Below, piece by piece: positions 1 through 64,000 of a DNA stretch of 64,000 nt. Under the pieces are notes generated by a model. The model saw only the letters and a list, made by a program, of their open reading frames with translations. It had not been told where the DNA came from and did no database searches. A program made the translations under genes and the position numbers. The first letter of the stretch is position 1. Each line of letters begins with the position of its first letter. The DNA comes from Stenotrophomonas maltophilia (GTDB lineage: Bacteria; Pseudomonadota; Gammaproteobacteria; Xanthomonadales; Xanthomonadaceae): NCBI RefSeq assembly GCF_006974125.1, contig NZ_CP037858.1, positions 992,001 to 1,056,000 on the forward strand, in the 5' to 3' direction.

Positions 1-1313
1 CAGTTCTTGCCCGCCATCTTCGCCTGGTACATGGCGATGTCGCCGTTCTTCAGCAGCGTCGTCGCGTCGGCCGCATCATCGGGGAACAAGGTCACGCCGA
101 TCGAGGTACCGAGGAACAGCTCCCGGCCCTGCACCACCAGCGGCCTGCCCAGCTCACGCACCAGCACCTCGGCCAGCAGCCGCGCGTTGGCGGCCACGTC
201 ACCGTCGCCGACCAGAATCACGAATTCATCGCCACCGAAGCGGGCCAGCAGGGCCTCGTCACCGCCCGCTTCCGCGACCGCGCGACCGATGCGCTGTGCG
301 AACTGCAGCAACGCCTCGTCACCGGCCTCATGGCCAAGCGTGTCGTTGACCCGCTTGAAATCGTCGATGTCGGCGAACAGCAGTCCCAACCGATGATTGG
401 CGGCACGCGCCGCCATCAGCCGATGGTCCAGCGCTTCGCGGAACGCCAGCCGGTTGGTCAGCCCGGTCAATGCATCGGTGTAGGCCATGTGCCGCACTTC
501 GCGGTCATGGCGGGCGATCGCATCGCGCATGCGGGCGAAGCCGCGCACCAGCTCACCCACTTCATCGTCACGGGTGTTCTCGGCCAGCGGTGTCTGATAG
601 TCCCCCGCCTCGATGCGACGCGCGGCCGCGGCCAGGTCGCGGATCGGCGCGACCAGCGTGCGCTGCACGTACAGGATCACCACCACGCCAATCACCACCA
701 GCAACCCCAGCATCAGCAGCAACCATCCCAGGTGGCGGCTGCCGACCAGCTGCAGGCGCTCGCCAAGGGTGGCATTGGCCGCCTGTTCGCGTTGCTGCAC
801 CTCGTCCAGCGCCATCCCGACGCGGACGCCGCCGATGCGCTGGTTGCCGACCATGATCGGCATCGTGTTGTCCAGCACCTTCGGCGATTCCTGCACCAGC
901 AATGCCTGCGCCGCCGCAGCCTTGGGCGCCAGGGGATCGGCCATCGGCTGGCCGAATCCCGGGACCTCGACCGAGCCGTCGTGCACCAGCCGGCCACGCT
1001 CGTCGAACACCAGTACATAACGCACCACTGGCTGCCGCGCCGTGCTGCGCACCAGTACGCCGACCTGGTCCAGGTCGCGGTAATACAGCGGGTTGGCCAG
1101 CGCATCGGACAACTCGCGCGCCATCGCCTCGCCGCGGCTGCGCACGCTGCGGTCGAACAATTCATGGATGACGCCACCGCTGAGGGTGCGCACCTCGCTC
1201 TGCATCGCCGTCTGGCGCCCCAGCAGCACCGCCAGGATCGCGACCACCACGACCATCGCTCCGCCCATCGCCAGCAGGAACCGGGCCTGCATCCCCGAGC
1301 CGAGCCACTTCAT
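1..1313 (-). CDS. Membrane-anchored diguanylate cyclase (GGDEF), 3' end beyond the window
   Basis: Likely makes the second messenger c-di-GMP at the inner membrane. The visible 437 residues show a first transmembrane helix (about 11-32), a periplasmic sensor region (about 33-196), a second helix (about 197-216), a HAMP linker (about 217-270) and a GGDEF domain from about 275, with GGDEF at 360-364. The RxxD product-inhibition site expected just upstream is not seen. The gene runs off the left edge, so a following EAL domain cannot be excluded. Its ATG overlaps the stop of the PhnD-like gene (ATGA), so the two are translationally coupled. The binding protein therefore probably feeds a ligand signal to this cyclase; that link is inference. 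Confidence 0.9.
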   Translation of the reverse strand, partial: MKWLGSGMQARFLLAMGGAMVVVVAILAVLLGRQTAMQSEVRTLSGGVIHELFDRSVRSRGEAMARELSDALANPLYYRDLDQVGVLVRSTARQPVVRYVLVFDERGRLVHDGSVEVPGFGQPMADPLAPKAAAAQALLVQESPKVLDNTMPIMVGNQRIGGVRVGMALDEVQQREQAANATLGERLQLVGSRHLGWLLLMLGLLVVIGVVVILYVQRTLVAPIRDLAAAARRIEAGDYQTPLAENTRDDEVGELVRGFARMRDAIARHDREVRHMAYTDALTGLTNRLAFREALDHRLMAARAANHRLGLLFADIDDFKRVNDTLGHEAGDEALLQFAQRIGRAVAEAGGDEALLARFGGDEFVILVGDGDVAANARLLAEVLVRELGRPLVVQGRELFLGTSIGVTLFPDDAADATTLLKNGDIAMYQAKMAGKN

Positions 1314-2242
1314 TCCACTTCCATCCGCACGCGCGTCAATCCTTGTTTCAATTCATCCAACCGCTGCTGCGCATGCGCATCGACACGGTGGAAACCGGAA
1401 GTGCCAAAAAACCGATGCAACGCGCCCTGCGCCTGCGGGTCGCTGGCTGCCTGCAGCAGGACTTCCTGCAGGCGATCACGCACCCGGGCATCGAGGTCGG
1501 CGCGGACCATCTCCACCGCACGCGGGTACGGTTCGGTACGCAGCAGTTCGCGGAAATCGCGCCGGAATGCGGCCGGCACCCGCCGCTCGTCATTCCAGTC
1601 CACGCTGCTCACCGCCCCCACATCCGCCATCCCCTTGTGCACGTACGTCGCGATGTTCAACTCGCTGCGCGCGAACACATACCCCACGCTGTCACGCCCT
1701 GGCACGTCCCAGACCCCGGCCAGGATCTGTGGCGACAGGCCATGGTTCAGCAGGGTCATCACCGGCACCAGGTAGGCGCTGGTGGAAGCCGTGTTCTGCA
1801 GGGCCAGGCGATGGCCGCGCAGATCCTGCACCCGCTGGATGGGACTGTCGCTGCGCACGAAGAACACCGTCTGGTACTCGCGCACCCCGTTGCGTTCGGT
1901 CAGCAGCAAGGGGCGAGCGCCGCTGCGCTGGCCCAACGCCACTGCCGTACCGGAGGTTTCCGTGACCCAGTCGACCCGTCCCCGCCGCAGATAGCTCGCC
2001 ATCTGCTGCGGGTCGCGGGCCATCAGTATCCGCCCCTCCTGGATGCCGACGTCATGCATGCGAGCCACAACGTAGTCCAGCAGGGGTTGCAGCTGCTCGT
2101 AGTGGGCCTTGGGGTCATCGCTGATCCGGCCCAGCACCAGCACCGGATCCGGTGCTGCATGCACGGCTCCGGCCAGCAGGACCATGGCCAGGCTCAGCAG
2201 TCCCCCCTGCATTGCCTTTCGCAGACCCGACACAGACGTCAT
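1310..2242 (-). CDS. PhnD-like periplasmic substrate-binding protein
   Basis: A 310-residue phosphate/phosphite/phosphonate-type solute-binding protein. It opens with a signal peptide (about 1-29, cleavage after an AxA motif) and then shows the PhnD family pattern: a lobe beginning around the LVLGRISDDP stretch, and the regions around DVGAVSSVDW and ATYVHKGMADVG. No ABC permease or ATPase gene lies beside it, and its stop overlaps the start of a diguanylate cyclase, so it is more likely a sensory than a transport partner. A purine-rich AGGGGGG touches the chosen ATG; an alternative ATG at 2212 has AAAGG upstream and would still leave a signal peptide. Confidence 0.82.
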   Translation of the reverse strand: MTSVSGLRKAMQGGLLSLAMVLLAGAVHAAPDPVLVLGRISDDPKAHYEQLQPLLDYVVARMHDVGIQEGRILMARDPQQMASYLRRGRVDWVTETSGTAVALGQRSGARPLLLTERNGVREYQTVFFVRSDSPIQRVQDLRGHRLALQNTASTSAYLVPVMTLLNHGLSPQILAGVWDVPGRDSVGYVFARSELNIATYVHKGMADVGAVSSVDWNDERRVPAAFRRDFRELLRTEPYPRAVEMVRADLDARVRDRLQEVLLQAASDPQAQGALHRFFGTSGFHRVDAHAQQRLDELKQGLTRVRMEVE

Positions 2243-2288
2243 CCCCCCTGGGTATCCAGACAGACTACCCGAAAAAATGAGAACGCCG

Positions 2289-3059
2289 TCAGCTGTCCTT
2301 GCTACCGGCCTGTGCCAGACGCGCCATGCGCTGGGTGTCGGCGAGGATGCCGCGCAGCAGGCGCACTTCCTGCTCGCTCGGTTCGCTGCGCAGGAACAGG
2401 CGGCGCAGCTTGCGCATCGCCGATTCCGGGGCACGCCCCTTGTGGAAATCGATCTCGTCCAGGGTGTCGGAAAGCTGGGCGAAGAAGCTCTCCATCTGCT
2501 CATGGCTGGCCGCCTGCTCGCGGAAGCTGGGTTCGGTTTCTGCAACCGGCTGCGCCCCAAGCAGTTGCATGCGCGTTTCGTACGCCAGCACCTGCACCGC
2601 GGCGGCCAGGTTGAGCGAGCTGAACTCCGGGTCGGACGGAATATGCACCGCTGCATGGCAGAGCTGCAGTTCCTCGTTGGTCAGGCCGGTGCGCTCGCGG
2701 CCGAATACCAGTGCCACCTCGGCACCTTCGCCCGCCTTGGCCACCGCACGGGCGGCAGCATCGGCCGGCAGGTATTCCTCCAGCTGGACGCGGCGGGCAC
2801 GGGCCGTGCAGCCCAGTACCAGGCGACAGTCAGCCACAGCCTCGGCCAGGGTAGCCACCACCGGGGCGTCCCCCAACACGTCTTCGGCACCGGCCGAACG
2901 GCGGAAGGCCTCTTCGTCGAGCGGTTTTTCGGGGGCGACCAGCACCAGGCGGGCCAGGCCCATGGTCTTCAGGGCGCGGGCGGTAGCCCCCATGTTGCCG
3001 GGGTGCTGGGTACCGACCAGGACGAATCGGAGGCGGGTGGCGGCAGGAAACTGGGACAT
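2289..3059 (-). CDS. trmJ: tRNA (cytidine/uridine-32-2'-O)-methyltransferase TrmJ
   Basis: A SPOUT-class SAM-dependent enzyme that methylates the ribose of position 32 in the anticodon loop of several tRNAs. The 256-residue product begins with the family segment around LVGTQHPGNMGATARAL and carries the SPOUT knot motifs FGRERTGLTNEE and IPSDPEFSSLNLA. The C-terminal extension of about 90 residues is usual for TrmJ. The start was chosen because the conserved N-terminus begins a few residues later; no strong ribosome-binding site is seen. It is divergent from suhB across about 120 bp. Confidence 0.9.
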   Translation of the reverse strand: MSQFPAATRLRFVLVGTQHPGNMGATARALKTMGLARLVLVAPEKPLDEEAFRRSAGAEDVLGDAPVVATLAEAVADCRLVLGCTARARRVQLEEYLPADAAARAVAKAGEGAEVALVFGRERTGLTNEELQLCHAAVHIPSDPEFSSLNLAAAVQVLAYETRMQLLGAQPVAETEPSFREQAASHEQMESFFAQLSDTLDEIDFHKGRAPESAMRKLRRLFLRSEPSEQEVRLLRGILADTQRMARLAQAGSKDS

Positions 3060-3179
3060 GAACAGGGAAAAGGTCGAGCTGGACGATGACCAATGGTAAA
3101 CTGTGCGGCCGGCCACTGCGCCGGACCCGCTCTTTTCCCCCGCCAGTCCATCTCTTCTGCCTTTCCGGGAGCCCACGCC

Positions 3180-4007
3180 ATGCAGAAACCCGCCGTCACC
3201 GTCATGGTCAAGGCCGCCCGCCTCGCCGGCAACGTCCTGTTGCGCAACATCAACAAGCTCGAGGCACTGAACGTGGTGCAGAAGGGCCGGATGGACTACG
3301 CCAGCGAAGTGGATGCGGACGCGGAAAAGGTCATCGTCAAGGAACTCAAGCGCGCCTACCCGGACTACGGCATCTTCGGTGAAGAAGGTGGCGTGCAGGG
3401 CGAGCGCCGCCAGATGTGGGTCATCGACCCGCTGGATGGCACCAGCAACTACCTGCGCGGCGTGCCGCACTACTGCGTGTCGATCGCCCTGGTCGAGAAC
3501 GGCGAGCCGACCGATGCGGTCATCTTCGACCCGCTGCGCAATGAACTGTTCACCGCCAGCCGGGGCGCTGGTGCCGTGCTGAACGACCGCCGCATCCGCG
3601 TGGCCGACCGCAAGGACCTGGAAGGCACCATGATCCACACCGGCTTCGCCCCGCGCGAGCGCAGCCGCGCCAGCGCCCAGCTGAAGGCGGTCGACGCCCT
3701 GCTGGTGCACGGCGAGGACATCCGCCGCACCGGTTCGGCCGCGCTGGACCTGGCCTACGTGGCCTGCGGCCGTGCCGACGCCTACTTCGAGGCCGGTGTG
3801 AAGGCGTGGGACATCGCCGCCGGCCTGCTGCTGGTCCGCGAAGCGGGCGGCAAGGTCTGCGACTTCAAGGGCGCCACCCTGGGCCGCATGGACAACCGCG
3901 GCCCGGAGACCCACCAGATCGTGGCCGGCAACCTGAAGGTGGCCGAGTCGCTGCAGAAGGTGCTGGTGAACACTGGCTACGCGGCGGAGTTCGACGCGAA
4001 GTTCTGA
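3180..4007 (+). CDS. suhB: Inositol-1-monophosphatase family protein SuhB
   Basis: A Mg-dependent phosphatase of the inositol monophosphatase superfamily; in other gammaproteobacteria SuhB also joins the rRNA antitermination complex. The 275-residue sequence has the metal-binding motifs GEEGG (67-71), IDPLDGT (82-88) and WDIAAG (210-215), all intact. GGGAG lies 9 bases upstream of the ATG. It is followed by an intrinsic terminator. It is divergent from trmJ. Confidence 0.93.
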
Positions 4008-4033
4008 GGTTCCGTGTAAAGCGGTTCATGGAG

Positions 4034-4062
4034 ACGGCACCTGCGAAGGTGCCGTTTTCGTT
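4034..4062 (+). terminator. Rho-independent terminator after suhB
   Basis: Nine-base arms ACGGCACCT/AGGTGCCGT close a GCGA loop and are followed by a T-rich tract. It lies 26 bases after the suhB stop codon. Confidence 0.8.
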
Positions 4063-4069
4063 TGCGCGC

Positions 4070-4320
4070 CGGCGAGAGTCACTTCCACGACCGCGGAGGG
4101 GTGTCACTTTCTTTGCGCGCAAAGAAAGTAACCAAAGAAACGCTCCGCCGGGGCGCGAGCCGACGTGCTGCGCACGCCGGTACCCTGCGCTCCTCGGCCC
4201 GTCGAGGGACGGTGGGGGAACTCGCTGCGCTCAGACACCCGCACCTCTTCGCCCTCGCCGGACCTGCGGTGCTCGGCTCGCTCAAGGCGGACCCAAGGTC
4301 AAATGCCACAGCTGCACCCA
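4070..4320. repeat. Repeat-like non-coding stretch with a 22-bp perfect palindrome
   Basis: No credible gene is seen between suhB and the next gene. Positions 4107-4128 are a perfect 22-bp palindrome (halves CTTTCTTTGCG/CGCAAAGAAAG), followed by GTAACCAAAGAAA. From memory, this wording, like the GC-rich tract to about 4290, recurs in intergenic DNA of many Xanthomonadales and pseudomonads; that could not be searched here. Confidence 0.5.
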
Positions 4321-4343
4321 GTAGGTCCACGCCACGCGTGGAT
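4321..4343 (+). repeat. SMAG (GTAG-tipped) palindromic repeat
   Basis: GTAG followed by a short palindrome (TCCACGCCACGCGTGGA), the hallmark of the S. maltophilia GTAG repeat family. It is single and points toward the downstream unknown gene. Confidence 0.8.
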
Positions 4344-4373
4344 GCTGTTGCCAGCCATTTTCATCACGAAGGC

Positions 4374-4835
4374 TCAGCGTTTAAGGCGTTGCTCGATGAA
4401 CGACCTGATGTCGGACCCTTCTTTGCTTACTCGAAGACAAGCCAGCGCAGCAAATGGATTGAACGGCACCTTCGATTCCATCTCATGACCAACCAACATG
4501 GGCTCGGGCACGCCATTCTCGTTCAGTTCGACACACGACCATTCGCCACCGAAGCGGTGCCTGACAACCTCACCTAGATATCGAGCGCTCGAGTACTGCA
4601 TCAGCTCTTCTTCCTCGCCAGCTTCTTCCAGAAGTGCGATGAGCCTGTAGAGCGTGAGATCGAGCCCCTCCCAGCCATGCTCGGGATCAGGAAGTGCGGC
4701 ATGCCCCCGTCTTTCGAGCGCATCGCTGAACATCTCCAGCTCGGTCACCGTATGCTCATTGAATTCCTCAAGGAACTCAGCCTTGAGGTCATCGAACGTC
4801 TCATTGTCTCCTTGATTCACGTCGGGCATTCCCAT
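4374..4835 (-). CDS. Hypothetical GC-poor protein
   Basis: I do not recognise this 153-residue acidic protein. It has no signal peptide or membrane segment. Its C-terminal half (RYLGEVVRHRFGG, then a stretch ending FNPFAALACLRV) loosely resembles small DUF3806-like or immunity-type proteins, but this is weak. Base composition is clearly lower in GC than its neighbours and codon use is mixed, consistent with transfer. The start at 4835 has AGAG just upstream; a TTG at 4886 would add 17 residues. It sits between a repeat-filled gap and the htpX terminator. Confidence 0.6.
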   Translation of the reverse strand: MGMPDVNQGDNETFDDLKAEFLEEFNEHTVTELEMFSDALERRGHAALPDPEHGWEGLDLTLYRLIALLEEAGEEEELMQYSSARYLGEVVRHRFGGEWSCVELNENGVPEPMLVGHEMESKVPFNPFAALACLRVSKEGSDIRSFIEQRLKR

Positions 4836-5019
4836 TCGCTCTGCGAAGCAACTCCCGACTAAGCCAGATCCTCGTTTGCGGTTCAATACACACGGACAGG
4901 CACCTCACCCGATCCCTTGCAGTGCAAGGGGACAATGGATCCAAGTACGACATTCCAGCCGGGCAAGAAGTGCCAATTGCGACAAAAACCAAGAGCACAT
5001 CTACACGGCGACGGATTCA

Positions 5020-5052
5020 AAAAAAAACGCCCGGCGCGGGGCCGGGCGTTCC
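5020..5052 (-). terminator. Rho-independent terminator of htpX
   Basis: On the bottom strand, a GC-rich hairpin (CGCCCGGCCCC/GGGGCCGGGCG-type arms) is followed by nine T residues. It starts about 25 bases past the htpX stop. Confidence 0.85.
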
Positions 5053-5075
5053 TGCACTACCGTGGAAGCGGAGGC

Positions 5076-5942
5076 TTACGCCACCGTCGACGCCCGCAGC
5101 GCGGCGATGCGCTCTTCCAGCGGCGGGTGGCTCATGAACAGCTTCTTCGCGGTCGAACCAGCAATACCGAAGGCGGCAATCTGGGTCGGCAGCGTGCTCT
5201 GGCCGTGGTTGAGCTGCAGGCGCTCCAGCGCGGCGATCATCTTCTGGCGACCGGCCAGCGAGGCACCGCCAGCGTCGGCGCGGAACTCGCGGTGGCGCGA
5301 GAACCACATCGAGATCATGGTGGCGAACAGACCGAACACCATCTCCAGCACGAACACGATGATGTAGTAGGCAAAGCCGCGGCCGCCGCCTTCGCGGTTG
5401 CCCGACAGCGCGCTGTCGATGATGCCGCCGACCACGCGGGCCAGCACGATCACGAAGGTGTTCAGCACGCCCTGCAACAGCGCCATGGTGATCATGTCAC
5501 CGTTGGCGACGTGGGCGATCTCGTGGCCCAGCACCGCTTCGGCCTCATCCTCGCTCATGTTGTGCAGCAGGCCGGTGGACACCGCCACGAGCGCATTGTT
5601 GCGGTTGGCGCCGGTGGCGAAGGCATTGATCTCCGGACCTTCGTACACGGCCGCTTCGGGCATGCCGATGCCGGCCGCCTTGGCCTGGCGCTCGACGGTG
5701 GCCAGCAGCCAGCGTTCGGTCTGGTTGCGCGGCTCGGTGATCACCACCGCGCCGGTGGAACGCTTGGCCATCCACTTGGACAGCAGCAGCGAGATGAGGG
5801 AGCCACCAAAACCAAAGATCGCGGCCATGACCAGCAGGCCGCTCATCTGGTTCGAATTGACCCTCAGCAACGACATCACGATGCTGGCGAGGATCAGGAC
5901 CGCGAAATTGGTCGCCAGGAACAGGGCAATGCGGGTAAACAT
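5076..5942 (-). CDS. htpX: Membrane zinc metalloprotease HtpX
   Basis: An M48B protease of the inner membrane that degrades misfolded membrane proteins under envelope or heat stress. The 288-residue sequence has two N-terminal hydrophobic helices (about 5-25 and 33-54), the zinc motif HEIAH at 140-144, and a third-ligand Glu region (EFRAD) near 220. Two further hydrophobic segments lie after the HExxH motif. Length and order match the E. coli family. It is divergent from gluQ across 93 bp that contains a 14-bp palindrome. Confidence 0.95.
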
Positions 5943-5994
5943 GGGAAAATCCGGCTCGGAAGGGGTCGATACCGGTCAATTTGCGGTGTGGTCA

Positions 5995-6008
5995 GCTTGA
6001 ATTCAAGC
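5995..6008. promoter_or_regulatory. 14-bp palindrome in the htpX-gluQ divergent region
   Basis: GCTTGAATTCAAGC is perfectly symmetric and lies midway between the two divergent start codons. It could be a regulator site, but no regulator is indicated. Confidence 0.3.
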
Positions 6009-6035
6009 GCCAACCTGACCGACGATTCAGCCAGC

Positions 6036-6956
6036 ATGACCTCCCCCATTCCCTGCGGCCGCTTCGCGCCCTCGCCGACCGGCCTGCTCCACCCCGGATC
6101 CCTGCTCGCCGCCTTCGGCAGCTGGCTGCTCGCGCGCCATCACGGCGGCCTGTGGCGGCTGCGCATCGAAGACGTCGACCCACCGCGCACCGTTCCCGGC
6201 GCCGCCGAGTCACAACTACAGGCGCTGGCAGCGTTCGGGCTGGCCCACGATGGTGCGATCCTCTGGCAGAGCGCGCGCGGCGAGGCCTACCAGGCCGCCC
6301 TGGACGTGCTGCTGGCCAGCGACCAGGCCTTTGTCTGCCATTGCAGCCGCAGCGACCTGGCTGCCAGCAGTGGCATCCACCATCGTTGCGTCGCCCGTCA
6401 ACCCCGGCCGGACCCCGCCGTCCGCTTCCGTGTTCCACCCGGCAGCATCGTGCGCTTCACCGATGGCCTGCGTGGACCGCAGCAGCAGGACGTGCATGCC
6501 GAGGTCGGCGACTTCGTGCTGCGCCGTGCGGATGGCTGCTGGGCCTACCAGCTGGCTGTCGTGGTCGATGACGCCGCACAGGGCGTGACCGAGGTGGTAC
6601 GTGGTGCCGACCTGCTCGACTCTACAGCGCGGCAGATCCTGCTGCAGCAGGCATTGGGGCTGGCGGTGCCGCACTACTGGCACCTGCCGCTGCTGTTGGA
6701 TGCGCCGGGCCACAAACTATCCAAGTCGCTGGCGGCACTGGCGGTGGACAGTTCGCGCCCACTGCCGGTGCTGCGCCAGCTCTGGCAGCTGCTCGGCCAG
6801 GCACCCGGGGCACTGGAACCTGCGCACGATCTGGACACGCTGTTGGCGGCCGCCCGGCAGGCCTTCGACCCAGCACTACTGCCACGTACCGACATCCTGC
6901 TGCCACCCGGCGCACTTTCTGCGCCGATGTTGCAGAATCACCCCTCCCCCACCTGA
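6036..6956 (+). CDS. gluQ: Glutamyl-Q tRNA(Asp) synthetase
   Basis: Activates glutamate without tRNA and attaches it to the queuosine at position 34 of tRNA-Asp. The 306-residue protein is a GluRS catalytic core lacking the anticodon-binding domain. It shows the HIGH-like segment APSPTGLLHPGS (11-22), a zinc site with C101, C103, nearby His and C118, and a KLSKS motif in place of KMSKS. The window also holds queG, which makes the queuosine that this enzyme modifies. The start was set where family homology begins. Confidence 0.93.
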   Translation: MTSPIPCGRFAPSPTGLLHPGSLLAAFGSWLLARHHGGLWRLRIEDVDPPRTVPGAAESQLQALAAFGLAHDGAILWQSARGEAYQAALDVLLASDQAFVCHCSRSDLAASSGIHHRCVARQPRPDPAVRFRVPPGSIVRFTDGLRGPQQQDVHAEVGDFVLRRADGCWAYQLAVVVDDAAQGVTEVVRGADLLDSTARQILLQQALGLAVPHYWHLPLLLDAPGHKLSKSLAALAVDSSRPLPVLRQLWQLLGQAPGALEPAHDLDTLLAAARQAFDPALLPRTDILLPPGALSAPMLQNHPSPT

Positions 6957-6973
6957 TTTCCGGACAGCATTCC

Positions 6974-7714
6974 ATGACATCTCGCGTCGCACTGGTCACC
7001 GGCGGAACCGGCGGCATCGGCACCGCCATCTGCCAGCGCCTGGCCGACCAGGGCCACCGGGTCGCCACCAATTACCGCGACGAGGCCAAGGCCCGCGCCT
7101 GGCAGCAGGCGATGGCCGAACGCGGTTACAGCGTGTCGATCTTCCCGGGTGATGTCTCTGATCCGGACAGTGCCGAAGCACTGGTGCGTGCAGTCGAGGC
7201 CGAACTGGGCCCGGTCGAGATCCTGGTCAACAACGCCGGCATCACCCGCGACACCACCTTCCATCGCATGCGCGCGGACCAGTGGCACGATGTGATCAAC
7301 ACCAACCTCAACTCGGTGTTCAACGTCACCCGCCCGGTCATCGAGGGCATGCGCCGGCGGGGCTGGGGCCGGGTCATCCAGATCAGCTCGATCAACGGCC
7401 TGAAGGGCCAGTACGGCCAGGCCAACTACGCGGCCGCGAAGGCCGGCATGCATGGCTTCACCATCTCGCTGGCCCGCGAGAACGCCGGCTTCGGCATTAC
7501 CGTCAACACCATTTCGCCCGGCTACGTGGCCACCGACATGGTGATGGCGGTGCCGGAAGAAGTGCGCGCCAAGATCGTCGCCGACATTCCCACCGGGCGC
7601 CTCGGCAAGCCGGAGGAAATCGCTTACGGGGTGTCCTTCCTGGTGGCGGAGGAAGCCTCGTGGATCACCGGCAGCAACCTGGACATCAATGGCGGCCACC
7701 ATATGGGTTGGTAA
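6974..7714 (+). CDS. phbB: Acetoacetyl-CoA reductase (PhbB/PhaB type)
   Basis: An NADPH-dependent SDR enzyme reducing acetoacetyl-CoA to (R)-3-hydroxybutyryl-CoA, the second step of polyhydroxybutyrate synthesis. In 246 residues it shows the GGTGGIG nucleotide loop (10-16), NNAGITRD (86-93), Ser near 138 and the YxxxK pair Y152/K156. It ends with the G-H-H-M-G-W tail typical of PhaB. It lies 17 bp after gluQ and is followed by phaR, the PHA regulator, which supports PhaB over FabG. No PHA synthase gene is present in this window. Confidence 0.88.
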   Translation: MTSRVALVTGGTGGIGTAICQRLADQGHRVATNYRDEAKARAWQQAMAERGYSVSIFPGDVSDPDSAEALVRAVEAELGPVEILVNNAGITRDTTFHRMRADQWHDVINTNLNSVFNVTRPVIEGMRRRGWGRVIQISSINGLKGQYGQANYAAAKAGMHGFTISLARENAGFGITVNTISPGYVATDMVMAVPEEVRAKIVADIPTGRLGKPEEIAYGVSFLVAEEASWITGSNLDINGGHHMGW

Positions 7715-7765
7715 GCCGCGCCAGCGGCCACAGCGGCGCACACCCGCCGCCCCTGCCGATGGTCA

Positions 7766-7799
7766 TGCTGCGCAGCACGCAAACCCTTGTTGCGCAACA
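7766..7799. promoter_or_regulatory. Paired TGC-rich palindromes, candidate PhaR operators
   Basis: Two perfect 12-bp palindromes, TGCTGCGCAGCA (7766-7777) and TGTTGCGCAACA (7788-7799), have centres exactly 22 bp apart, about two helix turns. PhaR proteins of other bacteria bind TGC-rich symmetric DNA and repress their own gene. The location between phbB and phaR fits autoregulation. Confidence 0.45.
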
Positions 7800-7899
7800 T
7801 GATCCCCCGTGAAAGCCAAGCCTGGCGGGGGCTGAGGCGGTTGCAACGGCTGCTGCACTGCGCCATGCTGCGCATCTACTGTGACGAGTGACCGCTTCA

Positions 7900-8439
7900 A
7901 TGGCTGCGACCCGCATCATCAAGAAGTATCCGAACCGCCGCCTCTACGACACCGAGATCTCCAGCTACATCACCATCGAGGACGTGCGCCAACTGATCCT
8001 GGACGGTGAAGACTTCGAAGTCCGTGACGCCAAGAGCGGCGACGACCTCACCCGTTCGGTCCTGCTGCAGATCATCGCCGACCAGGAACAGGACGGCGAA
8101 CCGATGCTGTCCACCCAGCTGCTGAGCCAGCTGATCCGCTTCTACGGCGACTCCCTTCAGGGCTTCATGGGCAACTACCTGGAGCGCAGCATGCAGGTCT
8201 TCCTCGACCAGCAGCAGCAGTTCCGCCAGCAGATGGGCAACCTGCTGGGCCAGACCCCGTGGGCGATGATGAACCAGTTGACCGAGCGCAACCTGGAGCT
8301 GTGGCAGGAATTCCAGCGCAGCATGGGCACCGGTTTCGGTGGTCCGCGACCGGGTGGCACCGGAACGGGAACCGGCGCAGGTACCGGCAACAAGCCGAAC
8401 GAGCCGGGCACCGGCACCGGCGGCAAGACCCGCCGCTGA
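7900..8439 (+). CDS. phaR: Polyhydroxyalkanoate synthesis repressor PhaR
   Basis: A DNA-binding regulator that senses PHA granules and represses phasin genes and itself. The N-terminus carries the conserved PHB_acc_N domain (KKYPNRRLYDT..SSYITIEDV, about 5-60), then the Gln-rich PHB_acc region, and a low-complexity Gly/Thr/Pro tail over the last 35 residues that other PhaR proteins lack or vary. The ATG at 7900 is preferred; an in-frame GTG at 7888 would add four residues. A strong terminator follows. Confidence 0.9.
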   Translation: MAATRIIKKYPNRRLYDTEISSYITIEDVRQLILDGEDFEVRDAKSGDDLTRSVLLQIIADQEQDGEPMLSTQLLSQLIRFYGDSLQGFMGNYLERSMQVFLDQQQQFRQQMGNLLGQTPWAMMNQLTERNLELWQEFQRSMGTGFGGPRPGGTGTGTGAGTGNKPNEPGTGTGGKTRR

Positions 8440-8460
8440 GCTGCGGCATCGGCTGATACG

Positions 8461-8492
8461 AAAACGGCGCGCCCCTGGCGCGCCGTTTTGTT
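8461..8492. terminator. Bidirectional terminator between phaR and the TraB/GumN gene
   Basis: A 13-bp perfect stem (AAAACGGCGCGCC/GGCGCGCCGTTTT) with a 3-base loop gives T runs on both strands. It serves the two convergent genes. Confidence 0.9.
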
Positions 8493-8513
8493 TGGCATCG
8501 TGCCAACGATACG

Positions 8514-9464
8514 TCAGCGTTTCGCCTTGCACCCCGTGCATACGCGCTCGACCTTGTAGCCCTTCGCCTTCAGCTTCTCGACCACGCCGTCGTTGCCCAG
8601 CAGGTGCAGGGTACCGACCACCACCAGCGTGCCGCCCTGCCCGGCCTGCAGGTACGGCAGCAGCTTCGGCACCCAGGCATCGTTGCGCCCGGTGTTGATG
8701 CGCTGGTAAAGCTGCGGGTACTGCTGGCGCATTTCCGCGGCCATCTTCGTCCACAACACGCGCTCATCGCCGCGCCGCCATGCGTCGTGCAGCTGACGTG
8801 CCTGCTCATCGCCCTTGCCCGCCTGGTCCAGCGCCTCGGACAGCATCTGTCGCTGCTCCTGCACGGTCATGCCGTCGAGCATGCCGATCTGGGTATCGAT
8901 GTCTTCCAACCCGGCAGTCTTGCGGCCGGTCTTCTGCGCACGCTCCATGAAATGACGGTCCAGGCCCAGCGCCGGGTCCAGGCCCATCTTCTGCATCTGC
9001 CCAACCGAAATGCTCAGGCCGACGAACCAGGGCTTCATGCCCTGCATCTGTGCCAGCGGAAGCTTGTTCTCGGATGCAAACGCCTGCAGCTTCTGCCAGG
9101 TGGCCGCGTCAAGATCGCGCTTGAGCTCGCTGCCATCGGTGCGCACCGCGGCCTGCACCATGCGGCTGGCCAGCTGCGGCGACTGCATGTCCTCCGGCGA
9201 CAGTTCGAACACGACCCGCTGCGAAGCCTCGAAGGCCTGCTCGACATCGGGCGACAGCGGGTAGTCCTGCGGCTTCAACAGATGGAATGATCCAAGCAGG
9301 TACACGCGTGAATCCCCCGGGCCGGTCACCTTCCACAGCAGCGGCACCGGCGGCTTGGCCGCCGCCGTGGCGTCGGTGGCCGGTGCATTGCGCGCCGGTG
9401 CCAGCGGCGCGATTGCAAACGCTGCCATCAGCAGCGTTGCACGGAACAGTCGCTTCAACGGCAT
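8514..9464 (-). CDS. TraB/GumN family secreted protein
   Basis: A 316-residue exported protein of the TraB/GumN (EreA-ChaN-like) superfamily. It has a signal peptide (about 1-24). The family motifs are YLLGSFHLL near the N-terminus and VVVGTLHLLGNDGVVEKL near the C-terminus; the latter carries the conserved Gly and His. The enzymatic role is unproven; relatives are proposed metal-dependent hydrolases. GGAGAAGG precedes the ATG. It starts 1 bp after the upstream DUF1684 gene's stop, so the two form an operon. Confidence 0.82.
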   Translation of the reverse strand: MPLKRLFRATLLMAAFAIAPLAPARNAPATDATAAAKPPVPLLWKVTGPGDSRVYLLGSFHLLKPQDYPLSPDVEQAFEASQRVVFELSPEDMQSPQLASRMVQAAVRTDGSELKRDLDAATWQKLQAFASENKLPLAQMQGMKPWFVGLSISVGQMQKMGLDPALGLDRHFMERAQKTGRKTAGLEDIDTQIGMLDGMTVQEQRQMLSEALDQAGKGDEQARQLHDAWRRGDERVLWTKMAAEMRQQYPQLYQRINTGRNDAWVPKLLPYLQAGQGGTLVVVGTLHLLGNDGVVEKLKAKGYKVERVCTGCKAKR

Positions 9465-9465
9465 C

Positions 9466-10395
9466 TCAGCCTTCTCCTTCAGACAGGTGGTAGGCCTTCT
9501 CGCCCGCTTCCATGCGCAGGTCCAGCCGGTTTTCCGGCGGCGCCAGCGGGCACGTGGCATAGGCGGTGAATGCACACGGCGGGTTGTAGGCATGGTTGAA
9601 ATCAATGCGTACCGTGCCGTCGGCAGCGGGCGCGTCGGTATCCAGGTAGCGACCGGCCGGATAACTGCCGCGGCCACTGGTGCGGTCGGCAAAGATCAGG
9701 AACAACGGCTGCCCGGCGGCTCCGATCGCCTCCAGCCGCCATGTGCGGCCGTCACGTTCGAATTCGACCGCACCGGCATTGGGCATTTCGGTGGTCAGAC
9801 CGGTGATGTCGACAATGGGCAGGGTCTTGCCCGCCGGATGCGGGATGAAACGTGCCTGCACCTGCCAGTCCGGGCCACCCGGCCAGTACTCCAGGCCGGC
9901 GAAATCACGGCGCGCCGGCGCATCGGCGTGCTTGACCCGCAGTGCATCGCGCGGCCCGCGCCGGATGATGCTGAGCTGCCCCTTGCCGCCGTCGAAGGCC
10001 AACAGGGTCGGCTGCGGATCCTTGTCGGTGTCGATGCGGATACGGCCGCGTACCGGCTGGCCGTCATGGCTGACGTCCACACCGGCTTCGGGCGTGAACC
10101 ACCACTGGCTGCCCTCGCGACGCAGCAGGCCCAGCTTGTCCGGGCCGACCGTCAGGCGGATGCCATTGGTGGGGCCGCTACCGACGAAATGTGATTTGTT
10201 CTGCAGCCAATGCAGGCCCACCAGGGCCGTCCAGCCATCGGGCCGGGTCAGGTCCTCGTAGCGGGCCACCCGCCATTGCTGCTGCGCGGCCGCATAGGCC
10301 GGATCTTCAGTGACCTTCGGCGCCGGCGGTGTCGCCGGGCTGCACGCGGCCAACAGCAAGGCGGCCAGCAGGCCGCCCATTCCCCGATAACGCAT
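9466..10395 (-). CDS. DUF1684 lipoprotein
   Basis: A 309-residue predicted lipoprotein with lipobox LLAAC (Cys 18) and a DUF1684 domain. The domain pattern includes GWTALVGLHWL near the start and FNHAYNPPCAFTAYATCPLAPPEN near the end. No enzymatic activity is established for the family. GAGGGGAG lies upstream of the ATG. It is 11 bp downstream of mutL and 1 bp upstream of the TraB/GumN gene, so probably mutL, this gene and the next are cotranscribed. Confidence 0.8.
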   Translation of the reverse strand: MRYRGMGGLLAALLLAACSPATPPAPKVTEDPAYAAAQQQWRVARYEDLTRPDGWTALVGLHWLQNKSHFVGSGPTNGIRLTVGPDKLGLLRREGSQWWFTPEAGVDVSHDGQPVRGRIRIDTDKDPQPTLLAFDGGKGQLSIIRRGPRDALRVKHADAPARRDFAGLEYWPGGPDWQVQARFIPHPAGKTLPIVDITGLTTEMPNAGAVEFERDGRTWRLEAIGAAGQPLFLIFADRTSGRGSYPAGRYLDTDAPAADGTVRIDFNHAYNPPCAFTAYATCPLAPPENRLDLRMEAGEKAYHLSEGEG

Positions 10396-10406
10396 CGATG
10401 CTCCCC

Positions 10407-12314
10407 TCAACGTCCGCGCAGGAACCAGCGGTCGATTTCCGCCAGCGAAAAACGGGCCCAGGTCGGCCGGCCGTGGTTGCACTGGCCAGACCGCTCGGTG
10501 ATTTCCATGTCGCGCAGCAGCGCGTTCATTTCCGGCACGGTCAGGCGCCGGTTGGCACGCACCGCACCGTGGCAGGCCATGGTCGACAGCAGTTCGTCAC
10601 GTGCGCTGGCCACGCGGCGGCTCTGGCCATGCTCGCGCAGGTCGGTCAGCACATCGCGCAGCAGCCCCTCCGGTTCGGCATGCGCCAACAGCGCTGGAAT
10701 ACTGCGCACGTGCAGCGATCCGGGACCGGCACGGGTCACCTCGAAGCCGAGCGCCGCCAACGTTCCGGCTTCACTTTCGGCAGTGTCGGCCTCGCGCTCG
10801 CCCACTGCCAGCGTGATCGGCACCAGCAGCGGCTGCGACTGCAGGCCGATACCATCGTGCGCGTTCTTCAGGCGCTCGTAGCCGATGCGCTCGTGTGCGG
10901 CATGCATGTCGACCACGATCAGGCCTTCTGCGTTCTCGGCCAGGATGTAGATGCCGTGCAGCTGCGCGATCGCATAGCCCAGCGGCGGCACACCGGCATC
11001 GGCACTGGTGACCGGCAGGCCATTCTCGGTGGGCATCGGCGGCAGCGCCGCCCCGCGTTCGGCACCGGACGGCGTGGCATACAGTGCGGCGTAGGCCGCC
11101 GGCGCGTCAGCCACCTGCAGCCCAAGGGGCTGCTGCGGGCGCCAGCCGGAAAAACCACCACCACCGCCGCCTGGGCCGGCACCGGGCGCAGGCCCACGCA
11201 CCAGCCCGAAACCCGACGCGCCCGCGCTCGATGCCATTGGTGCAGCGGCGGCGTCCACCGGATGCAACGGACCCGCACCGATCTCCTGCACCGACGTGCC
11301 GGCGCGGGTATCAGCCAGCGCGTCCTTCAGTGTGCGGTAGACGAAGTCATGCACCAGCCGCGAATCACGGAAGCGCACTTCATGCTTGGCCGGATGCACG
11401 TTGACATCGACGCGGGTCGGATCCAGCTCCAGAAACAGCACATAGGCCGGCTGCCGGCCGTGGTACAGCACATCGCCATAAGCCATCTTCACTGCGTGGG
11501 CGACACTGCGATCCCGCACCGAACGGCCGTTGACGTACAGGTACTGTTGATCAGCGCTGGCCCGCGAATAATGCGGCTGCGCGATCCATCCATGCAGGCG
11601 CAGGCCGGCACCGCTGTGGTCAACGCGCACGGCCTGGTTGGCAAAGTCCTCGCCCAGCGTTTCGGCCAGCCGCGCATCGGAGTACAGATCGCCTGGCTTG
11701 TAGCGGCGCGAGGCCTTGCCGTTGTGCGACACGCGCAGCTCGACATCCGGTCGCGCCAGCGCCAGCGAACGCAGCCATTCTTCGATATGGCCCAGTTCGG
11801 TACGCTCGGCGCGCAGGAACTTGCGTCGCGCCGGTACGTTGTAGAACAACTCGCGCACTTCCACCGTGGTGCCCGGTGCATGCGCGCGCGGGGTCACCTC
11901 GCCGATCTTGCCGCCTTCAATCTGCAGTGCCGAACCGTGCTCGTCGTGCGCGCGGCGCGAGGACAGGGTGAAGCGGCTGACCGAGGCGATCGAGGGCAGT
12001 GCTTCGCCACGGAAACCGAGCGTGGCCACCGATTCGAGGTCGTCGAGGTCGGCGATCTTGCTGGTGGCATGGCGCGATACCGCCAGTGGCAGCTGTTCCG
12101 GTGCGATGCCACTGCCGTTGTCGCGGATGCGGATCAGGCGGCCCCCCCCCCCCTCCTCGAGGTCGATATCGACACGGCTGGCACCGGCATCGATCGCGTT
12201 CTCGACCAGCTCCTTGACCACCGATGCAGGACGTTCGACCACTTCGCCGGCGGCGATCTGGTTGATCAGGATTTCCGGCAACGGCCGGATCGGACGCGGG
12301 CCGGGCGCGCTCAT
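10407..12314 (-). CDS. mutL: DNA mismatch repair protein MutL (endonuclease type) with a 12-G tract
   Basis: An ATPase that links mismatch recognition by MutS to strand removal. The 635-residue protein has the GHKL ATPase motifs: catalytic E36 and N40, DNGSGI (65-70) and FRGEAL. The C-terminal part, near 470-480, contains [12 protein letters not shown], which fits the DxHAxxExxxxE endonuclease motif, with ACHGAVRA and CNHGRP motifs following. It is therefore the nicking type found in bacteria without Dam-MutH repair. Codons 54-58 are encoded by twelve consecutive G residues (C run 12142-12153 on the top strand), within the ATPase domain just before DNGSGI. A change of one base there would end MutL early. 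Confidence 0.96.
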
Positions 12315-12367
12315 GGGAGAGGATGGGCAGCAGACTTCATGGGTCGATGATAGCGGAGGCGCCGCAT

Positions 12368-12390
12368 GTAGAGTCGACTGTCAGTCGACT
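12368..12390 (+). repeat. SMAG repeat, left member of an inverted pair
   Basis: GTAG then AGTCGACTGTCAGTCGACT, a GTAG-tipped palindrome. It faces a second copy 40 bp downstream in opposite orientation. Confidence 0.8.
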
Positions 12391-12429
12391 GCTCTTCGCC
12401 GGGCACCGGAAACCCCGCGCTACGCGCGT

Positions 12430-12452
12430 AGTCGACCGACAGTCGATTCTAC
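12430..12452 (-). repeat. SMAG repeat overlapping the amiC stop codon
   Basis: This is the inverted partner of the copy at 12368. Its GTAG tip, read on the bottom strand, supplies the TAG stop of amiC (12449-12451). Confidence 0.8.
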
Positions 12453-14011
12453 TTGCTGCCGCCGGCCATGGTCCCGGCAGCGTCGATCTCGGCCTGGGCG
12501 CGGGCCGCGTACAGCGTGCCCGGCGGTGGCTGGCGGCTGAAGAAGGTATGCACGCCATCGAGCACGGCACCGGCGATCTTGCGCTGGTAGGCCGGGTCGA
12601 TCAGGCGGCGCTCTTCGTCCGGATTGGAGATGAACGCGGTTTCCACCAGCATCGCCGGCATGTCCGAGGTGCGCAGCACGGCGAAGTTGGCGCGTTCGAT
12701 GTTCGGCTTGTGATTGTTGCCGATCCGCTTCAGGCCGCCCAGCACGTGGCCGGCGGCATCTTCAGACGCCTTCATGTAACCGCTCTGGGCCAGGTCCAGC
12801 AGCACGTTGGCGAGCGTGCCCTCGGTCTGCTGCAGGCGTACGCCACCCACCAGATCGGCCGCGTTCTCCTTGTCCGCCAGCCAACGGGCGCGCTGCGAAG
12901 AAGCACCCTTGGTCGACAGGACATAGACCGACGAGCCGGTGGCCGAACGGTTTTCAGCCGCATCGGCGTGGATCGAAATGAAGATGTCGGCCTTGTTCGC
13001 ACGCGCCTTCTGCGCGCGCATCGGCAGCGGGATGAACACGTCGCTGTCGCGGGTCAGGTACGCCTTCAGGCCCGGCGTGGCGTTGACCTGGCGGGCAAGC
13101 TCACGGGCCACCGCCAGGGTGACATCCTTTTCGCGCTTGCCGGTCGGGCCGATCGCGCCCGGATCCTGGCCACCGTGGCCGGGATCGATGGCGACCACCA
13201 GATGACGCATGCCGGCCTGCATGCGGATGCGCGAGGCATCACTGGGCATGGCCGGACGCGGCGGTTCCACCGGCGTCGGTGCCGGTGCCGGCACGGTCGC
13301 CGGCGGCGTGGTCACCACGGCGGCGGTGCGTTGGCCGGCGAGGATCGCGGCCGGCGAGGAGGAAGGCGAGCTGCTGGCCACGGTTCCGGCAGCCGCAACC
13401 TGGGCCGGCGCGGTGGACGGCGCCGGGGTGGGCGTGGCCGGCGCGGCGGCAGTGGCACTGGCCTGCTGGCGAACCTGGGCAGTCAGCAGCGCGGTCGCAC
13501 GCGCGGCATCGGAACGCGACTGCGCGCTCTCCGCCGGCGTCGGCGCGGGCGTGTTGACTGGTGCCTGCGGCTGCACCGCCGGCGTCGCTGCCGGACGGCT
13601 GGCGGCCACGGCAGGGCCATCGCCGGGCCATTCGATCACCAGCTTGGATTCATTGCCCTCGCGCTGCATCTGCGGGCGGAACGGCGCCACCGATTCAGCG
13701 AGGTCGAAAACGACACGGAAGGTTCCCGGCACCGGCTGTCCGGTACGCACCGCCGTCACCACGCCCTGCGCGGCCGGCATCTTCAGGTTGCGTATGGCGC
13801 TGGAGTCCGGGAAATCGACCACCAGGCGGTTCGGTCCGGCCAGCGACAGGGTCTTGTAACCGCCACTGCCGACCAGCGAGATCTCGGCACGGGTGCCGGT
13901 GGCGCCCGTATTCAGCAGGACCTGGCGGACTTCACCGGCCCACGCACTGACGCTCGCCAGACCCAGTCCGACGGCGGCACAGATGGCGATGAGACGGTTC
14001 CCCGGGCGCAT
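12449..14011 (-). CDS. amiC: N-acetylmuramoyl-L-alanine amidase (AmiC type)
   Basis: A periplasmic zinc amidase that cuts the peptide from murein during cell separation. The 520-residue protein has a signal peptide (1-25), an AMIN targeting domain (about 30-130), a long Pro/Ala/Thr-rich linker (about 135-265) and an Amidase_3 domain. Zinc and catalytic motifs are AIDPGHGGQDPG, SIHADA and VETAFISN. The linker is longer than in E. coli AmiC. The stop codon lies inside a SMAG repeat. It is downstream of tsaE and nnrD on the same strand. Confidence 0.93.
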   Translation of the reverse strand: MRPGNRLIAICAAVGLGLASVSAWAGEVRQVLLNTGATGTRAEISLVGSGGYKTLSLAGPNRLVVDFPDSSAIRNLKMPAAQGVVTAVRTGQPVPGTFRVVFDLAESVAPFRPQMQREGNESKLVIEWPGDGPAVAASRPAATPAVQPQAPVNTPAPTPAESAQSRSDAARATALLTAQVRQQASATAAAPATPTPAPSTAPAQVAAAGTVASSSPSSSPAAILAGQRTAAVVTTPPATVPAPAPTPVEPPRPAMPSDASRIRMQAGMRHLVVAIDPGHGGQDPGAIGPTGKREKDVTLAVARELARQVNATPGLKAYLTRDSDVFIPLPMRAQKARANKADIFISIHADAAENRSATGSSVYVLSTKGASSQRARWLADKENAADLVGGVRLQQTEGTLANVLLDLAQSGYMKASEDAAGHVLGGLKRIGNNHKPNIERANFAVLRTSDMPAMLVETAFISNPDEERRLIDPAYQRKIAGAVLDGVHTFFSRQPPPGTLYAARAQAEIDAAGTMAGGSK

Positions 14012-14093
14012 GGCTCAGGATTCAATCACCGCGCTGAACGGAATGCAACACCTTTTTCCTTAATAATCCGTAACCTGCCGGTGTTTGTTCTCG

Positions 14094-14576
14094 TCAGCCG
14101 ACAGAAATGGCCTGCAAGTCACCCCCTTGAGGGAGCCGTTTCAGCCATTCATTCCCTGCGTCGCTGGATCCAGTGAGACGCACGCGACGCCCCTGGCCCT
14201 CGATTTCCAGCGCCACCACCAGGTCGGTCGGCGGCAAGGCGCCGGCGCCCCGCTCGGGCCATTCGACGAGCCACAGCACCGCACTGCCCTCGTCCAGGCC
14301 GAGGAAATCCAGCTCGCCAGCCTGGCCGATGCGGTACAGGTCCAGGTGCCAGGCCTCGCCGCCACTGGCCAGCGGATAGCGCTCGACCAGGGTATACGTC
14401 GGGCTGCGGATGGCACCCTGCACGCCCAGCGCGCGCAGCAGTGCACGGGCCGTGGTGGACTTGCCGGCCCCGAGGTCGCCGCGCAGTTCGATCAGCGCCT
14501 GCGGCGGTCGGGTCGCCGCCAGCCACTGCCCGAGCAGTTCGGTTGCGTCGCTGTCGGCAAGGAAGAAGTCAGTCAT
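14094..14576 (-). CDS. tsaE: tRNA threonylcarbamoyladenosine biosynthesis ATPase TsaE
   Basis: The ATPase of the TsaB-TsaD-TsaE complex that makes the t6A modification at position 37 of ANN-decoding tRNAs. The 160-residue product has the Walker A motif GDLGAGKST (33-41), the TYTLVERY segment and the HLDLYRI and LVEWPERG motifs of the family. Its ATG overlaps the stop of nnrD (ATGA), an arrangement common in Gammaproteobacteria. Confidence 0.94.
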   Translation of the reverse strand: MTDFFLADSDATELLGQWLAATRPPQALIELRGDLGAGKSTTARALLRALGVQGAIRSPTYTLVERYPLASGGEAWHLDLYRIGQAGELDFLGLDEGSAVLWLVEWPERGAGALPPTDLVVALEIEGQGRRVRLTGSSDAGNEWLKRLPQGGDLQAISVG

Positions 14577-16057
14577 GAAGAGCGTTCCGGGTTGGCCAGT
14601 CGCCGCAGCGGCACCAGCAGATCAGTGGGAAGCAGGCCGCGGGCGCCGTCGGCGGCCGCAGCGTCGCCAGCGAGCGCATGCAGCAGTGCACCAGCAGCGG
14701 CGGCGTCGAAGGCGGCCAGCCCCTGCGCGCACAGGCTGGCAATGATGCCGGTGAGCAGGTCGCCCATGCCCCCCACGGCCATGCCGGGATTGCCTGCGGC
14801 AATCACTCGTGGCCGTTGCCCGGGCGCCGCAACGATGCTGCCGGCGCCCTTCAGCACCACCACGGCGTGGAAGCGCTCGGCCAGTGCCTGCGCGCTGGCG
14901 TAGCGGTCGGCCTGGATGTCGGCGGTGCTGCAGCCGAGCAGGCGTGCGGCCTCGCCCGGATGCGGCGTAAGGATGGCGTCGGGCAGGGCGCGCGGATCCT
15001 GCGCCAACAGGTTCAGAGCATCGGCATCGACCACCAGCGGTTTGCCACACGCCAATACCCGTGCAAACAGTGCGCGCGCCCATTCGTCCTGGCCCAGCCC
15101 GGGGCCGATCGCTGCCACCCTGGCCTTGTCCAGCAATGCCGGCAGCACATCGCCGTCTTCCAGCGCATGGGTCATCGCCTCCGGCAGGCGCGCCAGCAAC
15201 GGGCCGACGTGATCGCGGCGGGTGCCCAGGCTCAGCAATCCCGCGCCCGCACGCAAAGCGGCCTCGGCCGCCATGGCGATGGCACCGCCGCTGCCATGGT
15301 TGCCGCCGACGCACAGCACGTGCCCGGATTCGCCCTTGTGAGTGTTGGCGCGGCGCGGCGGCAGCAGTGCCGGCAAGCGAGCCTGGGTCCAATGCTCTGC
15401 GGCGTATGACGCGCCCTGCCATGCGGCCGCGGGTAGCTGCAGCGGCGCCAGCACCTTCTGACCACAATGATCCAGCGCGTCGCCGGTATACAGCCCGCGA
15501 TGCGGCACGATGAACTGCAGGGTCAAAGCGGCCTTCACGGCCACGCCCGGTACGGCAGCGCGGTCGGCATCGACGCCACTGGGGACGTCCAGGGCCAATA
15601 CCGGTGCCGCCTGCGCGTTGAGCGCGACAATCAGCGCCTGCGCCACGCCTTCCGGCGCGCGATCGAAGCCCAGACCGAACAGGGCATCAACCCAGATGTC
15701 GGCCTCGGGCAGCGCGCCGTCGAAATCGGTGATGGTGCCGCCGCCGGACGTGAATTCCGATGCTGCACGCTGCGCCAGCACGGTTGACGGCGACTTCCCC
15801 GGCATGGCGATCACCAGAACCTCGCGCCCGGCCTGCAGCGCATGACGGGCGAGCACATGGCCATCGCCGCCGTTGTTGCCCGCACCGACCACCACGCCGA
15901 TCCGCCGCGCCTGCGGCCAATGCTGCAGCAGGCACTGCCAGGCGGCCTGGCCGGCCTGCGCCATCAGGCCCCAACCGCCCTCGGCGGCCAGCGCCGAGGC
16001 CTGCGCATCAAGCGCACGCGCGGCAGCGGAATCGAACAGATCGGCAAGGTTGGCCAT
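14573..16057 (-). CDS. nnrD: Bifunctional NAD(P)H-hydrate epimerase / ADP-dependent dehydratase
   Basis: Repairs damaged NAD(P)H hydrates. The N-terminal YjeF_N epimerase domain (about 1-210) has GAGNNGGDG and DALFGLGFDR motifs. The C-terminal ribokinase-like dehydratase domain (about 225-494) has GNHGSGGAIAMA, IGPGLGQDEWA and GNPGMAVGGMGDLLTG. The 494-residue length fits the fused form. It is divergent from queG with only 23 bp between the start codons and translationally coupled to tsaE. Confidence 0.94.
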   Translation of the reverse strand: MANLADLFDSAAARALDAQASALAAEGGWGLMAQAGQAAWQCLLQHWPQARRIGVVVGAGNNGGDGHVLARHALQAGREVLVIAMPGKSPSTVLAQRAASEFTSGGGTITDFDGALPEADIWVDALFGLGFDRAPEGVAQALIVALNAQAAPVLALDVPSGVDADRAAVPGVAVKAALTLQFIVPHRGLYTGDALDHCGQKVLAPLQLPAAAWQGASYAAEHWTQARLPALLPPRRANTHKGESGHVLCVGGNHGSGGAIAMAAEAALRAGAGLLSLGTRRDHVGPLLARLPEAMTHALEDGDVLPALLDKARVAAIGPGLGQDEWARALFARVLACGKPLVVDADALNLLAQDPRALPDAILTPHPGEAARLLGCSTADIQADRYASAQALAERFHAVVVLKGAGSIVAAPGQRPRVIAAGNPGMAVGGMGDLLTGIIASLCAQGLAAFDAAAAGALLHALAGDAAAADGARGLLPTDLLVPLRRLANPERSS

Positions 16058-16067
16058 GCGGGGATTT

Positions 16068-16081
16068 TATACTGGTGCACA
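16068..16081 (+). promoter_or_regulatory. Candidate -10 element for a leaderless queG transcript
   Basis: TATACT at 16068-16073 is followed by 7 bases and then the queG ATG, so transcription could begin at or next to the start codon. No good -35 box is seen at 17 bp, and no ribosome-binding site fits in the 23-bp gap. Confidence 0.35.
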
Positions 16082-17151
16082 TGTCCCCCGTCCCCGCCCC
16101 TGTCGATCCGGCCCAGGCCGTACAGCGCATCCGCGAACTGGCCCGTGCGCATGGCTTCCAGCGCTGCGGCATCGCCGGCATCGAGCTGGGCGAGGATGAG
16201 GCACATCTGGCCGACTGGCTGGGCCAGGGCCTGTACGGCACGATGGACTGGATGGCGCGCCACGGCACCCTGCGCGCGCGCCCGGCCGAGCTGCTGCCCG
16301 GCACCGTACGGGTGATCTCGGTGGGCATGGACTACAGCCACAAGGACGACACCGAAGCCTGGGCAACCCTGGCCGACCCGGGCCGCGCCTACGTGGCCCG
16401 TTACGCCTTGGGCCGCGACTACCACAAGCTGATGCGCAACCGCCTGCAGAAGCTGGCCACGCAGATCAACGATGAAGTGGCACCGCTGGGCTACCGCGTA
16501 TTCGTCGATTCCGCCCCCGTGCTGGAACGCGCACTGGCGCGCAACGCCGGCCTGGGCTGGATCGGCAAGCACACCTGCCTGATCGACCGCCACGGCGGTT
16601 CGTGGTTCTTCATCGGCGAGATCTACATCGATATCCCGCTGCCGATCGATACACCGGCCACTGCGCACTGCGGCACCTGCACGCGCTGCATCGATGTCTG
16701 CCCCACCCGTGCGATCACCGGCCCGCATCGACTGGACGCACGGCGCTGCATTTCCTACCTGACCATCGAGCACGATGGCGCCATTCCCGAAGACATGCGG
16801 CCATTGATGGGCAACCGCATTTACGGCTGCGACGACTGCCAGCTGGTCTGCCCCTGGAACAAGTTCGCCAAGCGCACCGACGAAGCCGACTTCCGCGCAC
16901 GCAACAACCTCGACACTGCCCGTCTGGACCAGCTGTTCGCCTGGGACGAAGCCGAGTTCCTGCGCCGCACCGAAGGCAGCCCGATCCGCCGCAGCGGCCA
17001 TGAGCGCTGGCTGCGCAACATCGCCGTGGCACTGGGCAATGCGCCGACCACGGCCGAAACGCTGGCCGCACTGCACACCCGTGCCGACGATCCGTCCCCC
17101 CTGGTGCGCGAACACGTGCAGTGGGCACTGGGCCAGCACGCTCCGCGCTGA
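16081..17151 (+). CDS. queG: Epoxyqueuosine reductase QueG
   Basis: Cobalamin-dependent iron-sulfur enzyme for the last step of queuosine synthesis on tRNA. The 356-residue protein has the DUF1730 N-terminal part with [12 protein letters not shown] and GWIGKHT motifs, then two 4Fe-4S binding sets: [11 protein letters not shown] (from about 197) and [11 protein letters not shown] (from about 250). A HEAT-like C-terminal tail follows. It sits 44 bp before xseA. It complements gluQ elsewhere in the window, which uses queuosine-modified tRNA-Asp. Confidence 0.94.
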
Positions 17152-17195
17152 CGTGCGATCCTGAGCACCCGTTCCACCTGCCGCACGCCGTTCCC

Positions 17196-18527
17196 ATGCA
17201 GCCACGCAACGACGACATCCTCACCCCCAGCCAGCTCAACACCCTGGCCCGCGACCTGCTGGAAGGCAGCTTTCCGGCGATCTGGGTCGAGGCCGAGCTG
17301 GGCAGCGTGGCACGCCCCGCCTCCGGGCACCTCTACTTCACCCTGAAGGATGCCCGCGCCCAGCTGCGTGCGGCGATGTTCCGGATGAAGGCGCAGTACC
17401 TGAAGTTCGTGCCGCGCGAAGGCATGCGCGTGCTGGTGCGCGGCAAGGTGACCCTGTACGACGCCCGTGGCGAGTACCAGATGGTGCTGGACCACATGGA
17501 GGAAGCCGGCGAAGGCGCGCTGCGCCGCGCCTTCGAAGAGCTGAAGGCTCGCCTGGAGGCCGAGGGCCTGTTCGACCCGGCACGCAAGCGGCCGTTGCCG
17601 GCGCACGTGCAGCGCCTGGCGGTGATCACCTCGCCCACCGGCGCCGCCGTGCGCGACGTGCTGAGCGTGCTCGGCCGCCGCTTCCCGCTGCTGGAAGTGG
17701 ACCTGCTGCCGACCCTGGTCCAGGGCAGCAGCGCCGCTGCACAGATCACCCGCCTGCTGCAGGCCGCCGATGCCAGTGGCCGCTACGACGTGATCCTGCT
17801 GACCCGCGGTGGCGGTTCGCTGGAAGACCTGTGGGCGTTCAACGATGAAGCGCTGGCCCGCGCGATTGCGGCCAGCCACACGCCAGTTGTGTCGGCGGTG
17901 GGCCACGAAACCGACTTCAGCCTCAGCGACTTCGCCGCCGACCTGCGCGCGCCGACACCGTCGGTGGCCGCCGAACTGCTGGTCCCGGACCAGCGCGAAC
18001 TGGCGCTGCGCCTGCGCCGCACGGCCGCACGCATGGTGCAGCTGCAACGGCACTCGATGCAGCAGGCGATGCAGCGCGCCGATCGCGCCCTGCTGCGCCT
18101 GAACGCGCAAAGCCCACAGGCGCGACTGGATCTGCTGCGTCGCCGCCAGCTGGAACTGGGCCGGCGCCTGCATGCTGCATTCAACCAGCAGCAGGAGCGT
18201 CGTGCCGCGCGCCTGCGTCATGCAGCGGCGGTGTTGCGCGGGCACCATCCACAGCGCCAGCTCGACACGATGCAGCGCCGCCTCGCCGCCCTGCGTGGGC
18301 GTCCGCAGGCTGCAATGCAGCGCCTGCTGGAACGCGATGCGCTGCGCCTGCGCGGGCTGGCGCGTTCGCTGGAGGCGGTCAGCCCGCTGGCCACCGTGGC
18401 CCGTGGTTACAGCATCCTGACCCGCAGTGACGATGGCACGCTGGTACGGAAGGTCGACCAGGTGCAGGCTGGCGATGCGCTGCAGGCGCGCGTCGGCGAC
18501 GGCGTGATCGACGTGCAGGTCAAGTAA
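17196..18527 (+). CDS. xseA: Exodeoxyribonuclease VII large subunit
   Basis: The catalytic subunit of the single-strand-specific nuclease ExoVII. The 443-residue product starts with an OB fold (about 1-100), continues with the catalytic core ([55 protein letters not shown] split over the middle), then a long Arg/Gln-rich coiled-coil that contacts the small subunit, and the C-terminal ARGYSI segment. The xseB partner is not in this window. A repeat cluster follows. Confidence 0.94.
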
Positions 18528-18621
18528 AGGGGTGTTCGGCAGGGCTGCGCCCTGCACCCGCAGAGGCTTCAAGCAACGGCCGAAGCAACAGCCAAAGCGG
18601 CTCTGGATTGCTGATGGTTTG

Positions 18622-18723
18622 GCGGGGCGGTGTGGCTGTGCAGGACACGCCGTAAACCCATCCCTGGGGGCTCGATGGCGCCATCCATGGCGCCAACGGT
18701 CCTGCACAGCCACACCGCCCCAC
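18622..18723. repeat. About 100-bp palindromic element with 22-bp perfect arms
   Basis: Arms 18624-18645 and 18700-18721 are exact reverse complements. Inside lies a nested hairpin, GGCGCCAT/ATGGCGCC (about 18677-18694). Read on the bottom strand, its interior resembles the two elements at 18875 and 39099. No gene is present. Confidence 0.75.
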
Positions 18724-18749
18724 CCTCGACAGTTTCCCGATGACGGTCG

Positions 18750-18772
18750 GTAGATCCACGCCACGCGTGGAT
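18750..18772 (+). repeat. SMAG repeat
   Basis: GTAG followed by the palindrome ATCCACGCCACGCGTGGAT, in the xseA downstream repeat cluster. Confidence 0.85.
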
Positions 18773-18800
18773 GAATCTCTGTCAGATATCGAATCAATTC

Positions 18801-18841
18801 GGGGTCAGATCCGTTTCCCGTAGGAAAACGGATCTGACCCC
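18801..18841. repeat. 41-bp inverted repeat (GGGGTCAGATCC family)
   Basis: Sixteen-base perfect arms, GGGGTCAGATCCGTTT at 18801-18816 and its complement at 18826-18841, close a short loop. A diverged relative lies at 39271-39309. Confidence 0.75.
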
Positions 18842-18874
18842 ACGCCATTCCGACAGATCGCGAGAATCTGTCGA

Positions 18875-18978
18875 AGGCGGGGTGGGTCCGGTTGCGGGGG
18901 CGTGAGCCGCATGGATGCGGCGACCGAGCTTACATGGACGTACTTGCAGCGGCCCCCGCAACCGGACCCACCCCGCCT
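18875..18978. repeat. 104-bp long palindromic element with nested hairpin (copy 1)
   Basis: Arms of 27 bp (18875-18901 and 18952-18978) are exact reverse complements. The interior holds a nested stem GCCGCAT/ATGCGGC (18906-18921) and the words GACCGAG and GACGTACTTGC. A second copy at 39099-39197, in opposite orientation, conserves these words. This and the three preceding repeats fill the 540 bp between xseA and the M48 gene, in which no gene is seen. Confidence 0.8.
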
Positions 18979-19066
18979 ACCAACAGGAAACCCGCTTCTG
19001 CTTCGGCTGTTGCTGTTGCCTTGGTTCGCAGCGGGTGCAGGGCTGCAAGCCCTGCCGACCAACCTC

Positions 19067-19963
19067 CTACTTTGCCTGCTCGCAGAACTTCTGCCGGTAC
19101 TCGAGTGCCTTCGGCATCAGCGCCTGCAGATTCTGGATGCGGGTGCCCGGGTTCGGGTGGGTCGAGGAAAACTCCGGTGGCGACTGGCCGCCGCTGGCCT
19201 GGCCCATGCGCTGCCACAGCGGCACCGCCTCGCGCGGATCGAAGCACGCCGCCCCAGCCAGCATCAGGCCCACTTCGTCGGCCTGCGTCTCGTGGCTGCG
19301 CGCATAGGGCAGCAGATACCCATAGCCCATCGCCGACATCATCATCTGTTGCTGCTGCGCATCCATGCCACTGGCGGCGCCGGCCACCTGCCCGATCTGG
19401 GTCAGCTTCTGCTGGGCCATGCGCTGTGCACCATGGCGCAGCAGCGCATGGGCGATCTCATGGCCCATCACCACCGCCATCGCATCGCGGGTGCGCGCTA
19501 CCGGCACCAGTCCGGTGTAGACCGCCATCTTGCCGCCCGGCAGGCAGAACGCATTGGCCTGCTCGGACGGGATCACGTTCACTTCCCACTGGAAATCCCG
19601 CGCGAAATGCGCCGGCTGCACGCCATGCTCCTGCGCCAACGCGGTCTCCACCACGTCCACCTTGGCGATCAGCCGCTGGGCGATGTCGCGCACATCGCGC
19701 GCGATAGGCGCATTGGGGTCCATCGGCCGTTCCTGCGACAGGATCTGCTGGTAGGCCTGCAGCCCCAGCGCGGTTTCCTGGCGCGCGTCCAGGCTGCTGT
19801 CGATCATCACCTTCTCGCCGGTGTACGGATCGACCGTGCGGTTGGAGAACCAGTAGAACAGCGCATAGCCGGCGGCCAGCAGCAGCACCCACCAGCGGAT
19901 GTTGCCGAACAGGCCACGCCGCTGCGGGCCTTGCGACGAGCGGGAGAAGGGATCGTTGCGCAT
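19067..19963 (-). CDS. M48 family zinc metalloprotease
   Basis: A 298-residue membrane-anchored protease with one N-terminal transmembrane segment (about 24-40) and the rest outside the cytoplasm. It has the zinc motif GHEIAHAL, a third-ligand region SHETQADEVGL and the STHPNPGTRIQNL segment typical of Oma1/LoiP/YcaL-like peptidases that handle outer membrane proteins. AGGAAG lies 8 bases upstream of the ATG. It differs from htpX in having one membrane helix and a C-terminal protease domain. It is followed by the repeat cluster. Confidence 0.85.
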   Translation of the reverse strand: MRNDPFSRSSQGPQRRGLFGNIRWWVLLLAAGYALFYWFSNRTVDPYTGEKVMIDSSLDARQETALGLQAYQQILSQERPMDPNAPIARDVRDIAQRLIAKVDVVETALAQEHGVQPAHFARDFQWEVNVIPSEQANAFCLPGGKMAVYTGLVPVARTRDAMAVVMGHEIAHALLRHGAQRMAQQKLTQIGQVAGAASGMDAQQQQMMMSAMGYGYLLPYARSHETQADEVGLMLAGAACFDPREAVPLWQRMGQASGGQSPPEFSSTHPNPGTRIQNLQALMPKALEYRQKFCEQAK

Positions 19964-20051
19964 CGGGGGACTTCCTGCTGGCCCCGCCGGCCGGCGGGCA
20001 CGGCGCAATCTTAGTGCGCCACTGCCCGCAGCGGGTGAAGCCGGGTGCCGC

Positions 20052-21944
20052 TCAGATGCCGCGCACCAGGCGGAAGCCGATGCGGGCGTTGGTGGTATCC
20101 GAATCCTGGGATTGCCGCCAGGCCGCACGGGTCTGCTCGGGGGCATTGGCCCAGTTGCCACCGCGGATCACCCGCGACCGACAGCCCGGGTTGAACCAGG
20201 CGACGCCATCGGACGGTGCGCGGCGGTAGCTGGCATGCCAGCAGTCGGCCACCCATTCACTGAGGTTGCCGCCCATATCGTGCAGGCCGAAGGCATTGGC
20301 CTGGAAGCTGGCCACCGGCGCCGGCCCCCACCAGCCATCGCCGTACCCGATAAACGCGTTGTGCCAATGCCGGCCCGAAGGCGAAACGTCCTTGCTGCCG
20401 GTGAAGTTGCCGCTGCCCGGCGGCGGCACGCCGGCATCGCCCCACGGATAGCGGCCACTGCTGCCAGCGCGCAGCGCGTACTCGAACTCTGCTTCGCTGG
20501 GCAGCCGGTAGCTGCGGCCGGTCTGCTCGGACAGCCACGCCGCATAGTTCTCGGCATCACGCACACTGACGTGCATCACCGGCGAGTTGCCCAGCGCGCG
20601 GCCGCCGTCGTAGTCCGAGCGCCAGTCCACGCCGCTGCGGCGGATGAAATTGCCGCTGCGTTCGTCGTAGACCACCGAATGGCCACGCCGGGTCGCGCGT
20701 GGACGCGCATTAGACGCCTTCACGTAGCGCTCGAAGTCGCTGACGGTGATCTCGGTGATCGCCATGGCAAAGCCGCGATCGAAGCGCACGTAGTGCGACG
20801 GACGCTCGGCATCACTCGAGCCCGGTTCGGCATCGCCCGCGCCCATCTGGAAGCCACCGTGGGGCACCACCACCATCTGCGGTCCGCGCCCACCATCGCG
20901 CATCGCATCACTGAACACCTGTCCTGGCTGGAAGCTGCCGTAATGGGTGGCCAGGTCGATGCGCTCGCGCAGCTGGCCTACCACTGCATCACCCGGCAGA
21001 GCGATGCGAAGTGCCTCGGCCAGTTTCTCGCGCGCCGGCTTCAGCCCTTGTGGCGTGGCAAGGTCACGCAGGCCGTCATCACGCAGTTGCAGCAGCGTGG
21101 CGGCGCGGATCTGCTCGATGCGCTCGAATGCGTCGGCAATCGTCGGCGACGAATCGCGCACTTTGCTGGCTTCGGCCAGCCAGGTACCCGCGCTGGCGAA
21201 ATCGCGCGCCCGCGCGGCATCTTCGGCACGGCGGATCAACCCGCTCTCGGCTGCGGCCAGGCCCTGCCGTGCGCGGCTGTTGTCTTCATCCAGGGCCAGT
21301 GCCTCACGGAAATTGCCAATGGCACCGTCGCCATCCTCGCCGATACGGTCCGAGCGCAGGTCCTCCTCGCCGGCGCGGTTGTAGGCCACCACGCGTTGCG
21401 CCAGCTCCACCCGCGCCTGCAGCGCACGCACCTTCTCATCCTTCGGCGCCAGCGTCAGCAACACCAGTGCCTGGCGGCTGGCCTCGGCCAGTGCCTCGCG
21501 CTGCTTCAGCGGCCGCACCAGCAGGGCATCGGCCAACTGCTGCAATCGCTGACGGGCACGCTGCAGGCCCAGCCGGGCCTGGCGGTCATCCGGGTTTTCT
21601 TCCTGCACCGCCAGCCACAACGGAATGGCAGCATCCGCATCTTCATAAAGCCGCCCTTCGGCGAACGCCTGCTCGGCAGCACGCCGCAACTGGACCAGGC
21701 TGCGGCCCTGGCGGTCCACCCGTGGCGGCGTCCACTGCTGTACGTCCTCGGCGGCATCTTCACCGGCGATGGTCACGCTGCCCTGCCGGGCCTGCGGACT
21801 GGCATCGGTGCCGGTGTCGGCCCCCTCGGCCGCGGGCGCCTCTCCGCTGGCGGCCCTGTCCGCCGGCGCGGACGGCGACGGCGTGCAGCCGGCCAGGGCC
21901 ACGGCCAGGGCGGTGCACAGCACGGGCGACAACGGAAAACGCAA
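20052..21944 (-). CDS. SUMF1/formylglycine-enzyme-like lipoprotein
   Basis: A 630-residue envelope lipoprotein with lipobox ALAGC (Cys 20). Residues about 60-350 form an alpha-helical, TPR-like repeat region. The C-terminal domain from about 355 is of the formylglycine-generating enzyme-sulfatase fold: VPHGGFQMG, EITVSDFERYV, YRLPSEAEFEYALR, GLHDMGGNLSEWV, SRVIRGGNW and ARIGFRL. The paired catalytic cysteines of true formylglycine enzymes are not obvious, so a non-catalytic or ligand-binding role is likely. It diverges from rnd across 84 bp. Confidence 0.85.
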   Translation of the reverse strand: MRFPLSPVLCTALAVALAGCTPSPSAPADRAASGEAPAAEGADTGTDASPQARQGSVTIAGEDAAEDVQQWTPPRVDRQGRSLVQLRRAAEQAFAEGRLYEDADAAIPLWLAVQEENPDDRQARLGLQRARQRLQQLADALLVRPLKQREALAEASRQALVLLTLAPKDEKVRALQARVELAQRVVAYNRAGEEDLRSDRIGEDGDGAIGNFREALALDEDNSRARQGLAAAESGLIRRAEDAARARDFASAGTWLAEASKVRDSSPTIADAFERIEQIRAATLLQLRDDGLRDLATPQGLKPAREKLAEALRIALPGDAVVGQLRERIDLATHYGSFQPGQVFSDAMRDGGRGPQMVVVPHGGFQMGAGDAEPGSSDAERPSHYVRFDRGFAMAITEITVSDFERYVKASNARPRATRRGHSVVYDERSGNFIRRSGVDWRSDYDGGRALGNSPVMHVSVRDAENYAAWLSEQTGRSYRLPSEAEFEYALRAGSSGRYPWGDAGVPPPGSGNFTGSKDVSPSGRHWHNAFIGYGDGWWGPAPVASFQANAFGLHDMGGNLSEWVADCWHASYRRAPSDGVAWFNPGCRSRVIRGGNWANAPEQTRAAWRQSQDSDTTNARIGFRLVRGI

Positions 21945-22028
21945 GCAGAGCCTCCTTCGGCACGGACGCGGACCGACGTTAGGCTATTCTCCCCTGCCTG
22001 AGCAAACCCGAGTAGTAGGCCCTGACCC

Positions 22029-23108
22029 GTGGCAACCTGGATCACCACCCCCGCCGAGCTGGATGCGTACTTCCAGCAGCGACCGACCCGCATCGGCCTG
22101 GACACCGAATTCATCCGTGAACGCACGTTCTGGCCGCAGCTGGCGCTGGTGCAGATGGCCGTTGGGCAGGACATCCTGCTGATCGACCCGCTGATTCCCG
22201 GCATGACCGAAGCGCTTGCGCCCTGGCTGGCCGATGAATCGATCACCAAGGTAATGCACAGCGCCAGCGAAGACCTGGTTGCCTTCAAGTGGGCCTGCGG
22301 CGTATTGCCGCGGCCGCTGTTCGACACCCAGATCGGGGCATCGCTGGCCGGCATCGGCGGCGGCATGGGCTACCAGAAGCTGGTGGCGGAGATCACCGGG
22401 GTGGCGCTGGCCAAGGGCGAGACCCGTTCGGACTGGATGCGCCGCCCGCTGTCCGAGTCGCAGCTGCAGTACGCCGCCGACGACGTCGAGCATCTGTTCG
22501 CACTGCACGACGCCATCGATGCCAGGCTGCAGGCGCTGGGCCGCCAGCAGTGGCTGCACGACGATGGTGAGCGGCTGCTGGCCAGCGTCACCAATGATGA
22601 AGACCGCTGGCCGCACCTGGCGATGCGCTCGGCACAGTTCCTTGATGCCGCTGCACAGCGCCGCCTGCTGCGCCTGCTGCGCTGGCGCGATGTGCAGGCA
22701 CGCAGCAGCGACCGCCCGCGTAGCTGGATCCTGGACAACGAGCTGGCCGCCACCCTCGCGCGCACGCCTCCGGCCGACGCGGCGGCGCTGGGCAAGCTGT
22801 TCGAGCAGTTCCCGAAGGCACCGCGCAAGCTGGCCGGCGCCGTGTGGCAGGCACTGGAGACGCCGCTGGCCGATGAAGCCGACGCGCCGCTGGCACTGCC
22901 GGCCAACGACAGCAACAAGCAGGCCCTGAAGAAGCTGCAGGATGCGGTGGCCGAGCGCAGCCGTGAGCTGGGGCTGCCGGATGGCATCCTCGCCTCGCGC
23001 AAGCATCTGGAAAGCTATCTGGAACGTCGCCAGTGGCCGGCCGCACTGGCCGGCTGGCGCCAGCAGGAACTGGAGTCGCGGCTGCAGGCACTGTTGCCCG
23101 CGCACTGA
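22029..23108 (+). CDS. rnd: Ribonuclease D
   Basis: A 3'-5' exoribonuclease of the DEDD family that trims tRNA and other stable RNA ends. The 359-residue product shows DTEFIRERT (Exo I), HSASEDL (Exo II) and the Exo III segment YAADDVEHL, followed by an HRDC domain (about 205-285). It begins with GTG; the next residues match the family N-terminus and no ATG lies close enough. Confidence 0.93.
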   Translation: MATWITTPAELDAYFQQRPTRIGLDTEFIRERTFWPQLALVQMAVGQDILLIDPLIPGMTEALAPWLADESITKVMHSASEDLVAFKWACGVLPRPLFDTQIGASLAGIGGGMGYQKLVAEITGVALAKGETRSDWMRRPLSESQLQYAADDVEHLFALHDAIDARLQALGRQQWLHDDGERLLASVTNDEDRWPHLAMRSAQFLDAAAQRRLLRLLRWRDVQARSSDRPRSWILDNELAATLARTPPADAAALGKLFEQFPKAPRKLAGAVWQALETPLADEADAPLALPANDSNKQALKKLQDAVAERSRELGLPDGILASRKHLESYLERRQWPAALAGWRQQELESRLQALLPAH

Positions 23109-23225
23109 GATCAACCGGCGCCGGGCCACCCGGCGCCGGTACCGCAAACATGAGCATCTGCCACGCTTGCCGGCGTGCGCGTGGACCTGTCCAATAGCGT
23201 CCCCGCTACTGTTGGATTGCATCAG

Positions 23226-25298
23226 ATGACAAACGGACTTGCGAAAGACGGCCTTTCCATGGACGACCTGGCCTGGCGCGCGCAGGCGCGCAGCGCACTG
23301 CAGGAACACGACCATGCAGCACTTGAGGCGCTGCTTGCCCCACACGAACAGGCCTGGCTGAACGGCGCCCGGCCGCTGCCCGGCATCCGCTGGCGCCTGC
23401 GCAACCTGCAGGACGCGGCGCTGCCCCTGGATGAACGCCTGCAGCAGGCGCAACGGTGGGTTGCCGCCGCTCCGCACAGCTACTACGCACACCTGCGCCT
23501 GGGTGCCCGCTGGGAATCGGCCGCTGGGGCCCTGCGCAGCGCCGACGTGGCCGCACTGGTGGAAGACAGCCAGTGGCTGGCCGCACAGCAGGCGCGCGAC
23601 CACGCCGTGCATGCCTATCTGCAGGCAATTGCGCTGTCGCAGCGCCCGGCGCTGGCGCTGGATGGCATCAAGCGCATCACCAGCTACCTGCGCGAACCAA
23701 ACTGGCTGCGCGCGCTCCAGGCGGGGCAACCGCCGGAGTCCGATGAAGCCGCCCTGGCCGAGCACTATCCGCAGGCGTGGCCGCAGGCGTTGCAGTTGCT
23801 GTCGCGCTTCGGTTCGCCCCTGCAGCACCTGCCGGAATGCCTGCCGCCGCTGTTGCGCGATCGCAGCGAGGACGATTTCGATGCCCCCCTCGCGTACTGG
23901 ATGCGCCTGGTGCTGGAACAGCGTCCGGACGACCTGGGCACGCTGGAAGACACCCTCTACTACCTGTACCCGCGTTGGGGCGGCAGCCACGAGGCGATGG
24001 AGGATTTCATCGAAGGCAGCTGGTGCCGCGGCCTGGAGCTGGCACAGCGCAATGCGTTGCGCTGGTGCAAGGAACAGGACTGGATGGGCGAGCTGCCGCG
24101 TCGCGGCGATGCCGAAGCGGTGGCCGTGCACGAACGCGCGTATGAACAGATCCTGGACTGGCACCTGGAGGGCTACGTGCGTGCTGAAGTCCTGACCCAG
24201 CGTGCCGCACTCCGCTTCCATCTCGGGCGCATCGAGGAGATCGAAGACCAGGTGCAATGGGACACCGGATGCATGCAGGCCGCGCTTGAGGACCTGCAGC
24301 ACGCGTGGGCACTGGATCGTGACATGGTCCTGCACGGTGGTTTCAGCAGTCTGGAGGCCTGCACCTGGTTCGCCCATGTTGACGGCGCCGAAGCGCTGTT
24401 CGCGCAGGTCGTGGATTACGCCGCGCGCGAAGGCGATTCGGCGCTCGGCCTGCTCTGGGCGGCCACCGCCATCGAGCATGGGATGCTGGGCCAGGCAGCC
24501 GATCCGGCACGTGCCCGGCCCCTGCTGCAGCGCGCCCTGGAACTGGCGGCGCAACAGAAGACCTCCACGGTCACCTTTGCGTCCAACCTGTTCTGCGATG
24601 TCTCGCAGGACGCGGGACTGTCGTTGTTGCAGCGCATGGCCGACGACGGAGACGCCGGTGCGATGGCCGCGCTGTGCGACCTGTACAAGGGCCGGCTGGG
24701 CGGCCGCGACCAGCCGGACTTCGTTGATGCCCAGAAAGCCCTGTACTGGCAGGAGCGTGCCGTCGAAGGCGGCGACCTGATCGCCACCTACAACCTTGGC
24801 GTGCGCCTGGTTGCCGCCGGTGGCGCTGACAACGAAGCGCGTGCGCGCGAACTGTACCTGCGCTGCCTGCGCGAAGCCGACGCCGGTGAACGCGTGTGGG
24901 GCCCGGCCTGCCGCAACCTGGCCTGCCTGGCCTTCGATGGCCAGAACGACGCGCACAAGCGCGAAGCGGTCGAACGCGCCTTGATTCCGCTGTGGTGGCG
25001 CGGTGAGGACGATGACAAGCTGTGGGCGGCCGGCTACCTGGCCGACGTGTACCACTTCGGCAACGGCGTGCCGGCCAACGCCTTCCTTGCCCTGACCTGG
25101 CTGCAGCGCGCCAGCGAGATCGACACGGAGTACGTGGATGTGGTGCGCATGGCGCCGCTGATCAACGGCGAAGGCCGCTGGTTCGGCGCCAGCCGCGCGC
25201 GCAAGCAGCAGGCGCAGGATCGCCAGCAGGTGGACAGCGCCACCTGGGCCCTGACCTTCGGCCAGCGCAGCCAGGACAGCGACCTTACCGCAGTCTGA
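23226..25298 (+). CDS. DUF4034 and Sel1-like repeat protein
   Basis: A 690-residue soluble protein without a signal peptide. The N-terminal two thirds resemble DUF4034 proteins, which are common in Xanthomonas and of unknown function (pattern RWVAAAPHSYYAHLRLGARW). The C-terminal third has Sel1/TPR-like repeats, for example QDAGLSLLQRMADDGDAGAM and DAQKALYWQERAVEGGDLIA, suggesting a protein-binding scaffold. Start choice is uncertain: ATG 23226, ATG 23259 and GTG 23175 are all in frame. A strong terminator follows. Confidence 0.75.
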   Translation: MTNGLAKDGLSMDDLAWRAQARSALQEHDHAALEALLAPHEQAWLNGARPLPGIRWRLRNLQDAALPLDERLQQAQRWVAAAPHSYYAHLRLGARWESAAGALRSADVAALVEDSQWLAAQQARDHAVHAYLQAIALSQRPALALDGIKRITSYLREPNWLRALQAGQPPESDEAALAEHYPQAWPQALQLLSRFGSPLQHLPECLPPLLRDRSEDDFDAPLAYWMRLVLEQRPDDLGTLEDTLYYLYPRWGGSHEAMEDFIEGSWCRGLELAQRNALRWCKEQDWMGELPRRGDAEAVAVHERAYEQILDWHLEGYVRAEVLTQRAALRFHLGRIEEIEDQVQWDTGCMQAALEDLQHAWALDRDMVLHGGFSSLEACTWFAHVDGAEALFAQVVDYAAREGDSALGLLWAATAIEHGMLGQAADPARARPLLQRALELAAQQKTSTVTFASNLFCDVSQDAGLSLLQRMADDGDAGAMAALCDLYKGRLGGRDQPDFVDAQKALYWQERAVEGGDLIATYNLGVRLVAAGGADNEARARELYLRCLREADAGERVWGPACRNLACLAFDGQNDAHKREAVERALIPLWWRGEDDDKLWAAGYLADVYHFGNGVPANAFLALTWLQRASEIDTEYVDVVRMAPLINGEGRWFGASRARKQQAQDRQQVDSATWALTFGQRSQDSDLTAV

Positions 25299-25306
25299 AA
25301 CAACGA

Positions 25307-25338
25307 AAAGGGCGGCCCGGAACTCCGGGCCGCCCTTT
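25307..25338. terminator. Bidirectional terminator
   Basis: A 14-bp perfect stem (AAAGGGCGGCCCGG and its complement) with an AACT loop lies between two convergent genes. Confidence 0.88.
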
Positions 25339-25386
25339 GCATTCCAGCGGTGCGATGACGGGAGAACCCGTCACCGCGCCAGCGCC

Positions 25387-27717
25387 TTACCAGTTCATGT
25401 TCAGCGAGACACCCACGGTGCGCGGTTCGTTGTAGACCGCGGCCATGTAGTTCTCGATCACGCCCTTCAGGTTCTTCTCGTTGGTGATGTTGCGCGCGAA
25501 CAGCGCCACTTCGTAGGCACCGTAGTTGCCCGAGTAGCCGATCTTCAGGCCACCCTCGAAGTCACCCTTGGAGTTGAACTCCTTGCTGTCGTACAGCACG
25601 AAGCTGGTATAGCCCTGCTTGTTCCAGTCGGTGGAGACGAACATGGTGCCAGCGTCGCTGACCGGGAAGTCGTAACGGGCGGCCAGGTTCACGTTGTACT
25701 TCGGCGCATTCGGCAGCGGGTTGCCGTCGATCTGCGCGAAGGTGTTGGCGCCGACCTTGATGGTCGGATCATTCACCGTGCAGACCACCTGGCCGTTGAG
25801 GCCGCAGACCTGCGCGTACACGCGCTTGTCCTTGATCTCGCTGTGCAGCAGGCTCAGGCCAGCGCTCAGGGTCAGGTTCGGGATCGGACGCAGTTCCATG
25901 TCCGCTTCGAAACCGTAGGCCTTGGCCTTGTCGGCGTTGAACAGCACGCCGTTGCCGTCCGAATCGTTGCCGTTGAGCTGGATGTCGTTGACGGTGTAGG
26001 TGAACGCGGTGGCGTTCAGGCGCAGGCGGTTGTCCCACAGGCTGCTCTTCACGCCCGCTTCCCAGGACAGGATCGTCTCGGAATCGGCGGTGGTGAAATC
26101 GGCATTGAACACCGCCGAACGGCCCTGGATGGTCGGGCCGCGGAAGCCGCGCGCGACCTTCGCGTAGACGCTCACGTTCGGGGTGAACTGATACATCGCG
26201 CTCAGATCCCAGCTCGGCGTGGTATCGGACATCCTGACGTCGGTGCGGCCCTTGTAGGTGACCACGCCGGCAGCGGTATCAGCGGTCTTCAGCAGACGCG
26301 TGTGCTTCTCGTCCTTGGTCTGACGCAGCCCAGCGGTGACGGTGAACTTGTCGGTGAATGCGTAGCTGATCTGGCCGAAACCGGCCCACGAAGTGTTCTT
26401 GTTGCGCAGGCGCACCCAGTTGTTCGGGTTGCGTGCCGCGCCCTGCAGGAACCACGCGCGCTGGTAGAAGTCGGTGGTGTCGCTGCCGTTGAAGTAGAAC
26501 GCACCAGCCTGCCACTGCAGGGCGCTGTCATCATGGCTGGCCAGGCGGAATTCCTGGGTCCACTGGTCCAGATCACGGATGCGGCCCATCGACTGGCCAT
26601 ATCCGTTCGGCACGCCGTTCACCGGGAAGTTCACCGCAGCACCGCCGTCGGTGTCGCCACGGCTGTAGCCGGAGGTGGTCTCGTAGGCGGTGATCGAGGT
26701 GAAGTCGATCGCACCGAAGTCGTAGCGTGCCTTCACCGAGCCGCCGTAGGTCTTGTACGCCTGCGGGTTGTTGTCGGCTTCGTCGTAGGCGACCTTGTCG
26801 CGCGGCACGTCGGTCTTGTTCGAGCCCTTGGTCAGCGCGCCGCGCAGGAACAGGGTCGAGGTGCCTTCATAATCGCGGGCGTGGGCCGAGGCCAGGATCG
26901 AGAACTGGTCGCTCGGGGTCAGCAGCAGCTGCGCGCGCACGTTGCGGTCATCGAAGCCGCCCATGGCGTTCTTCTTCGGGCTGACCGTGCCATCGGCACT
27001 CGGGCCCTTGTAGGTGTTGTCGACATAGTCGTCGCGGTGCTGATACAGGGCCGACACGCGGAACGAGGCGATGTCGTTGATCGGGCCGCCGAAGCCGCCG
27101 TCGATCGACACGCTGTTGTAGGTCGCATAGCTGGCGCTGACGCGGCCGGTGTAGTCCTGGGTCGGCTTCAGGGTGTCGAACTTGACGATGCCGGCGGTGG
27201 TGTTGCGGCCGAACAGCGAACCCTGCGGGCCGCGCAGCACTTCCACCTGGTCGACGTCATAGACCGGGTTGGACTTCAGCACCACGTGCTCCAGCACCAC
27301 GTCGTCCTGGATGATCGACACCGGCTGCGAGGCACCCAGGTAGAAGTCGATGTTGCCCAGGCCGCGGATGTAGAAGCGCGGGAAGATGCGGCCGGTGGTG
27401 GTTTCCGCATACAGGCTCGGCACGCGGCCGGACAGCGCCAGCAGGGTGTCGTCGCCGCCTGCGGTGAAGTCGCGCATGCGCTCGCCCTGCACCACGCCGA
27501 CCGAGACCGGCACTTCCTGCAGGTTCTGCTCGCGGTGTTCGGCGGTCACGGTGATCGTGTCCAGCCCGGTCGGGGTCGGCGCGCTGTCCTGCGCGGCGGC
27601 ACCGAAGCTGCCAACCAGGGCCAGGCCGGCACAGGCCAGTGCCAGCGGGTGGCGGCGGAAGGAAACAAGGGAAGACGACAGACCCGACAGGCGGCGGGAA
27701 TCGGTATGGGAGGGCAT
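25387..27717 (-). CDS. TonB-dependent outer membrane receptor
   Basis: A 776-residue active-transport receptor. It has an extended signal peptide (about 1-42), a TonB-box-like TITVTA, a plug domain (about 60-170; VEVLRGPQGSLFGRNTTAG) and a 22-strand beta-barrel ending in the terminal aromatic signature VGVSLNMNW. The sequence is closer to the broad catabolite/oligosaccharide-type receptors of Sphingomonas and Xanthomonas than to known siderophore receptors; substrate unknown. It lies 180 bp downstream of a TetR gene on the same strand and beside a divergent hydrolase operon, suggesting it imports that operon's substrate. Confidence 0.9.
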   Translation of the reverse strand: MPSHTDSRRLSGLSSSLVSFRRHPLALACAGLALVGSFGAAAQDSAPTPTGLDTITVTAEHREQNLQEVPVSVGVVQGERMRDFTAGGDDTLLALSGRVPSLYAETTTGRIFPRFYIRGLGNIDFYLGASQPVSIIQDDVVLEHVVLKSNPVYDVDQVEVLRGPQGSLFGRNTTAGIVKFDTLKPTQDYTGRVSASYATYNSVSIDGGFGGPINDIASFRVSALYQHRDDYVDNTYKGPSADGTVSPKKNAMGGFDDRNVRAQLLLTPSDQFSILASAHARDYEGTSTLFLRGALTKGSNKTDVPRDKVAYDEADNNPQAYKTYGGSVKARYDFGAIDFTSITAYETTSGYSRGDTDGGAAVNFPVNGVPNGYGQSMGRIRDLDQWTQEFRLASHDDSALQWQAGAFYFNGSDTTDFYQRAWFLQGAARNPNNWVRLRNKNTSWAGFGQISYAFTDKFTVTAGLRQTKDEKHTRLLKTADTAAGVVTYKGRTDVRMSDTTPSWDLSAMYQFTPNVSVYAKVARGFRGPTIQGRSAVFNADFTTADSETILSWEAGVKSSLWDNRLRLNATAFTYTVNDIQLNGNDSDGNGVLFNADKAKAYGFEADMELRPIPNLTLSAGLSLLHSEIKDKRVYAQVCGLNGQVVCTVNDPTIKVGANTFAQIDGNPLPNAPKYNVNLAARYDFPVSDAGTMFVSTDWNKQGYTSFVLYDSKEFNSKGDFEGGLKIGYSGNYGAYEVALFARNITNEKNLKGVIENYMAAVYNEPRTVGVSLNMNW

Positions 27718-27897
27718 GCAATGCTCTGAGGAGGCGTCCGTGCGGCCTGCGCGAGCCGGGCGGCAAAAAGGAGGAAAACTGCGCAAGCGGCCATTATCCC
27801 CCAAATTGTTACGATTTCGTTGCGCGGCACCCAAACCCGGCGAAACAAGCGGTTTCGGCACAGTCACCGGGCATTCCGCACGCCCTGAAGGCTTGAC

Positions 27898-28479
27898 TCA
27901 GGGCAGCGGGCCCAACGCCACATCGACCATCGCCAGCAGCCGCTCGCGGCTGATGCCGTCACGCGCCTGCACCGAAATGCCGTGCAGCACCGTGGCGAAG
28001 TGATCGCCCAGTGCCTGCACCGCCACATCGCCGACCAGCTCCCCTTCGGACTGCGCCTGCTGCAGGCGCGCGATGATCGCCGCCGTACGCTGGCGACGAT
28101 GGCTGGCCAACCAGTCCCGCACGCCCTCGCCATCGGGCGAGACGCTGCTGGCCGAGGACACCACCAGGCAACCATGCGGCCGCCCGCGCCGGGTGTAGGT
28201 CAGCACCGCTTCGCGCAGCATGGAGCCGATCGCCTCACGCAGCGTGGTCTGCTCCAGCGCGCGCGGCGCGAAGCCGCCCTCGCCTTCCTCGTACAGCGCA
28301 ACGGCTTCGCGGAACAACTGCTCCTTGCTGCCGAACGCGGCGTAGATGCGTGCAGAGGCAATGCCCAGTGCTTCGACCAGTGCCGACATCGACGTGCCTT
28401 CATAGCCGTGCTGCCAGAACAGCAGCATCGCCTTGCGCAACGCCTGGTCCCTGTCGAATTCGCGCGGTCGCCCTGCCAT
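27898..28479 (-). CDS. TetR/AcrR family transcriptional regulator
   Basis: A 193-residue repressor-type protein with an N-terminal helix-turn-helix (about 10-55; AMLLFWQHGYEGTSMSALVEALG then a YAAFGSKEQLF recognition region) and a ligand-binding C-terminal domain. It is divergent from the isomerase-hydrolase-esterase operon, whose promoter overlaps a perfect palindrome, so it most likely controls that operon and perhaps the receptor gene. Confidence 0.9.
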   Translation of the reverse strand: MAGRPREFDRDQALRKAMLLFWQHGYEGTSMSALVEALGIASARIYAAFGSKEQLFREAVALYEEGEGGFAPRALEQTTLREAIGSMLREAVLTYTRRGRPHGCLVVSSASSVSPDGEGVRDWLASHRRQRTAAIIARLQQAQSEGELVGDVAVQALGDHFATVLHGISVQARDGISRERLLAMVDVALGPLP

Positions 28480-28521
28480 CTGCCTGCCTGCTCCAGTGAG
28501 GCGCGCAGTGTAACGCGGGTG

Positions 28522-28565
28522 TTGACCACCGCGAGGGCCGCGCCTATTCTTTGTCGATCGACAAA
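28522..28565 (+). promoter_or_regulatory. Promoter with overlapping palindromic operator
   Basis: TTGACC (28522-28527) and TATTCT (28545-28550) are separated by exactly 17 bp. A perfect 16-bp palindrome, TTTGTCGATCGACAAA (28550-28565), begins at the -10 end and covers the start of transcription. This is the expected position for a TetR-type repressor site. Confidence 0.75.
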
Positions 28566-28580
28566 CAATTGGAGCAACAC

Positions 28581-29636
28581 ATGCAGACCCTCAAGGGCCC
28601 CAGCCTGCACCTGGCGCAGTTCGCCGGCGACCAGGCCCCATTCAACTCACTTGCCGGCATTGCCGCGTGGGCCGCCGGCCACGGCTTCAAGGCCCTGCAG
28701 ATCCCGGCCTGGGATGCACGCCTGTTCGACCTGGCCACCGCTGCCGACAGCCAGGACTACTGCGACGACCTCCGCGGCACCCTGGCCGAGCACGGCCTGC
28801 AGGTCAGTGAGCTGACCACCCACATCCTCGGCCAGCTGGTCGCCGTGCATCCGGCCTACGACGAACTCTGCGATGGTTTCGCACCCGAAGCACTGCGCGG
28901 CAATCCGAAGGCCCGCAGCGAATGGGCGCAGCAGCAGCTGCACCTGGCCGCCCGCGCGTCACGCCGTCTCGGCCTGCAGGACATGGGCACTTTCTCCGGC
29001 TCGTTCGCCTGGCCCTACCTGTTCCCGTTCCCGCAGCGCCCACCGGGCCTGATCGACGCCGCGTTCGATGAACTGGCACGACGCTGGCGGCCGATCCTTG
29101 ACACCTGCGAGGACAACGGCATCAACCTCTGCTACGAGATCCATCCCAGCGAAGACCTGCATGACGGCACCAGCTTCGAACGCTTCTTCGAGCGCGTCGG
29201 CCAACACCAGCGCTGCCGCATCCTGTTCGATCCCAGCCACTTCGTGCTGCAGCAGCTGGACTACCTGGAGTACCTGGACATCTACCACCCGCTGATCCGC
29301 ATGTTCCATGTCAAGGACGCCGAATTCCGTCCGAGCGGGCGCCAGGGCATCTATGGCGGCTATGCCGACTGGACTGAACGTGCGGGCCGCTTCCGCTCGC
29401 TGGGCGATGGCCAGGTCGACTTCAAGTCGATCTTCTCCAAGCTGGCCCAGTACGACTACGCGGGCTGGGCAACGCTGGAATGGGAGTGCTGCCTGAAGGA
29501 CCAGGAAGCTGGCGCGCGCGAGGGCGCTGTATTCATCCGCGACCACATCATTCCGGTCACCGACAAGATTTTCGACGACTTCGCCGGTGCACCGATCAGC
29601 ACCGCGCAGATGCAGCAGATGCTCGGCATTGCCTGA
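28581..29636 (+). CDS. Sugar phosphate isomerase/epimerase (xylose isomerase-like TIM barrel)
   Basis: A 351-residue metal-dependent TIM-barrel protein of the AP-endonuclease-2/IolE superfamily. Candidate metal ligands are the Glu in CYEIHPSED, Asp in LFDPSHF, His/Asp in FHVKDAEF and Glu in LEWECC. The exact substrate is unknown. GGAG is 6 bases upstream of the ATG. It is the first gene of a three-gene operon with two alpha/beta hydrolases, under the palindrome-overlapped promoter. Confidence 0.85.
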   Translation: MQTLKGPSLHLAQFAGDQAPFNSLAGIAAWAAGHGFKALQIPAWDARLFDLATAADSQDYCDDLRGTLAEHGLQVSELTTHILGQLVAVHPAYDELCDGFAPEALRGNPKARSEWAQQQLHLAARASRRLGLQDMGTFSGSFAWPYLFPFPQRPPGLIDAAFDELARRWRPILDTCEDNGINLCYEIHPSEDLHDGTSFERFFERVGQHQRCRILFDPSHFVLQQLDYLEYLDIYHPLIRMFHVKDAEFRPSGRQGIYGGYADWTERAGRFRSLGDGQVDFKSIFSKLAQYDYAGWATLEWECCLKDQEAGAREGAVFIRDHIIPVTDKIFDDFAGAPISTAQMQQMLGIA

Positions 29637-29659
29637 GCCCCCAACGGAGCACTCCCCTC

Positions 29660-30553
29660 ATGACCACTTCCCTTTCCGCTGGTGCTGCCGGCGACGCTTC
29701 GCTGCGCCACCACTACCTGCGCATCGATGGTCAGCGCGTGCATTGCGTATCCGCCGGCCACGGTGAGCCGGTGCTGCTGATTCCCGGCTGGCCGCAGACC
29801 TGGTACGCCTGGCGCCACGTGCTGCACGCGCTGGCCGAGGCCGGTTTCGAAGCCATCGCGGTCGATCCGCCGGGCATCGGCGAATCCGACCGCCCCGCCC
29901 ACGGCTACGACACCGGCAGTGCCGCCGCCGTCCTGCACCAGACCATGCAGGCACTGGGCCACGACCGCTACCAGGTGGTCGGGCATGACATCGGCATGTG
30001 GATCGCCTATGCGCTGGCCAGCGACCAGCCGCAGGCGGTGCGCCAGCTGGTGGTCACCGAAGCGGTGATTCCAGGCCTTGCGCCGGAACCGGGCATCTTC
30101 GCAGCACCGGCCGACAACATCTTCCTCTGGCACTTCATGTTCAACCAGGTGGCCGACCTGCCCGAAGCACTGATCAGCGGGCGCGAGCGCGCCTACCTGG
30201 AATTCATGTTCGATCGCTGGTCGTATCGCCGCGATGCCGTGGCTGCCGACACCTACATTGCTGCCTATAGTCGCCCCGGGGCGCTGCGCGCCGGCTTCGC
30301 CTGGTACCGCGCGATTCCGGAAACGATCCGCCAGAACAAGCTGCGCGCGCAGCGTCGCCTGCCGATGCCGGTGCTGGCGATCGGCGCCGAACACGCCACC
30401 GGCGATGCGCCGATGCTGACCCTGCAACCGCATGCCGATGACGTGCGCGGCAGCATCGTGCCGGGCTGCGGCCACTTCATCATGGAAGAAGCGCCGCAGG
30501 CATTTCTTGCACAGCTGCTGCCGTTCCTGCAGGAGGCACACCATGCAGCTTGA
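29660..30553 (+). CDS. Alpha/beta hydrolase, epoxide hydrolase-like
   Basis: A 297-residue alpha/beta hydrolase with an Asp nucleophile (D110 in VGHDIG) instead of Ser, an oxyanion segment PGWPQTW (42-48) and catalytic His 272 (GCGHF). This combination is typical of epoxide hydrolases and haloacid/haloalkane dehalogenases rather than esterases. A cap domain lies at about 135-230. It overlaps the next gene by 11 bp, so both are made from one mRNA. The natural substrate is not deducible. Confidence 0.85.
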   Translation: MTTSLSAGAAGDASLRHHYLRIDGQRVHCVSAGHGEPVLLIPGWPQTWYAWRHVLHALAEAGFEAIAVDPPGIGESDRPAHGYDTGSAAAVLHQTMQALGHDRYQVVGHDIGMWIAYALASDQPQAVRQLVVTEAVIPGLAPEPGIFAAPADNIFLWHFMFNQVADLPEALISGRERAYLEFMFDRWSYRRDAVAADTYIAAYSRPGALRAGFAWYRAIPETIRQNKLRAQRRLPMPVLAIGAEHATGDAPMLTLQPHADDVRGSIVPGCGHFIMEEAPQAFLAQLLPFLQEAHHAA

Positions 30554-31469
30554 ACCGGCGCTGCAGCAGTTCGTCGACGCCGTCGCGGCCCATCCGCTGC
30601 CGGAGGACCTGCGCGAGCTGCGGGCGATCAGCGAGAGCGCGCTGCCCCAGCTGCAGGGCGCGCCGCTGCCGGTTACGCATGTGATCGAACATGCGGTGAT
30701 CGCACGCGACGGCCACGCGTTGGACGTCCGCCTTTACACACCGGAAGGGCTGCCCGATGGACCGGCACCGGCTTTGTTGTTCGCCCATGGCGGCGGCTGG
30801 TTCCAGTGTTCGCTGGCGGTCTACGACGGTCCCTGCCGCGCCCTGGCCAGTGCCAGCGGCAGCGTGATTGTCGCCGTGGGCTACCGGCTGGCGCCGGAAC
30901 ACCGGTTCCCGGTTCCACTGCATGACGTCGCCGACGCCTGGCACTGGTTGCAGGACAACGCCAGGCGCCTCGGCCTGGACCCACAGCGGCTGGCGATCGG
31001 TGGCGACAGCGCCGGGGGCAATCTGGCCGCCGCCTGCTGCCTGCTGCTGCGCGATCTCGGCCTTCCGCAGCCACGCCACCAGTTGCTGCTGTACCCGGCA
31101 CTGGACGTCGGCATGAGCAGCGACTCCTATCGCGAGTACGCCAGTGGCTACTACCTCAGCGCCGAACTGATGCGGCGCTGCTGGCAGGCCTATCTTGGTG
31201 ACCTGCACCCGCCGCTGGCACTGGCCTCGCCCGCCCACGCAACCGACCTGCAGGGGCTGGCGCCAGCCTCCGTGCTCAGCTGCGAGCACGATCCGCTGCG
31301 CGACGAGGCCGAGCAGTACGCGCACCGCCTGCAGGCTGCGGGTATCCACTGCACGCTGGAGCGGCTGCCGGGGATGATCCATGCCTGCATCCATCTGCAG
31401 GGAGTGGCTGATTCCACCGGCGTAGCGGTACAGCGCGCGGGCGATCTGCTGCGCCGGGCCCTGGCCTGA
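30543..31469 (+). CDS. Alpha/beta hydrolase of the HSL (family IV) esterase type
   Basis: A 308-residue esterase/lipase with the family oxyanion motif HGGG (82-85) and nucleophile motif GDSAGG (Ser 156), followed by the Asp/His region [12 protein letters not shown] and PGMIHACI. These belong to the bacterial hormone-sensitive-lipase family acting on short-chain esters. It overlaps the epoxide-hydrolase-like gene by 11 bp, ending the operon. A GC-rich hairpin without T run follows at about 31482-31506. Confidence 0.9.
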
Positions 31470-31563
31470 ACCGGCTGGGGGCGGCGGCAGATCCACGCCT
31501 GCCGCCGTCCCGGCCCGGCGCTTGGCAAGCCCGGCAGGCAGCGCTACACTGAAAGCCTGCCGT

Positions 31564-31639
<76 letters not shown>

Positions 31640-31654
31640 CTTCATAAGCAAATC

Positions 31655-31688
31655 AAAAAGCCCCGAGGATCTCCTCGGGGCTTTTTGT
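31655..31688 (+). terminator. Rho-independent terminator of tRNA-Ala
   Basis: A long stem AAAAAGCCCCGAGGA with its complement and a T run lies 15 bases after the tRNA. Confidence 0.9.
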
Positions 31689-31757
31689 TTGGCGCCAGGC
31701 TCGTGATAATGCCGTGAAATGCCACCATGGCGTCTCATCGCCACCTTAGGAGCACTC

Positions 31758-32192
31758 ATGAAGGGATTTTCTGCAGCTGCCGCCGTCGTCGCTTTGCTCG
31801 CTGGTTGTTCGGCCACCCGCCCCATCGCGACAGAGATGGCAAAGCCCGTCCCGGCCAGTCAGATCTTCGCCTACGCCCAGCCCGCTACTGACACCGGAAC
31901 GGTCATCGTGACCCGGGATGTTGGATTGGCCGGATCAAAGTGTCCTGTCGCCTTCTACGTCGACGGCGAAGTGGCAGCTCACGTAGACAATGGGCAGACC
32001 ATGACGGTGTACATCCCTTCGGGCAAGCACATCCTTGGTGCCGGCCCGGCGGGCACCGGTGTGTGCGGCATCGTGAGCCGTACCGCGCATATGCGCGAAG
32101 CGGCTTTCGACGTTGTTGCTGGAGACCGTCTCAAGCTGCGGCTCGGCTTCACCCGTGATGGGACGTACCAGATCACACCAACCGCACTCTGA
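31758..32192 (+). CDS. Small hypothetical lipoprotein
   Basis: A 144-residue predicted lipoprotein (lipobox LLAGC, Cys 17) preceded by TAGGAG. The mature part has a DUF2846-like flavour: VTRDVGLAGSKC, then FYVDGEVAAHVDNGQTM and YIPSGKHILG, resembling small beta-sandwich envelope proteins. The function is unknown. Base composition is somewhat less GC-rich than its neighbours. Confidence 0.75.
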   Translation: MKGFSAAAAVVALLAGCSATRPIATEMAKPVPASQIFAYAQPATDTGTVIVTRDVGLAGSKCPVAFYVDGEVAAHVDNGQTMTVYIPSGKHILGAGPAGTGVCGIVSRTAHMREAAFDVVAGDRLKLRLGFTRDGTYQITPTAL

Positions 32193-32201
32193 GCCGCCTT
32201 C

Positions 32202-32342
32202 ATGCGCCGCACGTTGGGTGCGGCGCTGGGTTGCAAGCTAAGCGGCGGCCACGCCCACTTCAACTGGGGCGAAGCCTGGGCCCGTTTCGATCCGAAAGGC
32301 TTCATGGCCAGCAGCGGTATCCGCTACGCACCACGCTCGTGA
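32202..32342 (+). pseudogene. Possible small ORF or gene remnant
   Basis: An ATG at 32202 opens 46 codons ending in TGA. The tail (HAHFNWGEAWARFDPKGF, then ASSGIRYAPRS) reads like genuine protein sequence, while the head does not. It may be the 3' remnant of a lost gene. No ribosome-binding site is convincing. Confidence 0.25.
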
Positions 32343-32348
32343 CCCCGT

Positions 32349-33110
32349 TCAGGTCCGTGTGATCGACACCCCACCCTCCACGCGCATCGCGGTACCGGTA
32401 ACGAAACTGCTTTCATCGCTGGCCAGGAACAGCGCCGCGTTGGCGATCTCCTCCGGCTCGGCCATGCGCTTCAATGCATGCAGCGAGCGCACGAAGTCGC
32501 GGGCATCGCCGGTGGGTGCGGCCTGCCGGCCCATCTCGGTATCGGTGCCACCGGGCAACAGTACGTTGCTGCGTACGCCGCGCGCGCCGTACTCGGCGGC
32601 GATCACCTGGCTCAGGCCGATCAGCCCGGCCTTGCTCGACGCATAGGCCGCCATGCCGGGGAAGCCCACCGTGTGGCCGACGAAAGTGCCGACGAACACC
32701 AGCGAGCCGCCGCCGCGCGCCAGCAGTGCCGGCAACTGCGCACGTGCGGCATGGAAGGCCGCATCCAGATTGGTCGCCATCACCTCGCGCCAGGCGTCCA
32801 CCGGGAACTCCGCCGCCGGCACGCCCGGGCCGAGCATGCCGGCATTGTTGAGGGCCATGTCCAGGCCGCCGAATGACTGCTGGGCCAGATCGACCAGCGC
32901 CTGTGCCGTGCCCGGATCAGCCACATCGGCGGCATGCACCACCACCTCGCCGCCGGCGGCACGAATCTGCTCGGCCAGCGCCTGCAGTGGCTCCGGCCGC
33001 CGTGCGTTGAGCACCAGCTTTGCCCCTTCGGCAGCGAAACGCAGCGCGCTGGCGCGGCCGATGCCGGCGCTGGCACCGGTGATGAGGGCGATCTTGTTGT
33101 TCAGGCGCAT
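32349..33110 (-). CDS. Short-chain dehydrogenase/reductase
   Basis: A 253-residue NAD(P)-dependent classical SDR. It has the TGASAGIG loop (11-18), NNAG (88-91), and YASSK with Y156/K160. The usual catalytic Ser about 13 residues before Tyr is not evident; the local sequence is VGTFVGH, so Thr 142 may substitute. It ends with the SDR motif FVTGTAMRVEGG. The substrate is unknown. It is divergent from the Ada-like gene. Confidence 0.85.
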   Translation of the reverse strand: MRLNNKIALITGASAGIGRASALRFAAEGAKLVLNARRPEPLQALAEQIRAAGGEVVVHAADVADPGTAQALVDLAQQSFGGLDMALNNAGMLGPGVPAAEFPVDAWREVMATNLDAAFHAARAQLPALLARGGGSLVFVGTFVGHTVGFPGMAAYASSKAGLIGLSQVIAAEYGARGVRSNVLLPGGTDTEMGRQAAPTGDARDFVRSLHALKRMAEPEEIANAALFLASDESSFVTGTAMRVEGGVSITRT

Positions 33111-33242
33111 GGTCGTGGTATCGGTTGTGAAGTAGCCACCACGATGCCGCGCCTCTCCCCTGCCAACACTCCGTTTCCGGGCCTGGCCCGTCGGTGCAGG
33201 AAACGGAGTTTCCGCAGAACCGGCACGTGCCAGAATCCGCCC

Positions 33243-34085
33243 ATGGACAGCACCGCCTCCCCCACGACCGATGCCCGCGTCGAACGGGTCTGCCGCCACC
33301 TTCAGGCGAGCCTCGACGAACCCTCGCTGCAGGAACTGGCCGACATCGCCGGCTGCAGCCCGACCCGCCTGCATCGCCTGTTCAAGCAGGCAACCGGGCT
33401 GACCCCGAAGCAGTACGCTGCCGCGCTGCGCGCCGACCGCCTGCGCACCGGGCTGCAACAGCAGGAACGCATCACCGATGCCTTCCACGATGCCGGCTTC
33501 GGTTCCAGCGGGCGCTTCTACGAGAACGCACCGAAATTGCTGGGCATGACCCCGAAGCAATGGCGCGCAGGTGGTCGCGGCGAAGTCATCCACTTCGCGC
33601 TTGCCGAAAGTTCACTGGGCAGCGTGCTGGTGGCCAGCAGTGCCACAGGCGTGGTCGCGATCCTGCTCGGCGACGATCCGGAGACGCTGCTGCAGTCACT
33701 GCAGCAACGCTTCCGCCAGGCCGAACTGGTCGGTGCCGACCAGGGCTATGAGCAACTGGTGGCACAGGTGGTAGGCCTGGTCGAGGATCCTTCGCGAGGC
33801 GCCACGCTGCCGCTGGATATCCGCGGCACCGCGTTCCAGCAACGGGTGTGGCAGGCACTGCAGCAGATTCCGCGCGGGCAGACCGCGTCGTATGCGGATG
33901 TCGCCGCGCGCATCGGCGCTCCGCGATCAAGCCGTGCGGTGGCTCGCGCCTGCGCCAGCAATCCATTGGCGGTGGCCGTCCCCTGCCACCGCGTCGTACG
34001 CCGCGATGGCGACCTGTCCGGCTACGCCTGGGGCGTGGCGCGCAAGCGCGAACTGCTGCGCCGGGAAAAGGCCTCGACTGCCTGA
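33243..34085 (+). CDS. Ada-like bifunctional regulator/O6-methylguanine-DNA methyltransferase
   Basis: Repairs O6-alkylguanine by moving the alkyl group to its own Cys 248 in the PCHRV motif. The 280-residue protein has an AraC-type helix-turn-helix domain (about 10-110; LQELADIAGCSPTRLHRLFK) followed by the MGMT domain (about 115-275). It lacks the N-terminal Cys-rich Ada domain that senses methylphosphotriesters, so how it would be switched to an activator form is unclear. Confidence 0.88.
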   Translation: MDSTASPTTDARVERVCRHLQASLDEPSLQELADIAGCSPTRLHRLFKQATGLTPKQYAAALRADRLRTGLQQQERITDAFHDAGFGSSGRFYENAPKLLGMTPKQWRAGGRGEVIHFALAESSLGSVLVASSATGVVAILLGDDPETLLQSLQQRFRQAELVGADQGYEQLVAQVVGLVEDPSRGATLPLDIRGTAFQQRVWQALQQIPRGQTASYADVAARIGAPRSSRAVARACASNPLAVAVPCHRVVRRDGDLSGYAWGVARKRELLRREKASTA

Positions 34086-34118
34086 AGTGGGTGCCCGCCC
34101 TGGTCGGCACGCCCTGCG

Positions 34119-34141
34119 GTAGCGCCGGGCCATGCCCGGCG
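34119..34141 (+). repeat. SMAG repeat (GTAGCGCCGGG subtype)
   Basis: GTAG then the palindrome CGCCGGGCCATGCCCGGCG, between two convergent genes where it may also help termination. Confidence 0.85.
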
Positions 34142-34146
34142 AAGGC

Positions 34147-35172
34147 TCAATCCAGCTTCACCACCAACTTGCCGAAGTTGCGCCCCTGCAACAGCCCAAA
34201 GAACGCCTCCGGCGCATTCACCAGCCCCTCCACCACATCCTCGCGGTACTGGATGCGACCTTCGCGCAGCCATTGCGGCATCTCACGTTCGAAGTCCGGC
34301 CACAGGTGGTTGAAGTCGTGCACGATGAAACCGCGCACGGTCAGGCGCTGGCGCAGGATCTGGCTGAACAGCGCGGGCAGGCGGTCTGGGCCGGGCTGCT
34401 CGACGCCGCGCGCGTTGTAGGTGGCGATGGTGCCGCACACCGGAATGCGGGCGAAGTCGTTGAGCAGCGGCAGCACTGCATCCAGCACATGCCCGCCCAC
34501 GTTCTCGAAATACACGTCGATACCCGCGGGCACCGCCGTGCGCAGCTGTTCGGCAAAGTCGGCCGCACGATGATCCAGCGCCACGTCCACGCCCAGCGTC
34601 TGCAGGTAGGCACGCTTGGCTTCGCCACCGGCGATGGCGACCACGCGCGCCCCCTGCAGCTTCGCCAGCTGCGCAACAGTTGCGCCCACCGGACCGGTCG
34701 CGGCGGCGACCACCAATGTCTCGCCCGGCTTCAGGCGGGCGATCTCATGCAGGCTGGAATACGCAGTGAATCCGGGCATGCCATACACGCCCAGTGCCGT
34801 GCTCAGAGGCAGCCCGGCCGGATCGAGGCGACGCCCCAGCGCCTTGCCCGGCAGTACCGCATGGGTCTGCCATCCGCCTGGCGCCAGTACCAGGTCGCCC
34901 ACCGACACGCCATCAGCCTTCGACTGCAGCACCTCGGCCACGGTCTGGCCTTCCATCACCGCATCGATGGCCACCGGCGCGGCATACGAAGGGCCCTCGT
35001 CCATGCGACCACGCATGTACGGGTCCAACGACAGATAGCGGTTGCGCAGCAGCACGTCGCCGATTGCAAGCTCCGGCAGTGCAGCCTGCTCCAGACGGAA
35101 GTTGGCTGCGCTTGGTGCGCCCTGTGGACGCGAGGCCAGCACGATACGGGAGGTAACGAGGGAATCGGACAT
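34147..35172 (-). CDS. NADP-dependent medium-chain reductase (CurA/LTB4 dehydrogenase type)
   Basis: A zinc-free MDR-superfamily reductase acting on alpha,beta-unsaturated carbonyls. The 341-residue protein shows the family segments LRNRYLSLDPYMRGRM, GMPGFTAYSSLHEI, AATGPVGATVAQLAK (nucleotide loop) and FENVGGHVLDAVL. It resembles E. coli CurA. It is convergent with the Ada-like gene. Confidence 0.88.
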   Translation of the reverse strand: MSDSLVTSRIVLASRPQGAPSAANFRLEQAALPELAIGDVLLRNRYLSLDPYMRGRMDEGPSYAAPVAIDAVMEGQTVAEVLQSKADGVSVGDLVLAPGGWQTHAVLPGKALGRRLDPAGLPLSTALGVYGMPGFTAYSSLHEIARLKPGETLVVAAATGPVGATVAQLAKLQGARVVAIAGGEAKRAYLQTLGVDVALDHRAADFAEQLRTAVPAGIDVYFENVGGHVLDAVLPLLNDFARIPVCGTIATYNARGVEQPGPDRLPALFSQILRQRLTVRGFIVHDFNHLWPDFEREMPQWLREGRIQYREDVVEGLVNAPEAFFGLLQGRNFGKLVVKLD

Positions 35173-35539
35173 GGTGACCGGCTCTGCTGTTGCCAGCATC
35201 AGGAAAGGAATGCCGACACTACGCCCCAACGATCGCCGGCAACGGCCACGAAAACAGCGTTCCATCGCCCGCCCCGGCACGTCACCGGCACAAGCCTTGC
35301 CGTTGCGGCATTGCCGATCACCGCGGCCCGCTGATTTCCGCCACAGGGGATGATCAGGATCGCGCCGGGGCGCCTGGATCGATTCCTGGCCCTTCCCACC
35401 CTGCACAGCGACGGCGGATCAAGTACTTGCAGGTGCGCAGACGGCAATGTGAAGAATTCTTGGCAAAACGCTTGCCGAAGACTGCCGACCTCCGTAATAT
35501 ACGCCTCCTTGGCAGCGACCTCGCTGCTACGAAACATGT
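35173..35539. other. Non-coding gap upstream of tRNA-Phe
   Basis: In these 367 bp I see no ORF with plausible codon use, no repeat, and no clear hairpin. It must hold the promoter of the reductase on its left and probably that of the tRNA genes on its right. Confidence 0.5.
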
Positions 35540-35615
35540 GGCCGAGTAGCTCAGTTGGTAGAGCAGGGGATTGAAAATCCCCGTGTCGGCGGTTCGATTC
35601 CGTCTTCGGCCACCA
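35540..35615 (+). tRNA. tRNA-Phe (GAA), first copy
   Basis: A 76-nt cloverleaf with encoded CCA and anticodon loop TTGAAAA (GAA). It is identical base for base to the second copy at 35688. Confidence 0.96.
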
Positions 35616-35625
35616 CTTTCGAAGG

Positions 35626-35651
35626 CCTGCAGAAATGCGGGTCTTTTTTTT
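35626..35651 (+). terminator. Terminator after first tRNA-Phe
   Basis: CCTGCA/TGCGGG arms with a GAAA loop are followed by eight T residues. It is a slightly diverged version of the second copy's terminator. Confidence 0.8.
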
Positions 35652-35687
35652 CCGGATACCGCGTTCAATGCGGTCGCCACACAATTT

Positions 35688-35763
35688 GGCCGAGTAGCTC
35701 AGTTGGTAGAGCAGGGGATTGAAAATCCCCGTGTCGGCGGTTCGATTCCGTCTTCGGCCACCA
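35688..35763 (+). tRNA. tRNA-Phe (GAA), second copy
   Basis: Identical to the copy at 35540. The two lie 72 bp apart, each with its own terminator, as expected of a recent tandem duplication of the tRNA plus terminator. Confidence 0.96.
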
Positions 35764-35771
35764 GTTTCAGA

Positions 35772-35798
35772 GACCTGCAGAAATGCAGGTCTTTTTTT
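35772..35798 (+). terminator. Terminator after second tRNA-Phe
   Basis: GACCTGCA/TGCAGGTC arms with a GAAA-type loop and seven T residues. Confidence 0.85.
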
Positions 35799-35812
35799 GT
35801 CTGCGGCCTGCC

Positions 35813-35835
35813 ATCCACGCATGGCGCGGATCTAC
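35813..35835 (-). repeat. SMAG repeat
   Basis: On the bottom strand, GTAG is followed by ATCCGCGCCATGCGTGGAT. A second imperfect palindrome (GGCATGG..CCATGCC) follows at about 35862-35882. Confidence 0.75.
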
Positions 35836-35966
35836 CTGGCGCTGGCGCCATCCGCTATCCAGGCATGGCGTCGATCCATGCCAGGCCACCGCCTTCTGGT
35901 TGACGAAACATTTACACCGGCACCCGGCGCGGCACCTACGCTGCAGATTCCTGCCGGAGCCTGCCG

Positions 35967-36518
35967 ATGCAACTGCGCCCCACCCTGCTCACCTGGCTGC
36001 TGCTGGCCACCGCCCCGGTGATCGCCGCCGAGCCGGTACGCGCGGTCGATACGCTGGACATCGATCGCTACGCCGGCCAGTGGCACGAGATCGCGCACCT
36101 GCCGGTGTCATTCCAGAGGCAGTGCGTCGGCGAGATCACCGCCAACTACGGGCTGCGCCGCGATGGCCGCATCAGTGTCACCAACGCCTGCCGCAACGGC
36201 GATGGCGAACGCGTGGTTGCTGAAGGCGTGGCACGCCCGGTGGCCGGCCATCCCGGCCAGTTGCAGGTGCGCTTCGTGCCGGACTGGCTGAGCTGGGTGC
36301 CACTGGTCTGGGCCGACTACTGGGTGCTGGCGCTGGACCCGGACTACCAGTGGGCGCTGGTTGGTGAACCGGACCGGAAATACCTGTGGATTCTCTCGCG
36401 CCTGCCGGAAATGGATCGCACCCGGTTCGAACAGTTGAAAGAAAAAGCAGAAGCCATGGGCTACGACCTGGGCCCGCTGCGCCTGATGTCCCCGCTTCGC
36501 GATACGCCCGCCGATTGA
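35967..36518 (+). CDS. Bacterial lipocalin (Blc-like)
   Basis: A 183-residue exported lipid-binding beta-barrel protein. It has a signal peptide (about 1-20), lipocalin motif 1 (DIDRYAGQWHEIAHLP) and the later motifs ADYWVLALDPDYQWALVGEP and YLWILSR. Unlike E. coli Blc there is no lipobox Cys, so it is probably a soluble periplasmic form. Blc-type proteins are linked to membrane lipid maintenance. Confidence 0.9.
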   Translation: MQLRPTLLTWLLLATAPVIAAEPVRAVDTLDIDRYAGQWHEIAHLPVSFQRQCVGEITANYGLRRDGRISVTNACRNGDGERVVAEGVARPVAGHPGQLQVRFVPDWLSWVPLVWADYWVLALDPDYQWALVGEPDRKYLWILSRLPEMDRTRFEQLKEKAEAMGYDLGPLRLMSPLRDTPAD

Positions 36519-36687
36519 ACTGCAGTTCAATCCGCACGCGCACCGTGCGCCCGAAGATCCAGCGCTGCGCATGCCCGGCCGCCACCTTCACGCGCTACCC
36601 TCTGCGACGGGTCGCCACAGGCGATCCAAACGACCATACGCCGTAGTATGCTTATTCCAACGCACCGCCTCCAGAGGACCTGCGCCC

Positions 36688-37164
36688 ATGCTCCACCGTT
36701 TCCGTATCGCCTTGATCGTCCTGAGCACCCTCGCCCTTGCCGCCTGTGGCAACGGCATCGTCAAGCGTGTTTCGGAACCGGCGGCCAGCCTGCAGCAGCT
36801 GACCGTGCGCGCCGACGGCAACTGGACCGTGGCCCTGCGCCTGCAGAACTTCAGCTCCATGCCGATGACCTTCGACGATGTCTCGCTGGCGCTGACCGTT
36901 GGCGACAGCGACGCCGGCACCCTGCAGGCCAAGCCGGGCATTTCCATCGGAGGCACCTCGGCCGACGTCATCAACGTCGACCTGGTACCCAGTTCGGCCG
37001 CACGCCTGGTGGTGGCCGATGCACTGGCCGGCAACCGCACCCTGGCCTATGGCCTGAAGGGAACGGTCGCAGCCACGCCGCAGGAAAAGAAGCAGCGCAG
37101 CTTCGATATCAGCAGCCGCAGCACCCTCAACCAGGCTCCGGGCTTGCCGGGCGTGCTGCGCTGA
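36688..37164 (+). CDS. LEA type 2 (LEA14-like) lipoprotein
   Basis: A 158-residue lipoprotein (lipobox LALAAC, Cys 20) with an AGAGGA ribosome-binding site. The mature part has the LEA_2/WHy beta-sandwich pattern (WTVALRLQNFSSMPMTFDDV, then GTSADVINVDL), a fold associated with desiccation and stress tolerance. It lies 65 bp upstream of an acyl-CoA dehydrogenase gene and may be cotranscribed. Confidence 0.75.
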   Translation: MLHRFRIALIVLSTLALAACGNGIVKRVSEPAASLQQLTVRADGNWTVALRLQNFSSMPMTFDDVSLALTVGDSDAGTLQAKPGISIGGTSADVINVDLVPSSAARLVVADALAGNRTLAYGLKGTVAATPQEKKQRSFDISSRSTLNQAPGLPGVLR

Positions 37165-37229
37165 TTTCCACCTTCCGTCGCGGCGCCTGGCGCCGCTCTC
37201 CCCTGCCCTGATCAAATCGAGACGTACCG

Positions 37230-39020
37230 ATGAGCAGCTACACCGCCCCGCTTTCCGACCTCCGTTTCGCCCTGCACGACGTGCTCAAGGTCGAACCCCT
37301 GTTCGCCCGCCTGGGCTTCACCGACGCCACCGCCGACGTGGTCGATGCCGTGCTGGAAGAAGCTGGCCGTTTCAGCGCCACCGTGCTGGCCCCGCTCAAC
37401 AGCGTTGGCGATGAGATCGGCTGCGTGCTCGACCAGGCCACCGGTGAAGTGACCACCCCGCCCGGCTTCAAGCAGGCCTACGACCAGTTCGTCGATGGCG
37501 GCTGGACCGGCCTGACCGCTTCGCCGGAACTGGGTGGCCAGGGCCTGCCGCACACCCTGGGCGTGCCGCTCAACGAAATGATCAACGCCGCCAACCTGGC
37601 GTGGGGCAACTTCCCGCTGCTCTCGCACGGCGCCATCGAAGCACTGAAGCAGCACGGCGAGGCCTGGCAGCACGAAGCCTTCCTCAAGCCGCTGATCGAG
37701 GGCCGCTGGACCGGCACCATGTGCCTGACCGAGCCGCACTGCGGCACCGACCTGGGCCTGCTGAAGACCAAGGCCGAGCCGAACGCCGATGGCAGCTATT
37801 CGATCACCGGCACCAAGATCTTCATCACTGCCGGCGAGCATGACCTGACCGGCAACATCGTGCACCTGGTGCTGGCCAAGCTGCCCGACGCCCCTCCGGG
37901 CGCCAAGGGCATCTCGCTGTTCGTCACCCCGAAGTTCAAGGTCGGCCGCGACGGCAACGTCGGCGAGCGCAACGCACTGCGCTGCGGTTCGATCGAGCAC
38001 AAGATGGGCATCAAGGGCTCGGTCACCTGCGTGATGAACTTCGACGGTGCACAGGGTTACCTGGTCGGCCAGCCGCACAAGGGCCTGCAGGCGATGTTCA
38101 CCATGATGAACACCGCGCGCCTGGGCGTCGGCCTGCAGGGCATCGGCCTGTCCGAGCGTGCCTACCAGAACGCGCTGAAGTACAGCCGTGAGCGCCTGCA
38201 GTCGCGCGCCCTCAGCGGCGCCAGGTTCCCGGACAAGCCGGCCGACCCGATCCTGGTCCACCCGGATGTGCGCCGCATGCTGCTGACGGTGAAGTCACTG
38301 GTCGAGGGCAGCCGCCTGCTGGCCCTGCACGCCGCCACCCTGATCGATGTCGCCCACCACGCCGAGGACGCCGCCGAGCGCGAGCGCGCCGACACCCTGG
38401 TGAGTTTCCTCACGCCCATCTCGAAGGCCTGCCAGACCGAATGGGGCATCGAGAACACCTACAACGCCCTGCAGTGCTTCGGTGGCCACGGCTATATCCG
38501 CGAGCACGGCATGGAACAGCTGGCCCGCGATGCGCGCATCACCACGCTGTATGAAGGCACCACCGGCATCCAGGCGCTGGACCTGATCGGCCGCAAGACC
38601 GCCTCCAGCCAGGGCGCCGGCCTGAAGCTGATGCTGGCCGAGATCGAAGCCTTCGCCAAGGAACATGAAGGCAACGAAGCGCTGGCCGAGTTCATCGGCC
38701 CACTGCGCGCCAAGGCTGCCGAATGGGGCAAGCTGACCCTGGACGTGCTGCAGCGCGCGGCCGCCAACCCGGACGAACTGGGTGCGGCCAGCTACGACTA
38801 CCTGTTCTATTCGGGTTACGTGGTGTTGGCCTACTGGTGGGCCCGCAGCGTGGCCGCCGCCGATGCCAGCGCGCACGGCGCCGCCTTCGCCCAGGGCAAG
38901 CGCGAGACCGCACGGTTCTACTTCGCCCGCGTGCTGCCGCGCACCCTCAGCCACGCCGCCGCGATCCAGGCCGGTGCCGCCCCGCTGATGGCCATGGACG
39001 ACGAGCGCTTCGGCGCCTGA
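37230..39020 (+). CDS. Acyl-CoA dehydrogenase, DmdC/large family
   Basis: A 596-residue FAD enzyme oxidising an acyl-CoA to its enoyl-CoA. It is the long type with an N-terminal extension, a middle domain containing MCLTEPHCGTDLG, a C-terminal helical domain with QCFGGHGYIREHGMEQLARD, the YEGTTGIQALDL segment (near 440) and an extra ACDH_C tail of about 120 residues. Relatives include fatty acyl dehydrogenases and 3-methylmercaptopropionyl-CoA dehydrogenase DmdC; chain-length preference cannot be read from sequence. Confidence 0.9.
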   Translation: MSSYTAPLSDLRFALHDVLKVEPLFARLGFTDATADVVDAVLEEAGRFSATVLAPLNSVGDEIGCVLDQATGEVTTPPGFKQAYDQFVDGGWTGLTASPELGGQGLPHTLGVPLNEMINAANLAWGNFPLLSHGAIEALKQHGEAWQHEAFLKPLIEGRWTGTMCLTEPHCGTDLGLLKTKAEPNADGSYSITGTKIFITAGEHDLTGNIVHLVLAKLPDAPPGAKGISLFVTPKFKVGRDGNVGERNALRCGSIEHKMGIKGSVTCVMNFDGAQGYLVGQPHKGLQAMFTMMNTARLGVGLQGIGLSERAYQNALKYSRERLQSRALSGARFPDKPADPILVHPDVRRMLLTVKSLVEGSRLLALHAATLIDVAHHAEDAAERERADTLVSFLTPISKACQTEWGIENTYNALQCFGGHGYIREHGMEQLARDARITTLYEGTTGIQALDLIGRKTASSQGAGLKLMLAEIEAFAKEHEGNEALAEFIGPLRAKAAEWGKLTLDVLQRAAANPDELGAASYDYLFYSGYVVLAYWWARSVAAADASAHGAAFAQGKRETARFYFARVLPRTLSHAAAIQAGAAPLMAMDDERFGA

Positions 39021-39098
39021 GCCGGGCTGCGCCCGGCACCCGCGGTTGCGCCGGCCGCTGGCCGGCAACCGCAAAAGCCGGCTTCCTGCGGGATGGCG

Positions 39099-39197
39099 AG
39101 GCGGATCCAATTGCGGGGGACGGCGCAAGTACGTCCCTGTAGCCTCGGTCGCGCCATCCATGGCGCTCACGCCCCCGCAACCGGACCCACCCCGCCT
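39099..39197. repeat. Long palindromic element with nested hairpin (copy 2, inverted)
   Basis: The right arm 39171-39197 is identical to the 27-bp right arm of the element at 18875-18978; the left arm is degenerate. The inner hairpin reads GCGCCAT/ATGGCGC here and GCCGCAT/ATGCGGC in the other copy, so both stem sides changed together. Most other inner words are conserved when read on the opposite strand. Confidence 0.8.
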
Positions 39198-39220
39198 CTG
39201 ACAGATTTCTGCTGCTGTTG

Positions 39221-39268
39221 GTAGGTGTCGACCTTGGTCGACACGTTGGATCCACACCAAGCGTGGAT
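39221..39268 (+). repeat. SMAG repeat plus a diverged second unit
   Basis: GTAGGTGTCGACC..GGTCGACAC (39221-39244) is a SMAG unit with different stem sequence. ATCCACACCAAGCGTGGAT (39250-39268) looks like a decayed unit without GTAG. Confidence 0.7.
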
Positions 39269-39270
39269 GG

Positions 39271-39309
39271 GGGATCAGAGCCCTTTCCTGCGGAAAGGGA
39301 TCCGACCCC
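39271..39309. repeat. Diverged member of the GGGGTCAGATCC inverted-repeat family
   Basis: The core stem CCCTTTCC/GGAAAGGG and the GATCC..GACCCC outer words match the element at 18801-18841, though the arms are imperfect. Confidence 0.6.
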
Positions 39310-39343
39310 GACCTGACAGCCCCCAGTATCTCTCTGGAGAAAA

Positions 39344-39434
39344 GCCCCCTTTTGTTAAAGGGGGCGCACCGACAGGTGCGGGGAATAGGAAGAATGCGTG
39401 GGCATCCCAGCCCGCCGACGGCGGGCTGGGATGC
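39344..39434. repeat. Two perfect inverted repeats in the gap before the HNH gene
   Basis: GCCCCCTTT/AAAGGGGGC with a TGTT loop (39344-39365), and a 15-bp perfect stem GCATCCCAGCCCGCC with a GAC loop (39402-39434). Together with the neighbouring elements they fill 39021-39523, where no gene is seen. Confidence 0.7.
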
Positions 39435-39446
39435 CGAATGCGCGGA

Positions 39447-39506
39447 CCTGAATGTTGACGATTTGCGTATCGCCGACAGGCGATACACAAATCGTCAACA
39501 TTCAGG
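39447..39506. repeat. 60-bp hairpin with 28-bp arms next to the HNH gene promoter
   Basis: Arms 39447-39474 and 39479-39506 are complementary except for one mismatch and close a GACA loop. The right arm ends exactly one base before a TATAAG -10 box. It is less GC-rich than its surroundings. Confidence 0.8.
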
Positions 39507-39512
39507 TATAAG
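39507..39512 (+). promoter_or_regulatory. Candidate -10 box of the HNH gene
   Basis: TATAAG lies 11 bases upstream of the ATG, implying a very short leader. The -35 region would fall inside the 60-bp hairpin. Confidence 0.45.
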
Positions 39513-39523
39513 CTGTTCTCCCG

Positions 39524-40189
39524 ATGGAGACAGACACTACACGCTTGGGTCTGATCGAAGCCGGAGCTCCGTTTTCTGCTCCGGGCGCCGAAGCATCGCC
39601 CAACGCCACGACGCTGCATCGACCCGGTTCCGTCCGGCTGCTCTCACTTGATGCCCACGGACGCGTACTGGATTGGATCACCTGGCAGGATGCGGCGTGC
39701 CTCTACGCCCGCGAAGCCGTCGCCTGGACACTCGGCGATCCCTGCCTGCACATCCACGGCGGTACCAACCGCTTCAGCGGCCTGCAGAGCGGGATGGACC
39801 TGCACCCGATCATCGCCGCGCGCGGCCACGCCCGCTCCCGCGCGATCGATCCGACGCCGAACCTGACCAACCCGGCCCTGTTCGCCCGTGACGCCCACCT
39901 GTGCATGTACTGCGGCCAGCAGTTCAACCGCCCCACGCTCACCCGCGACCACGTCATGCCACTGTCCAAGGGTGGCCTGGACTGCTGGGAAAACGTGGTC
40001 ACCGCCTGCTTCCACTGCAACTCGCGCAAGAGCGACCGCACCCCGCAGCAGGCCGGAATGCCACTGCTGGCGGTGCCCTACCGGCCCAGCTGGATCGAGC
40101 ATCTGATCCTGTCCAACCGCAACATCCTGGCCGACCAGATGGCCTTCCTGAAGGCGCAATTGCCGAAGCGGTCAAAACTGAGCACCTGA
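39524..40189 (+). CDS. HNH endonuclease
   Basis: A 221-residue predicted nuclease. The C-terminal half has a zinc-binding HNH motif: CMYCG, then RDHVMPLSKGG, then WENVVTACFHCNSRK. The N-terminal 120 residues form a domain found in this proteobacterial family of free-standing HNH proteins. There is no associated methylase or phage gene, so it is probably a stand-alone housekeeping or repair nuclease. Its promoter abuts a large hairpin. Confidence 0.88.
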   Translation: METDTTRLGLIEAGAPFSAPGAEASPNATTLHRPGSVRLLSLDAHGRVLDWITWQDAACLYAREAVAWTLGDPCLHIHGGTNRFSGLQSGMDLHPIIAARGHARSRAIDPTPNLTNPALFARDAHLCMYCGQQFNRPTLTRDHVMPLSKGGLDCWENVVTACFHCNSRKSDRTPQQAGMPLLAVPYRPSWIEHLILSNRNILADQMAFLKAQLPKRSKLST

Positions 40190-40291
40190 ATCGCCGAAAA
40201 TGCAACCCTCACCGTCCTGTCACGGGCGGCGGCGTTTGCTTGCCCCACCCCCGTTTGAGGGCGAAAATGGGCGTTCAGAACAAGTGCGAAC

Positions 40292-42202
40292 ATGATGATC
40301 GACTCTGCCCGCTATCCCCGCCTCGCGCGCATCCAGACACCGGATGACCTGCGCACGTTCGACGAATCCGAAATGAGGGCGGTCGCCGACGAGCTGCGCG
40401 CCTACCTCATCGAATCGGTCGGCAAGAGCGGTGGCCACTTCGCCGCCGGCCTGGGCGTGATCGAACTCACCGTGGCACTGCACTACCTGTACCAGACCCC
40501 GCACGACCAGCTGGTCTGGGACGTGGGCCACCAGACCTACCCGCACAAGATCCTCACCGGCCGTCGCGACGAGATCCATACCGTCAAGCAGAAGGACGGC
40601 GTCGCGCCATTCCCGAAGCGCGAGGAAAGCGAGTACGACACCTTTGGCGTCGGCCACTCCTCCACCTCGATCTCGGCCGCACTCGGCATGGCCATCGCGC
40701 GCCAGTCCGAAGGCGACGATCGCAAGATCGTGGCGGTGATCGGTGACGGCGCGATGACCGCCGGCATGGCCTTCGAAGCGCTGATGCACGCCGGCGGCAT
40801 GGACCCGGAACCGAACCTGCTGGTGATCCTCAACGACAACAACATGTCGATCTCCGAGGCGGTCGGCGGCCTGACCAAGATGCTCGGCCGTGCCACCGGC
40901 AGCCGCACGCTCAACGCGCTGCGCGAAGGCGGCAAGAAGATCCTCGGCGACAAGAAGAACAACCCGGCACGCTTCGTGAAGCGCTGGGAAGAGCACTGGA
41001 AGGGCATGTTCGTGCCGTCCACGATGTTCGAGGAAATGGGCTTCCATTACACCGGCCCGATCGACGGCCACGACATGCCGGCCCTGCTGTCCACGCTGAA
41101 GACGCTGCGTGCCTCCAAGGGCCCGAAGCTGCTGCACGTGATGACCACCAAGGGCAAGGGCTACGAGCCGGCCGAGGGCGACCAGATCGGTTACCACGCC
41201 GTCGGCCCGTTCGATCCGGACAAGGGCCTGGTGGCCAAGGCCGGCGCCAAGAAGCCGACCTACACCGATGTGTTCAGCGACTGGCTGTGCGATGCCGCCG
41301 CCGCCGAGCCGCGCCTGTACGGCATCACCCCGGCGATGCGCGAAGGCTCCGGCCTGGTGCGTTTCAGCAAGGAATACCCGCAGCGCTACTTCGACGTGGC
41401 GATTGCCGAACAGCACGCGGTCACGCTGGCCGCCGGCATGGCGACCCAGGGCGGCAAGCCGGTGGTGGCGATCTATTCGACCTTCCTGCAGCGCGCGTAC
41501 GACCAGCTGGTGCATGACGTGGCGATCCAGGACCTGGACGTGCTGTTCGCGATCGACCGCGCCGGCGTGGTCGGACCGGACGGTGCAACCCATGCCGGCA
41601 ACCTCGACCTGAGCTTCCTGCGTTGCGTGCCAAACCTGGTGGTGATGGCGCCATCCAACGAAGCCGAGTGCCGCCAGATGCTCAGCACCGGCCTGCAGCA
41701 TCCGGGCCCGGCCGCTGTGCGCTATCCGCGTGGCACCGGCACCGGCGTTGCAGCCGGCACCGATCTCGCCACCCTGCCGATCGGCAAGGGCGAGCTGCGC
41801 CAGCAGGGCAGCCGCGTCGCCCTGCTGGCCTTTGGCAGCACCGTGGCCGCCGCCGAACAGGTCGGTCGCGAACTGGGCCTGAGCGTGGTCAACATGCGCT
41901 TCATCAAACCGCTGGACCGCGAGCTGGTGCTGGCTGTCGCCGCTCAGCACGAGGGCCTGGTCACGATCGAAGACAACGTGGTGGCCGGTGGCGCCGGCTC
42001 CGGTGTCGGTGAGCTGCTCAATGCCGAGGGCGTGCTGCGCCCGATCCTGCACCTGGGCCTGCCCGACAGCTACCAGCACCATGCCAGCCGCGAGGACCTG
42101 CTGGCCGAAGCCGGTATCGATGCCGCGGGCATCCGCGCGGCGGTACTCAAGCGCTGGCCACAGCTGGCCGCCGGCACCCCGCCGCTCAGCGCGGCAGGCT
42201 GA
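40292..42202 (+). CDS. dxs: 1-deoxy-D-xylulose-5-phosphate synthase
   Basis: Thiamine-diphosphate enzyme that condenses pyruvate and glyceraldehyde 3-phosphate, the first step of the MEP isoprenoid pathway. The 636-residue protein has the family landmarks [20 protein letters not shown], the ThDP motif [14 protein letters not shown], the catalytic Glu in [13 protein letters not shown], and the C-terminal transketolase domain. Start at 40292 or the adjacent ATG at 40295 differ by one residue. ispA and xseB, often beside dxs, are not present here. Confidence 0.96.
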
Positions 42203-42221
42203 GCCGGCCACGACCCAGTGG

Positions 42222-42313
42222 ATCCACGCATGGCGTGGATCTACTGCGGAACAGGGGTCGATCCACGCCATGCATGGAGACAGACACAAAGTAGAGCCAC
42301 GCCATGCGTGGAT
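42222..42313. repeat. Cluster of three SMAG repeats after dxs
   Basis: Units are at 42222-42244 (bottom strand), 42257-42280 (top, GTCG variant) and 42291-42313 (top). All have the ATCCACGC/GCGTGGAT type stem. Confidence 0.85.
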
Positions 42314-42354
42314 AGCGGGCTCCGGAAACAGGATCTGGCCGGGAGCCCCAGCCT

Positions 42355-42558
42355 TCAGCCGTAGCTGACCGCTTCCACGAAGGCACCGCTGGCTTCCACG
42401 CGCACGGCAGCGCGCTGCCCGGTATCGACAAAGTGCAGGCGCGCCAGGGTTTCAGCGAAGTCGAAGGCCCGGGCACCGTCGCGGAAATCGATCGGCTCCG
42501 GCCGGTCCGGATGCAGCACGCGCCATTGGCGCTGTTCGCATTGCAGGCGGATCAACAT
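42355..42558 (-). CDS. Small conserved-type protein, paralog A
   Basis: A 67-residue protein with an AAGGAGTGAG ribosome-binding site. I do not recognise the family firmly. It aligns along its whole length with the 68-residue product at 43422-43628 (shared pattern Q-C-..-W-V-L-P, then AFD.A..LA, then TGQR..VRVEA.G..V.A). Both have a bias to Arg, His and Ala and lack signal peptides. Confidence 0.7.
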   Translation of the reverse strand: MLIRLQCEQRQWRVLHPDRPEPIDFRDGARAFDFAETLARLHFVDTGQRAAVRVEASGAFVEAVSYG

Positions 42559-42725
42559 GCGGCTCACTCCTTGAGGCAGCGTATCGACGGTAGCGGGACG
42601 GGCGTGCCGGTTACGGCAGACTTCATCACGACGGATCAGGGGCACGCAGGGGTGCCCTGATCGCAGAAGATACGACGTTCAAAATGTGAGCTGTATCAGA
42701 TTATTCTGATTTTCGAGTGGCGCGC

Positions 42726-43289
42726 TCAATTCACCTGGAACTGCGCCCGGCAGCCGTCGCTGACCCAGATGCCACGGCGGTCCCAGCCCCAGGTCTGGCC
42801 TTCGATGCAGGCACTGCGCGAATCCTGGCGGACCAGGCGCACACCACGACGGATTCGGGCATCGCAGTACTCCTGGCGGTGGCCGTTGGAATGGCAGGTG
42901 ATCACCTCACCCCCACCCCAGCCATTGCCGCCATTGCCCCAGCCGTTGCCATGGCCACCACCCCAGCCACCGCCACGGCGGTACTCGCCAACGAACTCAG
43001 CCCGGCAGCCCTGGGTCACCCAGACCCCGTAGCGGGATTGCCCCCAGGTCTCACCCTCGACACACGGCGAACCCGACAACTGGCGGATCATCCGGGCACG
43101 GCCTTCCAGGCGGCATTCATTGCTGCGGTTCTTGATCGATTCGCAGCGTACGATGCCGCCGCCATCACGACCGCCATAGCGATCATCGTCATAACCGTAG
43201 CCATAGCTCTGCGCCTGCGCGCCGCCTGCGGCGGCCAGCATCGGCAGCAGCGTGCAGGCCAGGGTGCGCCAGGTGAGTGCCTTGCCCAT
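42726..43289 (-). CDS. DUF3011 exported protein, copy 1
   Basis: A 187-residue secreted protein with a signal peptide (1-26) and two DUF3011 units, each with conserved Cys residues and the wording GQSRYGVWVTQGCRAEFVG and GWDRRGIWVSDGCRAQF. A Gly/Trp/Asn-rich linker separates them. The function is unknown; the family is typical of Xanthomonadaceae. CGGAGA precedes the ATG. It lies between the two small paralogs and is homologous to the gene at 48009. Confidence 0.85.
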   Translation of the reverse strand: MGKALTWRTLACTLLPMLAAAGGAQAQSYGYGYDDDRYGGRDGGGIVRCESIKNRSNECRLEGRARMIRQLSGSPCVEGETWGQSRYGVWVTQGCRAEFVGEYRRGGGWGGGHGNGWGNGGNGWGGGEVITCHSNGHRQEYCDARIRRGVRLVRQDSRSACIEGQTWGWDRRGIWVSDGCRAQFQVN

Positions 43290-43421
43290 CGGAATCTCCG
43301 GATGAATACGATGGCGCAAGCATCCGGGATTCGTGGCGCGGCGCACAGGGGGGCGCCCCATGGCGGTTTTTTCCCCATTCAAACAACTCAACCGTGGCTG
43401 ACTGCGCCTCGGCCGATGGCG

Positions 43422-43628
43422 TCAACTTCCGACGTGGAGCGCGTCCACGGAACTGCCGAGCGCCTCGACCCGTACCGTGCTGCGCTGGCCGGTACGGCGG
43501 TGGTGTTCCAGGGCCCGCGCCGCGGCGACATCGAAGGCCTCGGCGCCCCGTGCATAACGGGTGGCGTCATGCGCCTGCGGATCCAGCACGGACCAGTGCC
43601 GGGCGTTGCATTGAACGGTAATGACCAT
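43422..43628 (-). CDS. Small conserved-type protein, paralog B
   Basis: A 68-residue homolog of the product at 42355-42558, with ribosome-binding site GGAGTC 7 bases before the ATG. The two flank the DUF3011 gene at 42726 on the same strand. No function is known to me. Confidence 0.7.
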   Translation of the reverse strand: MVITVQCNARHWSVLDPQAHDATRYARGAEAFDVAAARALEHHRRTGQRSTVRVEALGSSVDALHVGS

Positions 43629-43866
43629 TGGAAGACTCCTGCGGAATGAAGGCACGCCAGCAGCGGAAGACCCTGAGCGCCGGTACACCATCAGGCTAGC
43701 GAGTGCCTCCGGGATGGCCCATCAGATTTGTACGAAAATGCCGCGCCACACTGTCAGACCGCCCCGCCCTCACATCCCTGAGGCCGTTTAGTGAATCCCT
43801 TTCGTGACCCTTGTCACGGAGTTGGCAGAGCTTCACACTACCGTCATCAACAGGGGCCCCTTCCAC

Positions 43867-43971
43867 ATGCGCACCTTCTTCTCCCAGCAGCGTTGGACGT
43901 TGCTGAAGTTCTATTTCGTGGCCAGCTATCTGGTGCTGATCGAGGAACTGATCCGCGCCGCCCTGCACTGA
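43867..43971 (+). CDS. 34-residue membrane peptide
   Basis: ATG to TGA encodes 34 residues: a basic head (RTFFSQQRW) then a hydrophobic helix with LLKFYFVASYLVLIEELI. The codon use is clean for this genome. A hairpin (CGTGAC/GTCACG, 43803-43818) lies 50 bp upstream. AGGGG is rather far from the ATG. It is probably a real small single-pass membrane protein, role unknown. Confidence 0.5.
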   Translation: MRTFFSQQRWTLLKFYFVASYLVLIEELIRAALH

Positions 43972-44030
43972 GCACTTGCTGCCGTTTTACCCGCGGCAGA
44001 CACTGTTGCTTTAGGCACGGAGCTTCGCCG

Positions 44031-44315
44031 ATGAAATCCCTTCTTCTGATTCCAGCCCTGCTGGTCCTGGCCGCCTGCGCCAGCCCGGACAAGGCACCCA
44101 CGCACGCCGAAGCGGCAGCCACGTCGCCAGCGACACCGGTCGTCGGTGGTGATCGCGATGCGCATGGCTGCATCGGTTCGGCCGGTTACCAGTGGTGCGA
44201 GCACAGCCAGCGTTGCGAGCGCCCGTGGGAACTGGCGCAGGCACAGGGCCTGGCCAATACCGCCGAGGCCATCAATGCCTACTGCGCAAAGCCGGCCAGC
44301 CCGGCGCGCAAGTGA
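44031..44315 (+). CDS. Small Cys-rich lipoprotein
   Basis: A 94-residue lipoprotein (lipobox VLAAC, Cys 16) whose mature part carries four Cys in the pattern GCIGSAGYQWCEHSQRCERPWE and a later AYC. This resembles small peptidase-inhibitor-like or DUF333-like exported domains but I cannot name it. It is followed 12 bp later by the DUF1653 gene, suggesting cotranscription. Confidence 0.7.
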   Translation: MKSLLLIPALLVLAACASPDKAPTHAEAAATSPATPVVGGDRDAHGCIGSAGYQWCEHSQRCERPWELAQAQGLANTAEAINAYCAKPASPARK

Positions 44316-44327
44316 GTCGCGCCCACC

Positions 44328-44561
44328 ATGGCTGAGCTGAGTCCGCTACCCCCCCTGGCCCCAGGCCGCTACCGCCACTTCAAGGGCGGCGAGTACGAAG
44401 TGCTCGACATCGTCCGCAGCAGCGAGACCCTGCAGCCGATGGTGCTGTACCGCGCGCTGTATGGCGAAGGTGGCCTGTGGGTACGCCCGTACGCCATGTT
44501 CGTCGAGCAGGTGCCCGGCGAGCACGGACCGCAACCGCGTTTCGCCCGCATCGACGCATGA
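44328..44561 (+). CDS. DUF1653 protein
   Basis: A 77-residue cytoplasmic protein matching DUF1653 (GRYRHFKGGEYEVLDIVRSS, then YRALYGEGGLWVRP and MF.E.V). The family forms a small SH3-like beta-barrel of unknown function. It is followed by a short GC hairpin without T run (about 44571-44590). Confidence 0.85.
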   Translation: MAELSPLPPLAPGRYRHFKGGEYEVLDIVRSSETLQPMVLYRALYGEGGLWVRPYAMFVEQVPGEHGPQPRFARIDA

Positions 44562-44616
44562 CGGTTCCGCTGCCGGCCTTGGCCGGCAGCACGCGGTAAC
44601 GCGGCGGGGCCTGCGT

Positions 44617-44639
44617 TACAATCGTACCGTCCAGTCGGT
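44617..44639 (+). promoter_or_regulatory. Promoter -10 and palindromic operator of the TetR-SMR pair
   Basis: TACAAT (44617-44622) is followed at once by ACCGTCCAGTCGGT (44626-44639), a 14-bp palindrome with one mismatched pair, at the likely transcription start. This suits autorepression by the TetR protein encoded just downstream. Confidence 0.5.
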
Positions 44640-44650
44640 TTCTTTCCGCC

Positions 44651-45223
44651 ATGTCCGCATCCCCCTCCCGTTCGCGCCGCAAGGCGCCCGACAGCGTGCG
44701 CCAGTCACTGCTGCAGGCCACCATTGAAGTGATCGGCCGTAACGGCCTGGCCGCGCTGACCGTGCAGGACGTCGCGCAGGCCGCCGGTGTCAGCAAGGGT
44801 GCGTTGTTCCATCATTTCAGCAGCAAGCAGGCACTGGTGGATGAAGCCATCGGCGCACTCATCGGCGAGTTCGAAACGCGGGTTCGTGCCCTGCTGCAGG
44901 AAAACCCCGAAGGCCATGGCCGTTTCAGCCGCGCCTATGTGCAGGCCAATTTCGAGCATCTGCTGCAGCAGGAACAGGACAACGACATCGGCCTGACCCT
45001 GGGCAACCTGATGGAACCGGCCCTGCTCGCGCATTGGCGTACATGGAAGCGCGCGATGCTGGCCGAATTCGCCGACGAAGCCAACGATCCCCGACTGTAT
45101 GCGGCGCGCTGCGCTGCCGACGGCTACTGGGCCACGGCCTATGGACGTCCGCTGGACGAGGAAGAACGTGCCAACGCATTGGCCATGGCCGAACAGGCCC
45201 TGAAACTGTGCGACCCGCAGTGA
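44651..45223 (+). CDS. TetR/AcrR family regulator of an SMR pump
   Basis: A 190-residue regulator. The helix-turn-helix (about 15-60; TVQDVAQAAGVSKGALFHHF) is followed by a TetR_C domain of the BetI-like type. It lies 13 bp before the SMR efflux gene, so it probably represses the pair until a cationic drug binds. Confidence 0.9.
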   Translation: MSASPSRSRRKAPDSVRQSLLQATIEVIGRNGLAALTVQDVAQAAGVSKGALFHHFSSKQALVDEAIGALIGEFETRVRALLQENPEGHGRFSRAYVQANFEHLLQQEQDNDIGLTLGNLMEPALLAHWRTWKRAMLAEFADEANDPRLYAARCAADGYWATAYGRPLDEEERANALAMAEQALKLCDPQ

Positions 45224-45236
45224 GCTGGAGCGCTCG

Positions 45237-45569
45237 ATGAATCCCTACCTCTACCTTGCCGCTGCCATCGTGCTGGAAGTGATTGCCACATCACTGCTGA
45301 AAGCGTCCGACGGCATGAGCCGACTGGCGCCGACACTGGGCGCACTGGTCGGCTACGGGCTGTGCTTCTACCTGCTGTCGATGACCATGAAGTCGATCCC
45401 GACCGGCATCGCCTACGCAATCTGGTCCGGCGTCGGCATCGTGCTGATCTCGCTGATCGGGCTGGTGGTGTTCAAGCAGCGCCTGGATGCACCGGCGTTG
45501 ATCGGCATCGGCCTGATCTGCGCCGGCGTACTGGTGATCAACCTGTTCTCGCGCAGCAGCGCGCACTGA
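45237..45569 (+). CDS. Small multidrug resistance (SMR/EmrE-type) efflux protein
   Basis: A 110-residue proton-coupled exporter of quaternary cations with four membrane helices. The key residues of EmrE are kept: E14 (proton/drug site), Y60 and W63 in the GIAYAIWSG segment. It functions as an antiparallel dimer in the inner membrane. It is cotranscribed with the upstream tetR gene. Confidence 0.92.
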   Translation: MNPYLYLAAAIVLEVIATSLLKASDGMSRLAPTLGALVGYGLCFYLLSMTMKSIPTGIAYAIWSGVGIVLISLIGLVVFKQRLDAPALIGIGLICAGVLVINLFSRSSAH

Positions 45570-45591
45570 GCACGCTGCTGCGCGATCAACG

Positions 45592-45765
45592 CTAGCTGAC
45601 CTTCTTCGCTACGGTCATGCCGAGCAGGAACAGCACCACGGCGATGATGATGCCGGCCCAGAACAGGAACTTGGCGATGCCGACCGCGGCACCGGCAATG
45701 CCGCCGAAGCCGAGCACGCCTGCGATCACACCGATGATGGCGAAGATGATGGCCCACTTGATCAT
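45592..45765 (-). CDS. DUF1328 small membrane protein
   Basis: A 57-residue protein of the YtjA/DUF1328 family: [20 protein letters not shown], then [20 protein letters not shown]. It has two membrane helices with GxxxG-like glycine spacing. Family members are often stress- or envelope-induced; the role is unknown. It is convergent with the SMR gene. Confidence 0.88.
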
Positions 45766-45859
45766 GTCAAACCTTTCCCTGCGGGGACTGCGTACTGGAT
45801 GATCAGGCTAGGCCCTGGCCGATGCGGCAATCGTGAACAGGCCGCGTGCGCGGCGTGAA

Positions 45860-46501
45860 TCAACGCGGCCGGAAGCGCAGCAGCGCGACCGCGAATGCCA
45901 GGAACACGCTTCCGACCAGGCGCTCGAACCAGCGCCGCGCGAACGGCCTGGCCAGCCAGCGGCGCAGGCCGTGCCCACCCGCCGCGTACATCACGTACCA
46001 GAACAGTTCGCAGGCGGCGAAGGTGGCCACCAGCACGCTGTACTGCACGGCCTGGCTGCGCGACGGATCGACAAACTGGGGGAGGAACGCAGCAGCGAAC
46101 AACAGCAGCTTGGGGTTGCTCAGGCCAACCAGAAGCCCACCACGAAACACCGTCCAGGCACCAAGCGCCGGTGTCATCGGCACTGCGGCATCCACTGTCA
46201 CCGGTGGCGCAGGTCGGCAGCTGTCGCGCCATGCCTTCAGGCCCAGCCAGGCCAGGTAGGCCACGCCCAGATAGCGCAGCACTTCGAACAGCATCGGCGA
46301 GGAATGCAGCAGCGCGCTCAGGCCGGCAGCGGACGCGGCCAGCACCAGCAGCATCGCCAGCAGGCATCCTGCCATCGCCGGAACGCTGCCACGGAAACCC
46401 AGCCCGACGCTGCGGCCCAGGATGTGCAGCATGTTCGGCCCCGGCGTGCCGCACAGGACAAAGACCGTGGCCAGGAACCACCACCAGGTATGCAGGGCCA
46501 T
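45860..46501 (-). CDS. LysE/RhtB family amino acid exporter
   Basis: A 213-residue inner membrane exporter with about six helices. It has the family N-terminal motif CGTPGPNMLHILGRSV and the mid-segment GLLVGLSNPKLLLFAAAFLPQF. RhtB-type members export homoserine, threonine or leucine; the specific substrate here is not clear. It is divergent from the racemase gene. Confidence 0.9.
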   Translation of the reverse strand: MALHTWWWFLATVFVLCGTPGPNMLHILGRSVGLGFRGSVPAMAGCLLAMLLVLAASAAGLSALLHSSPMLFEVLRYLGVAYLAWLGLKAWRDSCRPAPPVTVDAAVPMTPALGAWTVFRGGLLVGLSNPKLLLFAAAFLPQFVDPSRSQAVQYSVLVATFAACELFWYVMYAAGGHGLRRWLARPFARRWFERLVGSVFLAFAVALLRFRPR

Positions 46502-46654
46502 TCGACACCCACCTCGGAAGACCGCACCAGCATAGGCCGTGGGCGCGCCGCGCGGCACATACAGCACGGCACGGATGTGGAGGTTACAGATGGCACGCAC
46601 CGCACGCCCGTGCCCATCTGTGCTGCAATGACAGCCTCTTCCCTGGAGCAGCGC

Positions 46655-47347
46655 ATGAAGACTCTTGGCCTGATCGGCGGCATGAGCTGGGAAAGCTCGG
46701 CGCAGTACTACCGGCTCATCAACGAGGCGGTGCGGCATCGCCTCGGTGGCGCGCATTCGGCACAGCTACTGCTGTGGTCGGTGGATTTCGCCGGTATCAA
46801 GCAGCTGCAGCACGACGGCGACTGGGACACCCTGGGCGATCACATGGTCGATGGCGCGCGCCGCCTGCAGGCGGGTGGCGCCGACCTGCTGCTGATCTGC
46901 ACCAACACCATGCACAAGCTGACCGATCGCATCGAGGCGGCCTGCACGCTGCCGCTGCTGCACATCGCTGATCCGACCGCGACCGCGATCCTGCAGGCAG
47001 GTGCGCGCAAAGTGGGCCTGCTCGGCACTGCCTTCACCATGGAGCAGGACTTCTATCGAGGCCGCCTGCAGGAACGCTTCGGCCTGGAGGTACTGGTGCC
47101 TGATGCCGATGACCGCCGCAACGTGCACGACATCATCTATCAGGAGCTGATTGCCGGCGTGGTCAGCGAGCGCTCACGGCAGCTCTACGCCGGCGTGATC
47201 GCGCGCCTGGTCGAGCGCGGCGCTGAAGCGATCATCCTGGGCTGTACCGAGATCATGCTGCTGGTACGGCCGGAAGACAGCGCAGTACCGCTGTTCGACA
47301 CCACCACCCTGCATGCGCTGGCTGCGGTGGATGCAGCACTCGGCTGA
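46655..47347 (+). CDS. Aspartate/glutamate racemase family protein
   Basis: A 230-residue cofactor-independent racemase. The two catalytic Cys lie in LLICTNTMHK and ILGCTEIMLL. The N-terminus KTLGLIGGMSWESS is typical of YgeA/aspartate racemase-type proteins, which racemise amino acids such as homoserine or aspartate. GGAG lies upstream of the chosen ATG. It is divergent from a LysE-type amino acid exporter; a shared D-amino-acid or homoserine theme is possible. Confidence 0.9.
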   Translation: MKTLGLIGGMSWESSAQYYRLINEAVRHRLGGAHSAQLLLWSVDFAGIKQLQHDGDWDTLGDHMVDGARRLQAGGADLLLICTNTMHKLTDRIEAACTLPLLHIADPTATAILQAGARKVGLLGTAFTMEQDFYRGRLQERFGLEVLVPDADDRRNVHDIIYQELIAGVVSERSRQLYAGVIARLVERGAEAIILGCTEIMLLVRPEDSAVPLFDTTTLHALAAVDAALG

Positions 47348-47371
47348 GACGGCGCAATGCGCGACGCGGAA

Positions 47372-47734
47372 TCAGCCTGCGTCGCGGACTTCCAGCGCGG
47401 TGATCAACCAGTCGACCACGGCCTGTGAATCACACAGGAAAAAGACGCCATCTCCCGAGCGCGCTTCGGTGAGCAGGCGATAGACGGTGATCGCCACCGC
47501 CGACTGGTTGGCAATGAACACTTCCGGGCTGCGCGGCCCCTCGCTGTGGCCTGCCACGGCCTGCAACGCCTTGCGCGCAGCCACAGTGGCAGCCGGGTCC
47601 GCGCTGCGGGTCAGTTCCGGCCCGCGCAGCCCCCAGGCAACGAACACATGCTTGCCCTTGAACGTGGTGTCCAGGACCTGCACCTCGGCGGCGCCTGCGC
47701 CTACCGAGCGATGAATGACGATACTGCTGATCAA
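47372..47734 (-). CDS. Hypothetical protein
   Basis: A 120-residue soluble protein of no family I can name. The visible stretch VEVQ is not conserved; the C-terminus GDGVFFLCDSQAVVDWL is well formed. I prefer a TTG start at 47734 because AGGGGG lies 5 bases upstream and codons further upstream are atypical for this genome; an ATG at 47767 would add 11 residues. Confidence 0.6.
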   Translation of the reverse strand: MISSIVIHRSVGAGAAEVQVLDTTFKGKHVFVAWGLRGPELTRSADPAATVAARKALQAVAGHSEGPRSPEVFIANQSAVAITVYRLLTEARSGDGVFFLCDSQAVVDWLITALEVRDAG

Positions 47735-48008
47735 CGCAACCCCCTGTGGTCGTCGTGGTCCGCGCATCGTCCTCCACAGCCCGGCCGCGCGCCAGTGACG
47801 GCCGCCACAGGCCGCGCCAACAGGCGTGGAAGACGTGTAATGAGGTGTAACCCGATGCGATCGGATGTGCAGCGATGATACGGGATGTAAGCCTCTGCAT
47901 GGACCCGCGCGCACTACTAAATCCCCACTGAGCCACGTCGGGAACGAAGCGTTCCAATGGACCCGGGCTGGGTCATTCTTGCCGCCCCGCTCCCTCAACG
48001 AGGCCCCC

Positions 48009-48518
48009 ATGACCCATCGCCTGCTGCTGCCCATTGGCGGCATCTCCCTGGCCATGCTGCTTGCAGCCACCACCGTGGCCGCCCAGGATTACGACGCAGC
48101 GCACATTCCCGCGCTTCGCTGCGAATCCCAGTTCAACAAGACCGAGCAATGCCCGATCGCGGGCCCGATGCGCCTGGCCAGGCAACTGTCGGTCACCCGT
48201 TGCGTGGAAAACCAGAACTGGGGCCAGAGCCGTCGCATGCTGTGGGTGACCGATGGCTGCCGTGCCGAGTTCGTCGCCGACGACCATGGCCGCTGGCCGG
48301 GACGCGGCCGGGGCCGTGATCGCGACGACGAGGGTGAACGCCTGGTCTGTGAGTCCTACGAAAAGAAGGACAAGGAATGCCGCATCCGCGTGCGTCATGA
48401 GGTGCGCATGGTCAAGCAGAAATCGGTGACGACCTGCATCGAAGACCACAACTGGGGCTGGGACCGCCGTGGTATCTGGGTCAGCGATGGCTGCAGGGCC
48501 GAGTTCCGGGTGTATTGA
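48009..48518 (+). CDS. DUF3011 exported protein, copy 2
   Basis: A 169-residue secreted protein with a signal peptide (1-25) and two DUF3011 units (SRRMLWVTDGCRAEFV and GWDRRGIWVSDGCRAEF). It is a paralog of the gene at 42726, sharing the double-unit layout, but its linker is Arg/Asp-rich rather than Gly/Trp-rich, giving a different charge. Confidence 0.85.
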   Translation: MTHRLLLPIGGISLAMLLAATTVAAQDYDAAHIPALRCESQFNKTEQCPIAGPMRLARQLSVTRCVENQNWGQSRRMLWVTDGCRAEFVADDHGRWPGRGRGRDRDDEGERLVCESYEKKDKECRIRVRHEVRMVKQKSVTTCIEDHNWGWDRRGIWVSDGCRAEFRVY

Positions 48519-48604
48519 CTGCCGGCCGCGCGCTGGCTGCAGCGTATAGGCGTGCGTGCGCGGCAGAGCCGATAGACTATGGCCAGCATGGCAGGGAGCA
48601 CGAC

Positions 48605-48958
48605 ATGGAACGATGGTATCTGGCGACGCTGCTGGCGTTGATCCTGCATCAGATCGACGCTGCATTCTGGCAGGAATGGACCATGTTCCATGTGCCCGGT
48701 GGCATCCAGGGCTTCCTGCTGTTCAATCTGTTCGCGGTCGGCCTCGTGCTTTGGGGCTATCGCCAGACCCTGCTGGGCACATCGACGGCGCGCGGCTATG
48801 CGCTGGTTTGTGGCGCGCTCGGCATTGGCACGGCGCTGATCCATCTGGCGTTTGCCCTGTTCGGTCGCAATGAATTCCACCTGCCGCTGTCGATCGCCGT
48901 CCTGCTCGCCTGCTTTGTGTCGGGCGGCGGCCTGTTGCTGCAGTTGCGCCCGCGATGA
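48605..48958 (+). CDS. Small integral membrane protein (DUF6713-like)
   Basis: A 117-residue protein with four predicted membrane helices. The N-terminal wording ALILHQIDAAFWQEWTMFH and PGGIQGFLLFN suggests the DUF6713 family, of unknown function. Its stop overlaps the ATG of the GNAT gene (ATGA), so the two are translationally coupled. Confidence 0.75.
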   Translation: MERWYLATLLALILHQIDAAFWQEWTMFHVPGGIQGFLLFNLFAVGLVLWGYRQTLLGTSTARGYALVCGALGIGTALIHLAFALFGRNEFHLPLSIAVLLACFVSGGGLLLQLRPR

Positions 48959-49395
48959 GCCGGACGTCCCGTTTCCCGCACCTGCGTGACGGCAGTTCCC
49001 AGGACGCAGGTGCCTTGATCGCGCTCGACAGCGTGGCAGCCATTGATCCAGGGCGGATCATGCAGATTGGCGACTGGCTGGCACATGGCGGCGTGCAGGT
49101 CGCCGAGCAGGACGGCAAGGTCGTCGGCTACCTGGTCACTCATCAACACTTCTTCGGCGAAGCCTTCATTGAAATGCTGATGGTGGCGCGCGAACGGCGC
49201 AGCCAGGGCATCGGCGCCATCCTGCTGCGGCACGCGATCGCACGGCGCGGTGGCGGCAAGCTGTTCACCTCGACCAATGCCTCCAACATCGGCATGCAAC
49301 GCCTGCTCACTACCCACGGCTTCGTAGGCAGCGGCATCGTGCATGGGCTGGACGAGGGCGATCCGGAACTCATCTATCGCTTCGCGGAAGACTGA
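48955..49395 (+). CDS. GNAT family N-acetyltransferase
   Basis: A 146-residue acetyl-CoA-dependent acetyltransferase with motif A (RRSQGIGAILLRHAI) and motif B region (TNASNIGMQRLLTTHGF). The substrate is unknown. It is translationally coupled to the upstream membrane protein gene. Confidence 0.88.
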   Translation: MSRTSRFPHLRDGSSQDAGALIALDSVAAIDPGRIMQIGDWLAHGGVQVAEQDGKVVGYLVTHQHFFGEAFIEMLMVARERRSQGIGAILLRHAIARRGGGKLFTSTNASNIGMQRLLTTHGFVGSGIVHGLDEGDPELIYRFAED

Positions 49396-49416
49396 TCATC
49401 GGCATTCGCAGCACGC

Positions 49417-49449
49417 AAAAAAAAGCCCACGCATTGCTGCGCAGGCTTC
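49417..49449 (-). terminator. Terminator of the tRNA-Pro/translation operon
   Basis: On the bottom strand AAGCCTGCGCA and TGCGTGGGCTT form an imperfect stem followed by eight T residues, 15 bases past tRNA-Pro. Confidence 0.75.
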
Positions 49450-49463
49450 TTGATTCATCACAG

Positions 49464-49540
49464 TGGTCGGGACGGCCGGATTCGAACCGACGACCCTCTG
49501 CCCCCCAGGCAGATGCGCTACCAGGCTGCGCTACGCCCCG
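49464..49540 (-). tRNA. tRNA-Pro (GGG anticodon)
   Basis: A 77-nt cloverleaf with encoded CCA. The anticodon loop CTGGGGG gives GGG, reading CCC and CCU. It lies 68 bp after the MerR gene, at the end of the translation gene cluster. Confidence 0.96.
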
Positions 49541-49608
49541 ACTGATGCTGCGATGTGCCCGCCAGTGCGGCGGGCCGTGAAGTATAGCGGATTACGATGG
49601 AAATGGGA

Positions 49609-49965
49609 TCAGCGGCGCAGCAACTGCAGCACTTCTTCCAGCTCCATGCGCACCTGCTTGATGATCTGGTTGCTCAACGCCGATTCCTCGCGGGCATCGG
49701 GGCCATCCAGGCGCAGGCGTGCACCACCGATGGTGTAGCCCTGTTCGTACAGCAGGCTGCGGATCTGCCGCACCATCAGCACGTCATGGCGCTGGTAGTA
49801 GCGGCGGTTGCCTCGGCGCTTGGCCGGCTCAAGGCTGGGAAACTCGGTTTCCCAGTAGCGCAGGACGTGCGGCTTGACGTCGCACAGCTCGCTGACCTCA
49901 CCAATGGTGAAGTAGCGCTTGGCCGGGATCGGCGGTAGTTCGCGGTTACTGCCCGGATCCAGCAT
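49609..49965 (-). CDS. MerR family transcriptional regulator
   Basis: A 118-residue regulator with an N-terminal winged helix (about 17-85; [21 protein letters not shown]) and a short C-terminal dimer helix, without the Cys of metal sensors. This regulator is widely conserved immediately downstream of ihfA in gammaproteobacteria; its target is unknown. It overlaps ihfA by 20 bp. Confidence 0.9.
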
Positions 49966-50245
49966 AAGCTTCCACCCTCTCCTTGAGCTTCTGGCCCGGA
50001 CGGAAGGTGACCACCGTACGGGCGGAAATCGGAATTTCCTCGCCGGTCTTGGGGTTACGACCCGGGCGCTGGTTCTTGCGCCGCAGATCGAAATTACCGA
50101 AGCCCGACAGCTTCACCTGACGTCCCTGTTCCAATGCTTCACGCAGCACATCGAAAAACGCGTCGACGAATTCCTTGGCTTCCCGCTTGTTCAGACCGAC
50201 TTCGTCGAACAGCTTTTCCGCCATCTCCGCCTTGGTCAATGCCAT
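49946..50245 (-). CDS. ihfA: Integration host factor subunit alpha
   Basis: A 99-residue DNA-bending protein that pairs with IhfB. It shows the HU/IHF signature [22 protein letters not shown] with the intercalating Pro in RPGRNP. It follows pheT by 27 bp, the usual arrangement. Confidence 0.97.
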
Positions 50246-50272
50246 TGCCTGCTACCCCCGAGTGCTGCCCGC

Positions 50273-52654
50273 TCAGCCGCGGATCCGGGCGTGGTGTTCA
50301 CGCTCGATGGCAGTGACCGCCTCGGCCACCACCGCATCCACGTCGCGGTCCGTCAGAGTGCGCGACTTGTCCTGCAAAATCAAGCCCATAGCGAGACTCT
50401 TGAATCCCGGCTCGACGCCCTGGCCGACGTAACGGTCGAACAGGTTCAGGTCGCGCAGCAGCGGACCGGCAGCCTGGCGGACGGTGGCCGCCAGATCGGC
50501 CCAGGCCACCTGTTCAGGCACCAGGAACGCCAGGTCGCGACGCACCGCCGGGAAGCGCGACAGCTCGCCGGCACGCGGCAGGCGGCGGGCCGTCAGCGGC
50601 TCCAGGTCCAGCTCGAAGGCGTACACATCGGCTTCGATGTCCATCGCCTTGGCCAGCCGCGGGTGGACCTGGCCAATCCAGCCAATCGCCACGCCATCAC
50701 GGAACACCTCGGCCGAACGGGCCGGGTGGCCGTAGGCACGGGCCGACGGACGGAACTCCAGCTGCGCGCCACTGGCGGCGGCCAACGATTCCAGGTCGCC
50801 CTTCAGGTCATGGAAATCGACCTTGCGGGTCGGCAGGCCCCACTGCACCGCCTGCGCATCGCCACAGACGGCAGCGGCCACGCGCGGGGTTTCCAGCGGT
50901 GCGGGCTGGCCGTCGCCAGCCTGCTGGGCGAACACACGGCCGATCTCGAACAGGCGCACGCGGCCCAGCTGGCGCGCGGCATTGCGGCCCAGCGTGGCGA
51001 CCAGGCCGGGCAGCAGCGACGGACGCATCACCGCCAACTCCGCCGACAGAGGGTTGGCCAGCGGCACCAGGCCGTCGCGCAGCTGCCACTGGGTCAGCAG
51101 CGCGTCGTCGACAAAGGCGAAGTTGACGGTTTCCTGCTGGTCACGAGCGACCAGCTGGCGACGCACGCTCAGCGCGTCCAGCTGGGTCTCGCTCGGCATC
51201 GCCACGCGCGAGGCACCGCCCGGCAGCGTGGTCGGGATCTGCTCGTAACCGTGGATGCGGGCCAGTTCTTCGATCAGGTCTTCTTCGATGGCAATGTCGA
51301 AGCGACGGCTCGGCGCGGCGACCTGCCAGCCGTCGGCGGTGGCGACCACGTCCATGCCCAGCGCGCGCAGGATGCGCTCGACTTCGGCGTCGTCGATGGT
51401 GATACCGAGCACGCGGGTGATGCGGGCGCGGCGCAGCTCGATCGTCGCCGGCTGCGGCAGGTCATCGACGCGCACGGCCTCGGTGACCGGCGCCGGGGTA
51501 CCGCCGGCCAGGTCCAGCACCAGCCGGGTGGCGTATTCGATGGCGGTGCGCGGCAGCGCCGGATCGACGCCGCGCTCGAAGCGGTGGCCGGCATCGGTGT
51601 GCAGGCCGAGCTTGCGGCCACGGCCCATGATCGCGGCCGGAGCGAAGTGCGCGGCCTCCAGGAACACGGCGGTGGTGGCATCGGTGACACGGGTGTCGAA
51701 GCCGCCCATCAGGCCGGCCAGGCCGACCGCACGGTCCGCATCGGTAACCACCAGGAAGCTGTCGTCCAATGCGGCATCGCGACCGTCCAGCAGCTTCAGG
51801 CTCTCGCCAGCGCGCGAACGACGCACGGCGATGCTGCCCTGCAGGGTGCCGAGGTCGTAGGCATGCATCGGCTGGCCCAGCTCCAGCATCACGTACTGGG
51901 TGATGTCGACCAGCAGCGAGACCGGACGCACGCCGCTGCGGCGCAGGCGTTCGGCCATCCACAGCGGGGTCGAGGCGGCGGCGTTGACGCCTTCGATGAC
52001 GCGGCCCAGGTAACGCGGCGCTTCGGCGCCGGCGTCGAGCTGGATCGACAGTTCGCGGCTGCCGACCGGCGCAATGGCATCGGCGGCGAAATCCAGCACT
52101 GCGCTGCGGGTGGCCGCAGCGACGTCGTAGGCAATGCCACGCAGGCTGAAGCAGTCGGCGCGGTTCGGGGTCAGCTTGATCTCGATGCTGGCGTCCGGCA
52201 GCCCCAGGTACTCGACCAGGGACTGGCCGACCGGTGCGCCGTCCGGCAGCTCCAGCAGGCCGGACGCATCATTGTCCAGGCCCAGCTCCTTGGCCGAGCA
52301 CAGCATGCCGTTGGACTCGACGCCGCGCAGCTTGGCCGGCTTGATCTTCAGCTCGCCGATCTGCGCACCGACCATCGCCAGCGGCGCGACCAGGCCCGGA
52401 CGCGCGTTCGGTGCGCCGCAGACGATCTGCAGCAGCTCGCCCTGCCCGGCATCGACCTTGCACACCTGCAGGCGATCGGCTTCGGGATGGCGTACGGCTT
52501 CGACGATGCGTGCCACGACCACGTGGTCGAGGCCGTCGCCAAGCGCGGTCACCTCTTCCACTTCCAGACCGATGGCGGTCAGCACCGCGCTCAGTTCATC
52601 GCGCGGGGCGGAGGTCGGGACGTGGCTGCGCAGCCAGTTTTCGGAGAATTTCAT
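50273..52654 (-). CDS. pheT: Phenylalanyl-tRNA synthetase beta subunit
   Basis: The 793-residue beta chain of the (alpha-beta)2 PheRS. It starts with the family N-terminus KFSENWLRSHV, has a tRNA-binding OB domain (about 40-150), the B3/B4 editing domain (about 215-390), the B5 domain and catalytic-like core, and a C-terminal ferredoxin-like anticodon-binding domain. It follows pheS by 83 bp that contain a SMAG repeat. Confidence 0.97.
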   Translation of the reverse strand: MKFSENWLRSHVPTSAPRDELSAVLTAIGLEVEEVTALGDGLDHVVVARIVEAVRHPEADRLQVCKVDAGQGELLQIVCGAPNARPGLVAPLAMVGAQIGELKIKPAKLRGVESNGMLCSAKELGLDNDASGLLELPDGAPVGQSLVEYLGLPDASIEIKLTPNRADCFSLRGIAYDVAAATRSAVLDFAADAIAPVGSRELSIQLDAGAEAPRYLGRVIEGVNAAASTPLWMAERLRRSGVRPVSLLVDITQYVMLELGQPMHAYDLGTLQGSIAVRRSRAGESLKLLDGRDAALDDSFLVVTDADRAVGLAGLMGGFDTRVTDATTAVFLEAAHFAPAAIMGRGRKLGLHTDAGHRFERGVDPALPRTAIEYATRLVLDLAGGTPAPVTEAVRVDDLPQPATIELRRARITRVLGITIDDAEVERILRALGMDVVATADGWQVAAPSRRFDIAIEEDLIEELARIHGYEQIPTTLPGGASRVAMPSETQLDALSVRRQLVARDQQETVNFAFVDDALLTQWQLRDGLVPLANPLSAELAVMRPSLLPGLVATLGRNAARQLGRVRLFEIGRVFAQQAGDGQPAPLETPRVAAAVCGDAQAVQWGLPTRKVDFHDLKGDLESLAAASGAQLEFRPSARAYGHPARSAEVFRDGVAIGWIGQVHPRLAKAMDIEADVYAFELDLEPLTARRLPRAGELSRFPAVRRDLAFLVPEQVAWADLAATVRQAAGPLLRDLNLFDRYVGQGVEPGFKSLAMGLILQDKSRTLTDRDVDAVVAEAVTAIEREHHARIRG

Positions 52655-52706
52655 GGTGTCACCCTGGTGGGCCCGGCGCATGCGCCTGGGCCTGCGTTGT
52701 TGAGTC

Positions 52707-52729
52707 CGCCGGGCATGGCCCGGCGCTAC
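52707..52729 (-). repeat. SMAG repeat between pheS and pheT
   Basis: On the bottom strand, GTAG is followed by the CGCCGGGCC/GGCCCGGCG-type palindrome. It lies in the mRNA between pheS and pheT and would form a hairpin there. Confidence 0.85.
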
Positions 52730-52737
52730 CTAGTGCG

Positions 52738-53907
<1,170 letters not shown>

Positions 53908-53926
53908 TTACGGCATCGGGAAGGAC

Positions 53927-54286
53927 TTATGCCGCCAGCGCGCCCTTGGCCTTTTCGGCCAGCGCAGCAAAACCGGCTGCGTCGTGCACGGCGATGTCAG
54001 CCAGGACCTTGCGGTCCAGGGTGATGCCGGCCTTCAGCAGACCGTTCATGAAGCGGCTGTAGCTCAGGCCGTTGATGCGGGCAGCCGCATTGATACGGGT
54101 GATCCACAGCGAACGGAAGTTGCGCTTCTTCTGCTTACGGCCGATGTAGGCGTACTGCTGTGCCTTGATGACCGCCTGCTTGGCGACGCGGAAGACCTTG
54201 CGACGGGCGTTGTAATAGCCCTTGGCGAGATCCAGAATCTTCTTGTGGCGGCGACGCGCCTGTACGCCACGCTTAACTCGTGCCAT
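53927..54286 (-). CDS. rplT: 50S ribosomal protein L20
   Basis: A 119-residue basic r-protein that binds 23S rRNA early in assembly. The sequence ([20 protein letters not shown], then [13 protein letters not shown]) is fully conserved. It lies 11 bp after rpmI. Confidence 0.98.
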
Positions 54287-54297
54287 TTTTCAGTTCC

Positions 54298-54495
54298 TCA
54301 GAGGTAAGGGAGCATGCGGTCCAGACGGCCTGCGTCTTCTGCACGGACATGGCCCGTCTGACGCAGATTACGCTTACGCTTGGTCGCTTTCTTCGTGAGG
54401 ATGTGGCTACGGTTGGCGTGGCCGCACTTGTACTTGCCCGAGGCGGTCTTGCGGAAACGCTTGGCCGCTGCCCGGTTGGTCTTGATCTTGGGCAT
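54298..54495 (-). CDS. rpmI: 50S ribosomal protein L35
   Basis: A 65-residue basic r-protein ([19 protein letters not shown]). A 266-bp gap without a gene separates it from infC; in other bacteria this mRNA region binds L20 for feedback control. Confidence 0.97.
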
Positions 54496-54761
54496 TGCAA
54501 TGTCCTTGATGGGATATGACCCTGGTTTCTGACTGATCTGGCGGCGGCCTGGGCCGCTCTTTCCGTCCTGCCATGATCGGCGTACGACCCGTCCTGGGTG
54601 GGTCGAGCCGGGCATGATACAGGCAAAACCGCCCTGCCACCAGCCCCCGCAACCCTTTTGCCGGCAATTCACCGGCCTGCCGCAAAAGCAAAGGGACGCC
54701 AGCGGCGCCCCCTTACCCTGAACCATTCAGCCAGGCGCCCCGGAAGGCAGCCCGTCAGGCC

Positions 54762-55289
54762 TCAGGTCTTCTTCTTCGGCGCGATCATCATGACCATCTG
54801 ACGCCCTTCCAGGCGCGGACGGGATTCGATGACGATGTCCTCGCCCAGATCGGTCTCGATCCGGTTGGCCATCTCGCGACCCAGTTCCTGGTGGCTCATT
54901 TCACGGCCACGGAAGCGGATGTTGACCTTGATCTTGTCGCCTTCCTCAAGGAAACCGCGCATCTTGCGCAGCTTGATCTGGTAGTCGCCCTCGTCCGTGA
55001 CCGGACGGAACTTCACTTCCTTGATCTCGACCTGCTTGGTCTTCTTCTTGGCCTCGCTGGCCTTCTTCTGCGCTTCGAACTTGAACTTGCCGAAGTCCAT
55101 GATCTTGCAGACCGGCGGATCGGCCTGCGGCTGGATTTCGACCAGGTCCAGGCCTTCATCTTCGGCCATGGACAGCGCTTCGTCGCGCGACAACACGCCG
55201 ATCATTTCTCCGTCACTGCCGATCACGCGGACGCGCGGCACACGGATTTCCTGATTCTTGCGGTTCTGTTTGTTGTCAGGGGTGCTGAT
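54762..55289 (-). CDS. infC: Translation initiation factor IF-3
   Basis: IF3 keeps 30S free and checks the start codon. The 175-residue form starting at 55289 uses an ATC codon: the TGGGAGAA Shine-Dalgarno, 8 bases before, points to it, and the product then begins (I)[23 protein letters not shown] at 55304 would put the start inside that Shine-Dalgarno. Domains are the usual N-lobe (about 10-80; [13 protein letters not shown]) and C-lobe (about 90-175; [13 protein letters not shown]). A non-standard start codon is the known means of IF3 feedback in E. coli (AUU). Confidence 0.93.
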
Positions 55290-55352
55290 ATTACGTTCTC
55301 CCAAGGGTATCGAACCGGCCCGGGTGCCTGTGCCCCCGGACCGGACCTTTGC

Positions 55353-57254
55353 TTACGCGCCCTCGGCGTGGAGCCGCTCGATGAAGGCCTGCAGGCTCAT
55401 GCTGCCCAGGTCTTCGCCAGAACGCGTACGCACCGCCACAGCCCCATTTTCCTTCTCGCGGTCACCAATGACCAGCAGGTAGGGCACGCGCTGCAACGTA
55501 TGCTCGCGGATTTTATAGCCGATCTTCTCGTTACGCAAATCCGAGCTGACGCGGAAGCCTTGCTCCGCAAGGGTTTTGGTCACGCCCGAGACGTAGTCGG
55601 CCTGGGCGTCGGTGATGTTGGCCACCACGACCTGGGTCGGCGCCAGCCAGGCCGGGAACTGGCCGGCATGGTGCTCGATCAGGATGCCCAGGAAGCGCTC
55701 CATCGAGCCAACAATGGCGCGGTGCAGCATGACCGGGTGCTTCTTCTGGCTGTTCTCGTCCACGTACTCGGCGCCCAGGCGGCCCGGCATCATGAAGTCG
55801 ACCTGCATCGTGCCCAGCTGCCAGGTACGGCCGATGGCGTCCTTCAGGTGGTACTCGATCTTCGGGCCGTAGAAGGCGCCCTCGCCCGGCAGCTCCTGCC
55901 ATTCCACGCCACAGGCGGTCAGCGCCGAGCGCAGCGCGCCTTCGGCCTTGTCCCAGGTGGCGTCGTCGCCCAGGCGCGATTCCGGGCGCAGGGCGATCTT
56001 GATCTGGATCTCGTCGAAACCGAAGTGCTGGTAGACCGCCAGCGCCTGCTGGTGGAACGCCGTCACTTCCGATTCGATCTGGCTCTCGGTGCAGAACACG
56101 TGGCCGTCGTCCTGGGTGAAACCACGCACGCGCAGGATGCCATGCAGCGCGCCGGACGGCTCGTTGCGGTGGCAGGAACCGAACTCACCGTAGCGGATCG
56201 GCAGGTCGCGGTAGCTGTGCAGGCCCTGGTTGAACACCTGGATGTGGCCCGGGCAGTTCATCGGCTTGACCGCGTAGGTGCGCTTCTCCGACTCGGTGAA
56301 GAACATGTTGTCCTGGTAGTTGTCCCAGTGGCCGGACTTCTTCCACAGGCTCACGTCCAGGATCTGCGGGCAGCGCACTTCGCCGTAGCCGCTGTTGCGG
56401 TAGACCTTGCGCATGTACTGCTCGACCACCTGCCACAGCGCCCAGCCCTTCGGATGCCAGAACACCAGGCCCGGCGCCTCTTCCTGCAGGTGGAACAGGT
56501 CCTGCTGCTTGCCGATGCGACGGTGGTCGCGCATTTCAGCTTCTTCGATGCGCTTGATGTACGCCTCAAGCTGCTTCTTGTCGGCCCAGGCGGTGCCGTA
56601 GATGCGCTGCAGCTGCTCGTTCTGCGCGTCGCCGCGCCAGTAGGCGCCGGAGATGCGGGTCAGCTTGAAGGCCTTCAGGAAGCGCGTGTTCGGCACGTGC
56701 GGGCCGCGGCACATGTCCACGTATTCCTGGTGGTAGTACATGCCCATCGCCTGGATGTCGTCGGACATGTCCTCGATCAGGCGCAGCTTGTAGTCCTCGC
56801 CGCGGGACTTGAAGATCTCGATCACTTCGGCGCGCGGCGTCATCTTCTTGATGACGTCGTAGTCCTGGGCGATCAGCTCACCCATGCGCTTCTCGATCGC
56901 GGCCATGTCGTCCGGGGTGAACGGGCGCTCGGAGTAGATGTCGTAATAGAAGCCTTCGGCGATCACCGGGCCGATCACCATCTTCACGTCCGGGTACAGC
57001 TGCTTGACGGCGTGGCCGACCAGGTGGGCGCAGGAGTGGCGGATGATCTCCACGCCCTCCTCGTCCTTGGCAGTGATGATGCGCAGGCTGGCATCGTGGT
57101 CGATGACGTCGCTGGCATCGACCAGCACGCCATCCACGGCACCGGCGATGGTGGCCTTGGCCAGGCCGGCGCCGATCGACTGGGCGACGTCCATGACGCT
57201 GACGGGGTTTTCGAATTCGCGGCGGCTGCCGTCGGGAAGAGTAATGTTGATCAT
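55353..57254 (-). CDS. thrS: Threonyl-tRNA synthetase
   Basis: A 633-residue class II synthetase. It has an N-terminal TGS domain (about 1-62), the editing domain with [10 protein letters not shown], the catalytic core with [10 protein letters not shown] (zinc-binding Cys), [22 protein letters not shown] motif 2 region, and a C-terminal anticodon-binding domain. It is the first gene of the translation operon, 64 bp before infC. The upstream leader has the form of a Thr-responsive attenuator. Confidence 0.97.
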
Positions 57255-57321
57255 CGCAGTGGCTTCGTGCGGGGCCCGCGGGGCGGGCTGGAAAGCGTTC
57301 CCGGGGCGGCGCCCGGGCAAT

Positions 57322-57357
57322 AAAAAAGCGCCGCGAGGGCGCCTGGAACACAGGGCC
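57322..57357 (-). promoter_or_regulatory. Attenuator of thrS: terminator and competing hairpin
   Basis: On the bottom strand, GCGCC/GGCGC arms (57328-57342) followed by TTTTTT form a terminator 68 bp before the thrS ATG. An alternative stem GGC-CCTG/CAGG-c-GCC (57338-57357) uses the terminator's 5' arm, so the two cannot form together. Confidence 0.7.
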
Positions 57358-57369
57358 TTCGGGGGCAGG

Positions 57370-57396
57370 TCAACAGTGGGCGGTGGTAGTGCTCAT
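57370..57396 (-). CDS. Putative thrS leader peptide MSTTTAHC
   Basis: An 8-residue ORF (ATG to TGA) in the thrS leader has three adjacent Thr codons, ACT ACC ACC, in a run of eight. It ends 13 bases before the alternative hairpin and about 28 before the terminator. A ribosome waiting at these codons for Thr-tRNA could change which hairpin forms. Its Shine-Dalgarno is weak. Confidence 0.6.
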
Positions 57397-57456
57397 GTCA
57401 CACGCTCGGCCGGCGCTGGGCGCGGGCCACCTTGTTCCAGTCAGGGTTCGGCGATG

Positions 57457-57485
57457 ATCTTAAACCAGTGCACGGGAAAGCCCAA
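57457..57485 (-). promoter_or_regulatory. Promoter of the thrS operon
   Basis: On the bottom strand TTGGGC (57485-57480) and TAAGAT (57462-57457) are 17 bp apart, putting the start near 57450 and giving a leader of about 195 nt. Confidence 0.6.
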
Positions 57486-57531
57486 GGCCCACCGTACGGT
57501 CCCCTGAATGGGTCTCGCTGGCGGCGTGAAA

Positions 57532-57550
57532 TTGCAATGATTACCATGTC
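57532..57550 (+). promoter_or_regulatory. Fur-box-like sequence upstream of the iron-uptake trio
   Basis: TTGCAATGATTACCATGTC keeps the core AATGATxAxCAT of the Fur consensus (10 of 12 core positions). It lies about 135 bp before the first gene of the DUF3325-DUF3649-PepSY operon. Confidence 0.35.
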
Positions 57551-57683
57551 GGCGCAGGCCGCCCCGTGCCAGCCTGCCCGCTTTCCCCCAGGACCCCGTG
57601 ATGCGCCACCCGCTCCGACCGGCTCCCGCCGGCCCCGCCCGTGCCCCGCGTTCGCCGGCCCGCTGCCGCGCCGGCCGCCCGCG

Positions 57684-57980
57684 ATGATCACCGTCGGCCT
57701 TTCCACGCTCGGCTTCTGCAGCCTGGGCATGCTGGCAGCGATGTTCTCGGCGCTGGCCTTCTATGCCGCCTCGCCGCACTGCCGCTGGCCGCGCCTGCGC
57801 CGCGCCGGCCGCCTGGGCCGCCAGATCGGCCTGGTCGCCGCTGCCGCCGCGCTGTGGCTGTGGATGGCCGAGCTCGGCTTTGCCGCAGGCCTGGTGGCGA
57901 TGCTGTGCACCTGGATGCTGGCCGCCATGCTGCTACCGGCGCTGGCCGCCTGGCACCGTCCCGGCCCGGAGTCGCCCTGA
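57684..57980 (+). CDS. DUF3325-like small membrane protein
   Basis: A 98-residue protein with three predicted helices. Its length, context and the pattern around WMAELGFAAGLVAMLCTWML suggest DUF3325, found with DUF3649 and PepSY proteins in siderophore/iron uptake loci. The frame is open far upstream to 57432 but the upstream part is Pro/Arg-rich and unlike protein, so the ATG at 57684 is used. Confidence 0.7.
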   Translation: MITVGLSTLGFCSLGMLAAMFSALAFYAASPHCRWPRLRRAGRLGRQIGLVAAAAALWLWMAELGFAAGLVAMLCTWMLAAMLLPALAAWHRPGPESP

Positions 57981-58243
57981 TGTGGCCGCGCGCCTTCGCT
58001 GGCATCGTCGCCGGCTTCCTCCTCGCCGCGGCCGCGACCGGTCTGCTGGCATGGCTGCCGCCCGGCCCCTGGCAGCGGGCGCTGGTACCGACCCTGATCG
58101 CCTTCATCCCGCTGTGGATGCTGGCCGCCCTGTGGGCGTTCAGTTTCCGCAGCGCGCTGCGCGCCTGGCTGGTGCTGGCCGGCAGCGCCGCCGCCGGCTT
58201 CGCCGTGCTCGGGCTGCTGCGCCTGACCGGCGCAGTGCAATGA
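57980..58243 (+). CDS. DUF3649-like iron uptake membrane protein
   Basis: An 87-residue protein with three helices matching the DUF3649 layout (RAFAGIVAGFLLAAAATGLL, then LWMLAALWAFSFRSALRAWL). Its ATG shares one base with the preceding stop (TGATG), so translation is coupled. Confidence 0.75.
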   Translation: MWPRAFAGIVAGFLLAAAATGLLAWLPPGPWQRALVPTLIAFIPLWMLAALWAFSFRSALRAWLVLAGSAAAGFAVLGLLRLTGAVQ

Positions 58244-58253
58244 GACCCGCCCC

Positions 58254-59813
58254 ATGAAATTCAGCTCTCAGACCCTGCGCACGTTCACCACCCTGCACAC
58301 CTGGGTCGGCCTGGTGGCCGGCTTCGGCCTGTTCGTGGCCTTCTATGCCGGCGCGTTGACCCTGTTCCACCACGACCTGCCGCTGTGGCAGACGCCTGGC
58401 GCAGCCACCGCGCTGCCGGCCGGGCTGGACGATGCGCAGTACCTGCTGGAGGACGTGCTGGCCACACATCCGGAAGCCCGCCGCCACGTCGGCATGACCT
58501 TCCCCGGCGCCGACCATCCGCAACCTCTGGCGTACTGGCAGGCCGATGACGGCAGCTGGCGCTACGCCTGGCCGGGGCAGATCGCCGGCAGCCCCACACC
58601 ACCGCAGACCGGGCTGGCGGAACTGGTCAACGAGCTGCATTACAGCCTGGGCCTGCCGGTGGCCGGCATCTACGTGATGGGCATTGTCAGCCTGCTGTAT
58701 GGCATGGCGCTGCTGAGCGGCCTGGTGATCCATCTGCCGAAGCTGTTCGGTGACCTGTTCGCTCTGCGTCCGGGCCGCAACCTGAAGCAGCTGTGGCAGG
58801 ACGCGCACAACGTGATCGGCGTGCTGAGCCTGCCCTTCCACCTGATGTTCGCGGTGACCGGCGCCCTGCTCTGCCTGGTATTCGTGCAGATGGCCCTGCT
58901 CAACCCGCTGATCTTCGACGGCAAGGCCCTGCAGGCGGTGCCAACAGCAATGGACACCGCGCCGGTCCGGGAAGCCACCGGCATTCCGTCGCCGCCGGGC
59001 AGCCTGCGCGTGCTGCATGCGCGGGCGCTGGAAGTAGCGCGCGCGCAGGGCGTGACCAGCTTCGAGCCGGCCTACCTGAAGCTGGCCAACGCCGGCGACG
59101 CCAACGCCACCATCGAGATCACCGGTGAATCCACTGGCACGCTCGGCCCACTCGGCGCTGTGGCGCTGGACGTTGCCACCGGCAATGTACTGGCGACCCA
59201 GCTGCCGGGCCAGCGTGACGCCAACCACGCCACGCTCAGCGCCGCCTATGCGCTGCACTTCGGCGAGTTCGGCAACGGCGTGGTGGTCTGGCTGTATTTC
59301 CTGCTCGGCCTTGGCGGTGCCTTCCTGTTCTACTCCGGCAACCTGTTGTGGATCGAGTCGCGGCGCAAGCGACGCCAGCCGCAGCAGCCACGCGCCGGTG
59401 TGAACATGGCGCGGGCCACGGTCGGCGTGTGCATCGGCCTGTGCGTGGCGATCTCGGTGGCATTCGCCAGCGCGCTGGTGCTGGAACGGCTGGCACCGGC
59501 GGCGGTCGATCACGGCATCCGCTGGGCCTGCTTCGGCAGCTGGGCAGTCTGTGCGTTGTGGGCGGCATTGCGCCGCCCGGCACAGGCCGCACGCGAGCTG
59601 CTGTGGGCTGCGGCGATCAGCACCGCGCTGGTGCCGATCCTGCACGGCGCACTCAGTGGCGACTGGCTGTGGCGCGCCGCCGCGCAGGGCCATTGGCCGC
59701 TGTTCTGGATCGATGCCATCGCGCTGGCCATGGCCTTTGGCTTCGCCCGCCTGGCAGTCGCCAGCCAGCGTCGCGCCCGCAACGGCGATCCGAACAGCGT
59801 CTGGGCCAACTGA
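58254..59813 (+). CDS. PepSY-associated transmembrane protein, iron-uptake type
   Basis: A 519-residue inner membrane protein with an N-terminal helix (HTWVGLVAGFGLFVAFYAGAL), conserved membrane His residues (HH near 39, HY near 130, H in AHNVIGVLSLPFH), PepSY-like periplasmic segments and several C-terminal helices. Related proteins (FoxB/FpvG/PiuB-like) act in ferrisiderophore reduction. It is the last gene of a coupled three-gene operon. Confidence 0.88.
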   Translation: MKFSSQTLRTFTTLHTWVGLVAGFGLFVAFYAGALTLFHHDLPLWQTPGAATALPAGLDDAQYLLEDVLATHPEARRHVGMTFPGADHPQPLAYWQADDGSWRYAWPGQIAGSPTPPQTGLAELVNELHYSLGLPVAGIYVMGIVSLLYGMALLSGLVIHLPKLFGDLFALRPGRNLKQLWQDAHNVIGVLSLPFHLMFAVTGALLCLVFVQMALLNPLIFDGKALQAVPTAMDTAPVREATGIPSPPGSLRVLHARALEVARAQGVTSFEPAYLKLANAGDANATIEITGESTGTLGPLGAVALDVATGNVLATQLPGQRDANHATLSAAYALHFGEFGNGVVVWLYFLLGLGGAFLFYSGNLLWIESRRKRRQPQQPRAGVNMARATVGVCIGLCVAISVAFASALVLERLAPAAVDHGIRWACFGSWAVCALWAALRRPAQAARELLWAAAISTALVPILHGALSGDWLWRAAAQGHWPLFWIDAIALAMAFGFARLAVASQRRARNGDPNSVWAN

Positions 59814-59817
59814 GCCT

Positions 59818-59840
59818 TCGCCGGGTATGGCCCGGCGCTA
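59818..59840 (-). repeat. SMAG variant (ATAG tip) overlapping the VOC gene stop
   Basis: On the bottom strand, GATAG is followed by CGCCGGGCCATACCCGGCG. The TAG at 59838-59840 is the stop codon of the VOC gene. Confidence 0.75.
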
Positions 59841-60242
59841 TCGGAGCAGGTGCGCTTCGTCCGGGTAACGGCTGACTTCGATCAGGTTGCCATCCGGGTC
59901 GCGGAAGTACACCGATTCGATCGGACCCAGTGCGCCGGTGCGGGCCACCGGCCCTTCCTCCACCGCGACGGCCTGCGCCTGCAGGTGCGCCAGCACATCG
60001 GCCATGGCGGTAGGTGTGATCAGGCAGAGATCGGCGCTGCCCGGCGTGGGTTGCAGCGCATGCGGCTGCAGCGGGGCACTGGCCGGATGCAGGTTGATCT
60101 TCTGCCGGCCGAACTGCAGCGCGGTACGGCCGGCGCCGAAGCGCACGACCTGCATGCCGAGCACGCGCTGGTAGAAATCACAGCTGCGTTCGATGTCGGC
60201 CACGGTGAGGACCAGATGGTCCAGGCGTTCGAGATGGATCAT
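59838..60242 (-). CDS. VOC (glyoxalase/dioxygenase) superfamily protein
   Basis: A 134-residue metal-binding protein with two beta-alpha-beta-beta-beta modules. It has LERLDHLVLTVADIERSCDFY at the N-terminus and ESVYFRDPDGNLIEVSRY at the end, where candidate metal ligands are His 8, a mid-chain residue and Glu near 123. The reaction is unknown. Its start codon overlaps the 3' edge of a perfect hairpin (60241-60267). Confidence 0.88.
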   Translation of the reverse strand: MIHLERLDHLVLTVADIERSCDFYQRVLGMQVVRFGAGRTALQFGRQKINLHPASAPLQPHALQPTPGSADLCLITPTAMADVLAHLQAQAVAVEEGPVARTGALGPIESVYFRDPDGNLIEVSRYPDEAHLLR

Positions 60243-60267
60243 GCCCGCAGCGTAGCGCTGCGGGCAT
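60241..60267 (-). promoter_or_regulatory. 12-bp perfect hairpin at the VOC start codon
   Basis: ATGCCCGCAGCG and its complement enclose a 3-base loop. In the mRNA the hairpin's last two bases are the first two of the start codon, so the ribosome-binding region is buried. Confidence 0.5.
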
Positions 60268-60339
60268 TGCTTCGATGTGCGGGTTTGGGCCGATGACGTT
60301 GCGGCATCCGTCGGGCATGGCCCACCGCCAGCGGGTGGC

Positions 60340-61530
60340 TCAATCGCCGCCGCGTGCCTTCTGCCACGGGGCGAGCATGGCGTTGAGCAGGCTGGCCTGT
60401 TCGTCGTCGCCGGTCAGCTCCCACATGAACACGCCGGCCAGGCCTTGCTCGCGCGCGAACTGCGCACGCAGGCCGATCGAGCGCGGGTCCTCATAGCTGA
60501 TGAAGATCTTCTGCGCGGCGTTGTACAGCCACGGGCTCTGTGCCTGCGGCTGCCAGTGCTTCGTCCAGCCCGGCTGGTCGAGATAGCGCGCCTTGATCAC
60601 CCGCCAGTCGCCGGCATCGGCCGGTGCACTGTAGGCCTGGTACAGCCCATCCGGGGCGTCGCCGGTGACCTTGAAGCCGCGCCCGTAGAACGGCACGCCC
60701 AGCACCAGCTTGCCGGCCGGCACGCCGTGCTCGCGGTAGTACTGCACCGCGCCGGCCACGTTGTTCCAGCGCCGCAGCTCCGGTGCCAGTGGGTCGGCCG
60801 CCACCTCATGCAGCGGCGCGTTGAAGGTCGACACCGCCGAGAAGCCGGTGCCCATGTCGTAGCTCATCAGGTTGATGAAATCGAACACCTTGGCCAGCGC
60901 CGGCAGGTCGTAGCTGGCGGCCGGATCGTAGGGGCCATCGGTCTGCAGGCGACCGGCGGCCAGCGCGGCGGTCAGCAGCATCGGCTGCCCCGCCTTGCGA
61001 CCGCGCGCATCGAGTGCCACGCGGAACGCCTGCGCGAGCCGGGTCAGGTTGGCGCGATCCTGCGGACGGTGCGCCAGCTCCCTGGGGCCGCCACTGACCG
61101 GGAACTCCCAGTCGATATCCACCCCATCAAAGCTGCCGGCGTGGCGATCGAAGAACAGCGCCATGCACGAATCCACCAACCGTTTGCGGCTGGCCTCGGT
61201 CAGCGCTGCATCGGAGAATCCACCTGCGCCCCATCCGCCGATTGAGATCAGCGTGCGCAGGTGCGGGTGCGCCTTCTTCAGCTCGGCCAGCGCAGCGAAA
61301 TTCTTCGGCGCTTCGGCACCGATCGTGCAGCGCCCGTCCTCGATGGTCGAGAACGCGTAGAACAGGTGGGTGAGGCGCTCGGCCGGAATGCTCGACACCG
61401 GGTAGCGCTCGGCCGAACCACCGGGGTAGTAGGCACCGAAGATCGGTGGCTGCGCGGGCGCCGCATGCACGGCAATGGGCAAGGCACCGGCAATCAGCAC
61501 GGCAAGGACAGCCACGGTCTGGCGGAACAT
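60340..61530 (-). CDS. GH18 family chitinase
   Basis: A secreted 396-residue glycosidase. It has a signal peptide (1-23) and a GH18 TIM barrel with the catalytic DGVDIDWE (135-142, acid E142), SIGGWG (96-101) and LMSYDMGT motifs. It lacks carbohydrate-binding modules, so it probably acts on soluble chitooligosaccharides or fungal/bacterial wall fragments. Confidence 0.93.
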   Translation of the reverse strand: MFRQTVAVLAVLIAGALPIAVHAAPAQPPIFGAYYPGGSAERYPVSSIPAERLTHLFYAFSTIEDGRCTIGAEAPKNFAALAELKKAHPHLRTLISIGGWGAGGFSDAALTEASRKRLVDSCMALFFDRHAGSFDGVDIDWEFPVSGGPRELAHRPQDRANLTRLAQAFRVALDARGRKAGQPMLLTAALAAGRLQTDGPYDPAASYDLPALAKVFDFINLMSYDMGTGFSAVSTFNAPLHEVAADPLAPELRRWNNVAGAVQYYREHGVPAGKLVLGVPFYGRGFKVTGDAPDGLYQAYSAPADAGDWRVIKARYLDQPGWTKHWQPQAQSPWLYNAAQKIFISYEDPRSIGLRAQFAREQGLAGVFMWELTGDDEQASLLNAMLAPWQKARGGD

Positions 61531-61746
61531 GGGATCTCCCGGTTCGAAGGCGCAGCCACGTTAGCAAACCGATGAGGCCGTGGGACCGATGTCGTGGCAT
61601 GTCGTCCTGTGGACAGCAACGATCGGCCAGAGGGCGACAACGTGGCAGTCATGCCGCTGCCATCATGCATTGCAGCAGGACACGCACCGACGCAGCGCAC
61701 CGGCTCCCCTGCATCGGCTATGGTGGCCGCGGATCTTCAACCGCAC

Positions 61747-62751
61747 ATGGACATGAGCACCGATCACGACACCACTCCCGACGGCGACCTGCAGGACGGC
61801 GCATCCCTCGACGAACACCAGATACTGGAAGCGCGCGCCTACGACGCATTCCACGAAGGCGACCTGCCGCAGGCGGTGGAGCTGTTCGGCGAACTGATCG
61901 CCATCGCTCCCGAGGTGCCTTACCTGCACTACATGCGCGGGCTGGCGCACAAGTACCTGCGCAACTGGCCGGCGTCGCTGCAGGACAACCTCCAATCGGA
62001 GCAGCTGCGCGGGGAATTCGATGTCGCCACCGCGTGGAATGCCGGAATCGCGGCCACCGGCATGGCGGACTGGGCCGAAGCACGACGCCAGTGGACCCGC
62101 TGTGGCATCACCCTGCCCGAGGGCGAAGGCCCGATCGAGGGCAACTTCGGCGTGGCCTGCATGCGCCTGGCGCCGTGGTCCGGCGCCGAAGTGGTGTACA
62201 TGAGCCGCATTGATCCGGCGCGTGCACGCATCGACAACGTACCGCTGCCCGAAAGCGGCTTCCGCTTCGGCGACATCGTGCTGCATGACGGCGCATCGAC
62301 CGGCCGCCGTACGTACGGCGAACACGAGGTGCCGGTGTTCAATGCACTGCAGCGCCTGCAGTCATCGGACATGGCGACCTTCACCGTGTTCGTGCAGTGC
62401 GATTCAGCCGACGACATCACTGCCCTGGGGGCCATGAACCTGCCCGGCATCGGCATGGTCGAGGACTGGACCGCGACCGTGCGCCGGCTGTGCCGCCGCT
62501 GCAGCTATGGCACCCCGCATCGGCATGACGACGAGGCCGGGAACGATGACGACGGTGGCTGGAGGCGCGAGCGCGACCTGGGCATCGCCGCGCAGGGCCG
62601 GGCCGCGGTGGAGACGCTGCTGGCGACGTGGACCGCGGCGGGAGCGGGGCGCGTGCTGGAAGCCATCGAACAGCGCGAGCATCCATTGAGTGCCCCCGAG
62701 CCGGGCCAGGTGTGGTGGCTGGGGGAGGAGGAAGACGGCGCGCAGGTGTAA
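61747..62751 (+). CDS. Tetratricopeptide-type protein
   Basis: A 334-residue acidic cytoplasmic protein. Residues about 25-130 form TPR-like helices (AYDAFHEGDLPQAVELFGELI, then APEVPYLHYMRGLAHKYL). The C-terminal half is a mixed domain with a CxxC-like RLCRRCSYG stretch followed by a His/Asp-rich loop. I cannot name the family. The ATG at 61747 is chosen; an in-frame ATG at 61720 would add nine residues. Confidence 0.7.
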   Translation: MDMSTDHDTTPDGDLQDGASLDEHQILEARAYDAFHEGDLPQAVELFGELIAIAPEVPYLHYMRGLAHKYLRNWPASLQDNLQSEQLRGEFDVATAWNAGIAATGMADWAEARRQWTRCGITLPEGEGPIEGNFGVACMRLAPWSGAEVVYMSRIDPARARIDNVPLPESGFRFGDIVLHDGASTGRRTYGEHEVPVFNALQRLQSSDMATFTVFVQCDSADDITALGAMNLPGIGMVEDWTATVRRLCRRCSYGTPHRHDDEAGNDDDGGWRRERDLGIAAQGRAAVETLLATWTAAGAGRVLEAIEQREHPLSAPEPGQVWWLGEEEDGAQV

Positions 62752-62787
62752 GGACCAACCGTCCTCCGCCACAGGATCGCGGGCAAA

Positions 62788-62815
62788 GAAAAAGCGGGCC
62801 GAAGCCCGCTTTTTC
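62788..62815. terminator. Bidirectional terminator between the TPR gene and pnp
   Basis: AAAAAGCGGGC and its complement enclose CGAA, giving T runs both ways. A second 9-bp hairpin (GTGAGGACC/GGTCCTCAC, 62828-62848) sits nearer pnp. Confidence 0.85.
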
Positions 62816-62872
62816 ATCTGCGAAGGTGTGAGGACCAACGGTCCTCACCCGCCGCACAATCGGCAGTACCGA

Positions 62873-64000
62873 TTATTCGGCGCTGACGGCGTCGCCTTCT
62901 TCCACGGCCTTCATCGACAGGCGGATACGGCCCTGCTTGTCGACTTCCAGCACCTTGACCTTGACCACATCGCCTTCCTTCAGCACGTCGCCGACCTTCT
63001 CGACGCGGTCGCTGGAGATCTGCGACACGTGGACCAGGCCGTCCTTGCCCGGCAGGATGGTGACGAACGCACCGAAGTCCATGATCTTGGCGACCTTGCC
63101 TTCGTAGATGCGGCCCGGCTCGACGTCCGAGGTGATCTGCTCGATGCGGGCCTTGGCGGCCTGGGCAGCGATGGCGTTGACCGAAGCGATGACGATGGTG
63201 CCGTCATCCTGGATGTCGATCTGGGTGCCGGTTTCCTTGGTGATGGCCTGGATGGTCGAACCACCCTTGCCGATCACTTCGCGGATCTTGTCCGGGTGGA
63301 TCTTGATGGTCAGCAGGCGCGGCGCGTAGTCCGACAGCTCTTCACGCGGAGCGGTCAGGCCGTGGGCCATTTCGCCCAGGATGTGCAGACGGCCAGCCTT
63401 GGCCTGCTGCAGAGCCTGCTTCATGATCTCTTCGGTGATGCCTTCGATCTTGATATCCATCTGCAGGGCAGAGATGCCCTCAGCGGTACCGGCCACCTTG
63501 AAGTCCATGTCGCCCAGGTGATCCTCGTCACCCAGAATGTCGGACAGGACGACGAAGCGCTCGCCTTCCTTGACCAGGCCCATGGCGATACCGGCAACCG
63601 GCGCCTTCACCGGCACGCCGGCGTCCATCAGGGCCAGCGAGGAACCGCAGACCGAGGCCATCGACGAGGAACCGTTCGACTCGGTGATTTCCGAGACGAC
63701 GCGGATGGTGTACGGGAAGGCTTCCAGCGACGGCATGACAGCCAGCACGCCGCGCTTGGCCAGGCGACCGTGGCCGATTTCGCGGCGCTTCGGGCCCATC
63801 ATGCGGCCGCACTCACCCACCGAGAACGGGGGGAAGTTGTAGTGGAACAGGAAGTTTTCCTTGTACTCACCGGCAACGGCGTCGATGACCTGGCCGTCAC
63901 GGGCAGTGCCCAGGGTGATGGTCACGATGGCCTGGGTTTCGCCGCGGGTGAACAGCGAGGAACCGTGGGTACGCGGCAGCACGCCGGTCTTCACGGCGAT
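62873..64000 (-). CDS. pnp: Polynucleotide phosphorylase, 3' part
   Basis: The last 375 or so codons of PNPase, the phosphorolytic 3'-5' RNA exonuclease of the degradosome. Visible are the second RNase PH core, the KH domain ([17 protein letters not shown]) and the S1 domain ([18 protein letters not shown]). The reading frame continues past the right edge, so the start is outside the window. Confidence 0.97.

Follow-up and report, generated by a model that had tools for sequence, protein, structure and literature searches.

Leader-peptide, or ribosome-mediated, attenuators of amino-acid and aminoacyl-tRNA synthetase operons are well known from Escherichia coli, where thrL, trpL and pheM are examples. 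In these E. coli leaders a protector (1:2) hairpin gives termination without translation, although to our knowledge such a hairpin is not universal among leader-peptide attenuators. The thrS and thrZ T-boxes of Bacillus subtilis bind uncharged tRNA directly. A survey by Lopatovskaya et al. from 2010 is said to treat the attenuation of aminoacyl-tRNA synthetase operons, and it may already predict the leader described below, which would reduce its novelty.

Terminators are described in the B. subtilis thrS and thrZ leaders (PMC3997798, accessible text). In the E. coli thrS operator, ThrRS binds its own mRNA and translational control is exerted by mimicry of tRNA-Thr (PMC9976931, accessible text). 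The only thrS leader peptide that we found in print belongs to thrL-thrS of Streptomyces lividans TK24; it contains two Thr (MKRVRPFLETTPGFVPAR) and, in the accessible text of its report, is read as Thr-dependent attenuation (PMC8079986). The trpL attenuator of Sinorhizobium meliloti has a leader ORF that, according to the accessible part of its description, starts at the 5' end of the RNA (PMC7298713). Full-text searches on thrS leaders and attenuators brought up no published thrS leader that we recognised in Xanthomonadales; a genome-wide screen for premature terminators has an accessible main text without thrS, and its supplementary tables may list such terminators (PMC2965389).

Here we describe a leader in front of thrS on the minus strand of a 64,000-nucleotide stretch of Stenotrophomonas maltophilia (NCBI RefSeq assembly GCF_006974125.1, contig NZ_CP037858.1, positions 992,001 to 1,056,000), referred to as the window. 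Judging from sequence comparison, we give a probability of about 0.88 to its being a ribosome-mediated transcription attenuator, by which charged tRNA-Thr would set the transcription of thrS and the genes that follow. Such a leader would probably let the bacterium make more ThrRS when charged tRNA-Thr runs short. The kind of device, ribosome-mediated attenuation, is already known; an element spread across the order, the form without a protector and the initiation region are what we did not find in print.

Like thrL, trpL and pheM of E. coli, the leader combines a short ORF of cognate codons, mutually exclusive antiterminator and terminator hairpins and a T-run before the gene. Unlike them, it has no detected protector, mostly eight codons with one to three Thr across its relatives, thrS as its target, and an initiation-region hairpin placed between two Shine-Dalgarno (SD)-like sites. 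With the E. coli thrS operator, as far as the accessible account goes, it shares the gene and the feedback on ThrRS supply, but it is predicted to act by transcription termination with a translated ORF and has no tRNA-like arms by eye; inspection of the window leader by eye likewise revealed no mimic of the tRNA-Thr anticodon arm near the thrS ribosome site. The T-box leaders, in the part of their description available, share a terminator/antiterminator switch upstream of thrS and the response to tRNA-Thr charging that is predicted here, whereas the window leader has no Rfam T-box match. The S. lividans system, in its accessible description, differs in coming from an actinobacterium, in its 18 codons, in being leaderless and in having no U-run found (PMC8079986), and the two leader peptides look unrelated, judged by eye alone. 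The S. meliloti trpL leader, in the portion described, resembles apparently leaderless leaders that we find in four other families (f4, f7, f8 and f10), but senses Trp rather than Thr, and the window's own leader does not look leaderless. Whereas thrS of E. coli is the textbook case of translational feedback by tRNA mimicry, a group including Xanthomonas, Stenotrophomonas and Lysobacter, with the genes for IF3, L35 and L20 behind thrS, appears to use a Thr leader peptide.

Layout of the thrS leader in the window

In the order of transcription, the leader and the genes behind it comprise the following features:

57480-57485, minus strand: putative -35 element TTGGGC, weak, matching TTGACA at 3 of 6 positions
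57457-57462, minus strand: putative -10 element TAAGAT, with a spacer of 17 bp to the -35
near 57450, minus strand: predicted transcription start
57428-57432, minus strand: distal SD-like site AGGTG, 5' of hairpin P1, from the comparison of anti-SD pairing
57408-57428, minus strand: hairpin P1 (GGCC c GCGC / GCGC c GGCC), from covariation and a swap test
57401-57406, minus strand: AUG-proximal AG-C-GTG (AGCGTG), with AG.GTG conserved and a putative SD role
57370-57396, minus strand: leader ORF MSTTTAHC, ATGAGCACTACCACCGCCCACTGTTGA, read from the sequence and conserved in relatives
57328-57366, minus strand: antiterminator, in which the post-stop segment pairs with the 5' arm, the loop and some of the 3' arm of the terminator
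57322-57344, minus strand: intrinsic terminator AGGCGCC-CTCGC-GGCGCTT plus T-run, with its hairpin at 57344-57326
55353-57254, minus strand: thrS, threonyl-tRNA synthetase, the first gene after the leader (Pfam TGS, tRNA_SAD, tRNA-synt_2b, HGTP_anticodon)
54762-55304, minus strand: infC (IF3), downstream of thrS and presumably on a shared transcript (Pfam IF3_N, IF3_C)
54298-54495, minus strand: an ORF that we take, from its translation, to be rpmI (L35)
53927-54286, minus strand: rplT (L20; Pfam Ribosomal_L20)
52738-53871, minus strand: pheS (Pfam tRNA-synt_2d, Phe_tRNA-synt_N), the listed ORF start probably lying upstream of the true one

The leader ORF has eight codons, including three consecutive Thr codons. 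A segment of 25 nt separates it from the terminator hairpin, whose T-run consists of six T (57327-57322), and 67 nt lie between the terminator and the thrS ATG at 57254. A first-pass annotation of this DNA had pointed out such an ORF (57396-57370) before thrS, together with two competing hairpins, one of them a terminator with six T, and both are present, the ORF in the sequence and the hairpins in sequence and folding. Its promoter stands in part: the hexamers and their 17-bp spacer are there, but they are weak, the -35 agrees at only 3 of 6 positions, and a consensus promoter scan upstream of the window leader found none. The -10 is conserved by eye in Stenotrophomonas and Xanthomonas loci (TTGGTTTAAGAT, TTGGTTTACCAT; shared TTGGTTTA..AT), and TTGAC-N16..20-TANNNT occurs upstream in 54 of the 138 copies assembled below. 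The fold of the window leader alone is not unusual against shuffles (z of -0.81, -0.62 and 0.15 for three stretches). Because single-sequence fold statistics were unconvincing and the scan gave no consensus promoter, the question was settled by comparison.

Rfam at its gathering score gave no family match in positions 50000-64000, and a laxer threshold gave two matches only, to other families, with E-values of 2.8 and 4.8 and on the opposite strand. The closest thrS found is that of Stenotrophomonas maltophilia ATCC 700475 (L001; 99% protein identity). On the other side of the leader, two divergent plus-strand ORFs (57432-57980 and 57641-58243) have no Pfam match; they are followed by a PepSY_TM protein (58254-59813, plus strand). 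A chitinase-like gene of glycosyl hydrolase family 18 occupies 60340-61530 on the minus strand.

Distribution and conservation of the leader

A scan of GTDB genomes for thrS yielded 80 loci, of which one matching from residue 29 (L029) and one without upstream DNA (L058) were excluded. The 5' core of the leader, with the consensus nnnnCAAGGTGGCCCGCGGnnnnCGCCGGCCGAGCGTGCGACATGAGCACTACCACCGCCCAnCGCTGA, is found in 56 of the remaining 78; a further 21, including Neisseria, Halomonas and Acinetobacter, are without the core, some of them with other Thr ORFs, and one locus that begins at its leader ATG (L050) was left out of the core count. The covariance model R1, built on 57 core sequences (the 56 loci and the window), matches 252 of 398 genomes of the order at an E-value of 0.01, nine of them weakly (E > 0.001). 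Five of these nine were followed, and one lies at thrS (genome G038, locus L186) and four elsewhere. Of 274 genomes sampled from the class, R1 matched six: three within the window's own family, its own genome included, and three weakly (24-32 bits), with no thrS within the 2.7-3.1 kb fetched. A closer look at 16 genomes brought 14 further matches with given loci (five more came without a locus), likewise weak, at 27.3 bits or less, and with no thrS nearby. Since the further matches and those weak ones of the class sample lack thrS, every strong match examined adjoins thrS. Similar Thr leader arrangements thus occur in many related bacteria of the order. A second leader of the same motif in the window's own genome was sought and rejected, as a 21-base pattern has one match at 0 mismatches, and with three mismatches it has ten against 16 for a control pattern.

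For the comparison, 138 distinct copies were kept from 154 with thrS downstream: the window, 56 GTDB-scan loci and 81 from the order survey. The last are the top 30 matches and others picked for genus spread, among the roughly 160 survey matches listed with coordinates, and they lean towards the consensus. Codon 2 of the leader ORF varies freely in these copies. Codon 3 is Thr in all 138 (ACT 134, ACC 2, ACG 2) and codon 4 in 127 (ACC 108, ACG 18, ACA 1; 11 non-Thr), a conservation somewhat overstated because 81 of the 138 are best-scoring matches of a model trained with the Thr codons. Conservation at pattern bases is partly by construction, because copies were selected by G.GYGACATG or near variants; the Thr codons lie outside that pattern. 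The departures from ACC at codon 4 are synonymous in 19 of 30 cases. Most ORFs have eight codons (117 of 138), the others six (8 copies), seven (6), nine (5), or 12 and 16 (one each), and they end in TGA (133), TAG (4) or TAA (1). Conserved Thr runs had been anticipated in relatives; Thr codons are indeed conserved, but only 68 ORFs have three Thr, 62 having two and 8 a single one, so that runs of three cannot be called general.

The ACT at codon 3 is striking because ACT is rare among the Thr codons of thrS itself (49 of 1401 in loci L001-L057). It is possible that a slow codon serves sensing or that a constraint acts on the nucleotides; near-invariance suggests nucleotide-level constraint beyond coding, and to that extent counts against an attenuator. 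The single-Thr leaders count against it as well, one Thr being few for a classical attenuator.

Downstream of the ORF, a terminator was scored where a hairpin of -7 kcal/mol or stronger precedes a T-rich stretch. Between the leader stop codon and thrS, 125 of 138 copies have one, compared with 2.0 expected from ten shuffles each, and 13 copies show none by this definition. When the energy limit is dropped, 127 copies have one, and these were used for the folding tests. For a swap test, in which each strand is paired with its own or a swapped partner, 125 usable copies were thinned until no two were 0.80 or more alike, which left 52 representatives, and these were permuted 2000 times. Own partners pair better in the terminator arms (z = -10.3), in the two halves of P1 (z = -7.5) and in the antiterminator, tested as the post-stop segment with the 5' arm and loop of the terminator (z = -6.4), with 0 of 2000 permutations reaching the observed value in each case; for the antiterminator, the own pairing is better than that with the mean partner in 42 of 52 representatives. 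Five other pairings of these sequences served as controls for relatedness; besides the two protector pairings given below, they gave +2.7 for upstream with ORF (own partner worse), -1.5 for upstream with arm and -1.6 for ORF with arm. Compensating antiterminator strands can be seen by eye, for example CGAGG/CCTCG, CCAGG/CCTGG, CCCAAG/CTTGGG and CGCCACGCC/GGCGCGTGGCG. Scored by RNAduplex against shuffled segments, the antiterminator is only slightly above chance (mean z -0.72; p < 0.05 in 10 of 127); this z-score is too blunt because the sequence is rich in G+C, so that the swap test was used instead. The same test on the 52 representatives detected no protector pairing, either of the segment with the upstream part (z = -0.1) or with the ORF (z = 0.6), and an untranslated leader should therefore read through.

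The comparison thus backs the Thr codons, the terminator, the antiterminator and P1. The first-pass annotation had named a lack of Thr-codon and hairpin conservation in related genomes as the outcome that would speak against it; the result was the opposite, with both hairpins conserved and their helices covarying, and its attenuation reading is supported by the sequence comparison.

Folding of the 127 copies indicates how the switch might be thrown. In 105 of them, the structure that the segment forms as far as the terminator loop has a better energy than the terminator stem, and its pairing with the terminator begins a median of 3 nt past the stop codon; masking 9 nt makes this structure the weaker of the two in 85. 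The terminator appears in the minimum-energy fold of 36, 71, 100, 103 and 115 copies when 0, 6, 9, 11 and 13 nt are masked, and going from 0 to 11 nt after the stop switches it on in 68 copies and off in one. This effect is partly generic, because segments swapped between loci (632 combinations) also gain the terminator, from 0.45 unmasked to 0.83 with 11 nt masked. In the window, the unmasked segment from stop to T-run folds into the antiterminator (-19.5 kcal/mol), which persists with 0-8 nt masked and gives way to the terminator with 9-13 (masks of 0 to 13 nt). For a ribosome that holds the stop codon in its A site, we take the reach to be 10-13 nt.

From these elements we infer stalling, ribosome masking, read-through and the response of the operon. 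A ribosome would load on the leader, aided by one or both SD-like sites around P1, and translate the eight-codon ORF. With enough Thr-tRNA it would run to the UGA and cover about 10 nt after the stop, and because these hold the antiterminator 5' strand, the terminator would form; RNA polymerase would then stop and leave a short RNA of a predicted 130 nt or so. When Thr-tRNA is short, the ribosome would stall at codons 3-5, the post-stop segment would stay free, the usually more stable antiterminator would form, and polymerase would read into thrS.

The initiation region and competing explanations

Hairpin P1 shows changes on both sides at 6 of 7 pairs in the 57 core sequences, with 95.9% of cells paired. 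None of 500 shuffles reaches the observed value for four measures, and 4 of 500 do so for the number of pair types; versions of P1 slid along the sequence have 15-45% of cells paired, a comparison favourable to P1, whose structure was derived from the same sequences. Best pairing to the 16S tail, with what we take to be its anti-SD sequence, averages -7.6 kcal/mol upstream of P1 compared with -5.1 near the ATG, and in each of the 138 copies the site upstream of P1 pairs more strongly than any at 20 nt or less from the ATG. The distal SD-like site reads AGGTG in 122 copies, GGGTG in 11, AGGAA in two, and AGGAG, AGGTA and another sequence in one each. Closer to the start, AG.GTG stands at -10 to -5 in 135 of 138 copies; its middle base varies, and the G at -7 and that at -5 follow from the selection pattern. 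In the window this motif is AG-C-GTG, which can be read as a Shine-Dalgarno AGGUG carrying a single bulged base. No P1 was seen in five f11 loci, where the start region reads GAGGTG-GCAC-ATG, or in L186, where it reads GAG-T-GTG-GGAC-ATG. The hairpin between two SD-like sites is missed by the first-pass annotation, as are the absence of a protector hairpin and the spread across the order. Two candidate features were discarded: a GUG start for the leader ORF, since the P1 loop length shifts the frame between genera, and base pairing between GGU and the Thr codon ACC, proposed by RNAalifold, for which, by eye, exceptional sequences do not compensate.

A bolder proposal, which we regard as doubtful, is that the 5' core acts as a novel kind of initiation signal, serving the translation of a regulatory mini-ORF. 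P1 would bring the perfect anti-SD match AGGUG and the bulge-split AG-Y-GUG together, and this hairpin-bridged split SD would make translation of the leader nearly obligatory, replacing the absent protector hairpin. Since read-through would follow whenever the leader is not translated, a single ORF would give the cluster thrS-infC-rpmI-rplT two inputs, Thr-tRNA charging and initiation capacity, including its own product IF3. The f11 loci and L186 would then represent ancestral and intermediate states.

The 5' core (the SD-like site, P1 and the conserved AG.GTGYGAC) might alternatively be bound by a protein, for instance ThrRS, or L20 from the same cluster. This protein would interfere with translation of the leader or with the terminator, and the ORF would be secondary. 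The near-invariant bases around the start codon and the covariation of P1 would suit this, as would ThrRS autoregulation, known in E. coli from the accessible text of PMC9976931, yet we consider it improbable: SD elements can account for the conserved bases, an anticodon-like loop of 7 nt is absent from P1 by eye, the Thr codons persist with synonymous change, and loci without this core still have Thr leader ORFs.

More improbable still is a leader that senses general initiation or translation capacity rather than threonine, with any untranslated ORF leading to read-through. Codon 3, which is Thr in all 138 copies, and the Thr ORFs of other families indicate threonine as the main signal, although the presence of infC, rpmI and rplT in the cluster, the unusual initiation region and the lack of a detected protector pairing, by which an untranslated leader should read through, would all agree with it; as a second input, general capacity could be compatible with the attenuator explanation. 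A constitutive 5' or tRNA-gene terminator with a chance ORF is scarcely credible, since the antiterminator covaries, ORF length and Thr codons are conserved and no tRNA was found in positions 50000-64000 of the window, even though a pattern search places a tRNA 3' half no more than 190 nt upstream of 15 of the 138 copies and ARAGORN calls tRNA-Val(gac) in 7 of 9 loci, three of which (L012, L042 and L046) are among the 138.

The tRNA-Val(gac) genes called by ARAGORN lie just upstream of the thrS leader in L012, L042, L046, L212, L215, L222 and L264. As the tRNA gene adjoins the leader in these relatives, leader and thrS may use the tRNA promoter there.

Thr leaders with other start regions

Genomes that R1 missed (69) or matched weakly (4) were searched for thrS, a non-random choice consisting mostly of those with the lowest handles, and 71 of the 73 have the gene. 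Five genomes with partial genes were left out, and of the 66 upstream regions taken one was too short. Among the 65 used, 36 have a terminator, and 30 of these pass a filter for a Thr-containing leader ORF (5-16 codons, at least two Thr, just before the terminator), compared with 0.97 expected from shuffles that were scored on one terminator per locus, whereas the real data were scored on any. These ORFs are independent support for the attenuator. The 21 GTDB-scan loci without the core give a similar picture: 14 have a terminator and 8 of these a Thr ORF, against 0.33 expected, with three of the 8 (L044, L072 and L079) duplicating survey loci by eye. The swap test also favours own partners in the antiterminators of 38 non-core loci, for which 29 representatives were used (z = -6.8, 0 of 2000). 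In families f8 and f9 (28 loci) two loci have a terminator and none passes the Thr ORF filter; two f8 loci, L261 and L263, have MKTTTKN and MKTTTTN before weaker hairpins (-6.4 and -6.3).

A second design, different in sequence from the window's leader by eye, is common to families f2 and f3 and one f1 genome. It consists of a GAG-type SD, CGTA, a small hairpin, ACGATCACC and ATGACGCG, and its hairpin arms compensate (GTTC/GAAC, GTCC/GGAC, GCCC/GGGC), all by eye. By the same inspection, ACGATCACC or ACGATCACG precedes ATGACGCG in L210, L214-L218, L221-L223, L226, L231, L020, L030, L036 and L064. In other families a -10-like hexamer stands 5-8 nt before the start codon, by eye in 10 of 12 f7 loci, 3 of 4 f4 loci, the f10 locus and 2 of 14 f8 loci; such leaders apparently sit on leaderless mRNA. 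Leaderless-like Thr ORFs occur in L227, L230, L232, L237, L241, L243-L246, L249, L252, L254, L256, L261, L263 and L274, often with a CGA-ACT codon pair by eye.

In the sister families, therefore, a plain SD, two SD-hairpin-AUG designs and apparently leaderless starts seem to serve the same device. Such varied start regions make the evolution of attenuator leaders, and the start of ribosomes on very short ORFs, directly testable. Exceptions also occur in families with the core: in L211 (f1) and L069 (Rhodanobacter) the terminator is present but no Thr ORF, and L220 (f12) lacks both. L211 (genome G323), which belongs to the window's own family, offers a natural case for the consequence of sensor loss.

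Outside the order, a possible Thr leader ORF stands before a terminator in L039 (Aquincola; MTVMTPRTRSMAPTG), where it passes the filter, and in L045 (Neisseria; MHIPLAKIKTTR), where it fails. Three Halomonas-type loci (L051, L054 and L060) have, by eye, a hairpin just before thrS with a loop like UUGGUAU or UUGGUAG, resembling the tRNA-Thr anticodon arm of an E. coli-type operator.
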